Source of the DNA: Halobacteria archaeon AArc-dxtr1
GTDB lineage: Archaea; Halobacteriota; Halobacteria; Halobacteriales; Natrialbaceae
Direction: 5' to 3'
Assembly (NCBI GenBank): GCA_025517425.1
Contig: JAOPJY010000002.1
Span: 1 to 64,000 of the forward strand
DNA: 64,000 nt
A program made the position numbers and the translations under genes. This document shows positions 1 through 64,000 of the stretch, piece by piece (the stretch's first letter is position 1; every line of letters begins with the position of its first letter). A model generated the notes under the pieces. The model was given only the letters and a program-made list of their open reading frames with translations, was not told where the DNA came from and searched no databases.

Positions 1-1
1 A

Positions 2-25
2 ATCAGAACCGCTTGCGGTTCTGAT
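2..25. repeat. Perfect hairpin at window edge
   Basis: Ten-base arms ATCAGAACCG and CGGTTCTGAT enclose a four-base loop. It lies in non-coding sequence before the first gene, so it could be a terminator for a gene to the left of the window or a short intergenic repeat. No T-run follows. The rest of 1-196 shows no coding signal. Confidence 0.45.
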
Positions 26-196
26 GATGCCAAAAAGCCGGTCTCGCTCCGCTCGACCGGTGAATCGCGCTCACTACCAGGTCCTTCGGACCGCTCGTTC
101 GCGCGAATGCTCGTGTTCAACTCGCACACGTACTGACCGAACTGCCGAGCTCAGTTTCAGGCATAACCCTGCGTACACAGCCTACACAACGGATTG

Positions 197-1096
197 TTAT
201 AGCCGACCGACGGCTCGGAGAACGCCGTGGGTACAGACCTCTGCCTGGCCCGCGGCCACCGATTCGGGATAATCGTCATCCAGTCGGATCAGTTCTTCGC
301 GGACCCGCGAGACGGTCTCCTCGAGATCCTCGTCGGACTCGTCGTAGAGTTCGGGAATCCGGGTCTGGAAGGTCTTCAGTCGCTCCTGGGCAGTCTCGAA
401 CAGCGCATCGGGATCGTCGCGGACGCCATAGTGGCTGAGCGCCACGTGCTCAGGATCGATCTCCGCGAGCCGGTCGATGCTCGCCGCAGTGGCCTCGATG
501 TCGAAGGAGGGGACGGTCGTTGGCGGGTGGAAGACGTCTGCACGCGGGAAGTAGCGGCCGATCGCCTCGTTGGCGAACAGCAGGTCCCGTTCGGGGTCGT
601 AGACGGAGAGATGGTCCGGCGAATGTCCCGGCGTGTGGACGATCTCGAGGCTCGTCGAGCCGATGTCGAGCGAGCGACCGTCGCCCTCGATACGAACGAG
701 TCGGTCCTCAGAGAGGGGCTGATCTGGCGCGCCCATCGCCTCGAACTGCTCTCCGAGTGAGTCTGCGGTGCTCGAGACCAGTTTCTCGAATCGGTCCGGG
801 TCGGTGAGCCAGTCGGCCATCGACGCATGGAGGTAGCCCGTGGCGTTCGGTGCGGCCTCGAGCAACTCCGGTGCGGCGCCGGCGTGATCTAAGTGGTAGT
901 GGCCGATCACGACGTGGCGGAGGTCATTGGGGCTTAAGTCGGCCGCCTCGAGGGCGTCGAGCAGTTGGGGAACCCCCGCTGCCGTGCCCGGGTCGACGAT
1001 CGTCGGCTCCTCGTCGACGATCAGGTACGCAGACAGGGTCTCCGCGTCGTCGAGCGTGATTCCGTAGACGTCCTCGGTGACGGAAAAGACGGTCAT
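197..1096 (-). CDS. Metallo-beta-lactamase fold hydrolase
   Basis: A 299-residue cytosolic metallohydrolase. The metal-binding signature HYHLDHAG (HxHxDH) lies near residue 86, with the later conserved HTPGHS, NEAIGR and LSHYG segments of the fold. It resembles glyoxalase II-like proteins, but the substrate cannot be named. The start at 1096 is chosen because an AT-rich box at 1120-1125 lies 24-29 bp upstream, the usual leaderless spacing in haloarchaea; a start five codons earlier is possible. The downstream neighbour on the same strand is an acyl-CoA synthetase 74 bp away. Family assignment is firm, function open. Confidence 0.85.
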   Translation of the reverse strand: MTVFSVTEDVYGITLDDAETLSAYLIVDEEPTIVDPGTAAGVPQLLDALEAADLSPNDLRHVVIGHYHLDHAGAAPELLEAAPNATGYLHASMADWLTDPDRFEKLVSSTADSLGEQFEAMGAPDQPLSEDRLVRIEGDGRSLDIGSTSLEIVHTPGHSPDHLSVYDPERDLLFANEAIGRYFPRADVFHPPTTVPSFDIEATAASIDRLAEIDPEHVALSHYGVRDDPDALFETAQERLKTFQTRIPELYDESDEDLEETVSRVREELIRLDDDYPESVAAGQAEVCTHGVLRAVGRL

Positions 1097-1119
1097 ACGC
1101 CAGCTACGCACAGGAGCGC

Positions 1120-1125
1120 TAAAAA
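1120..1125 (-). promoter_or_regulatory. TATA box of the MBL-fold gene
   Basis: The minus strand reads TTTTTA 24-29 bp upstream of the ATG at 1096, the haloarchaeal TATA position for a leaderless mRNA. Confidence 0.45.
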
Positions 1126-1169
1126 TCGTCTGGCCCCGTCAGTCGCGTCGAACAGCCGTACGGGGATTT

Positions 1170-2798
1170 CTAGAGCGCGCCGTCGAGTCGATTCTCGGCG
1201 TCGGCCTCGAGGCGCTGTCGATCGACCTTCTCAGTTCCGGTCAGCGGAAGGTCGTCGACGAAGAACACCCGTCGGGGGTGGGCGTAGGCGGGGCCGTTCG
1301 TAAGCGCGTACTGCTTGATCGTCTCCTCGGTGGTGTTCGGTTCAGCCCCCGATTCGTCGACCACGACGAACGCAACTGGCGCTTCTCCTTTCATCTCGTG
1401 GGGAGCGGCGACGACGGCCACGTCCGCGACAGCGTCGTGGGTCAACAGTAGGTCCTCGACCTCCGTCGGGTAGACGTTCTCACCGCCGACGATCATCATG
1501 TCGTCGACGCGCCCGACGATCGAGTGGTAGCCGTCCGCGTCCTTCGTCGCGAGGTCGCCGGTTCGGAGGAAGGTGCGACCGTCACGCTCCTCGAAGGCAC
1601 GCTCGTTCTCCTCGGGACGGTCGTGGTACCGCCCGACGCCGGGGTTCGAGACGAGGAGTTCGCCGACGGTACCGGACCCGACTGGCTCGCCGGTCTCGGC
1701 GTCGACGACGATGGTCTCACAGCCGGGCACGGAGAGTCCGGTGCTGCCGGGTTTGTTGATCCCCCAGCGTGGGGTAAGCGAGACGACGGGGCCACCCTCG
1801 GTCAGCCCGTAGGCCTCGAGCAGCGGGGCGTCGAACGTGTCCGAAAAGCGGCCGTGGAGTTCGGGAGAGACCGGCGCGCTGCCACAGATCGCAAAGGAGA
1901 GCGTCGAGAGATCGTGCTTGGCGACCGCATTGCGCTCTGCGAGCAACATCTTGAACATCGCCGGGACGCCGGTGATGAACGTAACGTCGTAGCGATCGAT
2001 CGCCCGGAGGACCGCCTCGGGCTCGAAGCCGTCCATGACGACGGTGCTGCCCCCGCGCTCGAGTAAGGCCTTCACGCCCGGCATCGCGTTCTTGTGATAC
2101 AGCGGCGTGGCGGCGAGCCCCCGTTCATCCGAATCGAGGAGCCAGGCATCGCCAACGGTGTGGGTGTTCCAGGCGACACCGCCGTGGGTGAGGACCACAC
2201 CCTTCGGTTTGCCGGTCGAGCCGCTTGTATAGGGCTGCATCGCCGGATCGTCCGACGCGACAGCAGCGGGTGCGGCGTTGGCTTCGGCCGCAGCCATCGC
2301 GTCGGGCAAGGAGCGAACGTCGACATCGGCGGAGAGACGGTCGCCACCAGACGTCCCAACCACCGATCCCGGCGGACCGTCGACGAACAACGTCTGGACG
2401 CGATCACAGGCGTCGGCCGCGGCGACGGCCGTCTCGGCGACCGACTCCGTCCCGCTCGTGACGGCTAACGCGGCGCCACTGTCGTCAACGACGTATTCGA
2501 CGGTGTCCTGGGGAAGCTGGATGTTGACCGGCACGGGAACGGCGCCGATTCGCATCGCTCCGAAGAAGACGGCGAGATACGTGAGTTCGTTCGGGAAAAA
2601 GAGGGCCACCCTGTCGCCGCGGCTGACGCCAACGTCGCGGAGCACAGCGCCGGCCGTCGAGACGCGAGTCGTAAACTCGCCGTGCGTGATTTGCTCACCC
2701 GTCGCCGCGTCGATGAAGGCCGTCGTCGACGGATCGGGGACTACGCCTCCGTCGAATGCGGCCGTGAAGTTGTTGTCTCGTGACTCGGACGCCGACAT
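1170..2798 (-). CDS. Long-chain acyl-CoA synthetase (AMP-binding)
   Basis: A 542-residue member of the adenylate-forming family, activating a carboxylic acid as acyl-AMP and then acyl-CoA. The phosphate loop YTSGSTGKPKG is near residue 187, YGLTEGGP follows in the core, LRTGDLA is near residue 409, and the C-terminal hinge and GGENVYPTEVEDLL segment are intact. Length is normal for fatty-acid or medium-chain ligases; chain length and substrate are not readable. The start at 2798 is supported by TATAAG 25-30 bp upstream; an upstream in-frame start at 2945 would add 49 unconserved residues. It may share metabolism with the neighbouring MBL-fold hydrolase, but that is inference. Confidence 0.9.
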   Translation of the reverse strand: MSASESRDNNFTAAFDGGVVPDPSTTAFIDAATGEQITHGEFTTRVSTAGAVLRDVGVSRGDRVALFFPNELTYLAVFFGAMRIGAVPVPVNIQLPQDTVEYVVDDSGAALAVTSGTESVAETAVAAADACDRVQTLFVDGPPGSVVGTSGGDRLSADVDVRSLPDAMAAAEANAAPAAVASDDPAMQPYTSGSTGKPKGVVLTHGGVAWNTHTVGDAWLLDSDERGLAATPLYHKNAMPGVKALLERGGSTVVMDGFEPEAVLRAIDRYDVTFITGVPAMFKMLLAERNAVAKHDLSTLSFAICGSAPVSPELHGRFSDTFDAPLLEAYGLTEGGPVVSLTPRWGINKPGSTGLSVPGCETIVVDAETGEPVGSGTVGELLVSNPGVGRYHDRPEENERAFEERDGRTFLRTGDLATKDADGYHSIVGRVDDMMIVGGENVYPTEVEDLLLTHDAVADVAVVAAPHEMKGEAPVAFVVVDESGAEPNTTEETIKQYALTNGPAYAHPRRVFFVDDLPLTGTEKVDRQRLEADAENRLDGAL

Positions 2799-2822
2799 GC
2801 GCCTCACTCGTCGAGCCGGGGA

Positions 2823-2828
2823 CTTATA
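2823..2828 (-). promoter_or_regulatory. TATA box of acyl-CoA synthetase gene
   Basis: Minus strand TATAAG lies 25-30 bp before the ATG at 2798 and decides that start. Confidence 0.55.
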
Positions 2829-3068
2829 CAGTTCGCAACGGGGGATGCGAAAGCGCCCACGAGCATTCGCTGAGAGATCGACGAGAACAGATTCATTCGG
2901 AATCGGAAAAACTCCAATATCTGGGCAGAGAAGGTATTTATCCAAACATTTCGGAATTAATCACCTGGTGAAAAGTTTAATACACCCTACTTGAATGTTC
3001 AGTAACAGTCACAGTCTCTGAAAGCAATAGTCAATACTTATTGACCATTATATGGTATTGCCATCGGC

Positions 3069-6000
3069 ATGTCGGACTCTGAGAGACAGAGATTAACACT
3101 CAAAGCAGACAGGCAGTGTAGTACCGATGCACCAGCGCCCGCTGGCGAGGGCGCCGACGGTGATCACGGAGCGTTGAGCGACGATCGGCCCGTCTGGATC
3201 GGCGGAAGCGATGGAGGGATCGAAGGCGAGACGAACCCCACACTCGCGCTGATCGCCGGCCGAGAGTACGTCGTCGAGTTGACCAACGCCGACGGCCGTC
3301 CCCACAGCTTCGCGATCGAAGACGAATCGGGCGAGATCGTCTTCGAATCCGCGGTCCTCCAGGAGGCAGGTGCGACGGAAATCGTCGAGTTCACCGCCAC
3401 CGAGGAGATGGCCGGGTATCGATGCGGAAACCACCCCGAAGAGATGCACGGGGATGCGATCGTCTACGATGCCGGCGACTTCGAGGAGGGCGGCAGGGTC
3501 GAGCCTGCCGCAGACGCTGAGAGCGCAAGTACCGCGCGGCGCCGTGCCGTCCAGACCGCCGGAGCAGTGGGGATCGCTGGGCTGGTCGCTGGCTGTCTCC
3601 ACGTCGAGACCGGCTTCACGGTGAGCGATCTCGATCCCGAGGAGGCTTCCGTCGAGCAGGGCGAGTCGCTCGACGTGTCGGCGACGATCACCAACGTCGG
3701 TGAGGAAGACGACACGCAGACGGTCGAGCTCCGCATCGACGACGAGGTCGTCGATAGCCAGACCATCTCGCTCGAGGGCGCCGACGAGGATGCCGCCGCT
3801 GACGTCGACGCCAGTTCTCTCAGTTCAGATACGGAGAGTGTCCCGTCACACGTCGTTAATGAGACGACTGTCACGTTCGAGGACGTCGACACCGGCGACA
3901 TCGATCCCGGCGAGTACGTGCACGCGATTGCCACCGAGGACGACGAGGCGACCGGCACGCTCACCGTCGAGGAAGCAACCGAAGAGACCAGCTGGCACCG
4001 CGATATCGACGTGACGGTCCACCCAGATGAAGCGACCGACTGGGACAACTACGAGGTCACAAAACTCCTCGACCAGGACGACTTCATGGACATTGAGGTC
4101 GCCCCCGACGGCCGCGTCTTCTACATCACCCGCGGCCACTTCAACACCGGCACCGGCGAAGGCCCGTTCCAGGTCGGCTACGTCGACCCGGACAGCGGAG
4201 AGCAAGAGATGGTCTTCGAACGCGAAACCCTCTTCGGGATCGCTGGCACCAGCGGCGTCGACACCAACTCTCGAGAAGCCGGCGGCCAGGGCATCGCGTT
4301 CGACCCCGACTTCGAGAACAACGGCTACGTCTACATCCACTACGACCCGCCACTAGACGAGATGGACGACATCGGCCCGAGCCCGTACGACGAGTTCTGG
4401 GACGGTGAAGTCGGGTACTTCGGCTACAAGCTCGTCTCGCGGTTCGAGCTCACCGGCGGCGAGATCGACCCCGACTCCGAAACCGAGATTATCCGCATCC
4501 CGTGGCAGTACGACGGTTGCTGTCACCATGGCGGCGCCGTCGAATTCGGTCCGGACGGAAACCTTTGGCTCTCACTCGGCGACAACTCCGAGATCGTCTC
4601 GGACTACTCGCCGCTTGACGATCGAGAGAGTCAGCATCCAGCCTACGACGCCGGACGAACGTCCTCGAACACGGCCGATCTGCGCGGGAGCATCCTCCGG
4701 ATCACCCCCGAGGAGGACGGCGGCTACTCGATCCCGGACGGCAACCTGAAAGAGGTCCACGAGGAGCGTACCGGCAAGACGTTCGACGAGGAAGAGTTTA
4801 AGCCGGAAATCTTCTCGATGGGGTACCGCAACCCGTACGTCGTCACCGTCGACGAGCACACGGGGTCTCTCTTTACCGCGACATACTCCCCCGGCTACGG
4901 CTCCTGGGCGAGCAGTGAGCGCGGCCCATCGGGAATCGCCGGCTTCCGGCTCATCTGCGAACCCGATTATGCCGGCTGGCCGTACTTCCAGGGCTACTAC
5001 GCCTACCGGCGATACGATCACGACAGTGGCGAACTGGGTCAGCCCTACTGGATCGACAACCCTCGCAACGACTCGCGCAACAATACCGGAATCGAGGAAC
5101 TACCGCCGTACGAGCCAGACCTGATCTGGCAGCCCCAGAACGGGCAGGATACCCTCGAACATTACGAGGCGCCAGCGTGGGCGGACATGCCCCGCCCGGG
5201 TGAGGTAAGCTGGCCGGAGATTCAGGGATCGGGTGGTAACAACGCCGGCCCCACCTACCGGTACCACGAGGAGTACGGTGAGCACGCACTGCCGCCGTTC
5301 TTCGAGGGCAAGCAGTTCGCCATCACCTCCTACGGGACCCACCAGAGCATCTGGTACATCACGTTCGACGAGGACGGAGAGCTGGAACTCAACGAGTTCC
5401 TTCCGGACGCCCCTTGGGTTGGCCAGACGCCCCACCACATGGAGATTAGTCCCGACGGACGAGCCTACGTGACGAACTACGGCGACGGCTTCTACCAGAT
5501 CGAGTACCACGGACCGCAACCAGAGTACCAGCCGCCACCGGAAGAAGAGTGGCCCGACCGCGTCGAGCCCAGCGAAGACGGGCTCGGAGCCGAGCCGCCT
5601 GAAGACGCGACGGTGCTCTGGGACGGTGACCAGGCCACTCTGGACGACTGGGAGCACTCCGACTGGTCGCCCAGCGGCGAGCAACCGACCGGTGCCGACC
5701 CAGTCTGGATCGAAGAGGACGGCTACTTCGAGACCGTCCCGGATTCGGGCGATCTCCGTCCAGAGATCGACGGGGTCGGCGAGGAGATAGGCGACTGTCA
5801 CCTCCACCTCGAGTGGCGACTGCCCGAAGACGTCGAAGACACCGGCAACAGCGGCGTCTTCATGATGGAGCGCTACGAGATCCAGATCCTCGACGACGGC
5901 GACTGGAACCCGGATCAGTTGGCTGGGTCGTACTACTTAGCCGACGATCCGCACGTGCTTCCGCTTCGACCGCGCGGCGAGTGGAACGAGTTCGACATCT

Positions 6001-8306
6001 TCTGGCGAACGCCAGAGTTCGACGACGGTGAGGTGGTGCGGTATCCGCAGCTGACGGTGTTCTTCAACGGCGTTCCGACGAAGTACCACTTCGATGTGCC
6101 GGGTCCAAACTGGGGTGGCATCAACGACTTCGACGACGAGGAGTTCGGTCATCCGATGACGGACGACGGCGAGTTCGCCGATGAGTGGCCCTTCTTCCTT
6201 CAGGAGCACGGTGATGTCGTCCAGTTCCGCAACATCTGGTACCGCGACCTGCCGGAACGACCGGTCGAGATCGACGAACCGGGCGATCTACCCACGTACG
6301 ACACTTCCGCCGGCGAAGGCGAGCCCGAACGGATCGATGCGGGCGGACCCGGAACGACCGGCGAGCCGCCCGAGGACGCAGACGTCCTCATCGACGATGC
6401 GCTCACCCTGTCGTCCGGCGACGGCGACTGGGAGAGCGACGACGAGTACGGCGACTGCCAGCTCCACCTCGAGTACCGCATCCCCGAGGATGCCGACGGC
6501 GAGGGGCCGTGGCGCGGCGATAGCGGCGTTCTGATGGTCGGCAACTACGAGATCAACATCGTCGACACCCACGACAACCCGGTCGAGGCAGACCAGTGGG
6601 CCGGCGCCTACACGCATCAAGCCCCGCCCCACCACGACGCGACCCGCGAGCCCGGCGAGTGGCAACAGCTCGACATCCTCTGGCAGTCGCCGCGGTTCGA
6701 GGACGGCGAGCTCGCGAGCCCGGCGCAGGTAACGGCCCTGCTCAACGGCGTGGCCGTCCAGACGCGTCTCGAAGTCGCCGGCCCCAACAACGGACTGGCC
6801 GTGCGGGAGTACGCCCCACGCGGCGAACGGCCGCTTCGGATCCGCGAAAGCAGCGACGACGTAGAGATCCAAAACACCTGGGTCCGCCCGTTTGAATCCG
6901 ACGAGGTCGACGACGGGAACGGACTGGGCGAGCTGTCGATGCCATACGGGTTAGACGCTGGCGGGAACGAGACAGAGGGAGACATCGAGATCGACGGGCT
7001 GGCGTTCGACCGGTCGGTCGACGACAGCCAGTTCGTCGCTACTACCGGCGACGTAAACACCTCCGCACCCGGATTCGGCGACACGCCAGAGCCCGAAGAG
7101 CTCGAGTTCGAGGGTACCGATCACGACCTGCTGTACGCCAGCGAGATCCACGGCGAGGAGTTCGGTTTCGAGATCGACGTTCCGGATGGCATCTACGACG
7201 TGACGCTTCACTTCTCGGAGTGGCCGTACTTCGAGGACGACCAGGTGCCACGCCTGCAAGACGTCTACGTGCAGGACGAGCAGGTCTTAGCGGAGTACGA
7301 ATTACTACGCGGGGAGGCACAGGTCGAAACGTTCGAGGAGGTCGCGGTCAACGACGGCGAACTCACGATCGGGATCGAGGTCCACCCCGACTCGGAGGAT
7401 CCATACGCCCGACTCAACGGGCTGGAAATTCACCGAGTCGAGGGCATTTCGACGCCGTACGGGTTAGACGCTGGCGGCGTCGACACCGCCGACGACGTCG
7501 AGATCGACGGACTGGCGTTCGACCGATCTCCAGACGACAACCCGTACGTCTCCACGTCCGGCGGGGTGACTCCCTCCGCGGCGGATCCCGACGAGGTGGA
7601 GTTCGAAGGCACCGACCACGACCTGCTGTACACGAGCGAGCTAAGCGAGGAAGCGTTCGGGATTGATGTCGAGATCGAAGACGGCGTCTACGACGTCACG
7701 CTTCACTTCTCCGACTGGCCGTACTTCGACCCCGAGGACGACCTCCGATTGCAGAACGTCTCCCTGCAAGGCGAGACGGTCTTAGAGGAGTACCGGTGCG
7801 AGCCGGGCGTCGCACATCCGGAGACGTTCGAAGGCGTCGAGGTCACCGACGGCGAGTTGTCGATCGAACTCGAGTCCCACCCCGACACCGAAGATCCCAA
7901 CGCGAAACTGAACGGGTTGGAGATCCACGACGCGGACGACGAGGAAAACGGTGATGACGATGACGACATTCCCGAGGACGCGATCGAGCCGGGGACGACG
8001 ATCGATCTGGACGGGCAGACAACTGGCTGGGTCGGCATCTCGCCCGACGAGATCGAGGGTGACCAGAACCCAACGCTCGTCCTCGCCGAGGGCGAGGAGT
8101 ATACGATCGGCTGGAGCGAAGGTGACGGTGGAAACCACAACATCGAGATCCGTGACGAGGACGGCGATGTCGTCGACGACCTCGAAACGGAGTTGACGGG
8201 CGAACCCGGCGACGACCAGTGGCTGACGTTCGAGGCCAGCGAGGAGATGGCCTTCTACCGTTGCTTCCCGCACGCGAGCATGGAGGGTGAGATCGACGTT
8301 CGGTAA
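3069..8306 (+). CDS. Giant cupredoxin / PQQ-type sugar dehydrogenase / DUF1080 / malectin protein
   Basis: 1745 residues. Seen in order: cupredoxin-like domain about 40-135 with a full type 1 copper ligand set (H79, C119, H122, M126); a twin-arginine segment at R157-R159 followed by a hydrophobic stretch and lipobox VAGC ending at C176; a CARDB-like domain about 182-300; a six-bladed propeller like soluble glucose/sorbosone dehydrogenases about 330-815; two DUF1080 (3-keto-disaccharide hydrolase, LamG-like) domains about 838-1066 and 1097-1277; two malectin-like domains about 1291-1457 and 1461-1620, each opening with PYGLDAGG; and a C-terminal cupredoxin 1640-1745 (H1690, C1732, H1735, M1738). 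A role in surface-linked oxidation or binding of sugars with electron transfer through copper is inference. The Tat-like signal being internal is odd. ATG 3069 follows TTATAT at about 3047. Confidence 0.85.
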   Translation: MSDSERQRLTLKADRQCSTDAPAPAGEGADGDHGALSDDRPVWIGGSDGGIEGETNPTLALIAGREYVVELTNADGRPHSFAIEDESGEIVFESAVLQEAGATEIVEFTATEEMAGYRCGNHPEEMHGDAIVYDAGDFEEGGRVEPAADAESASTARRRAVQTAGAVGIAGLVAGCLHVETGFTVSDLDPEEASVEQGESLDVSATITNVGEEDDTQTVELRIDDEVVDSQTISLEGADEDAAADVDASSLSSDTESVPSHVVNETTVTFEDVDTGDIDPGEYVHAIATEDDEATGTLTVEEATEETSWHRDIDVTVHPDEATDWDNYEVTKLLDQDDFMDIEVAPDGRVFYITRGHFNTGTGEGPFQVGYVDPDSGEQEMVFERETLFGIAGTSGVDTNSREAGGQGIAFDPDFENNGYVYIHYDPPLDEMDDIGPSPYDEFWDGEVGYFGYKLVSRFELTGGEIDPDSETEIIRIPWQYDGCCHHGGAVEFGPDGNLWLSLGDNSEIVSDYSPLDDRESQHPAYDAGRTSSNTADLRGSILRITPEEDGGYSIPDGNLKEVHEERTGKTFDEEEFKPEIFSMGYRNPYVVTVDEHTGSLFTATYSPGYGSWASSERGPSGIAGFRLICEPDYAGWPYFQGYYAYRRYDHDSGELGQPYWIDNPRNDSRNNTGIEELPPYEPDLIWQPQNGQDTLEHYEAPAWADMPRPGEVSWPEIQGSGGNNAGPTYRYHEEYGEHALPPFFEGKQFAITSYGTHQSIWYITFDEDGELELNEFLPDAPWVGQTPHHMEISPDGRAYVTNYGDGFYQIEYHGPQPEYQPPPEEEWPDRVEPSEDGLGAEPPEDATVLWDGDQATLDDWEHSDWSPSGEQPTGADPVWIEEDGYFETVPDSGDLRPEIDGVGEEIGDCHLHLEWRLPEDVEDTGNSGVFMMERYEIQILDDGDWNPDQLAGSYYLADDPHVLPLRPRGEWNEFDIFWRTPEFDDGEVVRYPQLTVFFNGVPTKYHFDVPGPNWGGINDFDDEEFGHPMTDDGEFADEWPFFLQEHGDVVQFRNIWYRDLPERPVEIDEPGDLPTYDTSAGEGEPERIDAGGPGTTGEPPEDADVLIDDALTLSSGDGDWESDDEYGDCQLHLEYRIPEDADGEGPWRGDSGVLMVGNYEINIVDTHDNPVEADQWAGAYTHQAPPHHDATREPGEWQQLDILWQSPRFEDGELASPAQVTALLNGVAVQTRLEVAGPNNGLAVREYAPRGERPLRIRESSDDVEIQNTWVRPFESDEVDDGNGLGELSMPYGLDAGGNETEGDIEIDGLAFDRSVDDSQFVATTGDVNTSAPGFGDTPEPEELEFEGTDHDLLYASEIHGEEFGFEIDVPDGIYDVTLHFSEWPYFEDDQVPRLQDVYVQDEQVLAEYELLRGEAQVETFEEVAVNDGELTIGIEVHPDSEDPYARLNGLEIHRVEGISTPYGLDAGGVDTADDVEIDGLAFDRSPDDNPYVSTSGGVTPSAADPDEVEFEGTDHDLLYTSELSEEAFGIDVEIEDGVYDVTLHFSDWPYFDPEDDLRLQNVSLQGETVLEEYRCEPGVAHPETFEGVEVTDGELSIELESHPDTEDPNAKLNGLEIHDADDEENGDDDDDIPEDAIEPGTTIDLDGQTTGWVGISPDEIEGDQNPTLVLAEGEEYTIGWSEGDGGNHNIEIRDEDGDVVDDLETELTGEPGDDQWLTFEASEEMAFYRCFPHASMEGEIDVR

Positions 8307-8407
8307 TCGTCCGTCCGACCGCGAATTCGTCAGTCTGTGCTTGCACTATTTTTTGTCCGTCAAACCGAGAGCAGCAGCACTTTCGTTCAGTGGACGAACC
8401 CCCGCTC

Positions 8408-9136
8408 TCACTCCACGAACGGACCGCGATGACGGATCGCCTCGTCGTGGGGACGCCCGGCGACGGCGACGAGCCGAACGCCGGCGTCCGTTTCGACCGA
8501 GAGTGATTCGTCAGCGGGAGCGAGGACGTACTCACCAGCCTCGATCGCTCGTCCGTCGACGGCTCCCGACCCCGAGAGGGCGAACAGAAAGCCGTTCCAC
8601 TCCGCCGGGACCTCCCAGCGCCACGAGGAGTCGATGTCGACGTCCTCGTAGGTGACGGGCGTGTGGAGCTCGATCGGAGAGCCATCGCCGACCACCGTCC
8701 GTACCGTCGCGCCGTCGCGCGCTGTGACGGGGAGGTCTGCCGGGGAGGCGTCCTGATACGATGGCTCGACTGATTTCGCCTCCCGCGGAAGGTTGATCCA
8801 CAGCTGGAGACCGCTGCAACCGCCCTCTCCAGCGGGCAGTTCGGAGTGAGTCATTCCGCTGCCGGTCGTGATTCGCATCGCGTCGCCGGGGCCAGCGACG
8901 CTCTCGTGTCCCATCGAGTCTGCGTGGGCCATCTCTCCATCGAGCATGTAGCTCACGATCTCGAAGCCGCGGTGGGGATGGGTGTCGAATCCCTGTGACG
9001 GCTCGATGTGAAAGTGCTCGAAGACGACGAAGGGGTCGAAGTGTGCCTGGGCGTCAGTCGGAAAGAGCCGGTCGGCACGCATGCCACCCGGGTGGACGAC
9101 GTCCGCGGCCGAGTGCAGGATCGGTTCGTCTACCAT
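8408..9136 (-). CDS. Pirin family protein
   Basis: 242 residues with the two-cupin layout of pirins. The N-terminal cupin shows FDPFVVFEHFHIEP, THPHRGFEIVSYMLDG and GSGMTHSELP, which supply the metal-binding His/His/His/Glu set of the family; the C-terminal part has the PVTYEDVDI and GSGAVDG strands. Pirins are iron-containing cytosolic proteins, some with quercetinase activity; no specific role is readable here. The ATG at 9136 begins the conserved region, and upstream in-frame sequence is Arg/Ser-rich noise. It is convergent with the giant protein gene, 101 bp away. Confidence 0.9.
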   Translation of the reverse strand: MVDEPILHSAADVVHPGGMRADRLFPTDAQAHFDPFVVFEHFHIEPSQGFDTHPHRGFEIVSYMLDGEMAHADSMGHESVAGPGDAMRITTGSGMTHSELPAGEGGCSGLQLWINLPREAKSVEPSYQDASPADLPVTARDGATVRTVVGDGSPIELHTPVTYEDVDIDSSWRWEVPAEWNGFLFALSGSGAVDGRAIEAGEYVLAPADESLSVETDAGVRLVAVAGRPHDEAIRHRGPFVE

Positions 9137-9326
9137 TGCGAACCGGTTAGGTCGGGGCGGGTTTACCGTTCTCGGGCGGCGGAAACTGATCGAATCCTTA
9201 CGCAGGCAGTTCCGCGTACAGCCAGCAGACACTCGGCGATAGCTTGGCGAACCCGCTCGAAGTTCCCGCTGGCAGCCGACGAAGAGGAGTGACCGAGATC
9301 GGAACGAGAGCGGCCGGCATCGAACG

Positions 9327-9503
9327 CTACGTCTGGTCCTCGCGCTCTGCGTCGGTGATGGCGAGAGCCTCCTCGAAGTGCTCGGATCGAATCGTCGTCG
9401 ACGCGACCGCCTCCTCAACGTGGTCTGTGGGGACAGATCGCGCGACCTCGCGGAAGGCGACCATCGCGGCCTCGCGACAGAGCGCCTCGATCTCCGCACC
9501 GGA
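9327..9503 (-). pseudogene. C-terminal fragment of a CDC48-type AAA ATPase
   Basis: About 58 codons read GAEIEALCREAAMVAFRE and later HFEEALAIT, which matches the last helices of archaeal Cdc48/VAT AAA+ ATPases (the small alpha-helical subdomain). No Walker A, Walker B or second-region sequence occurs upstream, and the in-frame sequence before position 9503 does not resemble the family. It is therefore a decayed or recombined tail and not a working gene. The flanks 9137-9326 and 9504-9654 carry nothing else I can recognise apart from a GC-rich inverted repeat near 9528-9550. Confidence 0.55.
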
Positions 9504-9654
9504 CCCGTGCGAGCGGGAGCGAGAGCCGATCGGCCGAATCGGCCGGTCTGAGTCGACAGAAATAACGGTCCAGGATCGTGCGGAATGATACCATAGGATA
9601 GCGCTATTTCGGCGACGGAATATAGATTCTGGTGTCGGCGACAGGGCTCGGAAC

Positions 9655-10407
9655 TTACGAACGGTCCTCGAGAGCGGCCACAGCACGTCGTGCCGTATCT
9701 CGCAACAGCGGGACGTCGTCGGTGAACACCTCGACGGCGACGGTTCCGTCGAAGCCTGCCAGGTGTTCGGTCACGATTCCGTAGTCGATCTCACCGGCAC
9801 CGATCGGGAGGTGGGTGTCGCCGCGACTTCGAACGTCGTGGACGTGGAGGTGCGAGACGAGGTCACCGTAGCGCGAGAGAAACCGATCGACGCCGTCATC
9901 TCCGTCCTCCATGTAGGCGTGACCGACGTCGAAACAGACCGGCGTTTCGGACTCCCGCGCGAGATCGCCGAGGACGGTCAGTGGCAAGCCCAGCTTCTGG
10001 TGGCCGACGTTTTCGATGACGACCTCCACACCGGCGTCCGCGCCGGCCGACGAGATCGCCTCGAGTTGCTCGACGAACGTTGGGCGCAGGTCGGTGTCGT
10101 GTGGATTCCGCGTCGTGCCGTGGAGGACGGCTTTCTCGGCACCGACGTCCCCGGCCCACTCGAGGAGTCGTCCCAGGTACGCGACGATTGCGTCGTTGAT
10201 CTCCGCGACCGGTGTGGCCACGACCTGTTTGAACGGAAGGTGTACGCAGAGGTCGGCGTCCGCGTCGTCGAGGCACTCCGTGAGCCGGTCTACGTCGATC
10301 TCGGTAGGGTCGGTCCCTTCGCCGATAGAGAACTCCGCCATGTCGAACGGCTCGATAGTGGCCTCGAGTCGATCGATCGAATCGCCGACGGTGAGCCCGA
10401 TCTCCAT
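9655..10407 (-). CDS. Sugar phosphate isomerase/epimerase-like TIM barrel
   Basis: 250 residues in the xylose isomerase-like / AP endonuclease 2 superfamily. Conserved metal-site segments are seen in order: LCVHLPF near 54, KAVLHGTTR near 94, EVVIENVGH (catalytic Glu), VCFDVGHAYM, SHLHVHDVRSRGDTHLPIGAGEIDY and VAVEVF near the end. This is a complete barrel of normal length. Substrate is not readable; members include sugar isomerases, epimerases and Nfo-type nucleases, and the short length and GAGEIDY motif favour the sugar isomerase side. It stands alone on its strand. Confidence 0.85.
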   Translation of the reverse strand: MEIGLTVGDSIDRLEATIEPFDMAEFSIGEGTDPTEIDVDRLTECLDDADADLCVHLPFKQVVATPVAEINDAIVAYLGRLLEWAGDVGAEKAVLHGTTRNPHDTDLRPTFVEQLEAISSAGADAGVEVVIENVGHQKLGLPLTVLGDLARESETPVCFDVGHAYMEDGDDGVDRFLSRYGDLVSHLHVHDVRSRGDTHLPIGAGEIDYGIVTEHLAGFDGTVAVEVFTDDVPLLRDTARRAVAALEDRS

Positions 10408-10588
10408 ACGGACTGTTCCGACGACGATTCACAAATCACTACCGCCTCGCACACGAGATCCAGTTATACTAGTCCAGCCATCGGGTTTGCCATCGTACTC
10501 ACGCTGGGTCGATACCACAGTGGTGTGGGGATTGTGCAAGTATTGTGTAAATTCGATAGACAGAGTGTCTGATGGTGCGACTGGCCGG

Positions 10589-11224
10589 TTACGCGAACGG
10601 AACCATCTCTGGAAGCGGGAGCAGGGGCACCATGAACAGGGCCGCGATGGTGACCAGGCCCATCAGGACCGGGACGAGGACGACGGCGTAGTTCGTGCTC
10701 CCGAGGACACGGCTGAGGTCGCCACCCATACTCGACAGCGGCGGCGTCGTACTCTGACGGAGGATCACCAGTTCGAGGGCGAACAGGATGACCGTAGCTC
10801 CTGCTGACACCATACAGAACGGGCAGATCTCGCCGATGACGCCCAGCTGCAGGTAGACGAAGTACGCCGAGAACGCCACGCCGCTGGCCGTAATCGGCGT
10901 CAGGATCTTGATCAACAGCGGATGTCGGGTGTCGAACCACCAGAGCGCGAGCCCGATCGTCGTCAGGTAGTAGAACCCGCCGAGGGTCGCCAACGGAACG
11001 CCGAAGACGTACGCCCACTGACTCGTGATCACTTCGATACTTCCCGGCACCGGCGCATCCGAAGGTATTGCAGGGATTGCAAACAAGTGGATCGCAGTCA
11101 GCGCGACCGTGACCAACCACCCCAGAACCGCAACGATCGTAAACAGACCAAATAACGCCGACACCCGTGGAGAATACTCCCACTCGTAATCGAACGCCAT
11201 CGAGATTGGTGTTTCAGTACTCAT
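10589..11224 (-). CDS. Vitamin K epoxide reductase (VKOR) family membrane protein
   Basis: 211 residues with about five hydrophobic segments. The active-site CPFC pair sits at the end of the third segment (GEICPFCMVSAGA), as in bacterial and archaeal VKORs that reoxidise thioredoxin-like partners or reduce quinones. The usual second Cys pair in the extracytoplasmic loop between segments 1 and 2 is absent: the loop reads VPGSIEVITSQWAYVFG with no Cys. The start at 11224 (MSTETPI) is preferred to an in-frame start ten codons earlier. The upstream 336 bp (11225-11560) contain no gene I can support. Confidence 0.85.
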   Translation of the reverse strand: MSTETPISMAFDYEWEYSPRVSALFGLFTIVAVLGWLVTVALTAIHLFAIPAIPSDAPVPGSIEVITSQWAYVFGVPLATLGGFYYLTTIGLALWWFDTRHPLLIKILTPITASGVAFSAYFVYLQLGVIGEICPFCMVSAGATVILFALELVILRQSTTPPLSSMGGDLSRVLGSTNYAVVLVPVLMGLVTIAALFMVPLLPLPEMVPFA

Positions 11225-11560
11225 GCAATACTGACTTGGAGAGTCGGAGTACAAAAGAATTGTGTATTAGATCCAAGACTATGAAACACCGTCGAACACT
11301 ATCGAACACGAGAGTCGGCGCCAAAAGATGGGCCGAAACGACGCTCTGACCCCGTCAGCAATATGAAGGCCAGACCACAGTTGTCGTGCAGGTCGTCACC
11401 CAATTGTGGCACTCGCGAGGTCGCGGGCACCGAATCGAACGCGAGGGCGATCATCGCGAGTAGTTACTCGCGCGAGCAGAACCGATAGCGGGCGAATCTT
11501 CCAGGCTGTCGGCACGTTGGATCGGGAACATGTGAAATAGCGGATTCTCTGGCCCTTCGC

Positions 11561-12979
11561 TTACGATTTCAGCGCTTCTACCACCTCTTCAACGGTGAAC
11601 AACCGCACCTCATCCTGTTTCTCAGCGGCTTCCTGGACGGCCGATGTAAACCCACTACGAGAGAACAACGCGTATTCGTGCTTCCGCTCTCCACCGCCAG
11701 CTGGTGCCCATCGAAGTTCTTCTACGTGAGTTTTAAGCTTCGAGAACGCGTCGTAGTCCAGCGGAGACCGCTGGAATTTACACTCCCCGGCGATCAGTAC
11801 GTCCTCGTTCGTCAGACCCACGACGTCCACCTCGTGCTCTTGATACCACCATTGACCAACGTCCGTGATCGCGTATTCGGGATACAGGGTGCGAAGCGCA
11901 GAACAACAGAGATCCTCAAAGGAGTCGCTGACAAAGTCCGCGAGTTCCGGCTCGATAAGCATCTCGTACGCTTCACCTCCGAAGTCTTCATATCTGTCAC
12001 CGCTACCGTAGACGAAGTGGAACCAGAATCTGAAGAACTGGTCGCGGATGCGGTAGCGGCTTCGCTTGGTTCGTTCCTTTCGTTCGGTAATCGGAACGCG
12101 TTGATCTACCAGTCGCAATCGGGAGAGGCGATTCAGATACTTCGAGAGCTGGTTGTAATCGATACCCGTCGCTCCGGATATTTCGTTTCGGCTCGTGCTT
12201 CCGCCGGCGATCGCTTCTAGGATCGAGAAGTATCGCGTCGGTTCCGTGAGCTCCATTCGGAGAACGTAGTCGGGTTCGTCGTGCAGCGTCCCGTGACGCG
12301 AGAGGATTGTTCGCTGGATATTCTCGCCGAGGTCGCCCTCTGGATCCACTTCTTCAAGGTAGTACGGAACACCGCCGAAGACTCCCCACGTGAATACTTG
12401 TTCGTCCGCTGTGTAGTTTTCCGGGAAGAACTCCATCGTCGCGTCGAACGGAAGCTGTCTGATGTCCAGTTTCAACGACGAGCGGCCGTATAGTGGGCTA
12501 TTTCCCAGTAACGCAGCTTCTTCCATCATACTGATCGACGAGCCGACGAGAACGAACGTAGCACTGGAGTCGTCGAGTTCGTGATCGAACATCGCCTGCA
12601 AAACGGAGGGCAGGCTCTCGTCTTGTGCAACTAAGTACGGAAACTCGTCGAGAACGACAATCGCATCCTGATCTGCGAGATAGCCGAGGATCGACTCCCA
12701 CTCCTCGCGGATCCGCGTGATCCCTGGGTAGACGTCCGAAACCGCCTCGACGAATTGCCGGAGTTGTAGCGTGCTCGTTTTTTGTTTCGCCTGGAAGAGG
12801 ACTGCTTCGTCGCACTCTTTGAGAGACTGCTTGACGAGTTCAGTTTTCCCGAGCCGTCGTCGTCCGAAAATGACTGCTAATTCCGCCTCATCTGAATCAT
12901 AGAGTTCGTATAGGCGCGAGAGTTCCTCCGTTCGATTCACGAATCCGGGCATAGTTTCCGATACAGCAGCACCAACCAT
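11561..12979 (-). CDS. Archaeal ATPase with C-terminal DUF234 nuclease-like domain
   Basis: 472 residues. The N-terminal STAND-type AAA domain opens with NRTEEL, a Walker A of the form FGRRRLGKTE and a Walker B IVVLDEFPYL. A winged-helix segment (SRNEISGATGIDYNQLSKYLNRL) follows, then a C-terminal DUF234 domain with VDVVG and GECKFQ, a PD-(D/E)XK-like core. Members are common as accessory genes in archaea; their biology is poorly known and some are linked to mobile DNA. I start at 12979 because TACTTTAG lies about 24-31 bp upstream and GAGGT just before it; an ATG at 12952 fits the family N-terminus equally well. Confidence 0.85.
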   Translation of the reverse strand: MVGAAVSETMPGFVNRTEELSRLYELYDSDEAELAVIFGRRRLGKTELVKQSLKECDEAVLFQAKQKTSTLQLRQFVEAVSDVYPGITRIREEWESILGYLADQDAIVVLDEFPYLVAQDESLPSVLQAMFDHELDDSSATFVLVGSSISMMEEAALLGNSPLYGRSSLKLDIRQLPFDATMEFFPENYTADEQVFTWGVFGGVPYYLEEVDPEGDLGENIQRTILSRHGTLHDEPDYVLRMELTEPTRYFSILEAIAGGSTSRNEISGATGIDYNQLSKYLNRLSRLRLVDQRVPITERKERTKRSRYRIRDQFFRFWFHFVYGSGDRYEDFGGEAYEMLIEPELADFVSDSFEDLCCSALRTLYPEYAITDVGQWWYQEHEVDVVGLTNEDVLIAGECKFQRSPLDYDAFSKLKTHVEELRWAPAGGGERKHEYALFSRSGFTSAVQEAAEKQDEVRLFTVEEVVEALKS

Positions 12980-13010
12980 AATACCTCGCATAATCATACT
13001 CTAAAGTATC

Positions 13011-13024
13011 GTACTTCAAAGTAC
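13011..13024. promoter_or_regulatory. Palindrome upstream of the ATPase gene
   Basis: GTACTT-CA-AAGTAC, six-base perfect arms, directly upstream of the TATA-like TACTTTAG (13001-13008) of the ATPase gene. Its position fits an activator site or an operator at the BRE side of the promoter. The regulator is unknown. Confidence 0.4.
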
Positions 13025-13188
13025 AGTTTTCGCTACCGGCATGCGGGTTACGGGCGGCCAAGGTATCAGAAGTGGATCAGCTAAGCGGCGAAATCGAGGG
13101 GGTACCGATCTCCTCAATCGCCGTGAACGGAACTGTTGGACGCTAAACCTGGCGTTATCGGGCGTCTAAGAAGCGTTCAGAAGCTGCA

Positions 13189-13262
13189 TGGGCCAACTCG
13201 GATTTGAACCGAGAGCCTCCACCTTATCAGAGTGGCGCTCAACCTGATTGAGCTATTGGCCC
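13189..13262 (-). tRNA. tRNA-Ile (GAU)
   Basis: 74 nt with full cloverleaf: 7-bp acceptor stem GGGCCAA/TTGGCCC, discriminator A, anticodon loop CTGATAA giving GAT, and T-loop GTTCAAATC. The CCA end is not encoded. No intron is seen. Confidence 0.95.
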
Positions 13263-13329
13263 GCTTCGCATCCACCAGTTGCCGGGTGGTACGTTTAAGC
13301 GTTTCTTTCTCCCAGTCGCGTGCGAACCG

Positions 13330-13902
13330 CTACCGGGTAGAGGGGTCGTCCTCCGTCTCACGGGTCGACGCGTCGTCGCCGAACTCGACAGAGTAAGACT
13401 CCTCGTCTAAGTCGTAGGCCTCAGTCTGTCCAGCCGCACTCGAGTCGGACCACGCCGACTGTGGCTCGTCGTTGCCCCCAGGAAAGCCGACCGTCCAGAC
13501 CGCGCCGCTCGTGAAGCCATCCGTCTTCTTGTCCGCGTAGGGGACGATGACGAACCGTTTGATCCCGGCGCGAATGGGGATGCGGGTGGGCGGGAGCACG
13601 AGCAGGAAGCCAATCAGGTCCGTAACGAGCCCGGGCGTGAGCAGGAACGCGCCGGCAGCGATCAGTAAGGCGCCGTCAAGAAGCGCGTCGGTTGGGGGTG
13701 ACCCCGCCGCGAGCTGGCGCTGGATCTTGCCGATCGTGCGTCTCCCCTCCGCGCGGACGAGCAGCATACCGATCAGACCCGTCAGCACCACCAGCAACAC
13801 CATGCCCGTCCACCCGATCACGCCGGTCTGGCTGACGACGACCGCCAGCAACACCGCGTCGAGAAAGGGGATGAGCAACAGTGCCAGAATCCAGCGAAGC
13901 AT
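13330..13902 (-). CDS. FxsA family membrane protein
   Basis: 190 residues. Three to four hydrophobic segments fill residues 1-100 and show the FxsA pattern: IPFLDAVLL at the N-terminus, VRAEGRRTI in the cytosolic loop, and GALLIAAGAFLLTPGLVTDLIGFLLVLPPTR. The C-terminal 75 residues are hydrophilic and acidic. FxsA in enterobacteria relieves phage T7 exclusion; its normal role is unknown, and here it is just a conserved inner-membrane protein. The gene is divergent from the ATP-PPase gene at 13994, with 91 bp between. Confidence 0.88.
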   Translation of the reverse strand: MLRWILALLLIPFLDAVLLAVVVSQTGVIGWTGMVLLVVLTGLIGMLLVRAEGRRTIGKIQRQLAAGSPPTDALLDGALLIAAGAFLLTPGLVTDLIGFLLVLPPTRIPIRAGIKRFVIVPYADKKTDGFTSGAVWTVGFPGGNDEPQSAWSDSSAAGQTEAYDLDEESYSVEFGDDASTRETEDDPSTR

Positions 13903-13993
13903 ATCCCGACGTAGCCCGCCGGGAGTGAAAACGCTTTACTCTCACTTCGAAAATCAACACGCCTTTGCCCCCGTCCGCAAACGAAGCGATAGA

Positions 13994-14674
13994 ATGGCGC
14001 CGATCGTGCTGTCCTGGAGTGGCGGAAAGGACGCCGCATACACCCTGTACACCCTCCGAGAGCAGGGCAAATCGGTCACAGAGCTGCTAACAACGATCAA
14101 CGAGGAGTACGACCGAAGCTCGATACACGGCGTGCACAGAGCGCTGTACGAGCGTCAAGCGGCAGCGATCGGCCTCCCGATCAACTGCGTCTCTCTCCCA
14201 CCGGAACCGTCGAACGAAGAGTACGAGGCGAGGTTCGAAGCCGAGATGCACGACTACGCCGAACGCGGGATCGAACGGGTGGCGTTCGGGGACCTGTTTC
14301 TCGAAGATGTCAGAGACTACCGTGAAACCCAGCTCGCGGCGTGTCCGGTAGACGGAACCTGGCCGGTCTGGGGACGCGACACGACCGCGCTGATCGAAGA
14401 CTGGCTCGCTCTTGGCTTTCGTGCGACGGTCGTCGCCGTCGACGATGCAGCGCTCGACGCGTCGTTCGCCGGTCGCGAGCTCGACGACGCGTTCATAGAC
14501 GACCTCCCCGACGGCGTCGACCCCTGTGGCGAGCACGGCGAGTTTCACACGTTCGTCTGGGACGGGCCGATCTTCGAGGAGGCCGTCGACGTCGAGACCG
14601 GAGAGACGGTGACCCGGTCGGTCGGCGAGGCCGAGATCCACTACAGCGACCTGCGACTGGCAGAGGAGGCCTGA
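13994..14674 (+). CDS. DUF71 ATP-PPase, diphthine--ammonia ligase-like
   Basis: 226 residues. The PP-loop SGGKDA lies at residues 9-14 and the later GEHGEFHTFVWDGP is characteristic of the Dph6 family, which amidates diphthine on elongation factor 2 as the last step of diphthamide synthesis. Conserved FGDLFLEDVRDYRE and CPVDGTWPVWGRDT are also present. The family includes paralogues of unknown substrate, so the diphthamide role is likely but not proven. The start at 13994 places the PP-loop at the correct distance; upstream in-frame codons antisense to FxsA are not coding. Confidence 0.85.
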   Translation: MAPIVLSWSGGKDAAYTLYTLREQGKSVTELLTTINEEYDRSSIHGVHRALYERQAAAIGLPINCVSLPPEPSNEEYEARFEAEMHDYAERGIERVAFGDLFLEDVRDYRETQLAACPVDGTWPVWGRDTTALIEDWLALGFRATVVAVDDAALDASFAGRELDDAFIDDLPDGVDPCGEHGEFHTFVWDGPIFEEAVDVETGETVTRSVGEAEIHYSDLRLAEEA

Positions 14675-14724
14675 GTACGCTGTCCGAACGAAGGCCTTAG
14701 GCGCCTCACCCGCCTGGCCCGAGT

Positions 14725-16413
14725 ATGAACGACGCGACGCGAGTCGAGTGGCGGTCCTGGGACGACGCCGCCTTCGAGGAGGCGCGAGCGGCGGACGTTC
14801 CGGTGTTACTCTCGCTGACGGCGACGTGGTGTGATCACTGCCACGAGATGGACGCAGAGACCTACGCAGAGCCCCGAATTGCGGCGAACGTCAACGACCG
14901 GTTCGTTCCGGTCCGGGTCGACGTCGATCGGCGACCGCGCGTGCGAGACCGGTACAACATGGGCGGCTTTCCGTCGACCGTCTTTCTCGCCCCCGACGGA
15001 ACGCTCCTGACCGGTGCCGGTTACCTGGATCCGGACGGCATGCGCCAGGTGCTGGATAGCGTCGCCGAGATGTGGGCCGAGAAAGGGGCAGACGCAGGCC
15101 GGGTTCCACGAGCGCTCCGAGACGACGAGACGCCGGCAGGAGAGCTTACTACCGATATCGAGGGGGCCATGCTCGGACAACTCGACGACGCCTTCGACGA
15201 GGTCGCGGGTGGCTGGGGAACCGAGCCCAAGTTCCCGCTGCCGGACGCGCTCGAGTTCGCCCTCAAACGCGACCGCGAGATGGCGCTGCGGTCGTACGAC
15301 GCAGTCGCGGCGAACCTGGCGGACAAGCACGAGGGTGGTTTCTACCGCTTTGCGACCGAACGGGACTGGTCTGGACTCCAGCGCGAGAAGCTCATAGACG
15401 AGAACGCGGCGCTGCTCCGAGCGTTCGCGAACGCGTACCTCCACACCGGTCGCGAGACCTACCGAACGCCCGCGGCGCGGGCCGTCGAGTATCTGACGAC
15501 GACCCTCTGGAACGACGGGATCGAAGCGTTCGCGAACAGTCAGGCGCCCGGCGGGCCGGCAACCGACACTGACGAGCTGAACGGCGGCGAAGCCACAGAA
15601 ACGCCACCCGTCGACGACACTGTCCTGGCCGGCCCGAACGCGATGGCCATCGACGCGTTGCTCACCTACGCGGCCTACACCGACGACGAGCGCGCCCGCC
15701 GCTATGGCGAGCGTGCGCTGTCGTCGCTTCGAGCACACCACCTCGCGGACGGCGTGGTCAGCTACCGACGAACAGCGCTCGATGAGCAAGCGGCTGATGA
15801 GCAAGTGACGGAGGGGACCGACGACCGATCCGGCGCGACCGTCAGTGTTCCACACCTCCAGACGCAGGCGCGAACCCTCCGGGCGCTACTCACCGCCAAC
15901 GCGGTGGTAGGTGCGGAAACCATCGCAGATGCACAGGCGGTCGCAGACGCGACGATCAACGAGTTGCGCGAGGGGGACTCGTTCGTCGATGCGCCACCCG
16001 AGGGCGTCGGGTTGCTCCAACGGCCGTTCCGCCCACTCGATGCGAACGTAGCGATGGCCGACGGGCTGGTCGACCTGGCGATCGTGACCGGCGAAGACCG
16101 CTACCGACGGGTCGCACGGGAGACACTCGAGGCATTTGCTGGAGCGAGCGATCGGTTCGGCCCCGACGTCGCGGCCTACGGCTCGGTCACAGCGCGGCTG
16201 CTCGAGGAACCGCTGGTCGTCCGCGTCGGGACGGACGCCGGCAGCGACCTCCATCGGGCAGCGCTACGTCTAGCAGATCACGAAACCGTGGTCATCCCGA
16301 ACGCGACGGCCGTGTCGGCGGGGACGGCCCGCGCCGAGCGCGGCGATCGGCGTGGAGAGCCCGCGACCACGCCAGCCGAACTGAGCGGCCGAATCGGCGA
16401 CGTGCTCGGGTGA
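14725..16413 (+). CDS. DUF255 thioredoxin-domain protein (YyaL/Spata20-like)
   Basis: 562 residues. An N-terminal thioredoxin-like domain has a CDHC redox pair (WCDHCHEMDAETY, near residue 33) and GGFPSTVFLAPDG. The remainder is a helical, six-hairpin-like glycosidase-type fold with GGWGTEPKFPLPDALE, GGFYRFATERDW and DENAALLRAFANAY. Bacterial homologues are 650-700 residues, while the haloarchaeal type is this shorter form. The reaction is unknown. It starts 50 bp after the ATP-PPase gene and may be cotranscribed. No signal peptide is seen. Confidence 0.88.
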   Translation: MNDATRVEWRSWDDAAFEEARAADVPVLLSLTATWCDHCHEMDAETYAEPRIAANVNDRFVPVRVDVDRRPRVRDRYNMGGFPSTVFLAPDGTLLTGAGYLDPDGMRQVLDSVAEMWAEKGADAGRVPRALRDDETPAGELTTDIEGAMLGQLDDAFDEVAGGWGTEPKFPLPDALEFALKRDREMALRSYDAVAANLADKHEGGFYRFATERDWSGLQREKLIDENAALLRAFANAYLHTGRETYRTPAARAVEYLTTTLWNDGIEAFANSQAPGGPATDTDELNGGEATETPPVDDTVLAGPNAMAIDALLTYAAYTDDERARRYGERALSSLRAHHLADGVVSYRRTALDEQAADEQVTEGTDDRSGATVSVPHLQTQARTLRALLTANAVVGAETIADAQAVADATINELREGDSFVDAPPEGVGLLQRPFRPLDANVAMADGLVDLAIVTGEDRYRRVARETLEAFAGASDRFGPDVAAYGSVTARLLEEPLVVRVGTDAGSDLHRAALRLADHETVVIPNATAVSAGTARAERGDRRGEPATTPAELSGRIGDVLG

Positions 16414-16448
16414 CAAAGCTACCACCACAGCAGTAAACCACCGTATCG

Positions 16449-16454
16449 TTTATC
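16449..16454 (+). promoter_or_regulatory. TATA box of TrmB-type regulator
   Basis: TTTATC lies 26-31 bp before the ATG at 16480, indicating a leaderless transcript. Confidence 0.5.
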
Positions 16455-16479
16455 ACAGTTCGGTGGCATTGTAGGCAGT

Positions 16480-17283
16480 ATGGCCACCCTTAGAGACCTC
16501 GGCCTCTCCGAGTACGAGGACCGAGCATACCGCTCGTTGCTGAATACGGGTCCAACAACCGCCAAGGAGTTGTCCCGGGCCAGCGACGTGCCGATGGGAC
16601 GGATCTACGACGTTCTCAACAGTATCGAGCAGTACAATCTCGTCCGAACCCAGACCGCGAGCCGGCCGAAAAAGTACGTGGCTGTCGAGCCTGCGACCGC
16701 GCTGGATCGCCTCCTTGAGGATAAGAAACAGGAGCTCGAAGCCCGGGCCGAGCAGTACGAGTCGATCGTCGACGAACTCTCGGCGGAGTTAGACGCGGCC
16801 GAGCCAGTCGAAGAGCAGTTCTGGACGGCGGCAGTCGGTCCCGAGGAGACGATCGACCTCCTGCTCGAGCGGCTCACAGCGGCAGACAGGGATATTCTCA
16901 TGGTGGCGGCCGATCCGGCCCCAGCAGTCGATATTCGGACGGTTGGCGACGACGTACTAACGCAGCTTGAGAAGGCGCTCGAGCGCGACGTGACGGTCGA
17001 CTTGCTGATGAGCCCCGACTTGGTCGGCTCGCTGTCCCCGAGCGTCGGCGACCGGTACCGCGAACAGTTACAGACGCGACCTGACTTCTCGGTTCGCACG
17101 AGCGACGGGGTGACCGGCTCGTTTACCCTCATCGACGGCGTGGAAGTCTGTATCCAGGTGCCGAACCCGCTGTCGTCGAACGAACTGTTCGGGATGATCG
17201 ATCTGAAAGACCCCGAGTTCGCTGCGGATGTCCACGAGGAGTTCCTTCCACACTGGGAGACAGCTCAGCCACTCGAGTTCTAA
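16480..17283 (+). CDS. TrmB family transcriptional regulator
   Basis: 267 residues. An N-terminal winged helix-turn-helix (LGLSEYEDRAYRSLLNTGPTTAKELSRASDVPMGRIYDVLNSIE) is followed by a coiled-coil segment (about residues 85-115) and a phospholipase D-like ligand domain, the usual TrmB order. TrmB proteins sense sugars or other metabolites and repress or activate metabolic genes. The ligand is not readable. The gene stands alone and faces mptA, which converges from the other strand. Confidence 0.88.
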   Translation: MATLRDLGLSEYEDRAYRSLLNTGPTTAKELSRASDVPMGRIYDVLNSIEQYNLVRTQTASRPKKYVAVEPATALDRLLEDKKQELEARAEQYESIVDELSAELDAAEPVEEQFWTAAVGPEETIDLLLERLTAADRDILMVAADPAPAVDIRTVGDDVLTQLEKALERDVTVDLLMSPDLVGSLSPSVGDRYREQLQTRPDFSVRTSDGVTGSFTLIDGVEVCIQVPNPLSSNELFGMIDLKDPEFAADVHEEFLPHWETAQPLEF

Positions 17284-17371
17284 GTGGTTGCAGAGTCTGT
17301 CCGGTCGGATTTGACGCAGTCCGGATTCTATGCAGTCGAGGTCAGTAGGTAGTAATCAGGCGAGTTGGGGC

Positions 17372-18310
17372 TCAGCCTTCGAGTTCGCCGTTGACCTCGT
17401 CACGAAGCGTCGCCATCTCGACGACGCGCTCGGCGTGGGCGTTGTGCTGGTGGATCGACTCGTCGTTCGACTGTTTCATCGTGATCACGGCGTCGTCCGG
17501 GAGGTGATCAAAGTCGTCGACGACGCCCTCGGCCATCGCACGCACGCAGTCTTCGACGAACTTCGCGTCCGCGTGGGAGGCGTAGGTCATGTGGTCCTCG
17601 TCGGGGCGCTTTGCCAGGTTGTAGATTCGCGCGCTCATCGAGTCGCGAGCGATGTCGATAACGTCGTTTAGATCGACCGCGGGGTCGCCGCCGGCCTCGA
17701 CGGTCAGGGTCGCGTGGCCGCGCTGGGAGTGGCCCGGCTGGGGAACCTGATCCAAGAACTCGGTGATCGTCTCCTCCTCGACGCCCAGATCCTCTAAGGT
17801 CTGTTTCGCACGAGCAACGGACATCCCCTGCGAGCAGGGACAGACCGTCATCCCGGTGACCGTCGCGCCGATCTCCTCGCGGGTGCCCTCGTCGGTGGCG
17901 GTCGCCGCAGCCACGATATCGACCATATGCTGCGTTTCGCGGTCGCTCTCGGGAGTCTGTTCGCGGCGCATGAACTCGGCTTCCATCGAGACTTCGGCCC
18001 GGGAGGTGTAGTCGTGTTTCTCGAGGAGGCGCTCGGCCGCGTCGCCACAGACGTCTTCGACGCGGTAGGCCTCCTCGCGGGTGGCGTCCTCTAAGATCTC
18101 GTCGATGACCTCCATGTTGCGGCTCATGTCTGCGCCCTTGCGCCAGGCGGGCAGGTCGACAAAGACCTCGAACTCGGCGGTGAGGACGATCGGTCGCTCT
18201 CCCTCGCGGGCGATCTTGACGAGCTTCTCGACGCCGGTCACGCCGACCTGACTCAGGCCAACGGTGACGTCGGGGGCCGACGCCTGCACGTCGGGAAGTT
18301 GTGGACTCAT
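17372..18310 (-). CDS. mptA: GTP cyclohydrolase MptA
   Basis: 312 residues of the COG1469/FolE2-like family. Archaeal MptA is an Fe(II)-dependent GTP cyclohydrolase that makes 7,8-dihydroneopterin 2',3'-cyclic phosphate for tetrahydrofolate or methanopterin synthesis. The family signature [13 protein letters not shown] with the metal-ligating Cys is near residue 155, and [13 protein letters not shown] and [10 protein letters not shown] follow. Start at 18310 (MSPQLPDV) rather than three codons earlier. Upstream, on the other strand, lie three copies of a short promoter-like repeat. Confidence 0.93.
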
Positions 18311-18421
18311 TGGCCGCATTCGGGCCAGGATGGGATTAGCCCTTTCGAAAGGCGAAGTTCCGCCGGCGGGATGTCCTCGGTGGAGGGAGTCCTATGGGGG
18401 CGGAACGATCCGGCGCAGTTG

Positions 18422-18460
18422 TTTAAGTGCTTCTGGTCACAAGGTGAAGCCATGACGGGA
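18422..18460 (+). repeat. Promoter-start repeat, copy 1
   Basis: The unit begins with TTTAAG, a haloarchaeal TATA box, continues with GTGCTTCTGGTCACAAGGT and ends with an ATG exactly 30 nt after the first T (18452). The ATG opens a 21-codon reading frame ending at 18517. The stretch CTTCTGGTCACAAG is a near-palindrome with one mismatched pair. Copies 2 and 3 keep the sequence and spacing, so it looks like a leaderless promoter with an operator near the start site. Confidence 0.7.
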
Positions 18461-18517
18461 GATTGCGGGCCAGTTTTTCGAGTCGATACATCCAGTAGCG
18501 GAGCGCGAACTGTGTGA
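18452..18517 (+). CDS. Possible 21-residue peptide after repeat copy 1
   Basis: An ATG placed 30 nt after TTTAAG opens a short frame beginning MTGDCGPVF and ending SSGARTV. No homology is recognised. The frame shares only the first codons (MTG) with the peptide after copy 2, so either the RNA rather than the peptide is the product, or the start region alone is under selection. Confidence 0.3.
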   Translation: MTGDCGPVFRVDTSSSGARTV

Positions 18518-18541
18518 GTGTCGAACCAGCCCGCGCCTCTG

Positions 18542-18580
18542 TTTAAGTGCTTCTGGTCACAAGGTGGAGCTATGACGGGA
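18542..18580 (+). repeat. Promoter-start repeat, copy 2
   Basis: Starts exactly 120 bp after copy 1. It is identical through TTTAAGTGCTTCTGGTCACA and differs from copy 1 only at two positions before ATGACGGGA. The ATG at 18572 opens a 14-codon frame (MTGSRLLEKHRFER) ending at 18616. Confidence 0.7.
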
Positions 18581-18616
18581 AGTCGCCTTCTCGAGAAGCA
18601 CCGTTTCGAGCGATAG
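18572..18616 (+). CDS. Possible 14-residue peptide after repeat copy 2
   Basis: Leaderless-type ATG 30 nt after the TATA-like TTTAAG. The product would be MTGSRLLEKHRFER, which is basic and has no recognised relatives. Support is from the promoter position only. Confidence 0.28.
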   Translation: MTGSRLLEKHRFER

Positions 18617-18708
18617 CCCCGGCAGTGTGGATCAGGACAGTGGGAAGCGCGTGGCAGTTGACTCGAGGGGACAACAGCCGAGTAACAGGTTTGCCATCCG
18701 AACGTTTC

Positions 18709-18747
18709 TTTAAGTGCTTCTGGTCACAAGGTAGAGCTATGAAGGGC
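18709..18747 (+). repeat. Promoter-start repeat, copy 3
   Basis: Third copy, 167 bp after copy 2. TTTAAG to ATG is again 30 nt. It differs at the two variable positions before the ATG and reads ATGAAGGG rather than ATGACGGG. Sequence on either side of the three units is unrelated. Confidence 0.7.
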
Positions 18748-18780
18748 ATTTTCGCGGGTACCTCTCTCCGGAAGCGATAG
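18739..18780 (+). CDS. Possible 13-residue peptide after repeat copy 3
   Basis: The ATG at 18739 gives MKGIFAGTSLRKR then TAG. As for the other two copies, only the promoter spacing supports it. Between 18781 and 18918 nothing else is seen before the epsilon gene. Confidence 0.28.
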   Translation: MKGIFAGTSLRKR

Positions 18781-18918
18781 CTCTGTGGTCGATTCGACCC
18801 GGGAGCGGTGACTTCGGCGCCGCCTCGACTCAGTAGCCGAGGAACGTATCGGAATGCGTGAGCGAACCCAGGCGACGAGCGAGCCTTTTTCCGTCTGCCC
18901 GTCTCACCTCCCGACGAG

Positions 18919-19656
18919 ATGAGCGAGGATGCGGGCACGGAACACGCGACCGTCACGGACCGTCCGGAGCGACGCATCGAAACCCGAGCCGGAGCCGGCT
19001 CGGTCTCTCGCGCCGACCTCCAGCGGGACGCGACGGTTCGACGCTGGGGCGTCGTCACGCCGAGCGCGACGGTGATCGGCCGTGCAGACTCGACTGAGGG
19101 CGACGTCTCCGAAAGCGTCCGCCGACTGCACGACGAGCAGCATCCGGCGACGCCCGGCTACGGCGAGCGCGCCCACCGACTCGATCGCCTACGGACGACC
19201 CAGGCACTGTGTAACGCCTTAGAGCTGACACCCTGGCAGCGAGATCTGGCGCTGGGCGTGATGGACGCAATCGACCTCCGGGGGTTCGGCAGTCAGCGGG
19301 CGATCCCGACGGTCGCGCTGGTGGTGATCCGCCACGTCGTCGACGTCGACCGGCAGGCGTACTTCGGCCTCGACGACGTCGACGTCTCGGCGCTCTCTCC
19401 GGATCGGATGGAAGAGCTGTTCGCGGAGTACCGCGCCCACGACATCACGGACGACCCGACGTTCGAGCGCTTGGCCGAACGCCATGGACTCGATACGACG
19501 AGTCTCAACCGACTTCGGCGAGTGTTAAAAGCCCAACTCGACGAGGAGTTGCCGGCGTACGGGCGCGAGCCGTGGCGCGATCCGAATCTCCCCGCAGCAG
19601 CCCGGACAGAGGTCGACGGCGAGGCCGACGGCGGGACAGGCGAGGGAGCGAGTTGA
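18919..19656 (+). CDS. Haloarchaeal RNA polymerase subunit epsilon-like protein
   Basis: 245 residues, soluble. The N-terminus RRIETRAGAGSVSRADLQRDATVRRWGVVTPSA matches by memory the family annotated in haloarchaea as DNA-directed RNA polymerase subunit epsilon. The middle contains an alpha-helical region (about 90-150) and the C-terminus is acidic and low-complexity. The biochemical role of the family is not well defined, so the name should be treated as an annotation tradition. It is convergent with NAD kinase, with 27 bp between. Confidence 0.6.
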   Translation: MSEDAGTEHATVTDRPERRIETRAGAGSVSRADLQRDATVRRWGVVTPSATVIGRADSTEGDVSESVRRLHDEQHPATPGYGERAHRLDRLRTTQALCNALELTPWQRDLALGVMDAIDLRGFGSQRAIPTVALVVIRHVVDVDRQAYFGLDDVDVSALSPDRMEELFAEYRAHDITDDPTFERLAERHGLDTTSLNRLRRVLKAQLDEELPAYGREPWRDPNLPAAARTEVDGEADGGTGEGAS

Positions 19657-19683
19657 GCTGCCACCGACAGACGAGGCGTCGGC

Positions 19684-20514
19684 TCACTCCAGTTTCTCGA
19701 GAGCCTCGAAGAAGTCGACCGGCGGGCCCGCGAGCGTAACTGGATCGTCCGCCAGCGTTACCGTCACGGTGGCCGGCGGCTCCAGACGCTTTCGGTTCCG
19801 GCCGTCGCCGATCGCGTAGGCGGTGTCGGCATCGGTAATCGTCAACTCGAGTTCGGTGTCTGCGTCGAGAACGAGCGGCGGCATCGACTCCGAGGGGGCC
19901 ATCTGGGTCACCACGAGCGCGTCCAGCCGCGGGCGAACGAGCGGGCCACCCTCGCTTAGATTGTACGCGGTCGACCCCGTCGGCGTAGCGACGATCACCC
20001 CGTCGACGTGGCTCTCGACGTACCGCTGCCCGTCGACGTCGATTGTAATGCAGGCGCCGCCGCCGCGGCCACGGCGCGGACCGTGGACGACGATCTCGTT
20101 TAGCGCCGGAACGAGTGACCACCCCTCGCCGCTGGCCTGCAGCCGAGCGACTTCGCGTCCGCTAACCGAACCAGTCTCACGACGCTCGTCGACGATTGCA
20201 GTGACTGACTCGACGGCGTCCGCCGGCGGGATGGCGTTCAGGAATCCGACCTCCCCCAGATTGACGCCGAGAATCGGTGCGTCGCCAGCCTCACGGGCGA
20301 CGAAGAGCAGCGTCCCGTCGCCGCCGATACTGACAACGAGGTCGCACCCGCCCATCTCGCCGACGGGAACGCCCGGCGCGCCGACGACTGCCGCGGTCTC
20401 TTCGTCGAGGACGACGTCCGTATCCGGCCGCGAGAGTTCCCCGACCAGCCGCTTTGCGAGTCCGCGGGCTCGATCGTTGTCGCGCTGGGCGACAATCCCG
20501 ACGTCGACGACCAT
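19684..20514 (-). CDS. nadK: NAD kinase
   Basis: 276 residues. The catalytic GGDGT motif is at residues 64-68, followed by ILGVNLGEVGFLN, the LNEIVVH segment and the NAD-binding VDGVIVATPTGSTAYNLSEGGP. It phosphorylates NAD to NADP with ATP or polyphosphate in the cytosol. Normal length for archaeal enzymes. A TATA-like TTTTTAC at 20539-20545 lies 25-31 bp upstream of the ATG. NAD synthetase is encoded 3.4 kb away. Confidence 0.95.
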   Translation of the reverse strand: MVVDVGIVAQRDNDRARGLAKRLVGELSRPDTDVVLDEETAAVVGAPGVPVGEMGGCDLVVSIGGDGTLLFVAREAGDAPILGVNLGEVGFLNAIPPADAVESVTAIVDERRETGSVSGREVARLQASGEGWSLVPALNEIVVHGPRRGRGGGACITIDVDGQRYVESHVDGVIVATPTGSTAYNLSEGGPLVRPRLDALVVTQMAPSESMPPLVLDADTELELTITDADTAYAIGDGRNRKRLEPPATVTVTLADDPVTLAGPPVDFFEALEKLE

Positions 20515-20605
20515 GATCGTCGGCTACCCGACCCGTGGTAAAAACCTCTGCGTTCTGCTGTCCACGGAGTCGTTCTGCCGTGGCAAACGCGCTGCTCGGC
20601 GAGTG

Positions 20606-20613
20606 GATTAATC
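20606..20613 (+). promoter_or_regulatory. TATA box of LssY-like membrane protein gene
   Basis: GATTAATC lies 26-33 bp before the ATG at 20639, suggesting a leaderless transcript divergent from nadK. Confidence 0.45.
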
Positions 20614-20638
20614 AGGGAGGAGTCGCTATCGGTCACTA

Positions 20639-21961
20639 ATGCGTCGGTCGATCGTCGTCGGACTCGCGTTGCTCGCCATTGCCGTTCTCTTCATCGGCGG
20701 CCCCTCGCTCCTGTTCTCGCCCTCGACCGCAGACGTCGCCCCCGAACAAGAGCAGCAGCCAGCGCCGGATGTCCTCGCGCTTGAGGAGTCAGAGAGCGGG
20801 ATCTGGGCGTATCTGAGCGCGCGCGAGGCCCACGATAAACGCAGCCCACTCAACCTGTTCGTTCGCGGCGACGCCGACGCGGTCGTCGAGAAACTGACCG
20901 AAGAGGGAGACGGCGATTGGGAGGTACTGGACGAGGACGAAATGGACGCTGAGGCCGAGACGTACGCGTTCCTCGAGGACGAGGGTCACCACGCGACCGG
21001 GACCGAGTGGGGCGAAGCCGCCGGAACGACCCGGTACGCCTGGGTCGATCCAGGCGACGGCGACGATGCCTACTGGATGACCGAGACACTCCAACTCGAC
21101 GACGGAGATTACTACGGCGAGCGGATGCACATTCGGCTCTATGAGTCGCCGAACGCAGACGACGAGTGGGTCGCGATGCAAGCCCACACGGAACACTTCG
21201 ACTGGTTCACGCTGCGCCACCGTGTCGACGGCGTCGAGAGCGCCCAACTCGAGATCGAATCGGAGTTCATGGACCTCCCAAGCGTCGACAGGCAGGAGGA
21301 TATCAGACGGATCAACGTCGAAAACGCCGGCCCCTCCGACGCCGACGGCTGGGCGACGTACGTCGACCTGGTAGGAATGGCGCTCGTTCCGGTCGCGCTC
21401 GGCCTCGCGAGCGGACAGCATCGGAAGCGTCGCGAGCAGGCCTCTGAGGCGCTCGACGGAGCGATGGATGATCACCTGACCGACGTGGACAAGCGTCGTC
21501 TTCGAGCAGCATACGATCGCGTCGAAGCGGGCCACATCATCTTAGCCCTGAGCATCCTCGCGATCGTTCTGGGAGTCCGTCTCGGCGGCGTCGCCCTAGA
21601 GCGGACCGTCGACGCGCTGACGATGCACATGATCGCGGCGATGCTGTACCCGTTTATTGCACTCGGGTTACCGATCGTCACCTACGTAATCGCCCGCGGG
21701 TTGACACGTCGACTCGACGCAGCCGTCGTCGCCTCGGGTTCGCTCGCGGTCGCTATCTGGCTCGACTACGGACTGATGGGCGTCGACTCCCTCCCCGTCG
21801 ACGTCGTCGTCCAGCGAATGCTCGTGGTCGTCGCCCTCGGGCTGATCGCCGGCGGCGCGGCCAAGCGCGCGACGCGGGACTCGTGGCTGAACGATCTGCT
21901 CGTTGCAGGCGTCGCAGCGTGGGGTATCGTGCTGATCGGGACGCTCTTTGGATACTTCTGA
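20639..21961 (+). CDS. Membrane protein with LssY C-terminal-like domain
   Basis: 440 residues. An N-terminal hydrophobic segment (7-28) is followed by an extracytoplasmic or soluble domain about 45-210 with RSPLNLFVRGD, WGEAAGT, YWMTETLQLDDGDYYGERMHIRLYE and HTEHFDWFTLRHRVDG, which I match to the LssY C-terminal domain. The C-terminal half has about six transmembrane segments (240-440). The function is unknown. It stands alone between nadK and the zinc-finger gene. Confidence 0.65.
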   Translation: MRRSIVVGLALLAIAVLFIGGPSLLFSPSTADVAPEQEQQPAPDVLALEESESGIWAYLSAREAHDKRSPLNLFVRGDADAVVEKLTEEGDGDWEVLDEDEMDAEAETYAFLEDEGHHATGTEWGEAAGTTRYAWVDPGDGDDAYWMTETLQLDDGDYYGERMHIRLYESPNADDEWVAMQAHTEHFDWFTLRHRVDGVESAQLEIESEFMDLPSVDRQEDIRRINVENAGPSDADGWATYVDLVGMALVPVALGLASGQHRKRREQASEALDGAMDDHLTDVDKRRLRAAYDRVEAGHIILALSILAIVLGVRLGGVALERTVDALTMHMIAAMLYPFIALGLPIVTYVIARGLTRRLDAAVVASGSLAVAIWLDYGLMGVDSLPVDVVVQRMLVVVALGLIAGGAAKRATRDSWLNDLLVAGVAAWGIVLIGTLFGYF

Positions 21962-22080
21962 GAGCCTGGGTGGATCGGATTTCCCGCCTATCCGCGACAA
22001 ACCGGCCGAGGTCGCTTGCTACCGTCGACGAGAGGGTTATTAAATAATATGGCGTGTGAATATGCATATGCTAGCAACCG

Positions 22081-22088
22081 TTTTTAAG
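22081..22088 (+). promoter_or_regulatory. TATA box of zinc-finger gene
   Basis: TTTTTAAG lies 26-33 bp upstream of the ATG at 22114, in an AT-rich stretch that stands out from its GC-rich surroundings. Confidence 0.5.
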
Positions 22089-22113
22089 CAGTGTCTCTTG
22101 AGTTACTAATGCA

Positions 22114-22266
22114 ATGTCGTATGCCTGTTCCACGTGTGACGCGGAGTTCCAGTCTGCAGCCGGCGTTACCCAGCACGTCGCGTTGCATCACAACGTCTGT
22201 GCAGAGTGTAACGAACAGTTCGACGAAACCGACGGACTCCGAGACCACATTCACCAAAATCACTGA
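22114..22266 (+). CDS. 50-residue C2H2 zinc-finger protein
   Basis: A short gene reading MSYACSTCDAEFQ and so on. It has two zinc-knuckle pairs: C5-x2-C8 with H21 and H25-H26 (first finger), and C29-x2-C32 with H45 and H50 (second finger), each spaced like a classic C2H2 finger. Such micro-zinc-finger proteins are known in haloarchaea and are often regulatory. A clear TATA box gives a leaderless start. The region 22267-22468 after it contains no gene. Confidence 0.75.
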   Translation: MSYACSTCDAEFQSAAGVTQHVALHHNVCAECNEQFDETDGLRDHIHQNH

Positions 22267-22468
22267 CCGGCTCGTCGAATCGCAGTGAGCGGTCCGTATG
22301 TTCCGTCCCGTCGATCGGTGAGTAGCGTCTTCAGCCACCGATCGCTTCCTGCGTAGCAGACCGACGGTCGTGTCGCTCTCAGCCCCGCGCAGTTCGGGGC
22401 GTGTCCGGAGTCACACCGTTGTGATTCGCTTGATTCGAGACAGCTCGCCCGTCAGAAGATGTGGGGCG

Positions 22469-23050
22469 CTACCCGAGCAGGTAGCGCAGCCAGGGGCGGC
22501 GCTGGACGAACTCGGTTTGTTCAAGGTAGCTATCGATCCCCAGCAGCCGACCCGCACCCCACGCGCCGAGTCCGAACAGCAACAGCATGTAGACGAACGA
22601 GCTGTCGATGACGTAGCCGTTCTGGACGGGGAGTCCAGCCGCGAGTCCACCCTGCCAGGCCGCGGTCCAGAAGAACAGCATCTGGATGGCGCCCATGAGG
22701 GCGGCAAAGCGGAAGAAGACCCCAAACAGGAGCGCAAGTCCGATAAGAATCTGACCGAAGATTACCATCGGATCGACGATCGCCGCATAATCAGCAAAGA
22801 AGAGAAACAGCCCCTGTAGCGGGTTCGCGTCGGCGACTGCGTTCTCGAGGAAGCCGGCAGACGACCACGAAAGCGGATCGCTAAGACCGCCATCGAGCAG
22901 TTTCTCCAGACCGGCCTGCAAGAACACCCAGGCGATGACGAGTCGCAGTCCGAGCATGGAGTAAGCGAGCCACGTCTCGGAGTAGTCGAATTCGACGTTA
23001 CGTCCCAGTAGGTCCGATCGGAGCGTCCGTTCTGAGGGTTGTGTTGACAT
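22469..23050 (-). CDS. DoxX family membrane protein
   Basis: 193 residues with four or five transmembrane segments. The DoxX pattern is seen in LRLVIAWVFLQAGLEKL, VIFGQILIGLALLFGVFFRFAALMGAIQML and FVYMLLLFGLGAWGAGRLLGID. DoxX proteins associate with quinone-linked oxidoreductases such as thiosulfate:quinone oxidoreductase, but no partner is next to it. The start at 23050 (MSTQPSE) is chosen over one four codons earlier. Confidence 0.85.
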   Translation of the reverse strand: MSTQPSERTLRSDLLGRNVEFDYSETWLAYSMLGLRLVIAWVFLQAGLEKLLDGGLSDPLSWSSAGFLENAVADANPLQGLFLFFADYAAIVDPMVIFGQILIGLALLFGVFFRFAALMGAIQMLFFWTAAWQGGLAAGLPVQNGYVIDSSFVYMLLLFGLGAWGAGRLLGIDSYLEQTEFVQRRPWLRYLLG

Positions 23051-23148
23051 CAGGTAGGTCACCTACTCGGTTCACTATCGGGAATAGAAAAGAGGCTATA
23101 GAGACTTCTCGTCGACTGGGAAGTTCTTCGTGGTGGATAGGAAAGCCC

Positions 23149-23592
23149 CTACGAATCGAACCACGAGGTCTCGCGTCGTCGACGTCGCTCCCGAACTGTC
23201 TCGATTTCCTGCGTTAGCTCACCGTAGTGGTCGATCAGGTCGTGCGTTGTGACGATTCCACGGACCTGCAGATTCTCGACGACGACGAGTTTCTTGACCT
23301 GCTCGTCGCGCATTCGCTTGATCGTGAGCCTGACCGATCGGCCCGGCTCGATCGTTACGAGCGGGTGGCTCGCGACCACCTGGGTCGTGATCTCACTGAA
23401 CGGACGATCTATCCGGTAGCCGGCCGCGACGACGTCTGACTCAGTCACAATTCCGTAGGGAGCACCGTCGTTCGTGATGATAACACTCCCAATGTCGTGT
23501 TCTATCATCCGCTTGGCAACGGTATCGAGCGCCGTCGTCCGCTCAGCACTGACCACATCGGCAGTCATCACCTCGGCGACCCGAGCGCACAT
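23149..23592 (-). CDS. Two-CBS-domain protein
   Basis: 147 residues made of two CBS motifs (about 6-58 and 72-125), with VAEVMTADVVSAE, GSVIITNDGAPYGIVTESDVV and KKLVVVENLQVRGIVTTHDLI. CBS pairs bind adenosyl nucleotides and act as regulatory modules; stand-alone forms are very common in archaea. The C-terminus is a basic RERRRRRE stretch. The partner is not evident: its neighbours are DoxX and tRNA-Gly. Confidence 0.88.
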   Translation of the reverse strand: MCARVAEVMTADVVSAERTTALDTVAKRMIEHDIGSVIITNDGAPYGIVTESDVVAAGYRIDRPFSEITTQVVASHPLVTIEPGRSVRLTIKRMRDEQVKKLVVVENLQVRGIVTTHDLIDHYGELTQEIETVRERRRRRETSWFDS

Positions 23593-23650
23593 ACCTATAC
23601 GCCACAGCGATCCAACATAACTGTAGTGCTCCAGAGAGCGGGTTCGAGGG

Positions 23651-23710
23651 GACAGAATGCGTCGTCCGGAAGCAGAATGCGCCGTCCGGAAGCAGAATGC
23701 GCCGTCCGGG
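23651..23710. repeat. Three 20-bp tandem repeats derived from tRNA-Gly 3' end
   Basis: Three consecutive 20-bp units (23651-23670, 23671-23690, 23691-23710) each contain GAATGCG(C/T)CGTCCGG, the last enclosing the true 3' end of tRNA-Gly. Units 2 and 3 differ by one base. They look like stacked copies of the tRNA terminus and flank. Confidence 0.75.
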
Positions 23711-23768
23711 AGTCGAACCCGGGCTACTAGCTTGGGAAGCTAGTGTCCTACCACTGGACCAACGGCGC
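23698..23768 (-). tRNA. tRNA-Gly (CCC)
   Basis: 71 nt: acceptor stem GCGCCGT/ACGGCGC with discriminator A, D-arm GGTCCAGTGGTAGGAC, anticodon loop TTCCCAA (CCC) closed by CTAGC/GCTAG, and T-arm CCGGGTTCGACTCCCGG. CCA is not encoded. Confidence 0.95.
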
Positions 23769-23916
23769 GCACGAACGTCTTTCGGGGGCGGGAACTTGAA
23801 CGTAGCGTTCGTGCCGAAACGGATCCCAGCGATCGCCGAAGCGCATAACTGACCGTTCGTCCACCGGTCAGCCCAGAGGAGAGAGTATTAGGCCGTTCCG
23901 AGCGTACACTGTGGTA

Positions 23917-24711
23917 ATGATCGATCTTCGGTTCTCGGAGTCGGAACTGCAGCGCCGACGTGAACACATCGAGGCGTTTCTTCGCGATCAGGTCGACACG
24001 TCGGGCGCCAACGGCGTCATACTCGGCCTCTCGGGCGGTATCGACAGCACCACCACGGCGTACCTCGCGGCGAACGTCTTGGGAGCAGATCGGCTTCACG
24101 GGCTCGTCCTCCCGGCTCGGGTCAGCAGCGAGGACAACATGAGTGATGCAGAGCGAGTCGCCCAGGAGCTGGGGGTCAGCTACGACGTCGTCGAAGTCGA
24201 ACCAATCGTCGAGGCACTGCTCGAGGCCTACCCCGAAGCCGAGGGTGACCACGTGACGGTCGGAAACGCGCGAGCCCGAGTTCGGGCGGTGTTCAACTAC
24301 CTCGTCGCGAACCACGAGAACCGACTCGTCCTCGGGACCGGCAACCGAAGCGAGGCTGCAGTGGGCTACTTCACCAAGTACGGCGACGGCGCCGTGGACT
24401 GCCACCCGCTCGGAAACCTCTACAAACAGCAGGTTCGCCAACTGGCCGCCGATCTGGACGTACCGACCGACCTGATCGAGAAGACACCGACGGCGGAGCT
24501 GTGGGCCGACCAGACCGACGAGGACGAACTCGGCATTTCCTACGACGCGTTAGATTCCATCCTCGCGACGCACATCGACGGCGGCGTCCCCGCGGCCGCG
24601 ACCGCTCGGCTGCTCGATGTGGACGTATCGACGGTTGAGCACGTGCGCGAGATGTACGAGGCCAGTGCGCACAAACGGTCCGCCCCGCCGGCACCCGAGC
24701 CCCTCGAGTAG
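23917..24711 (+). CDS. nadE: NH3-dependent NAD synthetase
   Basis: 264 residues. The PP-loop SGGIDSTTT is near residue 38, with LGVSYDVVEVEPIV, GNARARVRA, GTGNRSEAAVGYFTKYGDGAVDCHPLGNLYK and a C-terminal HKRSAPP that closes on the substrate. It converts deamido-NAD to NAD using ammonia and ATP. No glutaminase domain is attached, so the ammonia-dependent form is clear. The ATG at 23917 is preferred; a GTG two codons earlier is also in frame. Confidence 0.95.
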   Translation: MIDLRFSESELQRRREHIEAFLRDQVDTSGANGVILGLSGGIDSTTTAYLAANVLGADRLHGLVLPARVSSEDNMSDAERVAQELGVSYDVVEVEPIVEALLEAYPEAEGDHVTVGNARARVRAVFNYLVANHENRLVLGTGNRSEAAVGYFTKYGDGAVDCHPLGNLYKQQVRQLAADLDVPTDLIEKTPTAELWADQTDEDELGISYDALDSILATHIDGGVPAAATARLLDVDVSTVEHVREMYEASAHKRSAPPAPEPLE

Positions 24712-24796
24712 CGTGGACACAGGAGACCACACAGGTTCCGTCGATCCGGACCCCCTTTCCAAAGGTCTTTGCCTCCCCCGCCGTAACCCCCGATTG

Positions 24797-25495
24797 ATGG
24801 AAAGGGCCGACACGTGTCGGCGCGCCGCCCGTGACGCCGTCTCGGACGTCGAGCCGCCGCAGTTACGCGACCGGCTGACGGACGTACTCGACGGAACGTC
24901 GATGGCTCCTGGTGTCTTCGCGATCGAAAGCGCCCGCCAGCTCGATCCCGACGTCGAGAGTGATGCCGTCGCGAGCCAGGCCGCCGGCGTCCAGTTGATC
25001 TACGACGGGCTCCGACTCACCCGGCGGTTAGCACGCGAAGCGCCATGGGAGGCGGCCGTAGAGCCACACACACCGGGGGAGAACGCACCACCGCTCGAGG
25101 ACGCTACCGACGCTGACCTCGAGATTCTGGCCGCCGATATTCTCGTCGCCCGGGGATTCTACCTCCTCGCACGAACTGACGCCGCGGGGAAGGCCGTTCG
25201 AACCGTGCAGGCGTTCGGCCAGGAAGAGACCCACGTTCAGGAGGGAGAGGGGGGCGGCCACGACGGGGTCTTGGAACGAGACGTGCTCGAACTGGCGGCG
25301 CTGGCCGGCGCGGCCGCCGTCGGTCGGACACCGACTCCGGAACTGCTAGCGACGGCCCGGGCGATTGCCGACGCGACGGACCAAACGTTTCCACCCGAGG
25401 CCGAGCAGCTCCCATTCGTGGAGTACGCACCCACCGAGCCGCCCGCTGACGATGGCCTCGCGACCGATCGGGCGACATCGGCGACCGACACGTAA
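24797..25495 (+). CDS. Conserved haloarchaeal helical protein (DUF7114-like)
   Basis: 232 residues, acidic, largely alpha-helical. Segments such as ESDAVASQAAGVQLIYDGLRLTRRLA and LEILAADILVARGFYLLARTDAAGKAVRTVQAFG recall the helical isoprenoid-synthase fold, but the Asp-rich DDxxD metal motifs are missing, so enzyme activity is doubtful. It follows nadE by 85 bp on the same strand and may be cotranscribed. The ATG at 24797 is used because the in-frame sequence before it is Arg/Pro-rich and not conserved-looking. Confidence 0.6.
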   Translation: MERADTCRRAARDAVSDVEPPQLRDRLTDVLDGTSMAPGVFAIESARQLDPDVESDAVASQAAGVQLIYDGLRLTRRLAREAPWEAAVEPHTPGENAPPLEDATDADLEILAADILVARGFYLLARTDAAGKAVRTVQAFGQEETHVQEGEGGGHDGVLERDVLELAALAGAAAVGRTPTPELLATARAIADATDQTFPPEAEQLPFVEYAPTEPPADDGLATDRATSATDT

Positions 25496-25616
25496 GGGAG
25501 CGCGGTTCGTTGCAGTGGGGGGTTGGGGCTTCGGGGTTCGTGACCGAGACACGCAGACACATCCGGGGCGGGAATCGAAACCCATAAAGACGACTCCGGT
25601 CAACGAACGTATGCCT

Positions 25617-25688
25617 GCCTGGGTAGCTTAGCGGTAAAGCGCGTCCTTGGTAAGGACGAGAGCCCGGGTTCAAATCCCGGCCTAGGCT
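25617..25688 (+). tRNA. tRNA-Thr (GGU)
   Basis: 72 nt: acceptor GCCTGGG/CCTAGGC with one G-T pair, discriminator T, anticodon loop TTGGTAA (GGT) closed by CGTCC/GGACG, and T-loop GTTCAAATC. It is followed at once by TTTTATT. Downstream sequence becomes AT-richer and holds the accessory island. Confidence 0.95.
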
Positions 25689-25906
25689 TTTATTGGTTTG
25701 TCACAAACAGATTCAGAATCTGCTACTGTGAGTTCTCTGTGGAGGCATTCAAGCTGTTATAGACAGGCCAAGAAAAAAGCTGCAGCAGAATAGCTATTAA
25801 GTCACGATTGGTTTGCCCCTATCGATAATGAGGTGTCTTGCACAGAGCAGCTCCTTCCCGAGAGCAGCGCCTAGACGATTAATGCGCGCCAACGCATACC
25901 ATGATC

Positions 25907-26749
25907 ATGGATGGAGCACTCGACGACATTGCGTTCCTCGTCAGTTCTGACCATCGCGTGGGAGTGCTTGATGCACTGGCGAGGAATTCGTGTGACCGGC
26001 ATGATCTGCGCGCCGAAACGGGAGCATCGTCCCCGACGATAGGCCGCATCCTCACCGACTTCCAAGATCGCCACTGGATCGACCGGGATGGGAATCTGTA
26101 TCAGCTAACCGGACTCGGCGAGTTCGTCGCCAACCAGTTTGCGGAGTTTCGGAACGCAATGGCGTATCAGCGACGACTCCGTGAGGTTTGGTCGTGGCTT
26201 CCCCACGAAATCGACGGATTTAGCATCGAGTTGTTCACCGACGTGGTCGTCTCTCAGCCAGGACCAGCATATCCCTACGAGCCTGTCGAACGTCTCACGG
26301 AATTACTTACGACGACGAGAACAATGCGCGGGTTTGGTATGGCACTACTGAAGTCGGGGAATCTGGAGCCATTTTTCGGCCACGTCGTGGATGGTCTGGA
26401 GTGTGAATACATCTATCCACCCGCCGTTTTCGAGGATCTCCTCACCTGGAACGAACGAACAGTCCTGAACGCGGCAGGACATGCCAACTACACTATTTTG
26501 CTACACGACGACCTTCCACTTGACGAGCGGTGTGGGATCTGCCTGTTCGATGACTGTGTTAGCATCTGCTGTTACGATCCGGAAACAGGAGCGTTGCAGT
26601 CGCTCGTTGACACCGAAAGCGACGCGATGCGTACGTGGGCGGAGTCCCATTACGACCAGTTTCGGGACGAGGCTCAACCGCTCTCTGACGCAACTGATCT
26701 ACTCTCAATCGATTCGGTCCGACGAACCATGCGATTCGAGCCGGAGTAG
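25907..26749 (+). CDS. HTH regulator with DUF1724-like C-terminal domain
   Basis: 280 residues. An N-terminal winged helix (IAFLVSSDHRVGVLDALARNSCDRHDLRAETGASSPTIGRILTDFQDRHWI) is followed by a mixed alpha/beta domain of about 190 residues seen in many haloarchaeal regulators; it contains two Cys-rich spots (CGICLFDDC and SICCYD). GATTAAT at 25877-25883 lies 24-30 bp before the ATG at 25907, which decides this start over an ATG two codons earlier. It may control the methyltransferase gene that follows 88 bp later. Ligand unknown. Confidence 0.8.
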   Translation: MDGALDDIAFLVSSDHRVGVLDALARNSCDRHDLRAETGASSPTIGRILTDFQDRHWIDRDGNLYQLTGLGEFVANQFAEFRNAMAYQRRLREVWSWLPHEIDGFSIELFTDVVVSQPGPAYPYEPVERLTELLTTTRTMRGFGMALLKSGNLEPFFGHVVDGLECEYIYPPAVFEDLLTWNERTVLNAAGHANYTILLHDDLPLDERCGICLFDDCVSICCYDPETGALQSLVDTESDAMRTWAESHYDQFRDEAQPLSDATDLLSIDSVRRTMRFEPE

Positions 26750-26837
26750 TCCCGTCGCCCATGCTTTCACGACGTGAAATATTTCACTAGGCAGTTATAC
26801 TTCCGTTCGCAGCGTATCTGGCTCGTGGTGAACGCTC

Positions 26838-27674
26838 ATGAGCAATCACGCAAGCCAATCGACTGGGTGGCAACTCGAACAGAGTGCTCCCGAGGCCTAT
26901 GAAAAGTATCTGGTGCCGCCGATTTTTGCGCCATGGGCTGATCGCCTCATCGAGACGAGCGAGGTACAGGCGGGAGATCGAGTTCTGGACGTCGCTTGCG
27001 GCACTGGTATCGTAACGCGTCGTGCTGCTTCCCGAGTAGGAGAGAGTGGAGCTGTGGTCGGACTCGATATCAACAACGGGATGCTTGCAGTGGCGGCGGA
27101 AACCGCTGTAGAGACGCAACCATCGATCGAGTGGCAACAGGGTGATGCGACCGACCTGCCGTTTCCTGACGAGAGTTTCGACATCGTCTGCTGTCAACAG
27201 GCCCTCCAGTTCTTCGACGATCCCGTCGCGGCAGTCGAGGAGATGCGCCGAGTTCTCACACCGGGTGGGTGCGTGGCACTGAGTGTCTGGCGACCGCTCG
27301 ACTACAATCCTGCATACGTGGTGTTGGCCGACGCCCTGGAGCACCACATCAGTGACGAGGCCGGAACGATGATGCGCGCTCCGTTTCCCGCGTGGAATGG
27401 AGAGGAGCTACGAACACTCGTAAGGGATGGAGGATTCGATGACGTATCAGTCACCATTGAGATCGGTTCTGTTCGCTATCCGTCAGTCGAGGAGTTCGTC
27501 CGCCGGGAGGCTGCCAGCTCACCGCTAGCCGAGCCAATCGCGGCCATCGATAGAACGGTACGGGACGAACTGATTCAAGCGGTCAAGGATGCGTCAAAGG
27601 CCTATCTCGACGACGAAGGAGTCGTCTCACCAATGGAATCGTACGCCGTCACCGCGGATAAAGATCAGCAATAA
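26838..27674 (+). CDS. Class I SAM-dependent methyltransferase
   Basis: 278 residues. Motif I VLDVACGTGIVTRRAA is near residue 48, motif II GLDINNGML, motif III GDATDLPFPDESFDIVCCQQALQFFDD and the post-motif MRRVLTPGG follow, the pattern of the UbiE/MenG-like Methyltransf_11 group. The acceptor is not readable. It follows the HTH regulator on the same strand and is cut off downstream by an IS6-type element 68 bp after its stop. Confidence 0.85.
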   Translation: MSNHASQSTGWQLEQSAPEAYEKYLVPPIFAPWADRLIETSEVQAGDRVLDVACGTGIVTRRAASRVGESGAVVGLDINNGMLAVAAETAVETQPSIEWQQGDATDLPFPDESFDIVCCQQALQFFDDPVAAVEEMRRVLTPGGCVALSVWRPLDYNPAYVVLADALEHHISDEAGTMMRAPFPAWNGEELRTLVRDGGFDDVSVTIEIGSVRYPSVEEFVRREAASSPLAEPIAAIDRTVRDELIQAVKDASKAYLDDEGVVSPMESYAVTADKDQQ

Positions 27675-27742
27675 TCAAGATATATCTTGAGAGTTGTACA
27701 ACCTTTGTGATTATCTAATAGAGATATAACCAAAATAGAGCC

Positions 27743-28439
27743 GGGAACTGTCTAGTTTCGCACCTCGTCAACTGGCGTCGTTCCATCGAGCGATTGATTC
27801 GGTCTCTGATGGTTGTAGTAATGCACAAACTGTTCAACCCATTTGCGGGCACTCCGCCGACTGCCCACTTACGAAGTATAGAAACGGTCAACTCGAATTT
27901 CGAAGGTGTGAATCCATTTTTCGATGAGGTTTCGGTCGGTCTAGTCAACCTGACCGTGCAGTCCTAATCGAGCAAGGGCAGTCCGGTATTCAAACTGATC
28001 CACGAGAAACACCGCCTCGGAGAGATCGTGTTTTTCGCGGAGTCCATGCGGGGAACGCAGTCGCCGGATTGGTGCCGTGAGGGCCGAACAACTGGACGTC
28101 GAGAATCAACGTTGTGTCGAGGTCTATTGCATCGTATAACCAAGGCCGTTCGCCGTTTATGTTGACAGCAGTCTCGTCAACCACGACCCGCGAGGGCTTC
28201 GCCCTCGGCAGATCTGGAACGCTGTCAGCCAGCCGAGATACCCAGTTCCAAACCGCTTCATGCGAGCGTTCAGCGCCTAATTCGGCAATAATTGTTGTCT
28301 CCCGAAGCGAACAACCGATGGTGTGGAGACGGATGGCGAACGCCCTGACAGGCGTCCTCAGAACGCTCTGTGAGCGTTCTAGTCCAACTTAACTCAACGG
28401 CCTGCTCGCTTCTCAAACTGACCCAACTAGACAGTGCCC
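27743..28439 (-). mobile_element. Degenerate IS6-family (ISH-type) element
   Basis: A 697-bp element bounded by 15-bp inverted repeats, GGGAACTGTCTAGTT at 27743-27757 and its complement at 28425-28439, with one mismatch. Size and single transposase frame fit haloarchaeal IS6 elements. The eight bases outside each end do not match, so no target duplication is visible. Confidence 0.8.
27752..28420 (-). pseudogene. Decayed IS6-type transposase
   Basis: Read across frames on the minus strand, the transposase core is obvious: TPVRAFAIRLHTIGCSLRET, VVDETAVNINGERPWLYDAID with the first catalytic Asp, HGTNPATAF, then after a frame change VFLVDQF and VNYTDRNLIEKW-like sequence, and finally KWVEQFVHYYNHQRP. 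In-frame stops and frame breaks near 28050, 27950 and 27920 make it inactive. The stop codon lies within the left inverted repeat. Confidence 0.8.
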
Positions 28440-28641
28440 TCTGAACGAGTTGGTGAGTTGAGTGAGCATTTCTCGCCACTTCTTGCACGTCCTCCACTCC
28501 TCATCTCGGCAGTGCCCTCCTCCACACTCTGTCGCAATTCCACCTGTCGAACAGGCATTGTTTGCGCTTCAATGAGTATAATATCGGAGTTTTTACACAC
28601 GTATTTATCCACCAACAGTTAACTTGGTATCCGAGATACTA

Positions 28642-28713
28642 ATGGTCAACACTGGGAAAGACATGAGTCAACAAGACACACTCACAGAGAGGGGTTGTCT
28701 CGATGGAGTTTAG
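28642..28713 (+). CDS. Possible 23-codon leader overlapping coxG start
   Basis: The frame MVNTGKDMSQQDTLTERG ends 11 bp inside the CoxG-like gene. TATTTA at 28602-28607 lies 35-40 bp upstream, so the mRNA could start just before this ATG. Its ribosomes would terminate beside the coxG ATG at 28703, allowing re-initiation. The peptide has no recognised relatives. The preceding stretch 28440-28641 holds only this promoter. Confidence 0.3.
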   Translation: MVNTGKDMSQQDTLTERGCLDGV

Positions 28714-29302
28714 CGGGACGGAATCCATCGAGGGTGCCTCAGCTGAAGAGGCATGGTTAGCCCTGTCCGATCCAGTCATGATAAAACAGGCGTTGCCGGG
28801 GTGTCAGTTCCTGGTCGCGTTAGAAGAGGGCGAAAACCCAGACTTTGACCAATTGGATGCACGGTGGCCTGACGAAGACCCAGAAACCCTCCCGGCAGCG
28901 GAACCGGAAGACGTGGCTGAACGAGCATTCGAAGAGGGAAAGCGGTACGCTGCTCGCATGCAGATCAGTGTCGGAAACGTCTCGCCGACTTTCGATACGG
29001 TCGTGACTATCGACGAACGGGAGTTCCCGAAGATGACAGCTAGCGGCCAAGGAGACGCCACTAGCAGCTCCTTCGAGATGCAGTCGCAGATGGAACTCAT
29101 CGAGACGGACGAGGGAGTGAACATCCAGTGGGAGAGTGAGGCTGACGTATTCGGTCGGATCGCGCAACTGGGTCAGCGAATGCTTAATCCCGTTGCAAAC
29201 CGTGTCGTCGGCCGGTTTTTCAGTCAGGTAGAGAGCGAAATGCAAGATCTAACTGATGACTCCGATGGGAGCCTCCGGGAGCGAGTATCCAACCTTTTCT
29301 GA
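28703..29302 (+). CDS. CoxG-like SRPBCC protein
   Basis: 199 residues. It starts EFSGTESIEGASAEEAWLALSDPVMIKQALPGCQ, the opening of the carbon monoxide dehydrogenase subunit G family (START-like fold), with RYAARMQISVGNVSPTFDTVVTI and an amphipathic C-terminal part. CoxG proteins aid membrane attachment or maturation of molybdenum hydroxylases. The region 45-75 is an acidic insert compared with short family members. It heads an operon with the iron-sulfur and FAD subunits; the next gene begins 2 bp after its stop. Confidence 0.85.
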   Translation: MEFSGTESIEGASAEEAWLALSDPVMIKQALPGCQFLVALEEGENPDFDQLDARWPDEDPETLPAAEPEDVAERAFEEGKRYAARMQISVGNVSPTFDTVVTIDEREFPKMTASGQGDATSSSFEMQSQMELIETDEGVNIQWESEADVFGRIAQLGQRMLNPVANRVVGRFFSQVESEMQDLTDDSDGSLRERVSNLF

Positions 29303-29304
29303 CC

Positions 29305-29820
29305 ATGACCAAACAAGAGATCGAACTCACAGTCAACGGGAACGAGTACGAGTTGAGCGTCGAACCAAACAGGTTGTTGATCCACACGTTACGAGACGAA
29401 ATGGGGTATACCGGCCCAAATATTGGTTGTGAGACCACGATGTGTGGGGCCTGTACTGTCAGTATGGACGGGAACGCGGTGAAAGCCTGTACCGTTCTAT
29501 CGGTTCAGGCCGACCAGTCTGAAATAACTACGATTGAAGGCCTCTCCGAGAATAATGATCACCCGCTTCAGCGGAGTTTCTCGGAAGAGCACGGCTTGCA
29601 GTGTGGGTACTGTACGCCCGGGATGATCATGGCTGCGGTCGATGTTCTCGAGGACAACCCACATCCCGATCGGGAGGAGATTAGAGAGGCGCTTAAAGGG
29701 AATCTGTGCCGGTGTACGGGCTATCAAAATATCGTCGATGCTGTCGAGGTGGCAGCCGAGGAGATGCGAGAAACGGAACTGACTGATGGTGGAATAGTCG
29801 GGGAGGAACGCGACCGATGA
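29305..29820 (+). CDS. Molybdenum hydroxylase (2Fe-2S) subunit, CoxS-like
   Basis: 171 residues. The plant-type cluster ligands are C42, C47, C50 and C62 ([10 protein letters not shown] and KAC); the second cluster ligands are C100, C103, C135 and C137 (QCGYC and LCRCTGY). All eight Cys are present. It passes electrons from the molybdenum centre of the large subunit to the FAD subunit. The gene sits 2 bp after coxG and 35 bp before the FAD subunit gene. Confidence 0.93.
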
Positions 29821-29841
29821 CGGGAGCAGAACCTGTTAATT

Positions 29842-29849
29842 GGAGGTGA
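29842..29849 (+). promoter_or_regulatory. Strong Shine-Dalgarno before coxM-like start
   Basis: GGAGGTGA ends 6 bp before the ATG at 29856 and is fully complementary to the 16S rRNA tail. It decides the ATG over the GTG at 29850 and contrasts with the leaderless starts elsewhere in the window. Confidence 0.65.
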
Positions 29850-29855
29850 GTGATA

Positions 29856-30725
29856 ATGTACCCAGATCAATTCGCATACCACCGTGCAGGCAGTGTTTCG
29901 GAGGCAATCACGCTGCTTTCCGAGCATCCTGAAGCAACACTCCTCGCTGGAGGGCACAGCTTGTTGCCGATGATGAAAAGCGGACTCGCCAGTCCGGGGC
30001 GGATAATCGACATCGATGACATCGATGAGCTAAGCGGAATTGAGCGCTCTGACGGCGAAACCCGAATCGGCGCGCTCACTCGTTACGCGGCGGTCGTAGA
30101 TGACGAACGGTTGTGGGAGGAAGCGACCGCGTTCGCAGAGGCAACCCAGAATATCGGTGACCTGCAGGTTCGAAATCGCGGGACAATCGGCGGCAATGTC
30201 GCGCATGCGGATCCAGCGTCAGACCTTTCCGCTGCGGTGCTCGTTTCGGACGTAACGATCACGGTTCGAGGGCCTGATGGTGAGCGCGACGTCGCTGCGG
30301 ATGATTTCTTCCACGGCATGTACACGACTGCTGTCGGTGACGGTGAACTCGTCACGGCTGTTTCCGTTCCGCACGACGGAACCGTCGGCAGTTACGTCAA
30401 GAAACCAGATCCGGCTTCGGGGTATGCACTCGTCGGTGTGGCTACCCGTCTCACCCTCGAAGACGGAACGGTTACCGAGGCGCGGGTAGCCGCCAACGGC
30501 GTGATGGATCACGGTGTTCGTCTCCCGGAAGTCGAAGACGTGCTCGTCGACGAGGAGCTAGCAGCAGACACGATCTCGGCTGCAGGTGACGTGGCAGGCG
30601 ATAGCCTCGACGAGTACATGGTGATGGATGACGAGCGAACGTCGGGTGAGTTCCGCCTTCAGTTACTCGGTGCGTTTACCGAGCGCGCGTTAGAGCGTGC
30701 AGCGAGCAGGGCGGATGGTCACTGA
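29856..30725 (+). CDS. Molybdenum hydroxylase FAD subunit, CoxM-like
   Basis: 289 residues of the FAD_binding_5/CO dehydrogenase medium subunit family. FAD-binding motifs are LLAGGHSLLPMMKSGLASP near residue 29 and NRGTIGGNVAHADPASDL near residue 106. The C-terminal domain has GYALVGVATRLTLEDGTV and TSGEFRLQLLGAFTERAL. It accepts electrons from the iron-sulfur subunit and passes them to quinone or another acceptor. It is the last hydroxylase subunit in the plus-strand operon; the large subunit is encoded on the other strand. Confidence 0.92.
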   Translation: MYPDQFAYHRAGSVSEAITLLSEHPEATLLAGGHSLLPMMKSGLASPGRIIDIDDIDELSGIERSDGETRIGALTRYAAVVDDERLWEEATAFAEATQNIGDLQVRNRGTIGGNVAHADPASDLSAAVLVSDVTITVRGPDGERDVAADDFFHGMYTTAVGDGELVTAVSVPHDGTVGSYVKKPDPASGYALVGVATRLTLEDGTVTEARVAANGVMDHGVRLPEVEDVLVDEELAADTISAAGDVAGDSLDEYMVMDDERTSGEFRLQLLGAFTERALERAASRADGH

Positions 30726-30895
30726 GTAGTCGTGCGGGACGCACGACTTTCTATCCTCGCAGAGTTGTCCTAGTCTCACGCCCGATCGATGCGTCTCACG
30801 AGTGTGCGAAGTGTCTGACGGGTGTGTTTTCGCTACACCGACTCTACGTAACCGGTGCCGGAATTATTTTGCGATACCACCACATGTGTGAGCAT

Positions 30896-32179
30896 ATGTC
30901 AAACTACTTCGTAAGTGACGTTCGGACACGCGATGGAGACGCGGTCGACATCGAGATCCGAGACGGGCGGATCGACCGAATCGCCCCTGCCGGGCAGGGA
31001 GACGCCGCGGCGTTCGACGAGGATCACCGGTACGACGGTGGCGGGCGGTTGGTCACGGCGACGTTATCAGAACCGCACACGCACCTCGATGCGGTCCTCA
31101 CAGCTGGTCGGCCACAGTGGAATCAGCCGGGAACCCTCGCAGAAGGCTGGCGTCTCTGGGAAGATCTGCGACACGAGATCACGAAACAGGAGATCAAAGA
31201 GAACGCGACGCGAGCGATCGAGTGGCTCGCATCGAACGGCGTCACCCGCATCCGAACGCACGTCGATACCACGTACGAGGAGTTGACCGGAGTCGAAGCG
31301 CTTCTTGAGGTTCAAAACGAGGTAAAGGACCTTGTCGAGTTACAACTGGTTGCGTTCCCGATCAGTGGGCTGTACACGGACGAAACCAACCTGGACCTGT
31401 TTCGCGACGCGATTGATATGGGCGTCGACATCGTCGGCGGCATCCCTCACAACGAGTACACTCGAGAAGATGGTGTACACGAGATCGAAACGGTGGTGGA
31501 CATCGCTGAACAAGAAACCCTTCCGCTCGATCTCCACATCGACGAAACCGACGATCCGCAATCGAGATTTACCGGCGTGTTAGCCAGCGAAGCGTTGAAG
31601 CGCGGGATCGGTGACCGGACGACAGCAAGCCACGTAACGGCGATGCACTCGTACTCGAACTCCTACGCGAGTAAGTTGTGTAGTATGCTCGCAGAGAGCG
31701 GCGTCAGCGTCGTCACCAACCCGCCAATAAACGAGGTCTTGCAGGGCCGGTACGACGACTACCCGAAGCGGCGAGGCCACACCAGAGTCGATGAATTACG
31801 CGAGGCCGGCGTCACCGTCGGCATCGGCCAAGACGATATCATCGACCCGTGGTATCACTACGGTGATGGTGATCCAGTCACAGCTGCGTTCGTTCTGTTG
31901 CACTACGCCCACATGAACGGACGTGACGACGTGGACGCACTCTGGGAGATGCTCGTCGATTCGAACGCCGAAATCGTCGGTGCCGAAGCGTCCGGAATTG
32001 AAGAAGGCAATGAGGGATCGCTTGTCGTCTACGACGGCCCGGACCCGTTCAACGTCCTTCGGATGCGCTCTCCACGAACGCTCGTTCTAAACGAGGGCCA
32101 ACCGATCGCCAAAACCGACCCTGGAGAAACGACAATCTATCGAGCAGAAGGCGAACGAAAAGTCGATTATCAGCCGTGA
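30896..32179 (+). CDS. Cytosine deaminase-like amidohydrolase
   Basis: 427 residues, similar by eye to E. coli CodA over its whole length. Metal and catalytic residues are retained: HTHLD near 59, LHIDETDD with His and Glu, ASHVTAMHSYSN, and the Asp of QDDIIDPWY. The CodA substrate contact in FPQEG is FPISG here, and the His before DD is Gln, so the substrate is probably not plain cytosine. The start at 30896 is used; an in-frame ATG at 30884 is possible. TATTTT at about 30864 is the likely promoter. Next to the hydroxylase genes, it suggests deamination of an oxidised heterocycle (inference). Confidence 0.8.
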   Translation: MSNYFVSDVRTRDGDAVDIEIRDGRIDRIAPAGQGDAAAFDEDHRYDGGGRLVTATLSEPHTHLDAVLTAGRPQWNQPGTLAEGWRLWEDLRHEITKQEIKENATRAIEWLASNGVTRIRTHVDTTYEELTGVEALLEVQNEVKDLVELQLVAFPISGLYTDETNLDLFRDAIDMGVDIVGGIPHNEYTREDGVHEIETVVDIAEQETLPLDLHIDETDDPQSRFTGVLASEALKRGIGDRTTASHVTAMHSYSNSYASKLCSMLAESGVSVVTNPPINEVLQGRYDDYPKRRGHTRVDELREAGVTVGIGQDDIIDPWYHYGDGDPVTAAFVLLHYAHMNGRDDVDALWEMLVDSNAEIVGAEASGIEEGNEGSLVVYDGPDPFNVLRMRSPRTLVLNEGQPIAKTDPGETTIYRAEGERKVDYQP

Positions 32180-32225
32180 TCGTCGGAACACTCTCGTCGT
32201 AACACTCGGACCATTCGACGGGGTG

Positions 32226-34613
32226 TTACTCCCCGTCGCTGGTTGCTTCCTGGACTGCTCTCCAGACACGCTCTTCAGTGGCCGGCATATCGACGTGATC
32301 GACACCGAATGGCTCGAGAGCGTCGACAATTGCGTTCACGATTGCAGGCGGTGCCGCGATCGTTCCGGCTTCCCCGACGCCTTTTACACCGATCGGGTTG
32401 TGCGGTGACGGTGTGACAGTGCTTTCGAGTTCCATCTCCGGGATTTGAACTGTCTTCGGGGCCGTATAATCCTGAAGCGTCCCGTTGAGCAGGTTTCCGT
32501 TCTTGTCGTACAGCACCTCTTCGTACATCGCCTGGCCGATGCCCTGCGCAGTCCCGCCTTGGACCTGCCCCTCCACGATTTGTGGATTGATCTGCTCGCC
32601 ACAATCGTCGACGCCAACGTACTTTTCGAAGGCTACTTCACCCGTATCGGGATCGACCTCGACGACGACAATATGCGTTCCGAAGGGGAACGTCAGGTTT
32701 TCAGGGTCGTAAAACGCTGACTCTTCCAGCCCGGGTTCGAGGTCATCGGGGAGATCATGAGCGAGATACGCGGTGGCTGCGACCTCTTTGAACGTCATCG
32801 ATCGCTCTGGAGCGCCTCGAACATGGAACTCACCATCTTCGAACTCGATGTCTTGTTCGCTCGCTTCTAACTGGTGGGCAACGATTCGGCGTCCCTTCTC
32901 AACGACTTTGTCCGCACCTTGCGCTATCGCACCACCGCCGACAGGGCCGCTTCGAGACGCGTACGTCCCCTGCCCGTGTGCGATTTGATCCGTATCGCCC
33001 TCTATAACTTCGATATCGTCGTACGGGACACCGAGTTTATCCGAGACGATCTGTGCGAACGTCGTTTCGTGGCCCTGTCCGTGCCCGGAGGTGCCGCAAT
33101 ACGCGGTCACTGTCCCTTCCGGATGGACACGGATTGTACTGTTCTCCCAGTAGCCGGTTTTCGCACCGAGCATCCCACAAATGTCGGAGGGACCAAGCCC
33201 CGACATCTCGATGAACGACGCGATCCCGATCCCGAGATACCGGTCTTCTTCGCGGAGCTCCGCCTGGCGCTCCCGTAACTCGTCGTACTCGACCAACTCC
33301 ACCGCTTTGTCGAGCGCCTTTTCATACGCTCCGCTATCGTAGAGCATCCCAGTTACCGTTTCAAACGGAAACGCATCTTCGGGAACGAAATTCCGCCGAC
33401 GGATTTCGACGGGGTCGATATCCAGTTCGCGGGCAGCGGTATCAAGTAACCGTTCTAACAGGTGTGCAGCATCTGAGAGATTCGCGCCTCGGTACGCGTC
33501 TACCGGTGCTGCGTTCGTCAGCACGCCACGGATCCGGCAGTGAGCCGTGTCGAAATCGTACGGACCGGAGAACACACCCCAGTACTCGTCAGTCGGTAGC
33601 GCAGGGAGCAAGCAAGAAACGTACGCCCCGACGTCGACAACGCCATCGACACGAACTCCGCGCACCGACCCGTCGCTATCGATGGCGAGTTCACCTTTTT
33701 GTGCTAATCCGCGACCGTGTGCGTCGGTCTGACTCGTCTCCGAACGCGGCGCGATCCACTTCACCGGCCGTTCGAGATACATCGCAAGCCAGGAAGCGAT
33801 CGCTTCGTCTGCGTAGTGGTAGATCTTACTCCCGAACCCGCCGCCGACGTGCGGAGCGATAACCTGGATCTTGTTCTCCGGCAATTCCAACACCCGGGAG
33901 AGCAGATTTCGATGGAGATGCGGATTCTGGCTCGTCATCTGCACCGTTAACTTCTCACTCGATTTATTGTACTTCGCAATCGCACCGCGAGTCTCGATCG
34001 ACGTCGGAAGAATACGCTGACTCGGTAACTCGATCTCGAACGTGTGGTCTGCGTCCTCGAAAACAGCCTCCGATTGCTCTGCGTCCCCTTCCTCCCAATC
34101 GAATACGACGTTGTCTTCTGCTCCCTCGTGAAGGGCTGGTGCGTCATCTGCCAGCGCCTCGTACGGGTCGGTTACAACGTCTAACCGTTCGTAATCGACT
34201 TCGATACGGTCACGCGCATTGTACGCGACGTATCGGTCTTCAGCAACGACTACTGCAATCGCTTCCCCTTGGTATCGGACTGTATCTCCAACGATTACTC
34301 GTTTCCAGAACTCCTCGGGAATATCCTCCTCAGGGAAGTGCCAAATGACTGGAATGTTGTTGGGGGTTGGTAACGCGGCCTCTTCAAAATCCTCTGCCGT
34401 TAATACATCCAGTACGCCCTCAACATCCTCAGCTGCGCTCGTATCGATTCCGTTGATTTTGGCGTGCCCGTATTGACTTCGGAGGATGGAGATGTGGACC
34501 ATTCCTGGCTCCGAAATATCATCGATATACTGTGCATCGCCGCTAATGAGTTCCGGGTCTTCCTTTCGCTCTACCTCAGATCCGAACACGGTTTTCGCCA
34601 TCTCTTGACTCAT
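32226..34613 (-). CDS. Molybdopterin-binding large subunit, xanthine dehydrogenase/CoxL-like (form II)
   Basis: 795 residues. Molybdopterin-binding segments are present in order: GGGFGSK, VDAYRGANLSDAAHLLER, GHGQGHETTFAQI, GPVGGG and the catalytic Glu in GVKGVGEAGT. The CO-oxidising signature AYxCSFR is replaced by AYRGANL, so this is a general hydroxylase and not a true CO dehydrogenase. Start at 34613 because GAGGTGA lies about 6 bp upstream. It converges on the amidohydrolase gene with 46 bp between and is on the opposite strand from its partner subunits, which is unusual for this complex. Confidence 0.9.
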   Translation of the reverse strand: MSQEMAKTVFGSEVERKEDPELISGDAQYIDDISEPGMVHISILRSQYGHAKINGIDTSAAEDVEGVLDVLTAEDFEEAALPTPNNIPVIWHFPEEDIPEEFWKRVIVGDTVRYQGEAIAVVVAEDRYVAYNARDRIEVDYERLDVVTDPYEALADDAPALHEGAEDNVVFDWEEGDAEQSEAVFEDADHTFEIELPSQRILPTSIETRGAIAKYNKSSEKLTVQMTSQNPHLHRNLLSRVLELPENKIQVIAPHVGGGFGSKIYHYADEAIASWLAMYLERPVKWIAPRSETSQTDAHGRGLAQKGELAIDSDGSVRGVRVDGVVDVGAYVSCLLPALPTDEYWGVFSGPYDFDTAHCRIRGVLTNAAPVDAYRGANLSDAAHLLERLLDTAARELDIDPVEIRRRNFVPEDAFPFETVTGMLYDSGAYEKALDKAVELVEYDELRERQAELREEDRYLGIGIASFIEMSGLGPSDICGMLGAKTGYWENSTIRVHPEGTVTAYCGTSGHGQGHETTFAQIVSDKLGVPYDDIEVIEGDTDQIAHGQGTYASRSGPVGGGAIAQGADKVVEKGRRIVAHQLEASEQDIEFEDGEFHVRGAPERSMTFKEVAATAYLAHDLPDDLEPGLEESAFYDPENLTFPFGTHIVVVEVDPDTGEVAFEKYVGVDDCGEQINPQIVEGQVQGGTAQGIGQAMYEEVLYDKNGNLLNGTLQDYTAPKTVQIPEMELESTVTPSPHNPIGVKGVGEAGTIAAPPAIVNAIVDALEPFGVDHVDMPATEERVWRAVQEATSDGE

Positions 34614-35000
34614 ATATTCACCTCGAATCGCAGCCCAGCCCGCTCCCAAGTTCCCCAGCAGTACCATGCCTCTCCTCCATCCCCCCCAGATCGGCATGCA
34701 CGTTATTTTCACGCATAGTCGTGCTAGCTACTCTATTGCCATTAGAATAAAACTACCGCCGAAAGAACTGTGCTGTCTTCTCTTTAGAGATCACCATCGA
34801 GCAAACGTCCCGATGGAGTGGGCAACAGGCAGCTTACCCTGAAGTCGAGGACATTGAACGTGAGCGACGCATCTAACGACCACTCCTGTTTGGAGTTCGA
34901 ACGAGAGTCCATCGACAAGGTCACCGCTTCGGCGGTAGGCCACTGCCAGGGGGGGTAAACAGGTAAACGTCGTCGATTCGAACGTGGAGGTGGGTTTCGA
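34614..35000. other. Gap without an assignable gene
   Basis: 387 bp between two minus-strand genes. It holds the Shine-Dalgarno and upstream region of the large-subunit gene and an AT-rich stretch near 34735-34760 that could be its promoter. Coding-like segments occur in shifting frames across a run of seven G (34949-34955), which may be a decayed gene, but I cannot name one. Confidence 0.4.
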
Positions 35001-35306
35001 CTAGTTCCTGCCCGCCCGTTCAGGAGCGTGGTAGTCGACGTGGACATCCGGTGTGCTCGGTGAGTCCGGTGCGGGTACTCCGTTCCAGTCGACGAGCCGG
35101 ACGTTCGCCATCTCCCCAGAAAACCGGAACCGTAGCACGCCAGTATCGACTGCCCCTTCCGCACTGTGGTCCGTCACGACTGCAGATTTCTCGGGCGATT
35201 CGGTCCCTACCAGTTCGATATCGCCGTCGACGGTGATTTCGTAGTTCGATGGAACACCGCGTCCAACGATCGTCACGAGATTTGGCAAACCAGTTTCAGG
35301 TGACAT
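35001..35306 (-). CDS. Conserved-looking small protein, 101 residues
   Basis: Starts MSPETGLPNLVTIVGRGVPSNYEITVDGDIEL and is predicted to be beta-rich, acidic and without signal peptide or membrane segment. It resembles short haloarchaeal proteins of unknown role in style only; I do not recognise a family. It lies 92 bp downstream of the PadR gene on the same strand, so it could be in the PadR operon. GC and codon use look like the neighbours in the island. Confidence 0.5.
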   Translation of the reverse strand: MSPETGLPNLVTIVGRGVPSNYEITVDGDIELVGTESPEKSAVVTDHSAEGAVDTGVLRFRFSGEMANVRLVDWNGVPAPDSPSTPDVHVDYHAPERAGRN

Positions 35307-35398
35307 GAGTAGAAAACTCGATTCCGCCGTTATAACCCTTCTTGTCGGTAAAAAAGTAGGAATCGGTGAACGTAATGCTCTGGCGAATACCGCACGGA

Positions 35399-35674
35399 TC
35401 AAACGTCAACGTATTGCTCTTCCCACTCCCGTCGCTCCTGGAGAGTCTGTTTTCCCGCGTCGGTAATAGCGTAGTAGTTCGTCCGCCGATCAAGTTGCCC
35501 TTTCTCGACCAACTCTTTATTCACGAGTGTGTCGAGGTTCGGATACAACCGACCATGGTTGATTTCCCCCTCATAGTACGCCTCAGCATCTTCTTTCACG
35601 TCTTGGCCCGATGGCTGGTCGGCACCTGCAATCACGTACAGGAGATCACGCTGGAAGCCGGTGAGGTCGTTCAT
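35399..35674 (-). CDS. PadR family transcriptional regulator
   Basis: 91 residues. A compact winged helix: LTGFQRDLLYVIAGADQPSGQDVKEDAEAYYEGEINHGRLYPNLDTLVNKELVEKGQLDRRTNYYAITDAGKQTL. The helix before the wing with GRLYPNLDTL is the PadR signature. Length is typical of haloarchaeal PadR proteins that lack the long C-terminal helical domain. It may control the 101-residue gene downstream or the hydroxylase large-subunit gene. An AT-rich promoter region lies at 35680-35725. Confidence 0.88.
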   Translation of the reverse strand: MNDLTGFQRDLLYVIAGADQPSGQDVKEDAEAYYEGEINHGRLYPNLDTLVNKELVEKGQLDRRTNYYAITDAGKQTLQERREWEEQYVDV

Positions 35675-35873
35675 CCTGCGAGAAAATCCAACGGATATGT
35701 ATTTGTTATTTTTCCCGCATAACATGGAACGTAGCTATCCGATGAATGTCCACAACTGACAATTGTAGTGCACAGCCTCAGAGCCAAGCCGAGGAGGAGC
35801 GGCGACAGCAAATCGCCGCGCAACTGACGCCACTCCCGGCGGACCCGGTTGCGTATCTCATCAGTTATCATTT

Positions 35874-36108
35874 CGATACTTTTCGATGAGGGTTCGCTCG
35901 GTGTAGGTGACCCGGCTGCCCAATCCAAATCGAGCAAGGGTAGTCCGATAGCCGAATTGATCCACGAGAGATACGGTGTCGGAGAGATCGTATTTCTCGT
36001 CAAGTCGATGCAGAAACGCAGCTGCCGGATCGGTGCCATGTCGACCAAACAACGCGAGATCGAGAACCAGCTTCGTCTCGGTGTCTATTGCAGCGTACAA
36101 CCAAGACC
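35874..36108 (-). pseudogene. Internal fragment of IS6-type transposase
   Basis: About 78 codons from WLYAAIDTETKLVLDLALFGRHGTDPAAAF to LVDQFGYRTTLARFGL and TERTLIEK, the middle of the same transposase family as the element at 27.7 kb. Both ends stop abruptly in unrelated sequence: the DNA-binding N-terminus, the last catalytic Glu region and both inverted repeats are missing. It marks the right edge of the accessory island and may have been left by recombination between IS copies. Confidence 0.7.
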
Positions 36109-36165
36109 CCTCTCTTCATCTTCCCAATTTCATCTCGCACACGGGAGTCAGAAGAAGGGTACCAG

Positions 36166-36173
36166 TTTAGTAA
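36166..36173 (+). promoter_or_regulatory. TATA box before 42-codon leader
   Basis: TTTAGTAA lies 23-30 bp upstream of the ATG at 36196, placing the predicted transcript start at or just before that ATG. Confidence 0.4.
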
Positions 36174-36195
36174 CTAGGTTCGAATGCGTTGGAGT

Positions 36196-36324
36196 ATGGA
36201 CAGTCTGGTACGCAGTGCAACCGCGGCGAACCGGCACCCAAACAGGATGGGGTCGTCCCACGCAGTGGATAGCGGGGGCGAAACCGACGGGGCTGTCGCC
36301 ATCACGCCACGGAGGCCGCAATGA
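36196..36324 (+). CDS. Possible 42-codon leader, ATGA-coupled to EboF-like gene
   Basis: The frame begins MDSLVRSATAANRHPNRMG and ends in TGA that overlaps the next ATG as ATGA (36321-36324), the hallmark of translational coupling. A TATA box sits at leaderless distance. The peptide is hydrophilic and not recognised. It may be a genuine leader, or the tail of an upstream gene truncated by the IS fragment. Confidence 0.35.
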   Translation: MDSLVRSATAANRHPNRMGSSHAVDSGGETDGAVAITPRRPQ

Positions 36325-37706
36325 CGTCGACGCGTATCTGTCTGATCGACGCCGTCGGCCTCACGCCGGAACTAATCGGCGACCACACGCCGGTCTTACA
36401 GTCGATGGCTGAGGAGGAGGGTGGAAGCGGCGCGCAGCCACTGGAGGGGGTTACCCCGGCCGTCACGCTCACCCCACAGGCATCGGTCCTGACTGGTACG
36501 GAGCCAGCCGAGCACGGTGCCGTCGCCAACGGCTGGCTGTACGACACCCAGGAGATCCGCGTCTGGCAGCAGGCGCGCCAGTTGATGCAGGGGGAAACGA
36601 TCTACGAGGCGGCAACCGAGGAGTTCGGCGACTCGTTTACCACCGCGCTGATCTTCTCGTGGTTCAGCCAGGGCGCACTCGACGCCGACTATCGGGTGAT
36701 CCCGAAGCCGTGGTACGGGTCCGACGGCAGCAAAGAGTTCGACATCCACGGCGCGCCGGGCTCGTACGTAGAGGACCTGAAGGACGACCTCGGGGAGTTC
36801 CCGTTCCACACGTTCTGGGGACCACAGTCGGGTCCCGACGCCTCCGAGTGGATCGCCGACGCGACGGCGAAGACGCTCCGGGAGCGCCAGCCCAATCTGA
36901 CGATCTCGTACCTGCCGGTGCTCGACTACCCGTTCCAAAAGTACGGACCGGATCACCGAAAGTCCCGCGAGGCGCTCGCGACGCTCGACGAGTACGTCGG
37001 ACGGATCCGCGAGGCGGCCGAGGAAACCGACACGAAGCTCGTGCTGTTCTCGGAGTACGGCATCACGCCTGTCTCCCGGCCGGTTCACCTGAACCGGCTG
37101 TTCCGCGAACAGGGCTGGCTGGAGGTGCGGTACGGACCGTTCGGTGAGCAACTCGACGTCCACCAGTCGGAGGTGTTCGCCGTCGCAGACCACCAGGTCG
37201 CCCACGTCTACGTCCGGGATCCCGACCAGATTCCGGCGGTGAAGTCCCTCCTCTCCGAGGTCGACGGCGTCGGCGAGGTCTGGGGTGAGGCGGAAAAGGA
37301 AGAACACGGCCTCGATCACCCACGATCCGGAGAGCTGGTCGCGCTGGCCGAACGCGACAGCTGGTTTACCTACTACTTCTGGTTCAACGACGACCGCGCG
37401 CCCGACTACGCACGGAGCGTCGCAATCCACGATAAGCCCGGCTACGACCCGGTCGAGATGTTCTACGATCCGGAGCTTCGCTTCCCGAAGCTCAAGGCGG
37501 CCGCCATCCTGGCGAAAAAGAAGCTCGGGTTCCGCTATCGGATGAGCCTGATTCCGCTCGACGCCTCGCTGATTGAGGGGAGTCACGGGCTGCCGCCGGC
37601 CTCGCCAGAAGAGGGGCCCGTGCTCCTCAGCCCCGACCTGAGGGCACCGGAGGAACCGGCGATGACCGACATTAAACCGTGGCTTCTCGAGCAGTACCGC
37701 TCGTAG
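36321..37706 (+). CDS. Alkaline phosphatase-fold phosphodiesterase, EboF-like
   Basis: 461 residues. The fold shows LIDAVGLTPELIGDHTP (metal Asp), the nucleophile region TPAVTLTPQASVLTGTEPAEHGAVANGWLYD, then LPVLDYPFQKYGPDHRK and VLFSEYGITPV. It is a type I phosphodiesterase/nucleotide pyrophosphatase of the kind found as the last gene of ebo clusters that export terpenoid-type precursors. No other ebo genes are in the window, so either it works alone here or its partners were lost at the IS fragment 200 bp upstream. Substrate unknown. Confidence 0.75.
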   Translation: MTSTRICLIDAVGLTPELIGDHTPVLQSMAEEEGGSGAQPLEGVTPAVTLTPQASVLTGTEPAEHGAVANGWLYDTQEIRVWQQARQLMQGETIYEAATEEFGDSFTTALIFSWFSQGALDADYRVIPKPWYGSDGSKEFDIHGAPGSYVEDLKDDLGEFPFHTFWGPQSGPDASEWIADATAKTLRERQPNLTISYLPVLDYPFQKYGPDHRKSREALATLDEYVGRIREAAEETDTKLVLFSEYGITPVSRPVHLNRLFREQGWLEVRYGPFGEQLDVHQSEVFAVADHQVAHVYVRDPDQIPAVKSLLSEVDGVGEVWGEAEKEEHGLDHPRSGELVALAERDSWFTYYFWFNDDRAPDYARSVAIHDKPGYDPVEMFYDPELRFPKLKAAAILAKKKLGFRYRMSLIPLDASLIEGSHGLPPASPEEGPVLLSPDLRAPEEPAMTDIKPWLLEQYRS

Positions 37707-37770
37707 GTCGCCATCCGACGGAGCCACCGGCCCTATTTATCGCTGGACGGTGTGGGAGTGCTGATTACAG

Positions 37771-37833
37771 ATGAGTCACAGAGCAGACAGTAGCCGCCGG
37801 TTGCCGCGGGTAGACGAGGTGAATCGATGGTAG
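37771..37833 (+). CDS. Possible 20-codon leader overlapping Lrp-like gene
   Basis: The frame MSHRADSSRRLPRVDEVNRW ends 7 bp inside the next gene. TATTTATC at 37734-37741 lies 30-37 bp upstream. Codons 16-18 of this frame contain the Shine-Dalgarno GAGGTGA of the next gene, so translation of the leader would run over that site. Confidence 0.35.
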   Translation: MSHRADSSRRLPRVDEVNRW

Positions 37834-38057
37834 AAGCGTATCTGCTGATGATGACCGCGGCCGGAACGTCCCAGTCAGTGCTGGCGAATCTTCGGGAAAT
37901 AGAGGGGGTCGAACGGGCGAACATCGTTGCCGGTGAGTTCGACATCATCGCGACCGTCGAGGCGGGCTCGACGCAAGATCTACTAACGGTGGTCACAGAG
38001 GAGATCCACTCACTCGAAGGCGCCGGCCCCACCAGAACGTCTATGGTGCTCCAGTAA
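37827..38057 (+). CDS. Stand-alone Lrp/AsnC ligand-binding (RAM) domain
   Basis: 76 residues: VEAYLLMMTAAGTSQSVLANLREIEGVERANIVAGEFDIIATVEAGSTQDLLTVVTEEIHSLEGAGPTRTSMVL. This is the regulator-of-amino-acid-metabolism domain alone, without a helix-turn-helix. Such proteins oligomerise and bind amino acids, and may modulate full-length Lrp proteins. GAGGTGA four bases before the ATG is a clear ribosome binding site, unusual for a first gene in haloarchaea. Confidence 0.88.
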   Translation: MVEAYLLMMTAAGTSQSVLANLREIEGVERANIVAGEFDIIATVEAGSTQDLLTVVTEEIHSLEGAGPTRTSMVLQ

Positions 38058-38083
38058 GGGAAGCGATAAACCGAACTCCGGGG

Positions 38084-38395
38084 CTACCAGGTTTCAATCC
38101 GACCGGCGCGGACGTCCTCGGCGCAGCCTTCGCAATCCGGATGATCGGCCTCGTAACAGGCCGGCCGGTACTGATCGTCGAGTTTCGCGGCTCGCTGTTC
38201 GGCGTAGCGCCGGCAGACGATTCGGGCACGCCCCTTCTCGTCAGTCGGAAGGGCATGCGCGTTCTTGGCCACTTCGTAGGCGCCCCGGGCCTCGTCGAGT
38301 TGGGCGTCCGTCGAGCGCCGGAACTCCTCGTACTGCGACCCCACCTGCTGGAGCTTCGAGCGCAAGAAGCGCTCGAGCCGCCGTTCGTCTGCCAT
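38084..38395 (-). CDS. Conserved haloarchaeal protein (DUF7091-like)
   Basis: 103 residues: ADERRLERFLRSKLQQVGSQYEEFRRSTDAQLDEARGAYEVAKNAHALPTDEKGRARIVCRRYAEQRAAKLDD and a C-terminal Cys motif CYEADHPDCEGCAEDVRAG that could bind metal (C-x7-C-x2-C plus upstream Cys). It is helical, acidic and soluble; function unknown. It lies divergent from rpa3 with 180 bp between, a linkage I recall as common in haloarchaea. The ATG at 38395 begins the conserved part. Confidence 0.65.
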   Translation of the reverse strand: MADERRLERFLRSKLQQVGSQYEEFRRSTDAQLDEARGAYEVAKNAHALPTDEKGRARIVCRRYAEQRAAKLDDQYRPACYEADHPDCEGCAEDVRAGRIETW

Positions 38396-38509
38396 CGTTC
38401 GCCCGTGGTTCGACCGGGAGACACATAGGTTCGTCGCCGAAATCGGGCCTGGAACGGAACTCGGGCGCGAGCGGTCGCGATCGAACCACTTTCGCTCCGG
38501 TGGCGGCAG

Positions 38510-38517
38510 TTTAAATA
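38510..38517 (+). promoter_or_regulatory. TATA box of rpa3 operon
   Basis: TTTAAATA is a near-consensus TATA box 20-27 bp before an ATG at 38537 that is in frame with rpa3 and 59-66 bp before the ATG chosen here. Confidence 0.55.
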
Positions 38518-38575
38518 CCATCGGGAGCGAAACTCGATGTGCCTCCCAGTGAAACCCAGGAGGAGGCGAGACACT

Positions 38576-39505
38576 ATGAGCGACGTACGACAACACGCAG
38601 AAGACGTACACGACCAGTTTTCAGACCATATCGACGTCTCGGTCGACGACGTCGAGGAGCGACTGCACACCCTCGTCGGCGAATACAAAGTACCGATCGA
38701 CGAGGCACGCCGCAGCGTCACGAACCACTACCTAGAGGAGGCGGGTCTAGAGCGCGAAGACATCGCGAGCGGTGGCAGCGAAGCCGTCAGCGTCGAGGAC
38801 GTCGACGAACCCGAGGAGTGGATCGACCTGACCGCAAAAGTGATTGAGCTGTGGGACCCCCGCAGCGACTCCGTCGCACAGGTGGGCCTGCTCGGCGATC
38901 CGACGGGGACGATCAAGTTCACCAAGTGGGCCAAATCCGACCTCCCGGCGCTCGAGGAAGGCGGTGTCTACGAGCTTCGGAACGTCGTCACCGACGAGTA
39001 TCAGGGCCGGTACTCGGTCAAACTCAACAGCACAACCGTCATCGAGGAACTCGATGAAGAGATCGAAGTCGGCGACGATACGAGCGAAGTCGAAGGCGCG
39101 CTCGTCGACATGCAAAGTGGCTCCGGGCTGATCAAGCGCTGCCCCGAAGACGACTGCACCCGCGTCCTCCAAAACGGGCGCTGTAACGAACACGGCGAGG
39201 GAGAAGGTGAGTTCGATCTCCGGATCAAGGGCGTCCTCGACGACGGCATCGACGCCCACGAGGTGATCTTCGACGCCGAGGCCACCGAATCGCTGACGGG
39301 AATTAGTCTCGAGGAGGCAAAGGAGATGGCGATGGACGCCCTCGACACGACGGTCGTCGCAGACGAGATTGGCGAGACGATCCTCGGCACCTACTACCGC
39401 GTCGAGGGGCCGACGTTCGGCCGGTACGTACTGGCCGACGACGTCTCCGAACTCGACGGGCCGGTCGATGCCGAGGAACTGCTGATTAAAGCGAGGTCGA
39501 TGTGA
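38576..39505 (+). CDS. rpa3: Replication protein A, Rpa3 type
   Basis: 309 residues. Single-stranded DNA-binding protein with OB folds (about 80-165: WIDLTAKVIELWDPRSDSVAQVGLLGDPTGTIKFTKW) and a zinc finger CPEDDC with CNEH near residue 182, followed by a third OB-like part (LRIKGVLDDG). In Haloferax the rpa3 gene is cotranscribed with rpap3, as here. The start at 38576 (MSDVRQH) follows GGAGGAGG at 38561; a leaderless start at 38537 would add 13 basic residues and fits the TATA box better, so the true N-terminus is uncertain. Confidence 0.9.
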   Translation: MSDVRQHAEDVHDQFSDHIDVSVDDVEERLHTLVGEYKVPIDEARRSVTNHYLEEAGLEREDIASGGSEAVSVEDVDEPEEWIDLTAKVIELWDPRSDSVAQVGLLGDPTGTIKFTKWAKSDLPALEEGGVYELRNVVTDEYQGRYSVKLNSTTVIEELDEEIEVGDDTSEVEGALVDMQSGSGLIKRCPEDDCTRVLQNGRCNEHGEGEGEFDLRIKGVLDDGIDAHEVIFDAEATESLTGISLEEAKEMAMDALDTTVVADEIGETILGTYYRVEGPTFGRYVLADDVSELDGPVDAEELLIKARSM

Positions 39506-39506
39506 G

Positions 39507-40133
39507 ATGAGCCAGGCACAACTCACCCGCGAGGTCGCACGCCGCGCCTTCGCCGCCGAATTCAACGATGCAACGTACGCGTTCAAAGAGAGCGACGACG
39601 AGCGCGCGCCGAACTACGCGCTGCTTCCAACGGGCGACCGCGCCAATCGCGTCTTCGTCTCTGGCACCCTGACCGAGACCGAAGACGTCGGAGAGGAAAG
39701 CGAGTACTGGCGCGGCCGCGTCGTCGACCCGACGGGAACGTTCTTCGTCTACGCCGGCCAGTACCAGCCCGAGGCCGCCGCCGTCCTCCGAGACGCGGAA
39801 CCGCCAGCGTATGTAACCGTCGTCGGCAAACCCCGGACCTACGAGACCGACGACGGCACCGTCAACGTCTCGCTCCGGCCGGAGACCATCGCGGTCGTCG
39901 ACGCCGCCACCCGTGACCGTTGGGTGGTCGAAACCGCCGAGCGGACGCTCGACCGTATCGAGTCCTTCGAAGCGTGGGAAGCAGAGCAGGAAGCGCCCGA
40001 GAATGGCTCGACCGCACCCGGAAACGAGTACGCCCAGATGGCCCGCGAGCAGTACGACTCGCCCGTCGAGAACTACCGCCGTGCGGTCGTCCAGGCCCTA
40101 GAGAGTCTCGAGGAGGCCGACGCGACGGCCTGA
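39507..40133 (+). CDS. rpap3: RPA-associated protein Rpap3
   Basis: 208 residues of the COG3390 family: REVARRAFAAEFNDATYAFKESDDERAPNYALLPTGDRANRVFVSGTLTETEDVG and WRGRVVDPTGTFFVYAGQYQPEAAAVLRD form an OB fold, and the C-terminus is a helical tail. Rpap proteins bind and act with their cognate Rpa in DNA repair and replication. The gene starts 1 bp after the rpa3 stop, clearly one operon. Confidence 0.9.
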   Translation: MSQAQLTREVARRAFAAEFNDATYAFKESDDERAPNYALLPTGDRANRVFVSGTLTETEDVGEESEYWRGRVVDPTGTFFVYAGQYQPEAAAVLRDAEPPAYVTVVGKPRTYETDDGTVNVSLRPETIAVVDAATRDRWVVETAERTLDRIESFEAWEAEQEAPENGSTAPGNEYAQMAREQYDSPVENYRRAVVQALESLEEADATA

Positions 40134-40554
40134 TCAGGGAAAATCCGCGGACGACACACCATACGCTCCCGTTTTTCGACGCTGTGACTACCAGCGGAGC
40201 GTGAGTACAGCGCTTCGGCACCGAAGACACAGTCCTGGCCGAGGGCGATCACAGTACACTGGCTGTTCAACAGCGGAATCGACCCTGAGAGACCGACCGA
40301 CGGCGAGAACCGATATGGGACCACCAGCCGACGCTGCCCGGAGGTAGTGGAGACGACTCACCGACCGACGAGACTGGCGACTCGACGGCAGCGAAAAGCG
40401 CCGACGGGACGGACGGCCGGACAGGACTCGTCGGCGTACCCACATCACCCTCGAGGCCGGCAACAAAACACGAAAGTTGAGTTCTGCGGACCGATCGTCG
40501 ACATCGAGCCTGTCTGACGAATCGTTAAGTGTTCCGAACACTGATGGACTGGTG
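40134..40554. other. 421-bp gap, no gene found
   Basis: Only one regulatory site is seen, at the right end (40523-40542). A low-complexity Asp/Thr/Ser-rich reading stretch occurs near 40335-40465, but it has no start codon or promoter, and I do not call it a gene. Confidence 0.45.
40523..40542 (+). promoter_or_regulatory. TATA box overlapping a 15-bp palindromic operator
   Basis: CGTTAAG (26-32 bp before the ATG at 40555) runs into AGTGTTC-C-GAACACT (40528-40542), a perfect palindrome with a single central base. A dimeric ribbon-helix-helix protein bound here would block TBP, consistent with autoregulation by the gene that follows. Confidence 0.6.
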
Positions 40555-40947
40555 ATGGGGAACAAGAATAAGACGATCTCGTTCCGGGTGAACGAGGACG
40601 CCTTCGAGTCGCTGCAGGATATCGCCGAGGAACGTGATATCTCGCTTTCGGCCGTCTTTCGCGACTACGTCGACCTGTTGGTCGAACACGACGGGCAAGT
40701 GACCGTCGTCCCTGACGCCAAACGCGGCGAAACGGAATCGGAGGCGACGTTCCCACCGTCTGTCGAAGTGCCAAAGAGCTTCGTCCGCGAGCACGAACGT
40801 CTCGAGCTCGAGGCCGAACACCTCCGCGAGCAGTTAGAAGAGCACAAGGCCTACGTTGCGGATCTACGCGACGAACTCGAAGACGGCGGCGACGACGTCC
40901 TGTTGCTCGACGAGTTAGACGAGGAAGAGTCCTTCCAGTTACGGTAG
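40555..40947 (+). CDS. Ribbon-helix-helix/CopG-like DNA-binding protein with coiled coil
   Basis: 130 residues. N-terminal KTISFRVNEDAFESLQDIAEERDISLSAVFRDYVDLLVEHDG is a ribbon-helix-helix domain (residues 5-46). The middle segment VPKSFVREHERLELEAEHLREQLEEHKAYVADLRDELE is a coiled coil for oligomerisation, and the tail is acidic. It is a likely small repressor of its own promoter, as a palindrome overlaps the TATA box. Targets elsewhere are unknown. Confidence 0.75.
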   Translation: MGNKNKTISFRVNEDAFESLQDIAEERDISLSAVFRDYVDLLVEHDGQVTVVPDAKRGETESEATFPPSVEVPKSFVREHERLELEAEHLREQLEEHKAYVADLRDELEDGGDDVLLLDELDEEESFQLR

Positions 40948-41018
40948 GGGTGATACTAGACGGACTCGTTAGCCGAGCAGGTATCGAGTGGTCGACCAGC
41001 TACTAGGTAATCGGCCAG

Positions 41019-41474
41019 CTACCGAGTCAGTTCGGTTGCTGCCTGTCGAATCTCCTCGCGCTTCTCTGGGGCACCGTCGACGCGGGCCAGCCCTTCGGCC
41101 GCCTCGAGCGTTCGAACCGCGTTGTCGAGAAAGGAGAGCACGTCGCCGGGGTAGGCATAGACCATGTAGTCGTCGCTCATCACGTCGACGATGGCGTCGG
41201 GGCCGAGTCCCTGGGCTCGCAGGTCGAGCAAGTAGCTGACGAACTTCCGTTCCGGACAGCCACAGTAGGGGTTGTCGTCGCAGCCACAGTCCAGAAAGTC
41301 CTCAGCGAAGTCGAGGACGCGGTCTCGGGTCGCATCGTCTAACTTCTCGAGTCCGTCGCCTCGAAAGAGGATATCGAGCGTCGCACCCTTGAACGCCCCC
41401 TTCGGGATGTTCGTCTCGAGCTGGGAGCTCAGCTGGCGGTGGTTCTTGACGTAGATCTTGTCGGTGATCGCCAC
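41019..41474 (-). CDS. DUF5814-like Cys-motif protein
   Basis: 151 residues: AITDKIYVKNHRQLSSQLETNIPKGAFKGATLDILFRGDGLEKL, then a Cys cluster CGCDDNPYCGCPERKFVSYLLDLRAQGLGPDAIVDVMSDDYMVYAYPGDVLSFLDNAVRTLEA. I recall this unit as a conserved haloarchaeal domain also found at the C-terminus of archaeal superfamily II helicases, hence DUF5814-like. Four closely spaced Cys suggest metal binding. It stands alone; its role is unknown, with nucleic-acid binding a guess from the helicase link. Confidence 0.65.
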   Translation of the reverse strand: MAITDKIYVKNHRQLSSQLETNIPKGAFKGATLDILFRGDGLEKLDDATRDRVLDFAEDFLDCGCDDNPYCGCPERKFVSYLLDLRAQGLGPDAIVDVMSDDYMVYAYPGDVLSFLDNAVRTLEAAEGLARVDGAPEKREEIRQAATELTR

Positions 41475-41594
41475 GGGTTGGCGGAGCTACGCGAGCGAGC
41501 GAAAAAAGCCCACCGTTCGCCAGCCACTCACACGGCGTCGGCCAGAACGTAATGTATTTCACTCGCTCCACGAGTACGTATCAATGCACACCGT

Positions 41595-41667
41595 GTCCGG
41601 GTTGGGGTAGTGGTTATCCTTCAGCCTTGTGGAGGCTGAGACGCGGGTTCGATTCTCGCACCCGGAC
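41595..41667 (+). tRNA. tRNA-His (GUG)
   Basis: 73 nt counting the encoded G-1 (41595), which pairs with C73 (41667) as required for histidine identity. Acceptor TCCGGGT/ACCCGGA, anticodon loop TTGTGGA (GTG) closed by CAGCC/GGCTG, and T-loop TTCGATT. The last 22 nt and two flanking bases are repeated 109 bp downstream. Confidence 0.95.
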
Positions 41668-41669
41668 TT
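41646..41669 (+). repeat. att-like repeat, copy in tRNA-His 3' end
   Basis: 24-bp stretch starting GGTTCGATTC, covering the T-loop to the end of tRNA-His plus two bases. An identical copy lies at 41755-41778. Confidence 0.75.
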
Positions 41670-41754
41670 TCTGACGACGACTTCACGGAGGAGTCGAAAG
41701 TCCGACCGAGATCGAACCAGGGAGTGAAGCGAACGCAGTGAGCGAAACGACCGT

Positions 41755-41778
41755 GGTTCGATTCTCGCACCCGGACTT
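41755..41778 (+). repeat. att-like repeat, free copy
   Basis: Exact 24-bp copy of the tRNA-His 3' end. The 85 bp between the two copies hold no gene. This is the footprint of integration into the tRNA by an element now lost. Confidence 0.75.
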
Positions 41779-41845
41779 CCTTCGGCGAGAAATCCGCGAG
41801 CCGCAGGAATCCTACCGAGATCACCTCCTGGAAACGACAATCGAA

Positions 41846-43024
41846 TCAATCATCTGCTTCTGGCGACGTCAAGTCGTCGGTCGCAGACGTCGTATTCTCG
41901 AGTTGACCGGTTTCGTAGCCAGTCCAGTCGAACTTCTGCTGGAAGTAGATGGCCACGTTGACCAGCGCCAGGAGGACGGGCACCTCGATCAGTGGGCCGA
42001 CAACGGTCGCAAATGCGACACCGGATCCGACGCCGAAGACGGCGACGGCGACCGCAATCGCGAGTTCGAAGTTGTTCGACGCCGCGGTGAAGCCGATGGC
42101 CGTCGTCGTCGAGTAGTCTGCGCCGATACCCCGTCCCATCGCGAAGCTCACGAGGAACATGAGCACGAAGTAGATCGTCAGCGGGACGGCAATCCAGACG
42201 ACGTCGGTTGGCTGGGCGAGGATGTTCTCTCCCTGCGTGGCGAACATCACGATGACCGTAAACAGGAGCGCGATCAGTGTGATGGGGCTGATTTTCGGGA
42301 CAAACTGTTTTTCGTACCACTCTTCACCCTTGGATCGAACGCCACCGACCCGGGTCAGAATCCCACCGGCGAAGGGAATGCCGAGAAAGATCGCGATCGC
42401 CCAGAACACCTGTGCGATCGTAATGTCGAAGGTCCCGATGCCGGCGACCAGCGCGTCCATGCCCAATAGTGGTGGCAGAAACAGCGCAAAGAACCAGATG
42501 TACACCCCGTAGGTGATGATCTGGAAGACGCTGTTGAACGCAACCAGTCCAGCAGCATACTCCGAGGAGCCGTCGGCGAGGTCGTTCCAGACGAGCACCA
42601 TTGCGATACAGCGGGCCATTCCGATGAAGATCAACCCGAGAAAGTACTCTGGATGGGCCGGAAACGGCGGGACGAGACCGCTAAAGAAGATCACCGCGAG
42701 CGCGAACATCAGCGTCGGTCCGATCAGCCAGTTCTGGATGAGACTCAAACTGAGTACACGCCACGCGCTGAACACCCGCGGCAGCTGGCCGTAGTTGACC
42801 TTCGCCAGCGGCGGGTACATCATCGCAATCAGACCGATTTCGACGAGGTAGTAGTCTTGGATCGGATCGACGATCCCTGGAGTGACGTACCCTAGACTGA
42901 CTCCCAGTCCCATCGCGAGAAAGATCCAGACGGTCAGGTACTTGTCGAGGAAATCCATCGACCGCGGATCACCACAGTCCGGACAGTCGCAGTCTGCCCC
43001 GTGTTCGTGTTTAAGACTACCCAC
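41846..43024 (-). CDS. acr3: Arsenite efflux transporter Acr3
   Basis: 392 residues with ten hydrophobic segments. Acr3 features: [66 protein letters not shown] with the essential Cys, and [20 protein letters not shown]. It exports arsenite using the proton gradient. An N-terminal extension contains a Cys/His cluster ([15 protein letters not shown]) that could bind arsenite or a metal. The GTG at 43024 is taken as start because GGAGGT lies 8-13 bp before it; ATG at codon 22 is an alternative. ArsR and RidA genes lie upstream on the same strand. Confidence 0.9.
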
Positions 43025-43122
43025 GGTAACCGACCTCCGACTGACAGCGACCAATCACTGCACCAATTCGACACGCTACTCGTATCGGAAGGTTGTCTAT
43101 GCCCATTAATGTAAATGGAATC

Positions 43123-43566
43123 TTATTCGTCAGCAGCGATTACATCGAGTTGTACAGCAGCGTTGCCAGGGAGTGAGCAGACGCCAACGGTCGTACGTGG
43201 TGGATATGTTCCGTCGAATCTGGCCTGATACACCGCATCAACAGCCGCCCGTGCGTCTATCTCAGTCAACTGCACCTCGATTTTCATCACATCCTCAAGT
43301 GTGCGATCCCGTGCTGACAGCATCGATTCGAGCCGGTCGAGACACAGGTCGGCTTGGTCTTTAATTGAGTGTTCGTTCATCACAACACCAGATTCCTCGG
43401 GAAGAATCCCCTCGAAGAAGAGCAGGTCTGACTCACCCGTTCGAACACCGTACGCTGACCCACTTCCTGATCCCTCGCGCTGTCGCTTACTTTCGCTACT
43501 AACTCTTTCGAGAGGGGTAGTCTCCGGTTCGGAGGACGCAGCATCTACCGCCTGATCATCCGACAT
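43123..43566 (-). CDS. RidA family protein
   Basis: 147 residues. The Rid fold is read from LLFFEGILPEESG, IKDQADLCLDRLESMLSARDRTLEDVMKIEVQLTEIDARAAVDAVYQARF and YPPRTTVGVCSLPGNAAVQLDVIA. The Arg of PPRTTVGV corresponds to the residue that binds the substrate carboxylate in imine deaminases; the usual E in VEIDV is Q here. The first 35 residues are a low-complexity extension. It sits between arsR and acr3, an uncommon partner, perhaps simply carried along. Start at 43566. Confidence 0.85.
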   Translation of the reverse strand: MSDDQAVDAASSEPETTPLERVSSESKRQREGSGSGSAYGVRTGESDLLFFEGILPEESGVVMNEHSIKDQADLCLDRLESMLSARDRTLEDVMKIEVQLTEIDARAAVDAVYQARFDGTYPPRTTVGVCSLPGNAAVQLDVIAADE

Positions 43567-43674
43567 TGATTGAGGCACAGATCAATTGAACGCTCGCTCA
43601 AATAAATAAGTACTGGTCCGATCCGGACCAGGTAGACAATACGTATTTTCTCAGGTCAGCAATCGAAGTGGAAA

Positions 43675-44064
43675 TTACCGAGACCCGTCGAGGACGGTCA
43701 GCAGTGCATTTGCACGGCTCGTTGCCTGATACTTGCGCCATCGTCCCTCTTTTCGTTTCGTCACGAGACCAGCGTCAGCGAGGGTAGAGAGTGCGTGGCT
43801 CACAGCACTATCGCTAACATCGACGAGCGGTGTGATTTCACAGACACAAAGCGCCCCATCGGCTTCGACGAGGAGTCGTATAAGTCGGTATCGCGTCTCG
43901 TTACCAAGCGCAGACAGCGTTTGAACGTCTTTTGAAATAATACGCACATCGAGCACTGATTCCAAACTGTCGAGCTCAGCGAGACGCTTCTGAAGGTCCT
44001 CGTTTCGGCACTCTCCGAGTTCGTCTTCGAGATAGCGACGGAGTCGGTCGGCTGATTCAGACAT
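43675..44064 (-). CDS. ArsR family metalloregulator
   Basis: 129 residues. The winged helix NETRYRLIRLLVEADGALCVCEITPLVDVSDSAVSHALSTLADAGLVTKRKEGRWRKYQA includes CVC in the recognition region, the arsenite-binding ELCVCDL-type site. An N-terminal helical extension (about 50 residues) precedes it. It probably represses ridA-acr3 until As(III) or Sb(III) binds. Start at 44064 removes 15 unconserved codons. Confidence 0.88.
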   Translation of the reverse strand: MSESADRLRRYLEDELGECRNEDLQKRLAELDSLESVLDVRIISKDVQTLSALGNETRYRLIRLLVEADGALCVCEITPLVDVSDSAVSHALSTLADAGLVTKRKEGRWRKYQATSRANALLTVLDGSR

Positions 44065-44143
44065 TATGAGATAGTTGTGGCGGAGCTGAAATAAGCGCTC
44101 TGTCAGCAAGTCATTTTCGAGAAGAGAACCCAGCAGGGACTTG

Positions 44144-44524
44144 TTACAAGAACATCGATCGAACCCGCTGGACGCCGTCGAAGTCCTTCAACCGGTAGAT
44201 GAGCTGTCTGACCTCTTCGGCATCGCCTTTCACGAACAGCGTCTCGAGACACCAGTCGCCGTTGTGGGCGTGGCTGGTCGAGATTATCGTCTCCTGGTGG
44301 TCGTGCTGGACGGCGTGGAGGCGCTCGATGACGCGCTCGTGTTCGTAGTCGAAGACGACGACGCCGGTGACGGTCCCCTCGACGTCTTCGAGGACCTCGT
44401 GACGCTCGACGTACTCGGCCATCGCCTCGCGGATCGCTCGCGAGCGCGAATCGAGGCCCTCCGCCTGCCAGGTGGCGTCGAACTCCGCGAGCGCGTCGTC
44501 GGGGACGGCTAAGCTCGTTCGCAT
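44144..44524 (-). CDS. nikR: NikR-type nickel-responsive regulator (1)
   Basis: 126 residues. N-terminal ribbon-helix-helix (RTSLAVPDDALAEFDATWQAEGLDSRSRAIREAMAEYVER) and C-terminal ACT-like nickel domain with the ligand set HDHQE, SHAHNGDWCLE (His, His-x-His, Cys). It would repress transport genes when nickel is high. The gene is divergent from the His-rich transporter gene with 101 bp between, and that gap contains an inverted repeat similar to the one before the second nikR. Confidence 0.88.
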   Translation of the reverse strand: MRTSLAVPDDALAEFDATWQAEGLDSRSRAIREAMAEYVERHEVLEDVEGTVTGVVVFDYEHERVIERLHAVQHDHQETIISTSHAHNGDWCLETLFVKGDAEEVRQLIYRLKDFDGVQRVRSMFL

Positions 44525-44560
44525 ACCTGAACCAGCGGCCGCGACCACATTATCGCTTTC

Positions 44561-44591
44561 ATTAGTACGAAATCCCAGGATCGGTAGTAAC
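44561..44591. promoter_or_regulatory. Candidate NikR operator between nikR(1) and transporter gene
   Basis: Imperfect inverted repeat ATTAGTAC-N15-GTAGTAAC. Both half-sites keep the TTAnTACGAA and GTnRTAACAA patterns of the site at 48612-48641 upstream of the other nikR. Confidence 0.4.
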
Positions 44592-44625
44592 AAGCTGTTT
44601 ACGCGACGTGTCCCGAGTGTGCGGT

Positions 44626-45414
44626 ATGGATATCGGGCTAGTGGCTGGCGTGGTCGCCCTCGGAATCGTCCACGGCGTGTTGCCCGATCACGGCTGGCCG
44701 ATCGCTGCGCTGTACGCGCTCGAGCGGCCGCGACAGTGGCTACAGGGGACGGTTGCGGCGCTGGTCCTCGGAATCGGGCATCTGATCAGCAGCGTCGCGC
44801 TCGTGCTCGCCTACTACTGGTTTAGCTCCTTTGCGGCCTTCGCCGAGGGGCCGTGGATGAAGCCCCTCGCTGGCGGCCTGCTGATCGCGCTCGGCGTCTA
44901 CGAGCTGGTGTGGGGAGGACACAGTCACGACCATGACGATCACGGTCACAGTACGGATGACCACGGACACGACCATGACGATCACGGGCACGGTACCGAT
45001 GACCACGGTCACGACCATGACGATCACGAGCATCACCACGACCACGACAGCCAGCACGATCATAACCACGACACCGATGGAGGTCCCGGACTCGACGGCG
45101 GCCACGGACACTTCACCAGCGCACACGCCGAGGGCGGGCTGTGGACCCTCGGTGTCACGGCGCTGGTGCTCGGGTTCGCTCACGAAGAACCGATCCAGAT
45201 CTTAGCAATCTGTGCGGGGACGCCGTTCTGCCTGGAACTGATGCTGATCTACTCGCTTGCCGTGATCGTCGCCATCCTCGTGCCGACGCTGCTGTTGATC
45301 GCCGGCTACCAAACCCATCGGGAGCGCATCGAGCGCTACACGCCGTACCTGCCGACACTTACCGGAATCGTCCTCATCGGCGTCGGCCTGGGATTCGTGC
45401 TGGGTCTCTTCTGA
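44626..45414 (+). CDS. His-rich nickel/cobalt transporter-like membrane protein
   Basis: 262 residues. About six transmembrane segments. The first contains GIVHGVLPDHGWPI, resembling the HxxxxD-type metal motif of NiCoT/UreH/RcnA proteins. A central loop (about 100-160) is a run of HDHDDHGH-type repeats that would bind nickel or cobalt. A later segment reads GFAHEEPIQILAICAG. Whether it imports or exports is not readable; the divergent nikR and the His-rich loop fit either. Start at 44626 (MDIGLVAG). Confidence 0.8.
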   Translation: MDIGLVAGVVALGIVHGVLPDHGWPIAALYALERPRQWLQGTVAALVLGIGHLISSVALVLAYYWFSSFAAFAEGPWMKPLAGGLLIALGVYELVWGGHSHDHDDHGHSTDDHGHDHDDHGHGTDDHGHDHDDHEHHHDHDSQHDHNHDTDGGPGLDGGHGHFTSAHAEGGLWTLGVTALVLGFAHEEPIQILAICAGTPFCLELMLIYSLAVIVAILVPTLLLIAGYQTHRERIERYTPYLPTLTGIVLIGVGLGFVLGLF

Positions 45415-45461
45415 GAGTTTGATCGTCGCAAATCGATCGCGGGAGCGATGATCCGCAACGA

Positions 45462-46142
45462 TTACTCGAACAGGTCGGGAGCGTCCGTCTCCAGATCCGC
45501 GCGTTCTGCGTAGGCGACGGTGTAGTAGTCTCGGTCTGTAAGTTCGTCGGGATCGTCGGTAAGCACCGTCTCCTCGTCGTCCATGAACAGTCGGCGACCG
45601 TAGTGGACGTCGTATCCCGCATCGACGAGTTTTCGGTGCGTTTCCGGGACGTCGGTAACTTTGAACAGCACCATCCTGTCGGGACCGACGGGTGCGGCGC
45701 CGTCGGCGGCCTCCCGAAGCGTCAGCTCGGATCCCGCGGCGATCTCGACGTCGAGGGCGGTCGCGAACGCGGTGACGGTCGAGACCCCTGGAACGACGGT
45801 GACCGATACATCGGGATGAAATCGCTCGAGCGTCCGTCTGAGGTGACCGAACGTCGAGTAGACGTTCGGATCGCCGAGGGTGACGAACGCGACGTCACTC
45901 TCGCGGGCCGCGGGTGCGACGACCTCGGCGGCGTCCTTCCAGGCGCGGCGCAGTTCGTCCTCGTCGCGGGTCATCGGGAACTCGAGGTCGGCGAGCTGGG
46001 AGGGCTCGACGTACTCGCTGGCGACGCGTCTAGAGAGTCTGCCGGGGGTGTAGACCGCTTCGGCGCGCTCTAAGATCTCACGCCCGCGGACGGTCACGAG
46101 TCCGGGGTCACCTGGTCCAAGTCCGATACCGTACAGCGTCAT
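45462..46142 (-). CDS. cbiL: Cobalt-factor II / precorrin-2 C20-methyltransferase
   Basis: 226 residues of the tetrapyrrole methylase family. GIGLGPGDPGLVTVRG at the N-terminus is the SAM and tetrapyrrole signature, followed by AFVTLGDPNVYSTFGHL and VVPGVSTVTAFATAL, which identify the CbiL/CobI branch. It methylates C20 of the corrin precursor in cobalamin synthesis. The ATG overlaps the stop of the upstream COG0523 gene as ATGA, so the two are translationally coupled. Other cbi genes are not in the window. Confidence 0.88.
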   Translation of the reverse strand: MTLYGIGLGPGDPGLVTVRGREILERAEAVYTPGRLSRRVASEYVEPSQLADLEFPMTRDEDELRRAWKDAAEVVAPAARESDVAFVTLGDPNVYSTFGHLRRTLERFHPDVSVTVVPGVSTVTAFATALDVEIAAGSELTLREAADGAAPVGPDRMVLFKVTDVPETHRKLVDAGYDVHYGRRLFMDDEETVLTDDPDELTDRDYYTVAYAERADLETDAPDLFE

Positions 46143-47365
46143 AGCTGGAGCGTCTCCCCCTCCCGAGCCGGGAACGGATTCTCCATCGTGGCCTGATCTT
46201 CGAGCTCCATCTCAGTGCATCGACAGTCGTCGAGCCGAGCATTGATATCATCGATATCCATCTCTCGGCCGATTACGACGAGTTCGGTCTTGCGATCGCC
46301 GTACTGCTCGTCCCAGTCGATCGCCTCGTCGTCCTGATATCGCTCCTGACGGTCAGTTGAAAGCGATGCGATCCACCGGCCAACGACCTCGATATGGGCC
46401 TCGGGGCCGGAAAGCGAGAGCGTCAGGGCGTGGTCCGGCCGCCCCGCGACGTGGAGAAACCCCTTTGCGCGCACGACGCTCGTCGGAAGCTCGGCAAATG
46501 TCTCGTGCAGCCGTTTAGGGTGCATCGGCCGACGAGCCTCGTAGAGGAAGCTCTCGACGCCGTACTCTTCTGGTGGGTGAGCGTGGCTGTGGTCATCGTC
46601 GTCTGTACTGTGGTGGTGTTCATCTGCCTCGTGATTTGGATGTCCGTCGTCGTGGTCGTGCTCCCGATGGTGTTCGAGCGCGCGCTTCCAGCTCGCCGAG
46701 GTGGAGACGGATTCAAGGTCGAAGCGAGCGTCGGGAGCGAGCAGCGCTTCGGGTTCGACATGGCCGAACTCGGCCGTGAGTAACTCGGCGTCGGGCTGGA
46801 CTGTGCGGAGAAGGTCGATCGCCTCTTGGCGCTCTGTCTGGTCGACGAGGTCGACCTTGTTGAGGACGATCGTATCGCAGAATTCGACACCGGCTGCGAT
46901 GAGATCCGAGAGCGGCCGGTCGCCGTCGTCGGCGCCGTGCCGCGAGACCACGCCGCCGGCGAAGGCGTCGTGGAACTGCCGGGCGTCGACGACGGTCGCG
47001 ACGCTGTGGAGGTCGTAAAACGCACCCGCGTGACCGTGGACGAACTGCCGGGCGACGGGCGCCGGTTCCGAAATACCGGAGGGTTCGACCAGCAGGTACT
47101 CGAACGACTCGGAGCGCGCGAGGTCGACGATCGCTCGCTCGAACTCGCCGTGAATGCCACAGCAGATACAACCGTTCGAGAGTTCGACGACCTCGCCGTC
47201 GTCCGTGACGCGTCGCTCGACGAGGTCGGCGTCGACGTTGACCTCGCCCATGTCATTGACGACGACAGCGATCTCGGCGTCGTGATCGGCCGTGAGTACG
47301 TGATTGAGCGTGGTCGTCTTGCCCGCGCCGAGGGCACCCGAGAGGACGGTGACTGGAACTGTCAT
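46139..47365 (-). CDS. COG0523 (CobW-like) GTPase with His-rich insert
   Basis: 408 residues. Walker A GALGAGKTTT, the metal site GCICCG (CxCC), LVEPSGISEPAPVA and the base-specificity NKVD are present. A His/Asp-rich insert (HHREHDHDDGHPNHEADEHH, continuing) lies about residues 230-265, before the CobW C-terminal domain. COG0523 proteins are metallochaperones or insertases for zinc, cobalt or nickel; coupling with cbiL by a 4-bp overlap favours cobalt or nickel handling here. Confidence 0.9.
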   Translation of the reverse strand: MTVPVTVLSGALGAGKTTTLNHVLTADHDAEIAVVVNDMGEVNVDADLVERRVTDDGEVVELSNGCICCGIHGEFERAIVDLARSESFEYLLVEPSGISEPAPVARQFVHGHAGAFYDLHSVATVVDARQFHDAFAGGVVSRHGADDGDRPLSDLIAAGVEFCDTIVLNKVDLVDQTERQEAIDLLRTVQPDAELLTAEFGHVEPEALLAPDARFDLESVSTSASWKRALEHHREHDHDDGHPNHEADEHHHSTDDDDHSHAHPPEEYGVESFLYEARRPMHPKRLHETFAELPTSVVRAKGFLHVAGRPDHALTLSLSGPEAHIEVVGRWIASLSTDRQERYQDDEAIDWDEQYGDRKTELVVIGREMDIDDINARLDDCRCTEMELEDQATMENPFPAREGETLQL

Positions 47366-47366
47366 C

Positions 47367-48575
47367 TCAGTCGTCTGCGAGCGCGAGTTCGCGCTGCTCG
47401 TCGCGGCCAAACGGGTCAGGAAGCGCCTCCCAATCGGCGTCCATCTCCTCCGCAGAGAGCACTGTCTCCTCGAGACGCGATTCGAGCGAGGACGGGTCGA
47501 ATTCACGGCCGATGAACACGAGTTCGGTTCCGCGATCACCCCACTGTTCGTCCCACTCGTCGTCGAGGTCAGGCAGCGCCTGCCGATATCGTTCCTGTTG
47601 TTCGGCGGGAAGGGTCGCGATCCAGCGGCCGTTTGGACCTGCGCGAACGGACTGGCCAGCCTTGTCGAGTCCCATCGCGATATCCTCTCGACCCGCCGAC
47701 CAGAAGAAGCCTTTCGCGCGGATGATCGCGTCGGGAAGTTCCCGGAGGAGGTCAGCGAAGCGTGCGGGGTGAACCGGCCGGTCGGCGCGGAAGATGAACG
47801 ACTCGACGCCGTGTTCCTCGGCGGCTGCGTCGTGGTGGTGACCCTCCTGAAGCTCGTGCTTCCAGCCGGCCGAATCCTGGGCGACCTCGAAGTCGAACCG
47901 GCCGGTCGAGAGGATCTCACCCGGGTCGACCTGACCGAACTCAGTGCGAACGATCTCGGCCCGCGGTTGGAGGACGCCGAGTACGGCCTCGATCTCGTCG
48001 AGTTCGGCGTCGGGAACCAGGTCACACTTGTTGAGCAAGAGGACGTCACAGAACTCGATCTGGTCCATCAACACCGTCTCAGGAACGCGATCGGTCCCCT
48101 CGGCCGAGTCGTCGCTGACCAGCGTGGCTCCGGAGTCAAAGCCCTGGTACATCGCGTGGGCATCGACGACCGAAACCATGGTGTCGAGGTGGTAGTCCTG
48201 GGTCGGATCGTAGTCGGCGTCTTCGAATCCGAGGGCGAACGTCTGGGCGACGGGGATCGGCTCCGAGATACCGGACGACTCGACCAGTAGGTAGTCGAAC
48301 TCGCGGTTCCGAGCGAGGGAACAAACCGCCTCCAGCATGTCGCCCCGAAGGCGACAGCAGATACAGCCGTTGGAGAGCTCGATGATTTCCTCGTCGCGCT
48401 GGGAGAGTTCCGACTGGCGCTCGACGTGTTCGGCGTCGACGTTGACCTCACCCATGTCGTTGACCAGCACGGCGACGTCGTAGCCGTGGTCGGCCGTGAG
48501 CACGTGATTGAGCGTGGTCGTCTTGCCCGCGCCGAGGGCGCCCGAGAGGACGGTAACTGGAATTGTGTCCGACAT
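47367..48575 (-). CDS. COG0523 (CobW-like) GTPase, paralogue 2
   Basis: 402 residues, similar to the next gene downstream. Walker A GALGAGKTTT, CxCC in GCICCR, SSGISEPIPVA and NKCDL are seen, then a shorter HHHD linker and the CobW C-terminal domain ending EFDPSSLESRLEETVL. It begins the operon COG0523-COG0523-cbiL; the stop is 1 bp from the next ATG. The promoter lies in the 100-bp gap shared with the second nikR gene, which contains a candidate NikR operator. Confidence 0.9.
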   Translation of the reverse strand: MSDTIPVTVLSGALGAGKTTTLNHVLTADHGYDVAVLVNDMGEVNVDAEHVERQSELSQRDEEIIELSNGCICCRLRGDMLEAVCSLARNREFDYLLVESSGISEPIPVAQTFALGFEDADYDPTQDYHLDTMVSVVDAHAMYQGFDSGATLVSDDSAEGTDRVPETVLMDQIEFCDVLLLNKCDLVPDAELDEIEAVLGVLQPRAEIVRTEFGQVDPGEILSTGRFDFEVAQDSAGWKHELQEGHHHDAAAEEHGVESFIFRADRPVHPARFADLLRELPDAIIRAKGFFWSAGREDIAMGLDKAGQSVRAGPNGRWIATLPAEQQERYRQALPDLDDEWDEQWGDRGTELVFIGREFDPSSLESRLEETVLSAEEMDADWEALPDPFGRDEQRELALADD

Positions 48576-48611
48576 CGGGCCAATTTACCACACCAAGATA
48601 CTAAGTTGTTA

Positions 48612-48641
48612 GTTATTACGAACTGAGAGTAGTGTCATAAC
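48612..48641. promoter_or_regulatory. Candidate NikR operator
   Basis: Inverted repeat GTTATTAC-N14-GTCATAAC, 7 of 8 arm pairs matching, in the gap between the divergent COG0523 and nikR(2) genes. Size and arm sequence resemble the E. coli NikR site GTATGA-N16-TCATAC. Confidence 0.55.
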
Positions 48642-48675
48642 AAAACATATCCGCATCGGCCGTGACGTCCGAACA

Positions 48676-49086
48676 ATGCCGGTAGTCAGCGTGTCCATGC
48701 CCGAATCGCTACTCGAGGAACTCGATACGTTCATCGACGAGTACGGATACAGTGGGCGAAGCGAGGCCATGAGAGAGGGAGCGCGCGGCCTACTCACGGA
48801 GTTCGACGAGCCAGAACTCGGGGGGGAGCCGATCGTCGCGACGATTACGACGGTGTTTGGCCACGAGACCGACGCCGAAACGCGGCTATCTGAACTGCGA
48901 CACAGCCATCAAGAGCTGGTCACGTCGAACGTCCACAGCCACGCGGGCGATGCGTGTCTCGAACTGTTCGTCGCTGAGGGGACGGTCGAAGAGGTCGGTG
49001 CGTTCGTCTCGAAGCTTCGGAGCGTGTCTGGAGTGAGCACCGTCGAGTACGCCATCCTTCCCCCGGATCAGCGCGCGCTGGCGTAA
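48676..49086 (+). CDS. NikR-type nickel-responsive regulator (2)
   Basis: 136 residues. Ribbon-helix-helix VVSVSMPESLLEELDTFIDEYGYSGRSEAMREGARGLL and ACT-like domain with ligands SHQE, HSHAGDACLELF (His, His-x-His, Cys). It is the second NikR of the window and only distantly like the first. Divergent from the COG0523-cbiL operon, which it could regulate. Its 3' end overlaps the convergent oxidoreductase gene by 19 bp. Confidence 0.88.
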   Translation: MPVVSVSMPESLLEELDTFIDEYGYSGRSEAMREGARGLLTEFDEPELGGEPIVATITTVFGHETDAETRLSELRHSHQELVTSNVHSHAGDACLELFVAEGTVEEVGAFVSKLRSVSGVSTVEYAILPPDQRALA

Positions 49087-50318
49087 CCGGGCCTCGGCGC
49101 CGTCGAAGCCGCGTGACGGGCGATCGCCGACGAGATTCGGTCCGCGGCTCGTCTCGCACCAGGGATATTTGGCGCGTACGGACCGACGGTTCCCAGCGCC
49201 AGTGCACCCGACACGTAGAGGGGAGCGGACTCGCCGTCGGTTCGCCGCCACGCAAGCGTCTCGTCGTCCAGAATGGGCATCTCCCGGTGACCACGGGCTA
49301 GCGAGAGCGCATCGGCGACACGGTCGACGAAGGGATGGTCGAAGACGGGCTCGAACCCGGTCGCGAGGACGACCCGGTCGGCATCGACAGGCGCACCGTC
49401 CGCGAGACGGAGGCGAACCGACTCGTTCTCGACGCGACACGCCTCCACCTCGCCCTGTGAGAGCGTGAGTGAACCGTCTCCCAGCCGGCGGTCGAAGGCA
49501 TCGTAGAGGTAGGTCGGAACCGACGCGTCGTACCTGGCTTCCTCGACGACGTCGAGCCGTCGCCGGGAGCCCGGCGGGTGGACGTGAAGCTCCCGTTCGA
49601 CGTGCGACCAGTTGATCCAGGGCGGATCGGCCTCTGGGATCTCCCACTCGAGCGGGTGGCGACTCACCATCGTCACCGACTGAGTCTCAGTCAGGTCGAG
49701 CGCGAGCTGGGCTGCGGTGCTTCCGCCACCGACAACTGCGGTCCGAGAGACGTCGGCAGCGGGATCGAACCCGTCCCAGACGTGAGTGACGCGGTCAACC
49801 CCTGCAGCCCAGTCGGGTCGGTGATACCGACCGCCATGGCCGATCGCCAGCACACAGCGGCGCGCGTCGATCGGACCGTGGTCGGTCTCGAGTCGGAGGC
49901 CAGATCCATCGGAGTGGTCGCGGATCGCGTCGACATGGGCCTGAATATGAAGCGATTCGAGATTGCGACGCTCGATGACGTAATCGGCGTACTCGAGGAA
50001 GAGATCGAGCGTCGGCCGCGGCGGGTAGTCGACCGTTGGAACGAGATCGTCTTCCCGGCCGACGGACTCCGCGTAAGACTCGAGGCCGAACGGTTCGGTG
50101 CCGAGATGGTGAACGAACGACGAGCGAAGCGCCGACATCCCGCAGGCGCGGGCTTTCTTCCGAAACGAAGCGAGGAGGCGTTGGTTCGGGTCCACGATCG
50201 CAAGTTGGTCCCATTCGATGGGTGTTTCGTCGAGCAGTCGCTGTGCGAGGTAGGTTCCGTGGATACCGCCGCCGACGACGACGCAGTCGATCGTTGATGA
50301 GTGCTGTGAGGTGGCCAT
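49068..50318 (-). CDS. FAD/NAD(P)-binding oxidoreductase
   Basis: 416 residues. Two Rossmann nucleotide sites are seen: VVGGGIHGTYLAQRL near residue 14 and TAVVGGGSTAAQLALDL near residue 192, with VLAIGHGGRYHRP and VLATGFEPVFDHP as the family ATG motifs. It resembles the flavin monooxygenase / lysine N6-hydroxylase superfamily and its bacillithiol-type relatives, but the substrate is unknown. The position between nikR(2) and the truncated COG0523 gene suggests a link to metal or siderophore metabolism (weak inference). Confidence 0.75.
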   Translation of the reverse strand: MATSQHSSTIDCVVVGGGIHGTYLAQRLLDETPIEWDQLAIVDPNQRLLASFRKKARACGMSALRSSFVHHLGTEPFGLESYAESVGREDDLVPTVDYPPRPTLDLFLEYADYVIERRNLESLHIQAHVDAIRDHSDGSGLRLETDHGPIDARRCVLAIGHGGRYHRPDWAAGVDRVTHVWDGFDPAADVSRTAVVGGGSTAAQLALDLTETQSVTMVSRHPLEWEIPEADPPWINWSHVERELHVHPPGSRRRLDVVEEARYDASVPTYLYDAFDRRLGDGSLTLSQGEVEACRVENESVRLRLADGAPVDADRVVLATGFEPVFDHPFVDRVADALSLARGHREMPILDDETLAWRRTDGESAPLYVSGALALGTVGPYAPNIPGARRAADRISSAIARHAASTAPRPGYASAR

Positions 50319-50419
50319 GCGAAATTGATCCGTTCATCTCGGGAGAGGTCGGCGTGTTTAATAAAAATAGTGGTTCAGATAATAAGACATAACATAACTG
50401 TGGGCGATAGTACCATCAT

Positions 50420-50593
50420 ATGGGTAGCAACTCGACACCGGTTACCGTCCTCTCCGGGACGCTGGGCGCGGGGAAGACGACGACGTTGAATCACCTCATT
50501 CGAGCGGGTACAGACCTCGACCTCGCCGTCCTCGTCAACGAGATGGGCGAGGTCAGCGTCGACGCCGAACGAGAAGTCGGACTCGCCGACTGA
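50420..50593 (+). pseudogene. Truncated third COG0523 (CobW-like) gene
   Basis: 57 codons: VTVLSGTLGAGKTTTLNHLIRAGTDLDLAVLVNEMGEVSVDAE, then EVGLAD and TGA. Walker A and the first switch are intact, but the CxCC metal site and everything after are missing, against about 400 residues in the two full paralogues nearby. An AT-rich promoter (TTTAATAAAAATA near 50358) remains. It may be a relic, or a short product is still made. Confidence 0.65.
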
Positions 50594-50602
50594 GTGCCAG
50601 CG

Positions 50603-50788
50603 ATGCGTTCACGCTCCGATCCAGACGGCGAGGATCTGCGCCCGCCCGACTGTCGGGCCCGCATCGAACGGAACGAGACGCAACCAGATGTCTGTACGAT
50701 CTTCGATACGTCCGTCCCGCGGCGGCTGACGACGAGCTGGATCTCGGCCGAGGAGGGTTCGTACGTGGCGCTTGACGACGTGCGGTGA
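50603..50788 (+). CDS. Small haloarchaeal protein (DUF7511-like)
   Basis: 61 residues ending CTIFDTSVPRRLTTSWISAEEGSYVALDDVR, which matches by memory a small haloarchaeal family with a TxWIxA-x-SYVxLxxVR ending. It follows the COG0523 fragment directly, and a GTG at 50594 immediately after that stop is an alternative start. Function unknown. Confidence 0.55.
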   Translation: MRSRSDPDGEDLRPPDCRARIERNETQPDVCTIFDTSVPRRLTTSWISAEEGSYVALDDVR

Positions 50789-50794
50789 GCGGTG

Positions 50795-52147
50795 TTACGT
50801 CTCCGTCGGCGCGCTCGCGCCGCTCTCGCGGATGATGTTGAGCGCGGTCATGAGGTCGGACCGGGAGATCAGCCCCACGAAGTCGCTCTCGCCGTCGTCT
50901 GTGTGGCGCGGCGAGGTGGTTTCGGCGCCGACGTGTTCTGACTCCGATTCCCCCACGCTGGGATCGGAATCGCCGAACCCGCCTGCGGAATCGCCAGTAC
51001 CGAATCCGGAGTCGCCAGTACCGAATCCGGAGTCGAACGGGCCGAATCCGCTCTCGGACGGGGATGTCGAGTCGGCGATCACAGTGTCGGCATCGACGAC
51101 CACCAGCAGGCGACCGATCCCCTCCGACTGCATTCGCTGGATCGCAGTCATCGCGTCAGAATGAGGACCGATCGTCTCCAGATCGGTGGTCATGACGTCG
51201 CCGACGGTGTAGGCGTCGCGTTCGACCGGGCGGACCTCCTGGGCATCAGAGAGCGTCACCAGACCGACCAGTCGGCCGTCGTCGAGGACGGGGTAGCCGG
51301 TGTGGCGCTCCGAAAACATCCGTCCGATGAGTTCGGCGACGCTCGTTTCCGGATCAACGGTGTGGAGATCACGGACAGGGGTCATGATGTCGCTGACGGT
51401 TACTCCCTCGAAGGCCGCCTTCATCGTCACCTGCTGGGCCTCGCTGGAGGCGGCGATGTAGACGAAGAAGGCGACGGCGATGAGGACGATGTTGAACGCG
51501 AGCAGGCCGAACAATCCCATGAGCACCGCGAAGAACTTCCCGATGCCCGCCGCCTGCTGGGTGGCCCGCGCGTATGGCCGATTTCGTGCGAGGAGAGCTC
51601 GCAGGATTCGACCGCCGTCCATCGGAAACGCGGGGAGCATGTTGAAGATGGCGAGTGCGACGTTCAACACCGCGAGATATCCGAGGACGAACCGGGCGCC
51701 GTCGATCGACTCCGGCGTGAGCAAAAACAGTACGTAGGAGCCAACGCCGACGAGCACGCTGACGATCGGGCCGGCGAGGGCGATGTTGAACTCCTGACGC
51801 CAGTCGTCGGGCATCTCCGAGAGCGCAGCGATGCCACCAAGCAGCCAGAGCGTGATCGAGTCGATCGGGAAGCCGTACCGCTGTGCCGTCACGGAGTGGC
51901 CGAGTTCGTGGAGCAAGACGCCTGCGAAGAGGCCGATGGCCGCGGCGAAGCCGAGCAGCCAGGGCGTGGTCCCGCCGGTGACCGCCTCCGGGTCGATGCC
52001 GGCACCCATCGTTTCGTTCAAGATCGTAACGAGCGCGCCGATCTCGACGCCGATGAGATAGGCGAACAGGGGAAGGATCAACAAGAAGGTGAGATCGAGC
52101 TTGATGGGGATTCCGAACACCGAGCCGATCCGAAAGCTCTTCCACAT
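50795..52147 (-). CDS. Site-2 protease family (M50) with CBS pair
   Basis: 450 residues. An intramembrane metalloprotease: HELGH at about residue 80 supplies zinc ligands, and NMLPAFPMDGGRI near 166 gives the third ligand. Six transmembrane segments precede two CBS domains (about 250-300 and 310-440). The second CBS is interrupted at about 354-420 by a low-complexity Gly/Phe/Ser/Asp insert (SGFGTGDSGFGTGDSAGGFG) encoded by near-perfect 21-bp repeats. CBS-linked S2P proteins are thought to respond to adenylate energy state. Substrate unknown. Confidence 0.9.
   Translation of the reverse strand: MWKSFRIGSVFGIPIKLDLTFLLILPLFAYLIGVEIGALVTILNETMGAGIDPEAVTGGTTPWLLGFAAAIGLFAGVLLHELGHSVTAQRYGFPIDSITLWLLGGIAALSEMPDDWRQEFNIALAGPIVSVLVGVGSYVLFLLTPESIDGARFVLGYLAVLNVALAIFNMLPAFPMDGGRILRALLARNRPYARATQQAAGIGKFFAVLMGLFGLLAFNIVLIAVAFFVYIAASSEAQQVTMKAAFEGVTVSDIMTPVRDLHTVDPETSVAELIGRMFSERHTGYPVLDDGRLVGLVTLSDAQEVRPVERDAYTVGDVMTTDLETIGPHSDAMTAIQRMQSEGIGRLLVVVDADTVIADSTSPSESGFGPFDSGFGTGDSGFGTGDSAGGFGDSDPSVGESESEHVGAETTSPRHTDDGESDFVGLISRSDLMTALNIIRESGASAPTET
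50990..51056. repeat. 21-bp tandem repeats inside S2P gene
   Basis: The units of CCGAATCCGGAGTCG with variable ends occur three or four times and encode repeated SGFGTGD-like peptide. They cause an insert in the second CBS domain and could vary in copy number. Confidence 0.6.
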
Positions 52148-52329
52148 GTGTCACGATACCGGTGGAAGCGCCTTAAACACGCCGACGGCATACCGAACGA
52201 CCGGCCGCTGTAACCGAGCGCCGAGCCTCGCTGACGAGACGACTCGCGTCGAGGGGTCGGCGGAGGCAGTCGAATTCGGTTCGAAGCCTTTATCCGCGCG
52301 GTAGCACTCCGTTTTCGTAAGTAACCACC

Positions 52330-52860
52330 ATGTCAGACAAGCCAGCCTCCATGTACCGGGAGATCAGTAAGCCGGCGTACACGCGCCGCGAGTACATCAC
52401 TGGGATCCCCGGCTCGAAGATCGCACAGCACAAGATGGGCGACGTCGGCACCGACCCCGACGAGTACCCCGTCCAGATCAGCCTCGTCACCGAGGAGGAA
52501 GTCCAGATTCGCCACGGCAGCCTCGAGGCATCCCGCCTCTCGGCAAACCGCCACATGCTCAAAAACGCTGGCGAGGGCAACTACAAGATGATCCTCCGGA
52601 AGTTCCCCCACCACGTCATCCGGGAGAACAAGCAGGCGACGGGTGCGGGTGCAGACCGTGTTTCCGACGGAATGCGCCAGTCCTTCGGGAAGATCGTCGG
52701 CACGGCCGCGCGAATCCAGGCCGGCGAGCGCATCTTCACGATCTGGTGTGACGTCGACGACGCCGAGTTCGCAAAGGACGCGCTGCGACGCTCGTACAAC
52801 AAGATCTCGCCGCCGTGTCGCATCGTCGTCGAGCGCGGCGAAGAGTTGCTGGTCGCGTAA
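52330..52860 (+). CDS. rpl10e: 50S ribosomal protein L16/L10e
   Basis: 176 residues: [36 protein letters not shown], then [34 protein letters not shown] and [28 protein letters not shown]. Archaeal L10e, located near the tRNA sites of the large subunit. Length is standard. TTTATC at 52289-52294 gives a promoter with a short leader. It stands alone. Confidence 0.97.
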
Positions 52861-52918
52861 TCGACCGACCCGCTTTTCACGCGTATCCCTCGCTCGATAG
52901 CCACCGGCAACGCAGTGC

Positions 52919-53758
52919 TCACGGGAACACGGGGGAAACTGCTTGCACGAACGCCACCAGAAGGAGCAGCGCGTAGCCGACGCCGAACCGAACGACTGCT
53001 CGGGAGGGTCGCTCGAGGAGACCACGCTCGCCGGCAACTCCGGCGAGGTAGCCACCGAGCGGAAGCACCTGCAAGGCATGGAGGCCGAGGAAGTGTACAA
53101 CACGGAAATCCCCCGCTATCGCCCACCCGACGACGGGAATCGTCGCGCCGCCATCGAGCGCGCTGGTCTCGAACGCGACCATCGCTAGACCCTCGAGCGC
53201 ACCGAGGACGAACAGCAAGATTCCGAGCCGGATACCCCAGGCAAACGCCGGGGAAACATCGAACGAGCGGCCCCACGACCGAACGAGGAGCCAGCCGACC
53301 AGCAAGGTCATCACGAGGATCGTGACACCCATTACCACATAGATCGACAGGTCGAGAGTCGTCGAGTCGTTGAAATGTGACTCGACGCCGCGACCTGCCT
53401 GGCCACCGATGAGCACGATTTCGACGAACGCGGCGACTGCAACGCCGATCGAAACTATTCGAAGGAATCGATCACTGACGGGGAGGTGCGTTCCGATCCA
53501 GCCGAGCGTCGCAGTGAAGATGGCGATCGACGCCGCGAACGTCGCTGGTTTGAGCCACACCGGGTCACCACCGACGGTTCGCGCGTCAATCACGATGCCA
53601 ACCAGAAACGCGGCGAACAGGATCATCTGTGCAAGTGAGACGCCCCAGAGAATTCCGTTTCGGCGTCTCAGTTCTGCACTCACGCTCCGTAGCCGTACCC
53701 AGGGTACGAGCCTGCTCGCCGGGCGGTGATCAGTAGGCTGGTTCTCGGCGGAGTCCAT
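52919..53758 (-). CDS. Integral membrane protein, seven-segment type
   Basis: 279 residues with about seven hydrophobic segments (38-58, 68-90, 100-122, 142-165, 177-199, 215-230, 255-275). GLHALQVLPLGGYLAG near residue 230 and the acidic ESHFND loop are distinctive, but I do not recognise a named family. A 16-bp palindrome is centred 44 bp upstream of its start, at the same distance as a matching palindrome before the adjacent Bat-type regulator gene; it is therefore likely a target of that regulator. Confidence 0.7.
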   Translation of the reverse strand: MDSAENQPTDHRPASRLVPWVRLRSVSAELRRRNGILWGVSLAQMILFAAFLVGIVIDARTVGGDPVWLKPATFAASIAIFTATLGWIGTHLPVSDRFLRIVSIGVAVAAFVEIVLIGGQAGRGVESHFNDSTTLDLSIYVVMGVTILVMTLLVGWLLVRSWGRSFDVSPAFAWGIRLGILLFVLGALEGLAMVAFETSALDGGATIPVVGWAIAGDFRVVHFLGLHALQVLPLGGYLAGVAGERGLLERPSRAVVRFGVGYALLLLVAFVQAVSPVFP

Positions 53759-53794
53759 TGCTCTCCCATCCAGGCTGTATCGCCGTGGAAGTTA

Positions 53795-53810
53795 GCCCAA
53801 CATGTTGGGC
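53795..53810. promoter_or_regulatory. Palindromic operator, copy A
   Basis: GCCCAACA-TGTTGGGC, a perfect 16-bp palindrome, centred 44.5 bp upstream of the membrane-protein ATG at 53758. Its core matches copy B at 54551-54566. Confidence 0.65.
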
Positions 53811-53873
53811 CTATCGAGACGGGCGAACTCCGGACCTGAGTCGAGCAGGCAACAGCACGGTCGGACAGCCGGA

Positions 53874-54515
53874 CTACGCTGGGTGCGGACGCCGCCCGAC
53901 GAGGAACCACTCAAGGATCTCGGCAGCACCGCGACGGATCGTCTCGCTCGCTGTCGATTTGTCGACGCCGATTCGGTCGGCGACGTCCTCGAGTGTACAC
54001 GACCGGGGAACCTCGAAATAGCCTTCCCTGAGTGCAACGGTCACGCACTCTCGCTGGCGATCGGTCAGCAGCGCGTCTGGATCTCGACCTTCGACCACCG
54101 AGAGGAGTTCGTACTCGTAGCCGGTCGCGTCCAGCCCGGCGCCGAGCATCTCGAAGTGATCGCGCGTTGCGGTCACGTCGAACTCCATGGCACCGTTCTG
54201 GACCGTGACCGGAAACTCCGGCGGAAGCGACGAATCACCGAGAAACGCGTAGAGTTGCTGTTCGGTCGCCTCGTACTGTGCGATCGTCCGCTGGTCGTCG
54301 AGATAGAGCCGATCGTAGGCAACGACGTCCGGGTGGTCTTGGACGGCTTCACCGGCCGCTTCGGGGTCCGAAGCCGTGATCTCGCCCAGTTCGAGCGCAG
54401 TGTCCCCAATCGGTACGCCAGTGAGTAGTCTGAACGTCGCGTCCGGAAACGACGTCGAAACCTCGGTGATCCAGAGATCGGTCGGCAGTTGCAGCCGAAA
54501 TCGTGCCTCGATCAT
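53874..54515 (-). CDS. Bacterio-opsin activator (Bat)-type HTH regulator
   Basis: 213 residues. N-terminal sensor-like domain without a recognised cofactor, then the Bat helix-turn-helix: LLTDRQRECVTVALREGYFEVPRSCTLEDVADRIGVDKSTASETIRRGAAEILEWFL. Such proteins are frequent single-component activators in haloarchaea. The start at 54515 (MIEARFRL) is the usual family N-terminus. A palindrome 44 bp upstream points to autoregulation; the same motif precedes the membrane-protein gene downstream on the same strand. Confidence 0.85.
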   Translation of the reverse strand: MIEARFRLQLPTDLWITEVSTSFPDATFRLLTGVPIGDTALELGEITASDPEAAGEAVQDHPDVVAYDRLYLDDQRTIAQYEATEQQLYAFLGDSSLPPEFPVTVQNGAMEFDVTATRDHFEMLGAGLDATGYEYELLSVVEGRDPDALLTDRQRECVTVALREGYFEVPRSCTLEDVADRIGVDKSTASETIRRGAAEILEWFLVGRRPHPA

Positions 54516-54550
54516 CGAGCTCTCTCCCCTCTCGAATTCGTGAGTGGGCT

Positions 54551-54566
54551 GGCCAACATGTTGGGC
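54551..54566. promoter_or_regulatory. Palindromic operator, copy B
   Basis: Core CCAACA-TGTTGG is a perfect 12-bp palindrome within a 16-bp site with one mismatched pair. It is centred 43.5 bp before the regulator ATG at 54515 and 36.5 bp before the divergent gene at 54595. Confidence 0.65.
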
Positions 54567-54594
54567 AGACGTTCGTAACCCCAGCGAATAAACG

Positions 54595-54912
54595 ATGTCC
54601 CATGACGCAACTCGACCGCTGTGGAACGCACCGAATCGTGACTCAAAGAACGGTCGACAGACGACCACCGGGAGTGATGGGTCCGTGACGACGTCGCTGC
54701 CGTGGGACCGATCGATCCATCGCTCGATTCACGTGCTGTTCGCCGTCGCTCTCGGGAGCTATCTCTACTCGCCGCTCTCGGACGTGTGGGCCGCGGAGCT
54801 ACTGATCCAGGGTCTGGTCTTCCCGGGGCTGGCACTCTCGGGGATGCTCCTCTGGAAGGAGGCCGTCCTCCGGCGATGGATCCGGACCCACCGATCCGAG
54901 CGCTCACCCTGA
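54595..54912 (+). CDS. Small two-segment membrane protein
   Basis: 105 residues. The first 40 are hydrophilic; two hydrophobic segments follow (SIHVLFAVALGSYLYSPL and AELLIQGLVFPGLALSGMLLW), ending in a basic tail. No family recognised. It is divergent from the Bat-type regulator and shares its palindrome, so it may belong to the same regulon. An in-frame GTG at 54686 could be the true start, which would leave a 75-residue protein. Confidence 0.5.
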   Translation: MSHDATRPLWNAPNRDSKNGRQTTTGSDGSVTTSLPWDRSIHRSIHVLFAVALGSYLYSPLSDVWAAELLIQGLVFPGLALSGMLLWKEAVLRRWIRTHRSERSP

Positions 54913-54995
54913 GCGTTCGTCGCTAACCAGCGACCGCAACGACGTGACACCGCGGTCAGCGACTCTTTTTTGCCGGTCCCGTCCCGAGTCAGGGT

Positions 54996-55868
54996 ATGAT
55001 CGAGCTCGCCGTCGCCAACGACCAGGAGACGTTCCAGCGGATGCGCGAACCGCTGGCCGAGCGAGAGATCACAGTCCACCACGTGCCCGCGAGCGAGCGC
55101 ACGGTCGATCTCTCGGACCCGCCCTGGTCGCCCGGCGACTACGACGTTGGCTTCGTCTATCCCGGGCGGGTGATGGAAGGCGGGGTTGCGGACGCACTGC
55201 TCGATATTCCGTGGCTCAACGACCGACGCGACGTGCTGACCTCCCGGAACAAGGCGGCGGTACTGGCTCGTCTCGGGCGGGCGGATCTGCCGGTTCCCAG
55301 GTCCGTCTACGTCTCGAACGAGGTGGGCGAGGCCGAACTGGCCGACGTCTTCGCGCGGTTCGACCCACCGGTGGTCGTCAAACCGAACTCGACGACGCGG
55401 GGCGTCGGCGTCGCGAAGGCCCACGACGTCGATTCCTTTCTGGGGATTTGTGACTACCTCTCACTGGTCCACGACTACCGGGCGACCGGCGATCGGTCCT
55501 TTCTCGTCCAGGAGTACCTCCCTGACGCCACCGACTACCGCGTGATGGTACTCGACGGCGAGTACGTCGGCGCCGTCGAACGTCGGTTGCCCGACGATGC
55601 GGTCGCCGAGGGGCAATGGAAGCACAACGTCCACCGCGGAGCCGTGGCAACGGGGGTCGACCTGCAACCCGACCTCCGGGAACTGGCAGAGAGCGTGGCC
55701 AGCGAGCTCGAGATCCCGTTTCTCGGGGTCGACCTGCTGGTCACTGACGATCGAGTCGTGGTCGGCGAGACGAACGCGCGGCCGACGATCGATGCAGAGA
55801 CCAAGTACGAGCCGGGATTTTACGACCGCCTGGCGGCCACAATCGAGGCGGCCGCGAGCGAAAGATAA
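54996..55868 (+). CDS. RimK-like ATP-grasp ligase
   Basis: 290 residues. ATP-grasp features: VVVKPNSTTRGVGVAKA, FLVQEYLPDATDYRVMVLDGEYVGAVERRL, KHNVHRGAVATGVDL and the metal-binding FLGVDLLVTDDRVVVGETNARPTI. The RimK/LysX group joins amino acids such as glutamate or LysW-gamma carriers; the acceptor here is not defined, and no lysine or arginine carrier gene is adjacent. The start at 54996 is the only reasonable ATG. Confidence 0.88.
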   Translation: MIELAVANDQETFQRMREPLAEREITVHHVPASERTVDLSDPPWSPGDYDVGFVYPGRVMEGGVADALLDIPWLNDRRDVLTSRNKAAVLARLGRADLPVPRSVYVSNEVGEAELADVFARFDPPVVVKPNSTTRGVGVAKAHDVDSFLGICDYLSLVHDYRATGDRSFLVQEYLPDATDYRVMVLDGEYVGAVERRLPDDAVAEGQWKHNVHRGAVATGVDLQPDLRELAESVASELEIPFLGVDLLVTDDRVVVGETNARPTIDAETKYEPGFYDRLAATIEAAASER

Positions 55869-55935
55869 GCACGGCTCAGGGGCACGTCGTTCGCACACTT
55901 CACAAAACGAAGAGAACCGACGCGACGAAGAGGTG

Positions 55936-56328
55936 TTACTCGAGGCTGATGTCCGAGGAGACGTCCGCGGGCTCGAAGACGACCTCCAGAACGCCGTTGT
56001 TGTACGTGGCGGCGGCGGTGTGTTCGTTGACGCGGGTCGGCAGCGAGATGCGCTCGTCGTACTGTCGGTGGCGGCTCTGGGCCGAGATGGTCAGCGTCTC
56101 GCCGTCGCACTCGAGATCGATATTGTCTTTCTCGACGCCGGGAAGGTCGGCGACGACGCGGAGTTCGTCCTCGCCCTCGTGGACGTCGACGTGGGTGTCC
56201 GAGCCGAAGCCGGTGTCGGCGCCGCTGGAGTTGAACTCGACGTTCCCCCCATCCATCATCTCGTTCATCATCCGCTCGAGTTCACGAAACAGGTCGTCAA
56301 AGGGTTCGTCGCGGTCATCTCGTCGCAT
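55936..56328 (-). CDS. Hsp20/alpha-crystallin small heat shock protein
   Basis: 130 residues. The alpha-crystallin domain is read from THVDVHEGEDELRVVADLPGVEKDNIDLECDGETLTISAQ to ISLPTRVNEHTAAATYNNGVLEVVFE, with the NGVLEV signature. The N-terminus MRRDDRDEPFDDLFRELERMMNEM is the usual amphipathic region; there is no C-terminal IxI motif, which may limit oligomer size. It acts as an ATP-independent holdase. Start at 56328. Confidence 0.93.
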   Translation of the reverse strand: MRRDDRDEPFDDLFRELERMMNEMMDGGNVEFNSSGADTGFGSDTHVDVHEGEDELRVVADLPGVEKDNIDLECDGETLTISAQSRHRQYDERISLPTRVNEHTAAATYNNGVLEVVFEPADVSSDISLE

Positions 56329-56421
56329 GCAAGCACGTAGTGGCGCCCACGGCAAAAACCTTCTGTCGCCGTTAATTGTTCGCACGGCTTTGGGGGAGAC
56401 GGAGCCGACTGATTCGCCGTC

Positions 56422-57327
56422 TCACTCTCGTCTCGGGACCTCGTGGCGGCCGAAGCCGTACCGCAGTCGACTGGCGAGTCGGCGGCCGAACCGGCCGTCG
56501 TCAGCCCGCGAGCCGAATCGTTCGGCGAGGGCGGTGTAGATCAGCGGCACGGGCACTTCCTGTTCGAGCCCCTCCTGGACCGTCCAGGTGCCCGTCGAGC
56601 CGCCCTCGATCCGGTCGGCGACGTCGCCCAAGTCCGTCCCCTCCTCGCGGAACGCCTCCTCGCAGAGTTCGAGGAGCCACGAGCGGATGACCGCACCGTT
56701 GTTCCAGACGGAGGCTACGTTCTCTAAGTCGAGATCGTACCGACCCTCGTGGAGGAGCTCGAACCCCTCGCCGTAGGCCTGCATCAGCGCGTACTCGACG
56801 CCGTTGTGCACCATCTTCACGTAGTGCCCGGAGCCCGCAGCCCCCATGTGTTCGTGACCGTCGGGGCCGGTCGCGACCGCATCGAACGCCGGTTCGAGTT
56901 CGGCGTAGGCCTCTTGGGGACCGCCAACCATGAGCGAGAAGCCCAGTTCCGCGCCGGCCGGGCCGCCGGAGGTGCCACAGTCGAGGTAGGCCGCGGGGCA
57001 GGACTCGGCGCGCCGCACCGAGTCCTCGAAGTAGGAGTTGCCGCCGTCGACGACGATATCCTCGGCATCGAGGTGGGGTTCGAGCTCGTCGAGTGCGGCG
57101 TCGACGGCCCCGCCGGCGGGCACCATCAGCCAGATGCGCTTCCGGTCCCCGTCGTCGAGGCTCGTTGCGAGATCCGAGATCGAGTCGGCCGGATCGGCGC
57201 CGGCGTCGGCGGCCGTCGCGACGGCTTCCGGTTCGAGGTCGAAGGCAACGACATCGTGGCCGGCTTCGAGCACGCGGTCGACGACGATCTGTCCCATCCG
57301 TCCGAGTCCGATGACGCCCAGTTGCAT
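56422..57327 (-). CDS. gnd: 6-phosphogluconate dehydrogenase (decarboxylating), short form
   Basis: 301 residues. NAD(P)-binding GVIGLGRMGQ at the N-terminus, VDGGNSYFEDS, DCGTSGGPAGAELGFSLMVGG, the catalytic HYVKMVHNGVEYALMQAYGEGF and the substrate-binding tail EGGSTGTWTVQEGLEQEVPVPLIYTALAERFGSR. This is the NAD-type short enzyme of haloarchaea that oxidises 6-phosphogluconate to ribulose 5-phosphate and CO2. Start at 57327. Confidence 0.93.
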   Translation of the reverse strand: MQLGVIGLGRMGQIVVDRVLEAGHDVVAFDLEPEAVATAADAGADPADSISDLATSLDDGDRKRIWLMVPAGGAVDAALDELEPHLDAEDIVVDGGNSYFEDSVRRAESCPAAYLDCGTSGGPAGAELGFSLMVGGPQEAYAELEPAFDAVATGPDGHEHMGAAGSGHYVKMVHNGVEYALMQAYGEGFELLHEGRYDLDLENVASVWNNGAVIRSWLLELCEEAFREEGTDLGDVADRIEGGSTGTWTVQEGLEQEVPVPLIYTALAERFGSRADDGRFGRRLASRLRYGFGRHEVPRRE

Positions 57328-57432
57328 GCGCGTCTCTCGGTGGTGGGGTGAGGTAGTGGTTGTGATTCGTGGCGAAAACGGTTCAGCAGTCACGCGGCGG
57401 GGTGGCGTGCCGTGTTGGTCGAGCGCGTCGAT

Positions 57433-57861
57433 TCAACGCAGCGGCTCTTCGACTCTGGCCCAGCCAATCGCGTTGAGGACGACGACGCGGTCGCCACATC
57501 GAACGTAGACGCCGTTGTACTCGGTGCCGTCGCCCTCGTGGTAGGGCAGTGCCGTCCGGATAGCGTCGACGACCGACCAGGCGCCGTCGCGCTCGACGGT
57601 AACGTTCGCCCACTGCTCGCGGGCGTCGGTTCGAACCGCGCGCTCGATCGCCTCGCGAAGCGACGGCCGCCTGGTAAAATACTCGTGTGAGACGTCGACG
57701 ACGGTCGCATTCGCCGGAACGCGGTCGACGATTCGCGCGCCAATATCGGCTTTCGAGCGAGCCGTTCGATCCGCGGTACGACCCGACTGGAGGACGTAGC
57801 CGGCCGCCGCAGCGGTTCCGACCACGAGCAGCGAAAACGCCACGTCTTTGCCCCTGATCAT
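57433..57861 (-). CDS. Conserved-looking haloarchaeal protein with N-terminal anchor
   Basis: 142 residues. A hydrophobic segment at about 7-24 (VAFSLLVVGTAAAAGYVLQS) suggests a membrane anchor or signal, followed by a soluble alpha/beta domain with VDVSHEYFTRRPSLREAIERAVRT, WANVTVERDGAWSVVDAIRTALPYHE and GVYVRCGDRVVVLNAIG. Not a family I can name. It lies 105 bp upstream of gnd on the same strand. Confidence 0.65.
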   Translation of the reverse strand: MIRGKDVAFSLLVVGTAAAAGYVLQSGRTADRTARSKADIGARIVDRVPANATVVDVSHEYFTRRPSLREAIERAVRTDAREQWANVTVERDGAWSVVDAIRTALPYHEGDGTEYNGVYVRCGDRVVVLNAIGWARVEEPLR

Positions 57862-57949
57862 TATGGCCCTACCTTACAGTAACCGATTAAGTAATTTTCG
57901 GATCAGTGGGTTGTTCACACGTGACACAATTCGTGAACGATAGCGTCGG

Positions 57950-58414
57950 TTACAGGACCTGAGTGACGTTGGCCGAGAGCATGCCGGCGACGATCATGAG
58001 GAGAACACCGGTGAGCGCTGCAGCACGGAGGACGGGCTGGGCGTTTCGGGCGGGCTCGCGCAGCTTCTGCTCGTCGAGACCGGACCGGAACCGAGCGACG
58101 CCGATTTCGACGAGCACCATCATGAGGAACCAAAGGGCGACCATCGCGAGGACGAGTTGGCCCCGGGTGGATCCGAAGAGGCTGTCCGCGGTGTAGGCCG
58201 CTCCAGCCATGTGACCGCCCGAGAGCAACAGCACGAGCGCGCTCGCCCGAGAGATGTGGGCAAGCCGTCCGGCGGCGACCGAGAGCGGAGCGGTTGCGCT
58301 GAACGCGCCGTCTCTGGCGAGCGGAACGAGTACAAATGCGGCATAAAAGACGCTTCCAACCCAGAGGGCGGCGAACACGAGGTGGACGGTCGTCGCGACG
58401 AGATAGTCGGCCAT
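57950..58414 (-). CDS. CopD-like membrane protein
   Basis: 154 residues with four transmembrane segments. TVHLVFAALWVGSVFYAAFVLVPLARDG and ISRASALVLLLSGGHMAG recall the CopD/DUF2269-type membrane domain (copper resistance, cytochrome-like), including conserved His residues that may bind copper or heme. Evidence is only pattern similarity. It follows the metal-dependent hydrolase gene by 74 bp on the same strand. Confidence 0.65.
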   Translation of the reverse strand: MADYLVATTVHLVFAALWVGSVFYAAFVLVPLARDGAFSATAPLSVAAGRLAHISRASALVLLLSGGHMAGAAYTADSLFGSTRGQLVLAMVALWFLMMVLVEIGVARFRSGLDEQKLREPARNAQPVLRAAALTGVLLMIVAGMLSANVTQVL

Positions 58415-58488
58415 ACGAACCGCTTCGACAGAACGGTTATCAGGGTTCCGGCTCGTCGGCGACAGATACCACGTGAAGTCACAGACGG

Positions 58489-59043
58489 TTACTCGAGCCA
58501 CTCGGGCGTGAAGTCGACCAGTCGGCGGCGGACGAGTGCGTAGCCGATCGAGATGACGATCGCACCCGTGACCGTGACAGCCACCCAGCCGTCGTACACC
58601 AGAAGGGCTGGAACCGCGAGCGCGATGGCAACGACGGCGTCCTCGGGGGCGCCGTCGTACCGGATCCACCGGCGGGCGGCGAGCCACCGACCCCGAAGGT
58701 GGTCGTAGACCGCCCGCCCGCTGGCGTCGTTCCAGGGATCCATCTCGGGACCGCCGCCGAGAACGTCACTCGCCGCATGGAGCCACGCGGCGACGGCGAA
58801 CGCGGCGACGCCAACAGTGAGTGGGGTCGACCAGAGAGTACCGAGAGCGACCACAGGGACCGCGACCGCGCCACCGAGAAGGGGGAAGTGGAGTGTCCGC
58901 CGGTGAGCCAACAGCAGGTCTGCATCCGGCGCGAGCCCGCCGAGGATGGCCCCGACGGCGAGCGCCGGGGCTAGCTCGGGAACCGCGTAGGCCACCGGCG
59001 CGAGAAGCGCCAGCCCGGCCAGAACGTGGGTGGTAGCCATCAT
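58489..59043 (-). CDS. YdjM-like membrane-bound metal-dependent hydrolase
   Basis: 184 residues. HVLAGLALLAP at the N-terminus, GGLAPDADLLLAHRRTLHFPLLG and WLHAASDVLGGGPEMDPWND place it in the LexA-binding inner membrane hydrolase family (YdjM). Four or five transmembrane segments. His and Asp residues in the HR-TLHFP and HAASD motifs form a probable metal site. The physiological reaction is unknown. Two adjacent ATG codons can serve as start. Confidence 0.8.
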   Translation of the reverse strand: MMATTHVLAGLALLAPVAYAVPELAPALAVGAILGGLAPDADLLLAHRRTLHFPLLGGAVAVPVVALGTLWSTPLTVGVAAFAVAAWLHAASDVLGGGPEMDPWNDASGRAVYDHLRGRWLAARRWIRYDGAPEDAVVAIALAVPALLVYDGWVAVTVTGAIVISIGYALVRRRLVDFTPEWLE

Positions 59044-59145
59044 CGGCGTGACGTTAGCTACCCGACGAAGCGTGAAAACGGTATCTGTGGCGGACGTACT
59101 CGAAGGTCGGGTCGGAACGGTGTTTGGCCGTCGACCGGAGTCGGA

Positions 59146-59206
59146 ATAGTTGGCCCGTAGCCGAGACGGCCGGGTGCAATCGAGATAGTTGGCCCGCAGC
59201 TGAGAC
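59146..59206. repeat. 22-bp imperfect direct repeat
   Basis: ATAGTTGGCCCG(T/C)AGC(C/T)GAGAC occurs at 59146-59167 and 59185-59206, two mismatches. It lies just downstream of the dCTP deaminase gene stop, in the only non-coding gap of that region (59044-59214). Confidence 0.5.
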
Positions 59207-59214
59207 CAACGACC

Positions 59215-59697
59215 TCAATCGACGTTCTCGCCCTGATAGCTGCCGTCGTAGGTACTCTCGTGGTTCGCTTCGGCGAGGACGAGCTGGGCGATCCGGGCGC
59301 CGCGTTCGATCTCGATATCGTGGTGGACCTGCAGAAGACCCTCGCCGCGTCCCTCGTAGCCGGCGTCCCAGACTGCGGTGTTGAGCATACAGGAGTTACG
59401 AAGCAGCGACGAGCGCGGGTAGAGAAACCCGACGTGTCCCTCCGGGATGTGGATGCGCTCGCCGTACCGGACGACGTACGAGCCCTGTGGCAGATAGTAG
59501 GTCTCGGGCATCTTCTCGTCTAACTCCTCTAACGGACGCGCGACGCGCTCGCCGATGGACTTCCCGTCGCTGCCGATCCGCCCGGGTTCGCGCTGCTCGA
59601 AGACGATCTCCAGGGTGAGGTCGACCCCGTTGGGCTGGACCTGCTCGGCGGTCGTCGGGGAGACGTGGTCGGCGACGAAGCTCCCTGCACGGAACAT
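59215..59697 (-). CDS. dcd: dCTP deaminase / dUTPase family
   Basis: 160 residues. The trimeric dUTPase/Dcd fold is shown by QPNGVDLTLE, LPQGSYVVRYGERIHIPEGHVGFLYPRSSLLRNSCMLNTAVWDAGYEGRGEGLLQVHHD and ARIAQLVL. It prevents uracil incorporation by acting on dCTP and/or dUTP; archaeal members can be bifunctional and the motif alone does not decide. The 160-residue length and leaderless context fit. Start at 59697. Confidence 0.88.
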   Translation of the reverse strand: MFRAGSFVADHVSPTTAEQVQPNGVDLTLEIVFEQREPGRIGSDGKSIGERVARPLEELDEKMPETYYLPQGSYVVRYGERIHIPEGHVGFLYPRSSLLRNSCMLNTAVWDAGYEGRGEGLLQVHHDIEIERGARIAQLVLAEANHESTYDGSYQGENVD

Positions 59698-59846
59698 ACG
59701 CTCGACAACGTGGTGGGTGGGAGAAAAGGGTTCGCGTTCCCGGTTGTGTGTAGTGTAGCCGAACCCGTCACGCTGTTCGTGGAGAGAGGTTTTGCTGTCA
59801 GATGTTGTATAAAAAACATATGCTGGATGGTCAACAATAGAACAAC

Positions 59847-60347
59847 ATGAACCGCCGAACCGTCCTCGCGTTTGTCGGCTCCAGTGTCGCCTCCGTCGGC
59901 GGCTACTCCACGTGGAGCTGGTATCGGCAATCAGTTCAGGGGGCGACGACTCCCGCTGGAATGGCTGTTGAGACGATGTACAAAGAGGATGACGTTCGTT
60001 CAGATCAGGACGACGTGATCGACACACACACAGTATACGAGACGATCATCGAAACCAAAACGGCCGCCGAGACAACGCTCGAGCAGACGGAAGCGGTCTC
60101 CGCGTTCATTGCCGACACTGATTTTGCGGAGTCGTATCTCGTCTTCGTACAGAACAGAATGCAACCGAAACCGGATCTCGTCTTAGATTCGATTGTGCGT
60201 GAAGACGGTAGACTCCAGATCGCGCTTGGGGTGGAAGTGAGCGGCGACGTTCCGGGTGATAGTGCGATTCATTCGTTCCTCATTCGGATTACGGATGAAG
60301 AGGATGACGTTCCAGCGGAGGTAACTGTCACTGTGGACGATCTCTAG
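59847..60347 (+). CDS. Exported protein with Tat-type signal, unknown function
   Basis: 166 residues. The N-terminus MNRRTVLAFVGSSVASVGGYSTWSWY is a twin-arginine signal or anchor with no clear cleavage or lipobox. The mature part is acidic, helical then beta-rich, with VVYETIIETKTAAETTLEQTEAV-like sequence and a C-terminal SFLIRITDEEDDVPAEVTVTVDDL. No family recognised. TATAAAAAA at 59808-59816 lies 31-39 bp upstream, a strong promoter. The gap to the next gene holds only the aconitase promoter. Confidence 0.65.
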   Translation: MNRRTVLAFVGSSVASVGGYSTWSWYRQSVQGATTPAGMAVETMYKEDDVRSDQDDVIDTHTVYETIIETKTAAETTLEQTEAVSAFIADTDFAESYLVFVQNRMQPKPDLVLDSIVREDGRLQIALGVEVSGDVPGDSAIHSFLIRITDEEDDVPAEVTVTVDDL

Positions 60348-60530
60348 GTCGACGCCGACGACGTGCTTAGGCCAGCATCGTTACACGCGAGGTACCTCGG
60401 CGGCGGTAGCTCGGTTTCGAGCCGAAGAGGGGCAGACGAATCTGCGAAGGCAAGAGGTGAGAACGAATCGAGCCGAAACGTGGTCGCAGTGAGGGATTTT
60501 TCGAGCAGTGTTAGATAGAAACACGCTGGA

Positions 60531-60536
60531 TTTATC
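60531..60536 (+). promoter_or_regulatory. TATA box of aconitase gene
   Basis: TTTATC lies 28-33 bp before the ATG at 60564. Confidence 0.5.
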
Positions 60537-60563
60537 ACGACGGAAAGCCGAGATTCAGGCGCT

Positions 60564-62537
60564 ATGGGACACACGATCACGGAGAAAATTCTCGAGGATC
60601 ACCTCGTCGAGGGTGAACTCGAGACCGGTGAGGAGATCGGGATCGAGATCGACCAGGTCTTGACCCAGGACACGACCGGCACGATGGTCTGGCTCCAGTT
60701 CGAGGCGATGGGACTGGACGAAGTTCAGACCGAGATCGCCGCACAGTACTGCGACCACCAGACCTACCAATTCGACTTCAAAAACACCGACGACCACCGT
60801 TTCCTTCGTTCTGCAGCTGGCACCTATGGGGCACACTTCTCTCGCCCCGGAAACGGGATCTGTCACAACGTCCACCGCGAGAACTTCGCGGCCCCCGGCA
60901 AGACGCTGCTCGGCTCGGACAGCCACACGCCGACGCCTGGCGGACTCGGCCAGCTCGCCATCGGCGCCGGCGGGATCGACGTCACCGTCGCGATGGGTGG
61001 GGCACCCTACTACATCGAGATGCCCGAGATCGTCAACGTCCGCCTCGAGGGCGAACTGCCCGACTGGGCCACCGCGAAAGACGTCATCTTGGAGATGCTC
61101 CGTCGCCTCTCGGTCAAAGGCGGCGTCGGCAAGATTCTCGAATACACCGGCCCCGGCGCCGAGAGCCTCACCGCACCCGAGCGGATGACGATCACCAACA
61201 TGGGCACCGAACTCGGCGCGACGACGTCGATCTTCGGCACCGACGAGCAGACCGAGGATTACCTCGAACGCGTCGGCCGCGCCGAGGAGTACGTCGAGAT
61301 CCAGCCCGACGACGACGCCGAGTACGACGACGAGATCGTCGTCGACCTCTCGGATCTCGAGCCGCTGATCGCCCAGCCGTCGATGCCCGACAAGGTCGTG
61401 CCCGTCCGCGAGGTCGCCGGCACCGACGTCGAGCAGGTCATCGTCGGCTCCTGTACCAACGGCGCCTACGAAGACGTCCTCCCGGCCGCGAAGATGCTGG
61501 AGGGCCGCGAGGTCGATATGAAGACCGAGATGATCGTCGCGCCCGGCTCGAAGCAGGCCTCCGAGATGCTCGCCCGTGAAGGGTGGGTCGCGGAGATGAT
61601 GGCCGCCGGCGTCAACTTCTCCGAGGCGACCTGTGGCGCCTGTATCGGCATCGGCCACGTCCCCGCCTCCGACTCCGTCTCGCTGCGGACGTTCAACCGC
61701 AACTTCGAGGGCCGGTCGGGGATCGAAGACGACAACGTCTACCTCTGCTCGCCGGAAGTCGCCGCCGCCGCGGCGATCGCCGGCGAGATCGTCGACCCAC
61801 GGGATCTGGCCGACGAACTCGGCGATCTCGAGGATCCCGGCATCGAGCTGCCCGACGAGTACGACGGCTCGAAGACGGACCTCATCAGTCCCGACGAGGC
61901 CGTCGACGACGACCTCGTCAAGGGTCCAAACATCGGCGACGTCCCGCTTCGTGAGGGGATCGCGAGCGACGTTCGAGGCGACGTCCTCCTGAAGATGGAC
62001 GACAACATCACGACCGACCACATCATCCCCGCGACCCAGGACATCCTGATGTACCGGTCGAACATCGACAAGCTCTCCGAGTTCACCCTCTCGCGGGTCG
62101 ACGAGGAGTTCGCCTCCCGAGCGGCCGACGCCGACGGCGGCGTCCTGCTGGCCGGCGAGAACTACGGCCAGGGCTCCTCGCGCGAGCACGCCGCGATGTG
62201 TCCGATGTATCTGGGCGTCGAAGCCGTCCTCGCCCAGAGCTTCGCCCGGATCCACCGCGCGAACCTGTTTAACTTCGGTATCGTTCCGCTCGTGATCGAC
62301 GAGGACGCCTACGAGGGCATCGATCAGGGCGACGAGGTCGAGATCGTCGAGGACGTCTCCGCCGCCGTTGCCGACGGCACCGAGGCGTTCACCGTCCGCG
62401 TCAACGGCGACGAGGAGTACACCGCGACGCTCGACGCCTCCGAGCGCGAGCGCGACATTCTCGCAGCCGGTGGCAAACTCTCCTGGACGAAAGCCCAGGC
62501 CGAAGGCGGCGCCGGCGCCGCACCCGCCGACGACTGA
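60564..62537 (+). CDS. acn: Aconitate hydratase
   Basis: 657 residues. Iron-sulfur ligands occur in GSCTNG and SEATCGACIGIG; substrate-binding DSHTPTPGGLG, LGSDSHT and the C-terminal swivel domain with AGENYGQGSSREHAA and VLAQSFARIHRANLFNFG are complete. It interconverts citrate and isocitrate in the TCA cycle. The protein is about 100 residues shorter than mitochondrial aconitase, typical for the haloarchaeal form. A long open frame on the opposite strand over the same span is a GC-driven shadow. Confidence 0.95.
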   Translation: MGHTITEKILEDHLVEGELETGEEIGIEIDQVLTQDTTGTMVWLQFEAMGLDEVQTEIAAQYCDHQTYQFDFKNTDDHRFLRSAAGTYGAHFSRPGNGICHNVHRENFAAPGKTLLGSDSHTPTPGGLGQLAIGAGGIDVTVAMGGAPYYIEMPEIVNVRLEGELPDWATAKDVILEMLRRLSVKGGVGKILEYTGPGAESLTAPERMTITNMGTELGATTSIFGTDEQTEDYLERVGRAEEYVEIQPDDDAEYDDEIVVDLSDLEPLIAQPSMPDKVVPVREVAGTDVEQVIVGSCTNGAYEDVLPAAKMLEGREVDMKTEMIVAPGSKQASEMLAREGWVAEMMAAGVNFSEATCGACIGIGHVPASDSVSLRTFNRNFEGRSGIEDDNVYLCSPEVAAAAAIAGEIVDPRDLADELGDLEDPGIELPDEYDGSKTDLISPDEAVDDDLVKGPNIGDVPLREGIASDVRGDVLLKMDDNITTDHIIPATQDILMYRSNIDKLSEFTLSRVDEEFASRAADADGGVLLAGENYGQGSSREHAAMCPMYLGVEAVLAQSFARIHRANLFNFGIVPLVIDEDAYEGIDQGDEVEIVEDVSAAVADGTEAFTVRVNGDEEYTATLDASERERDILAAGGKLSWTKAQAEGGAGAAPADD

Positions 62538-62591
62538 CGACAGTCGTCGCATCCGGCCACCGTTCCGATTCGAACGGATCGTTCGTTCTGC

Positions 62592-62792
62592 CTACGGTTC
62601 GGGATCGTACTCGAAAATCTCCTCGATCGAACACTCGAAGTACGTGGCGAGTTGAAACGCCAGTTCGAGGCTGGGGTCGTACCGTCCGCCCTCGATGGCG
62701 TTGATCGTCTGTCTGGAGACGCCGATCTCGTCGGCGAGTTCGCCCTGCGTGACGTCGGCTTTCGCCCGCCAGACGTTGAGATTGTTTTCCAT
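62592..62792 (-). CDS. Xre-family small regulator
   Basis: 66 residues: NNLNVWRAKADVTQGELADEIGVSRQTINAIEGGRYDPSLELAFQLATYFECSIEEIFEYDP. A minimal Cro/CI helix-turn-helix of the type usually paired with a small membrane protein, as here (2 bp after the DUF2178-like gene). It is likely the repressor of its own operon. Confidence 0.9.
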   Translation of the reverse strand: MENNLNVWRAKADVTQGELADEIGVSRQTINAIEGGRYDPSLELAFQLATYFECSIEEIFEYDPEP

Positions 62793-62794
62793 GA

Positions 62795-63175
62795 TTACAT
62801 GCGCCGTCGGTACAGTTCGAGCAGTGCCTCGTCGACGATAATCCCCCCGAAGACGAGCCCCCAGAGGAGCCACTCGACCGGGAGCGCCATCTCGGTAAAC
62901 GAGAGGGTGGCGGCGATCAGAGCGACGCCGACGAGCAAGACGGTGGCGGTTCCCATCGATGCACGACCCTGAATGCGGACGTACCGTTCGTCGACGGCGC
63001 CGGTCCGCTGTTGGGTTCTGTAGTAGTAGTACATCGCGATTCCGGCGATCGCCCCGAACCCGAGGACGACGCCGAGAATCGGCACGTCGAGGTCGAGGTA
63101 GCCGACGGTGAATCCGAGAGCCAGTCCGACAACGGCGATCGCGACGATGGCGATTCGTGATCTATCGATCCACAT
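62795..63175 (-). CDS. DUF2178-like membrane protein
   Basis: 126 residues with four transmembrane segments (8-27, 31-50, 76-95, 99-118). RTQQRTGAVDERYVRIQGRASMGTATVLLVGVALI matches the DUF2178/DUF3796 style of small membrane proteins coupled to an Xre regulator. It may influence regulator activity at the membrane, as has been suggested for similar pairs. Start at 63175 with TATA and palindrome 18-32 bp upstream. Confidence 0.75.
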   Translation of the reverse strand: MWIDRSRIAIVAIAVVGLALGFTVGYLDLDVPILGVVLGFGAIAGIAMYYYYRTQQRTGAVDERYVRIQGRASMGTATVLLVGVALIAATLSFTEMALPVEWLLWGLVFGGIIVDEALLELYRRRM

Positions 63176-63192
63176 TATATGTAAAGCGTATT

Positions 63193-63207
63193 TTACACAG
63201 TGTAATA
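63193..63207 (-). promoter_or_regulatory. TATA box overlapping TTACAC-A-GTGTAA palindrome
   Basis: A 13-bp palindrome with one central base (63193-63205) overlaps TTATTA (63202-63207 on the minus strand), which is 27-32 bp before the ATG at 63175. A repressor bound here would block the promoter of the DUF2178-Xre operon. Confidence 0.55.
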
Positions 63208-63367
63208 AGTATTTTCCATATTGTCTGTAGAATACGCCAATATAGTCAGGATAGCAGCATCCAATGAGAGTGATCTCCAGAGAACAGACGAAACACCCCC
63301 AGGTTTGGCCCGTCAGGTCAAAGTCCGACTCTCGACAGCCCCCGGCCGCCCCTCGCCTGCGAGACTC

Positions 63368-64000
63368 TCAATTCGTTCGTTCGTCGGTAGCGTCTGCGTC
63401 AGTGTCGGTTGAACCGACAGAATTTGTCCCGTTCGGACGCGAACCTGAGTGAGTAGCGGGCGGTTCGTGGTGGTATATCACGTCACCGTCGATGACGTAG
63501 TACCCGCCCCTGTCTTCGATCACGCGCCGGTCGCAGTCGATAGCGACGTCGACCAGTTCCTCAAGGGACGCGACCCCGATCTGTGGCCGGTTACAAACCG
63601 TCTCAGGTAGCGTCCCACGCGAGATCCAGTCGGCGAATCGTTCTCGCTCGTGATCAGTCGCGATTAGTTCGAGTTGCTGTTGGTCGGGAGCCAAAACGCC
63701 CCGATACTTGGCGACACAGATCGCGCCGAGGGCGACAAGAGCGCCAAGAAGAACAGCTAGCGGACCAAACGCCGCTGTCGAAGGGTCCGAATCAGTGCTC
63801 GAAACGAGTTCCGTTCGCTGCTCGACGTACTCGCTGTCTTCCGGTCCGGTTAGGGCGTAGGTGTCGCCGTCGGCATCGACGACCAGTTCGTACTCGTCAG
63901 TGTGCTCGACGGACTCGCCGTCGATACTCCCCTCGAGAGAGACGTGTGCGAAGACGACCGTCTCGAGCGTCCCCTCGGAGCTACCGAGGCCCTCCTCGAT
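63368..64000 (-). CDS. DUF5305-like membrane protein, partial (N-terminus outside window)
   Basis: Only the last 210 codons are present; the frame is open to the window edge without a start codon. It contains an extracytoplasmic beta-rich part (EYELVVDADGDTYALTG, EYVEQRTELVSS), one transmembrane segment (FGPLAVLLGALVALGAICVAKYRG) and a cytoplasmic tail with ERERFADWISRGTLPE and GGYYVIDGDVIYHHEP. This matches by memory the haloarchaeal DUF5305 family. Function unknown. The gap 63176-63367 upstream of the Xre operon holds no other gene. Confidence 0.6.
   Translation of the reverse strand: MEEGLGSSEGTLETVVFAHVSLEGSIDGESVEHTDEYELVVDADGDTYALTGPEDSEYVEQRTELVSSTDSDPSTAAFGPLAVLLGALVALGAICVAKYRGVLAPDQQQLELIATDHERERFADWISRGTLPETVCNRPQIGVASLEELVDVAIDCDRRVIEDRGGYYVIDGDVIYHHEPPATHSGSRPNGTNSVGSTDTDADATDERTN

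Follow-up and report, generated by a model that had tools for sequence, protein, structure and literature searches.

The window, that is, the whole stretch of 64,000 nucleotides analysed here, belongs to a 2.8-Mb haloarchaeal genome and carries, between the gene mptA and the gene of an RNA polymerase subunit epsilon homologue, three copies of a short repeat, designated R below. The features of the locus are the following:

17372–18319, minus strand: mptA, the gene for the GTP cyclohydrolase MptA, the left neighbour in Natrialbaceae, lying outside the R unit
18412–18459, plus strand: R copy 1, TTTAAG at 18422, exact block 18422–18445, class GAC
18532–18579, plus strand: R copy 2, TTTAAG at 18542, exact block 18542–18565, class GAC
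18699–18746, plus strand: R copy 3, TTTAAG at 18709, exact block 18709–18732, class GAA, the usual class beside epsilon
18877–18892, plus strand: GAGCGAGCCTTTTTCC, a putative epsilon promoter box about 30 nt before the start codon, conserved in relatives
18919–19656, plus strand: the gene for an RNA polymerase subunit epsilon homologue of 245 aa, with which R is constantly associated

The earlier note on this DNA had described three units of TTTAAG, a block and an ATG, spaced by 120 and 167 bp, with the A of the ATG 30 nt past the first T and with following frames of 21, 14 and 13 codons, and all these values agree with the sequence. The 24-nt block TTTAAGTGCTTCTGGTCACAAGGT is letter-identical in the three copies on the plus strand, has a chance expectation of 0 in 100 dinucleotide-preserving shuffles of the window, and gave no further copy at up to three mismatches in the rest of the genome. 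Thus, the identity over 24 nt stands, whereas the division into TTTAAG, a separate block and unrelated flanks does not, as the exact block includes TTTAAG itself and the likeness reaches about 8 nt beyond the ATG (ATGACGGGA, ATGACGGGA and ATGAAGGGC in copies 1, 2 and 3, respectively); the 6 nt directly before the ATG vary among the copies. The main point missed in that description is that R is constantly accompanied in the genomes by the adjoining epsilon gene.

The R motif in haloarchaeal genomes

The search for similar units in haloarchaeal genomes, proposed in the earlier note, found them in many of these genomes. Exact copies of the block TTTAAGTGCTTCTGGTCACAAGGT were found in 23 stretches from haloarchaeal genomes that bear names, most of them Natrialbaceae (such as Natrinema, Natrialba, Natronorubrum and Halopiger). 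When up to three mismatches are allowed, the block is present in 129 of 392 genomes in the order, and the reversed control pattern does not appear among the matches listed. In the ungapped alignment of 211 dereplicated relatives anchored on TTTAAG, R spans about 48 bp of conserved DNA, with its limits at about −10 and +37 relative to TTTAAG. The motif is C-rich at −10 to −8, has YYC at −3 to −1, and continues with TTTAAGT, three weak letters, TCTSGYNACAAGGT and then RNAGATAYGANGGR, the centre carrying the imperfect dyad CTNG-YNR-CNAG. The identity among related copies is mostly 0.9–0.98 at the fixed motif positions and falls to the background level beyond about +55. Contrary to what had been supposed, the ATG does not belong to the unit, since the second letter of this codon is C in 70% and T in 30% of the 211 copies, which makes it ACG and ATG, respectively. 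The genomes with R contain from 1 to 17 copies of it, often in tandem. The statement that no system like these units had been described still holds for the open-access papers searched, in which no description of the R sequence was found, and no viral contigs with R were detected by a degenerate R pattern.

The transcripts of canonical haloarchaeal promoters start about 25–30 nt past the TATA. Such promoters are characterized by the BRE CGAAA, the TATA TTWT and the −10 element WW (PMC4983044). In R, TTTAAG likewise resembles a TATA box and is spaced in the usual way from a start region of purines; however, instead of the purine-rich BRE most copies have YYC at −3 to −1, and a long fixed sequence extends through the expected start site, whereas the canonical promoters have no conserved letters between the TATA and the start. 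The proposal that the stretch from TATA to start is a binding site agrees with these data: the stretch is under selection and probably serves for protein binding or for initiation. The haloarchaeal rRNA operon also has tandem promoter repeats with a conserved sequence around the TATA, and in the window's genome two 41-nt repeats lie 83 bp apart upstream of 16S. The likeness is limited to the tandem layout and the conserved TATA region, while the sequence of these repeats, CCCTTATATAC, is unrelated to R and the rRNA promoters drive rRNA, unlike R, which has no common product; R as an rRNA promoter was rejected on this sequence difference.

The dispersed copies in two genomes, G171 and G194 (L177–L186, L193, L194; R at about 3000 in most), show similarity that persists beyond the motif. 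Many of them end about 100 nt further on at the inverted repeat GTTAGTA-N4/5-TACTAAC, several are preceded by the 3′ terminus of a small gene that closes with the zinc-finger-like NPEQYSCSECGG, and these extended copies possibly mark the place where an RNA ends, act as a terminator or form a mobile cassette. Three pairs of R copies on contig C1 of G194 (1584451/2136300, 1614285/2166134 and 1703808/2255657) have one common offset of 551,849 bases, a sign that part of this genome is duplicated or was misassembled.

Linkage and co-occurrence of R with the epsilon gene

The usual order in Natrialbaceae is mptA on the minus strand, R copies, often a gene for an RlaP-family nucleotidyltransferase (PF10127), another R and epsilon, the position of R beside mptA and epsilon being stable in this family. 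In the window, the three R copies lead directly to epsilon with no RlaP gene between them, and RlaP was found nowhere in the window's genome. The interleaving of the RlaP gene with R was seen at many Natrialbaceae loci (L011:5498–6415, L005, L006, L015, L020, L021 and others), the gene starting at a median of 94 bp past an R. Outside Natrialbaceae the neighbours change, and R still flanks epsilon, upstream and co-directional with it, as in the genus f12/g48 (L084–L086), while in several genera it also converges on the epsilon 3′ end; R adjoins epsilon in at least seven families. The fetched loci form a biased sample, some having been picked by R matches and others by epsilon matches. In this sample, TTTAAG is separated from the following R by a median of 135 bp, from epsilon by 185 bp and from a converging epsilon 3′ end by 126 bp (111 at the least); an R transcript that stops short of the gene would therefore not exceed about 80–95 nt. 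In Natrialbaceae of the same biased sample, class GAC was found in 43 of 55 array-internal copies and class GAA in 40 of 51 copies beside epsilon or RlaP, and the order GAC, GAC, GAA of the window agrees with this pattern.

Many R copies lie far from epsilon and have no common downstream gene. The conserved box before the start codon of epsilon is the probable promoter of this gene and is unlike R. Because of this separate box and of the lack of a common downstream gene at the distant copies, R is a stand-alone unit. It is not simply the epsilon promoter, since epsilon has its own box and R units also face the epsilon 3′ end, and a role as the 5′ leader or promoter of a gene set was rejected in view of the dispersed copies.

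The co-occurrence was assessed by whole-genome searches of the same 195 genomes of the order, with a sequence-only R profile and with a threshold of E below 1e-40 for the epsilon orthologue. Each was found in 96 of the 195 genomes, and both in 95, with a Fisher value of 3e-54 that ignores phylogeny. Of the two genomes outside this overlap, G109 has epsilon and lacks R by the profile, the pattern search revealing one divergent copy in it; G160 has R and lacks epsilon, and this genome is 87% complete, with its R array near a contig edge. After the last R there (L205, G160:C9, after 5646) comes an apparent reading frame of an insertion sequence, and the contig ends where epsilon would be expected.

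The joint gain or loss of R and epsilon within clades is stronger evidence than the Fisher value. Thus, both are present in two genomes and both absent in four of f14/g38, both are present in two and absent in three of f1/g5, G245 alone among the genomes examined of f5 has R and epsilon, and joint changes occur also in genera of f6, f7 and f12. The main exception is f4/g65, where epsilon is present and the R model finds no copy in four of the five genomes; divergent R copies lie away from epsilon in two of these. The model also finds none in f1/g22, where in one of the two genomes epsilon is preceded by a diverged R (TTTAAGTCATTCTGGTCGTAATGG, L198). The R model was seeded from window-like copies, many of them near epsilon, and may be biased to epsilon-near forms; the genome searches were blind to position. 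Several epsilon paralogues per genome, each with its own adjacent R, were observed in f6/g30 (G061, G077, G093, G105), and distant epsilon-like paralogues, two of them with an upstream R, on plasmids (L091, L119).

The epsilon protein and its predicted fold

The epsilon homologue of the window shares 56–61% identity over 83–92% with annotated epsilon proteins on plasmids, by which the gene adjoining R is assigned to the RNA polymerase subunit epsilon family, the same annotated family as rpoeps (OE_1279R) of Halobacterium salinarum. The subunit was described by Madon and Zillig in 1983 and by Leffers et al. in 1989, both as cited in PMC8305020, where it is presented as a component found in 1983 that let the Halobacterium RNA polymerase transcribe native DNA. 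According to the same review of 2021, H. salinarum and a subset of haloarchaea possess epsilon, the polymerase with epsilon is efficient on native templates, and the relevance of the subunit is "enigmatic" (PMC8305020). No DNA target or cis element for epsilon was found in the open-access literature searched.

The AlphaFold model of epsilon has a confident helical core at about residues 81–210 (mean pLDDT at least 86 per ten residues). Among known structures it is most similar to chains of TFIIB and Brf and to cyclins. About 100 residues of the core superpose on cyclin repeat 1 of TFIIB/Brf (Z of about 10, rmsd 2.2–3.8), and the likeness extends to repeat 1 of TFIIB/Brf2; the Foldseek E-values, from 0.2 upwards, are weak, and a high score of a helical model may arise by chance. 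No Pfam TFIIB match was obtained in 25 epsilon members, the comparison with haloarchaeal TFB profiles was not significant (hhalign E of 0.44 and 0.048), and the PDB sequence search with epsilon gave nothing meaningful. In view of the weak E-values, the chance scores and the negative profiles, the claim is limited to a cyclin-type fold and does not extend to TFB membership, the descent of epsilon from TFB finding no support in the sequence profiles. The prediction for epsilon is a single cyclin repeat of the TFIIB type, whereas TFB and TFIIB have two. The epsilon of the window (18919–19653) and two distant paralogues (L114; L117) match PHROG 12649, a viral family of unknown function, which suggests that haloviruses may carry epsilon relatives; epsilon was not found in phage records.

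Possible roles of R

Being a widespread repeat almost confined to the genomes with epsilon, the R units are probably the DNA sites on which epsilon works. With moderate confidence, R may be regarded as a dedicated initiation site for the epsilon-containing polymerase, arrayed around the epsilon gene, where it would be bound, transcribed and used in autoregulation. TFB normally uses the upstream BRE, and in TFIIB the first cyclin repeat sits beside the DNA downstream of the TATA, while the second reads the BRE. Since epsilon has one predicted repeat and R is devoid of a BRE and fixed downstream of the TATA, the recognition of R by the epsilon-polymerase would be the simplest account. The polymerase carrying epsilon would bind R and initiate there, with TTTAAGT standing in for the TATA box and the TFIIB-like cyclin repeat reading the fixed TCTSGYNACAAGG downstream of it. 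Each R, if transcribed, would give one short untranslated RNA within the length limit set by the converging gene, and the arrays around the epsilon gene, which suggest feedback, would let the cell sense or titrate the epsilon-polymerase and so control it. The exception of f4/g65, the sequence profiles without TFB descent and the weak Foldseek E-values count against the epsilon reading, and the co-occurrence could reflect another epsilon-linked factor that reads R.

The units may also be seen as small non-coding RNA genes acting as RNAs, with epsilon as their main regulator, carrier or target, such as in a 6S-like action on RNA polymerase. The stand-alone tandem units about 120–140 bp apart, the TATA properly spaced from a conserved 5′ end, the T-rich stretch at about +40 to +70, a slightly favoured 5′ hairpin (4.23 vs. 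4.09 in permutations, sd 0.04, by a test that ignores relatedness and is given little weight) and the extended similarity in G171 and G194 agree with it. However, folding downstream of R is not in excess of shuffled sequences (mean z +0.12 for the 211 copies), the identity reaches background after about +55, and Rfam gives no match at R; this possibility is considered rather unlikely. A structured RNA was rejected on the same folding value and Rfam result, and T-run terminators on their small excess, at +30 to +70 only. As there is neither better-than-shuffled folding nor an Rfam match, the signal of R is ascribed to the recognition of DNA or to initiation.

An operator or decoy array, to which epsilon or its partner binds as an ordinary DNA-binding protein for self-regulation and self-titration without transcription from R, would explain the clusters around the epsilon gene, the imperfect central dyad and the dispersed copies without a common downstream gene, but many copies are distant from epsilon, and the conserved TTTAAGT, a TATA-like box at a fixed spacing from the expected start region, argues for initiation, which makes such an array unlikely. 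It is improbable that R is a selfish or mobile repeat spreading with the epsilon gene or hitchhiking on it: the multiple cassettes of epsilon and R in f6/g30 and the dispersed copies in G171 and G194, partly on plasmid-size contigs, are consistent with this, whereas the copies have no common ends, target duplications or transposase, the motif core is strictly conserved across all families, and the position by mptA and epsilon is stable in Natrialbaceae. Very improbable, in spite of the short distance from R to the interleaved RlaP gene, are R transcripts serving as substrates or cofactors of this nucleotidyltransferase in RNA repair, as RlaP occurs in 13 of 99 genomes, too rarely for a partner and not in the window's genome, while R tracks epsilon. 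The small leaderless peptides proposed in the earlier note, for which an ATG stands at the expected start site in the window and in some relatives, have an almost negligible probability, since the usual codon is ACG and neither frame nor length is common to the copies.

Returning to the initiation by the epsilon-polymerase, its widest form is a tentative one: archaea might have a dedicated initiation system in which an accessory polymerase subunit, bearing one TFIIB-type cyclin repeat, is paired with a multicopy class of promoters of its own. These would be recognised on the downstream side of the TATA box, and their short transcripts or stalled complexes would feed back on the polymerase. R, being small, multicopy and present where epsilon is, provides a candidate DNA target for this subunit and makes its role testable. 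If the initiation reading is true, the R units would represent a new promoter class recognised downstream of the TATA box.
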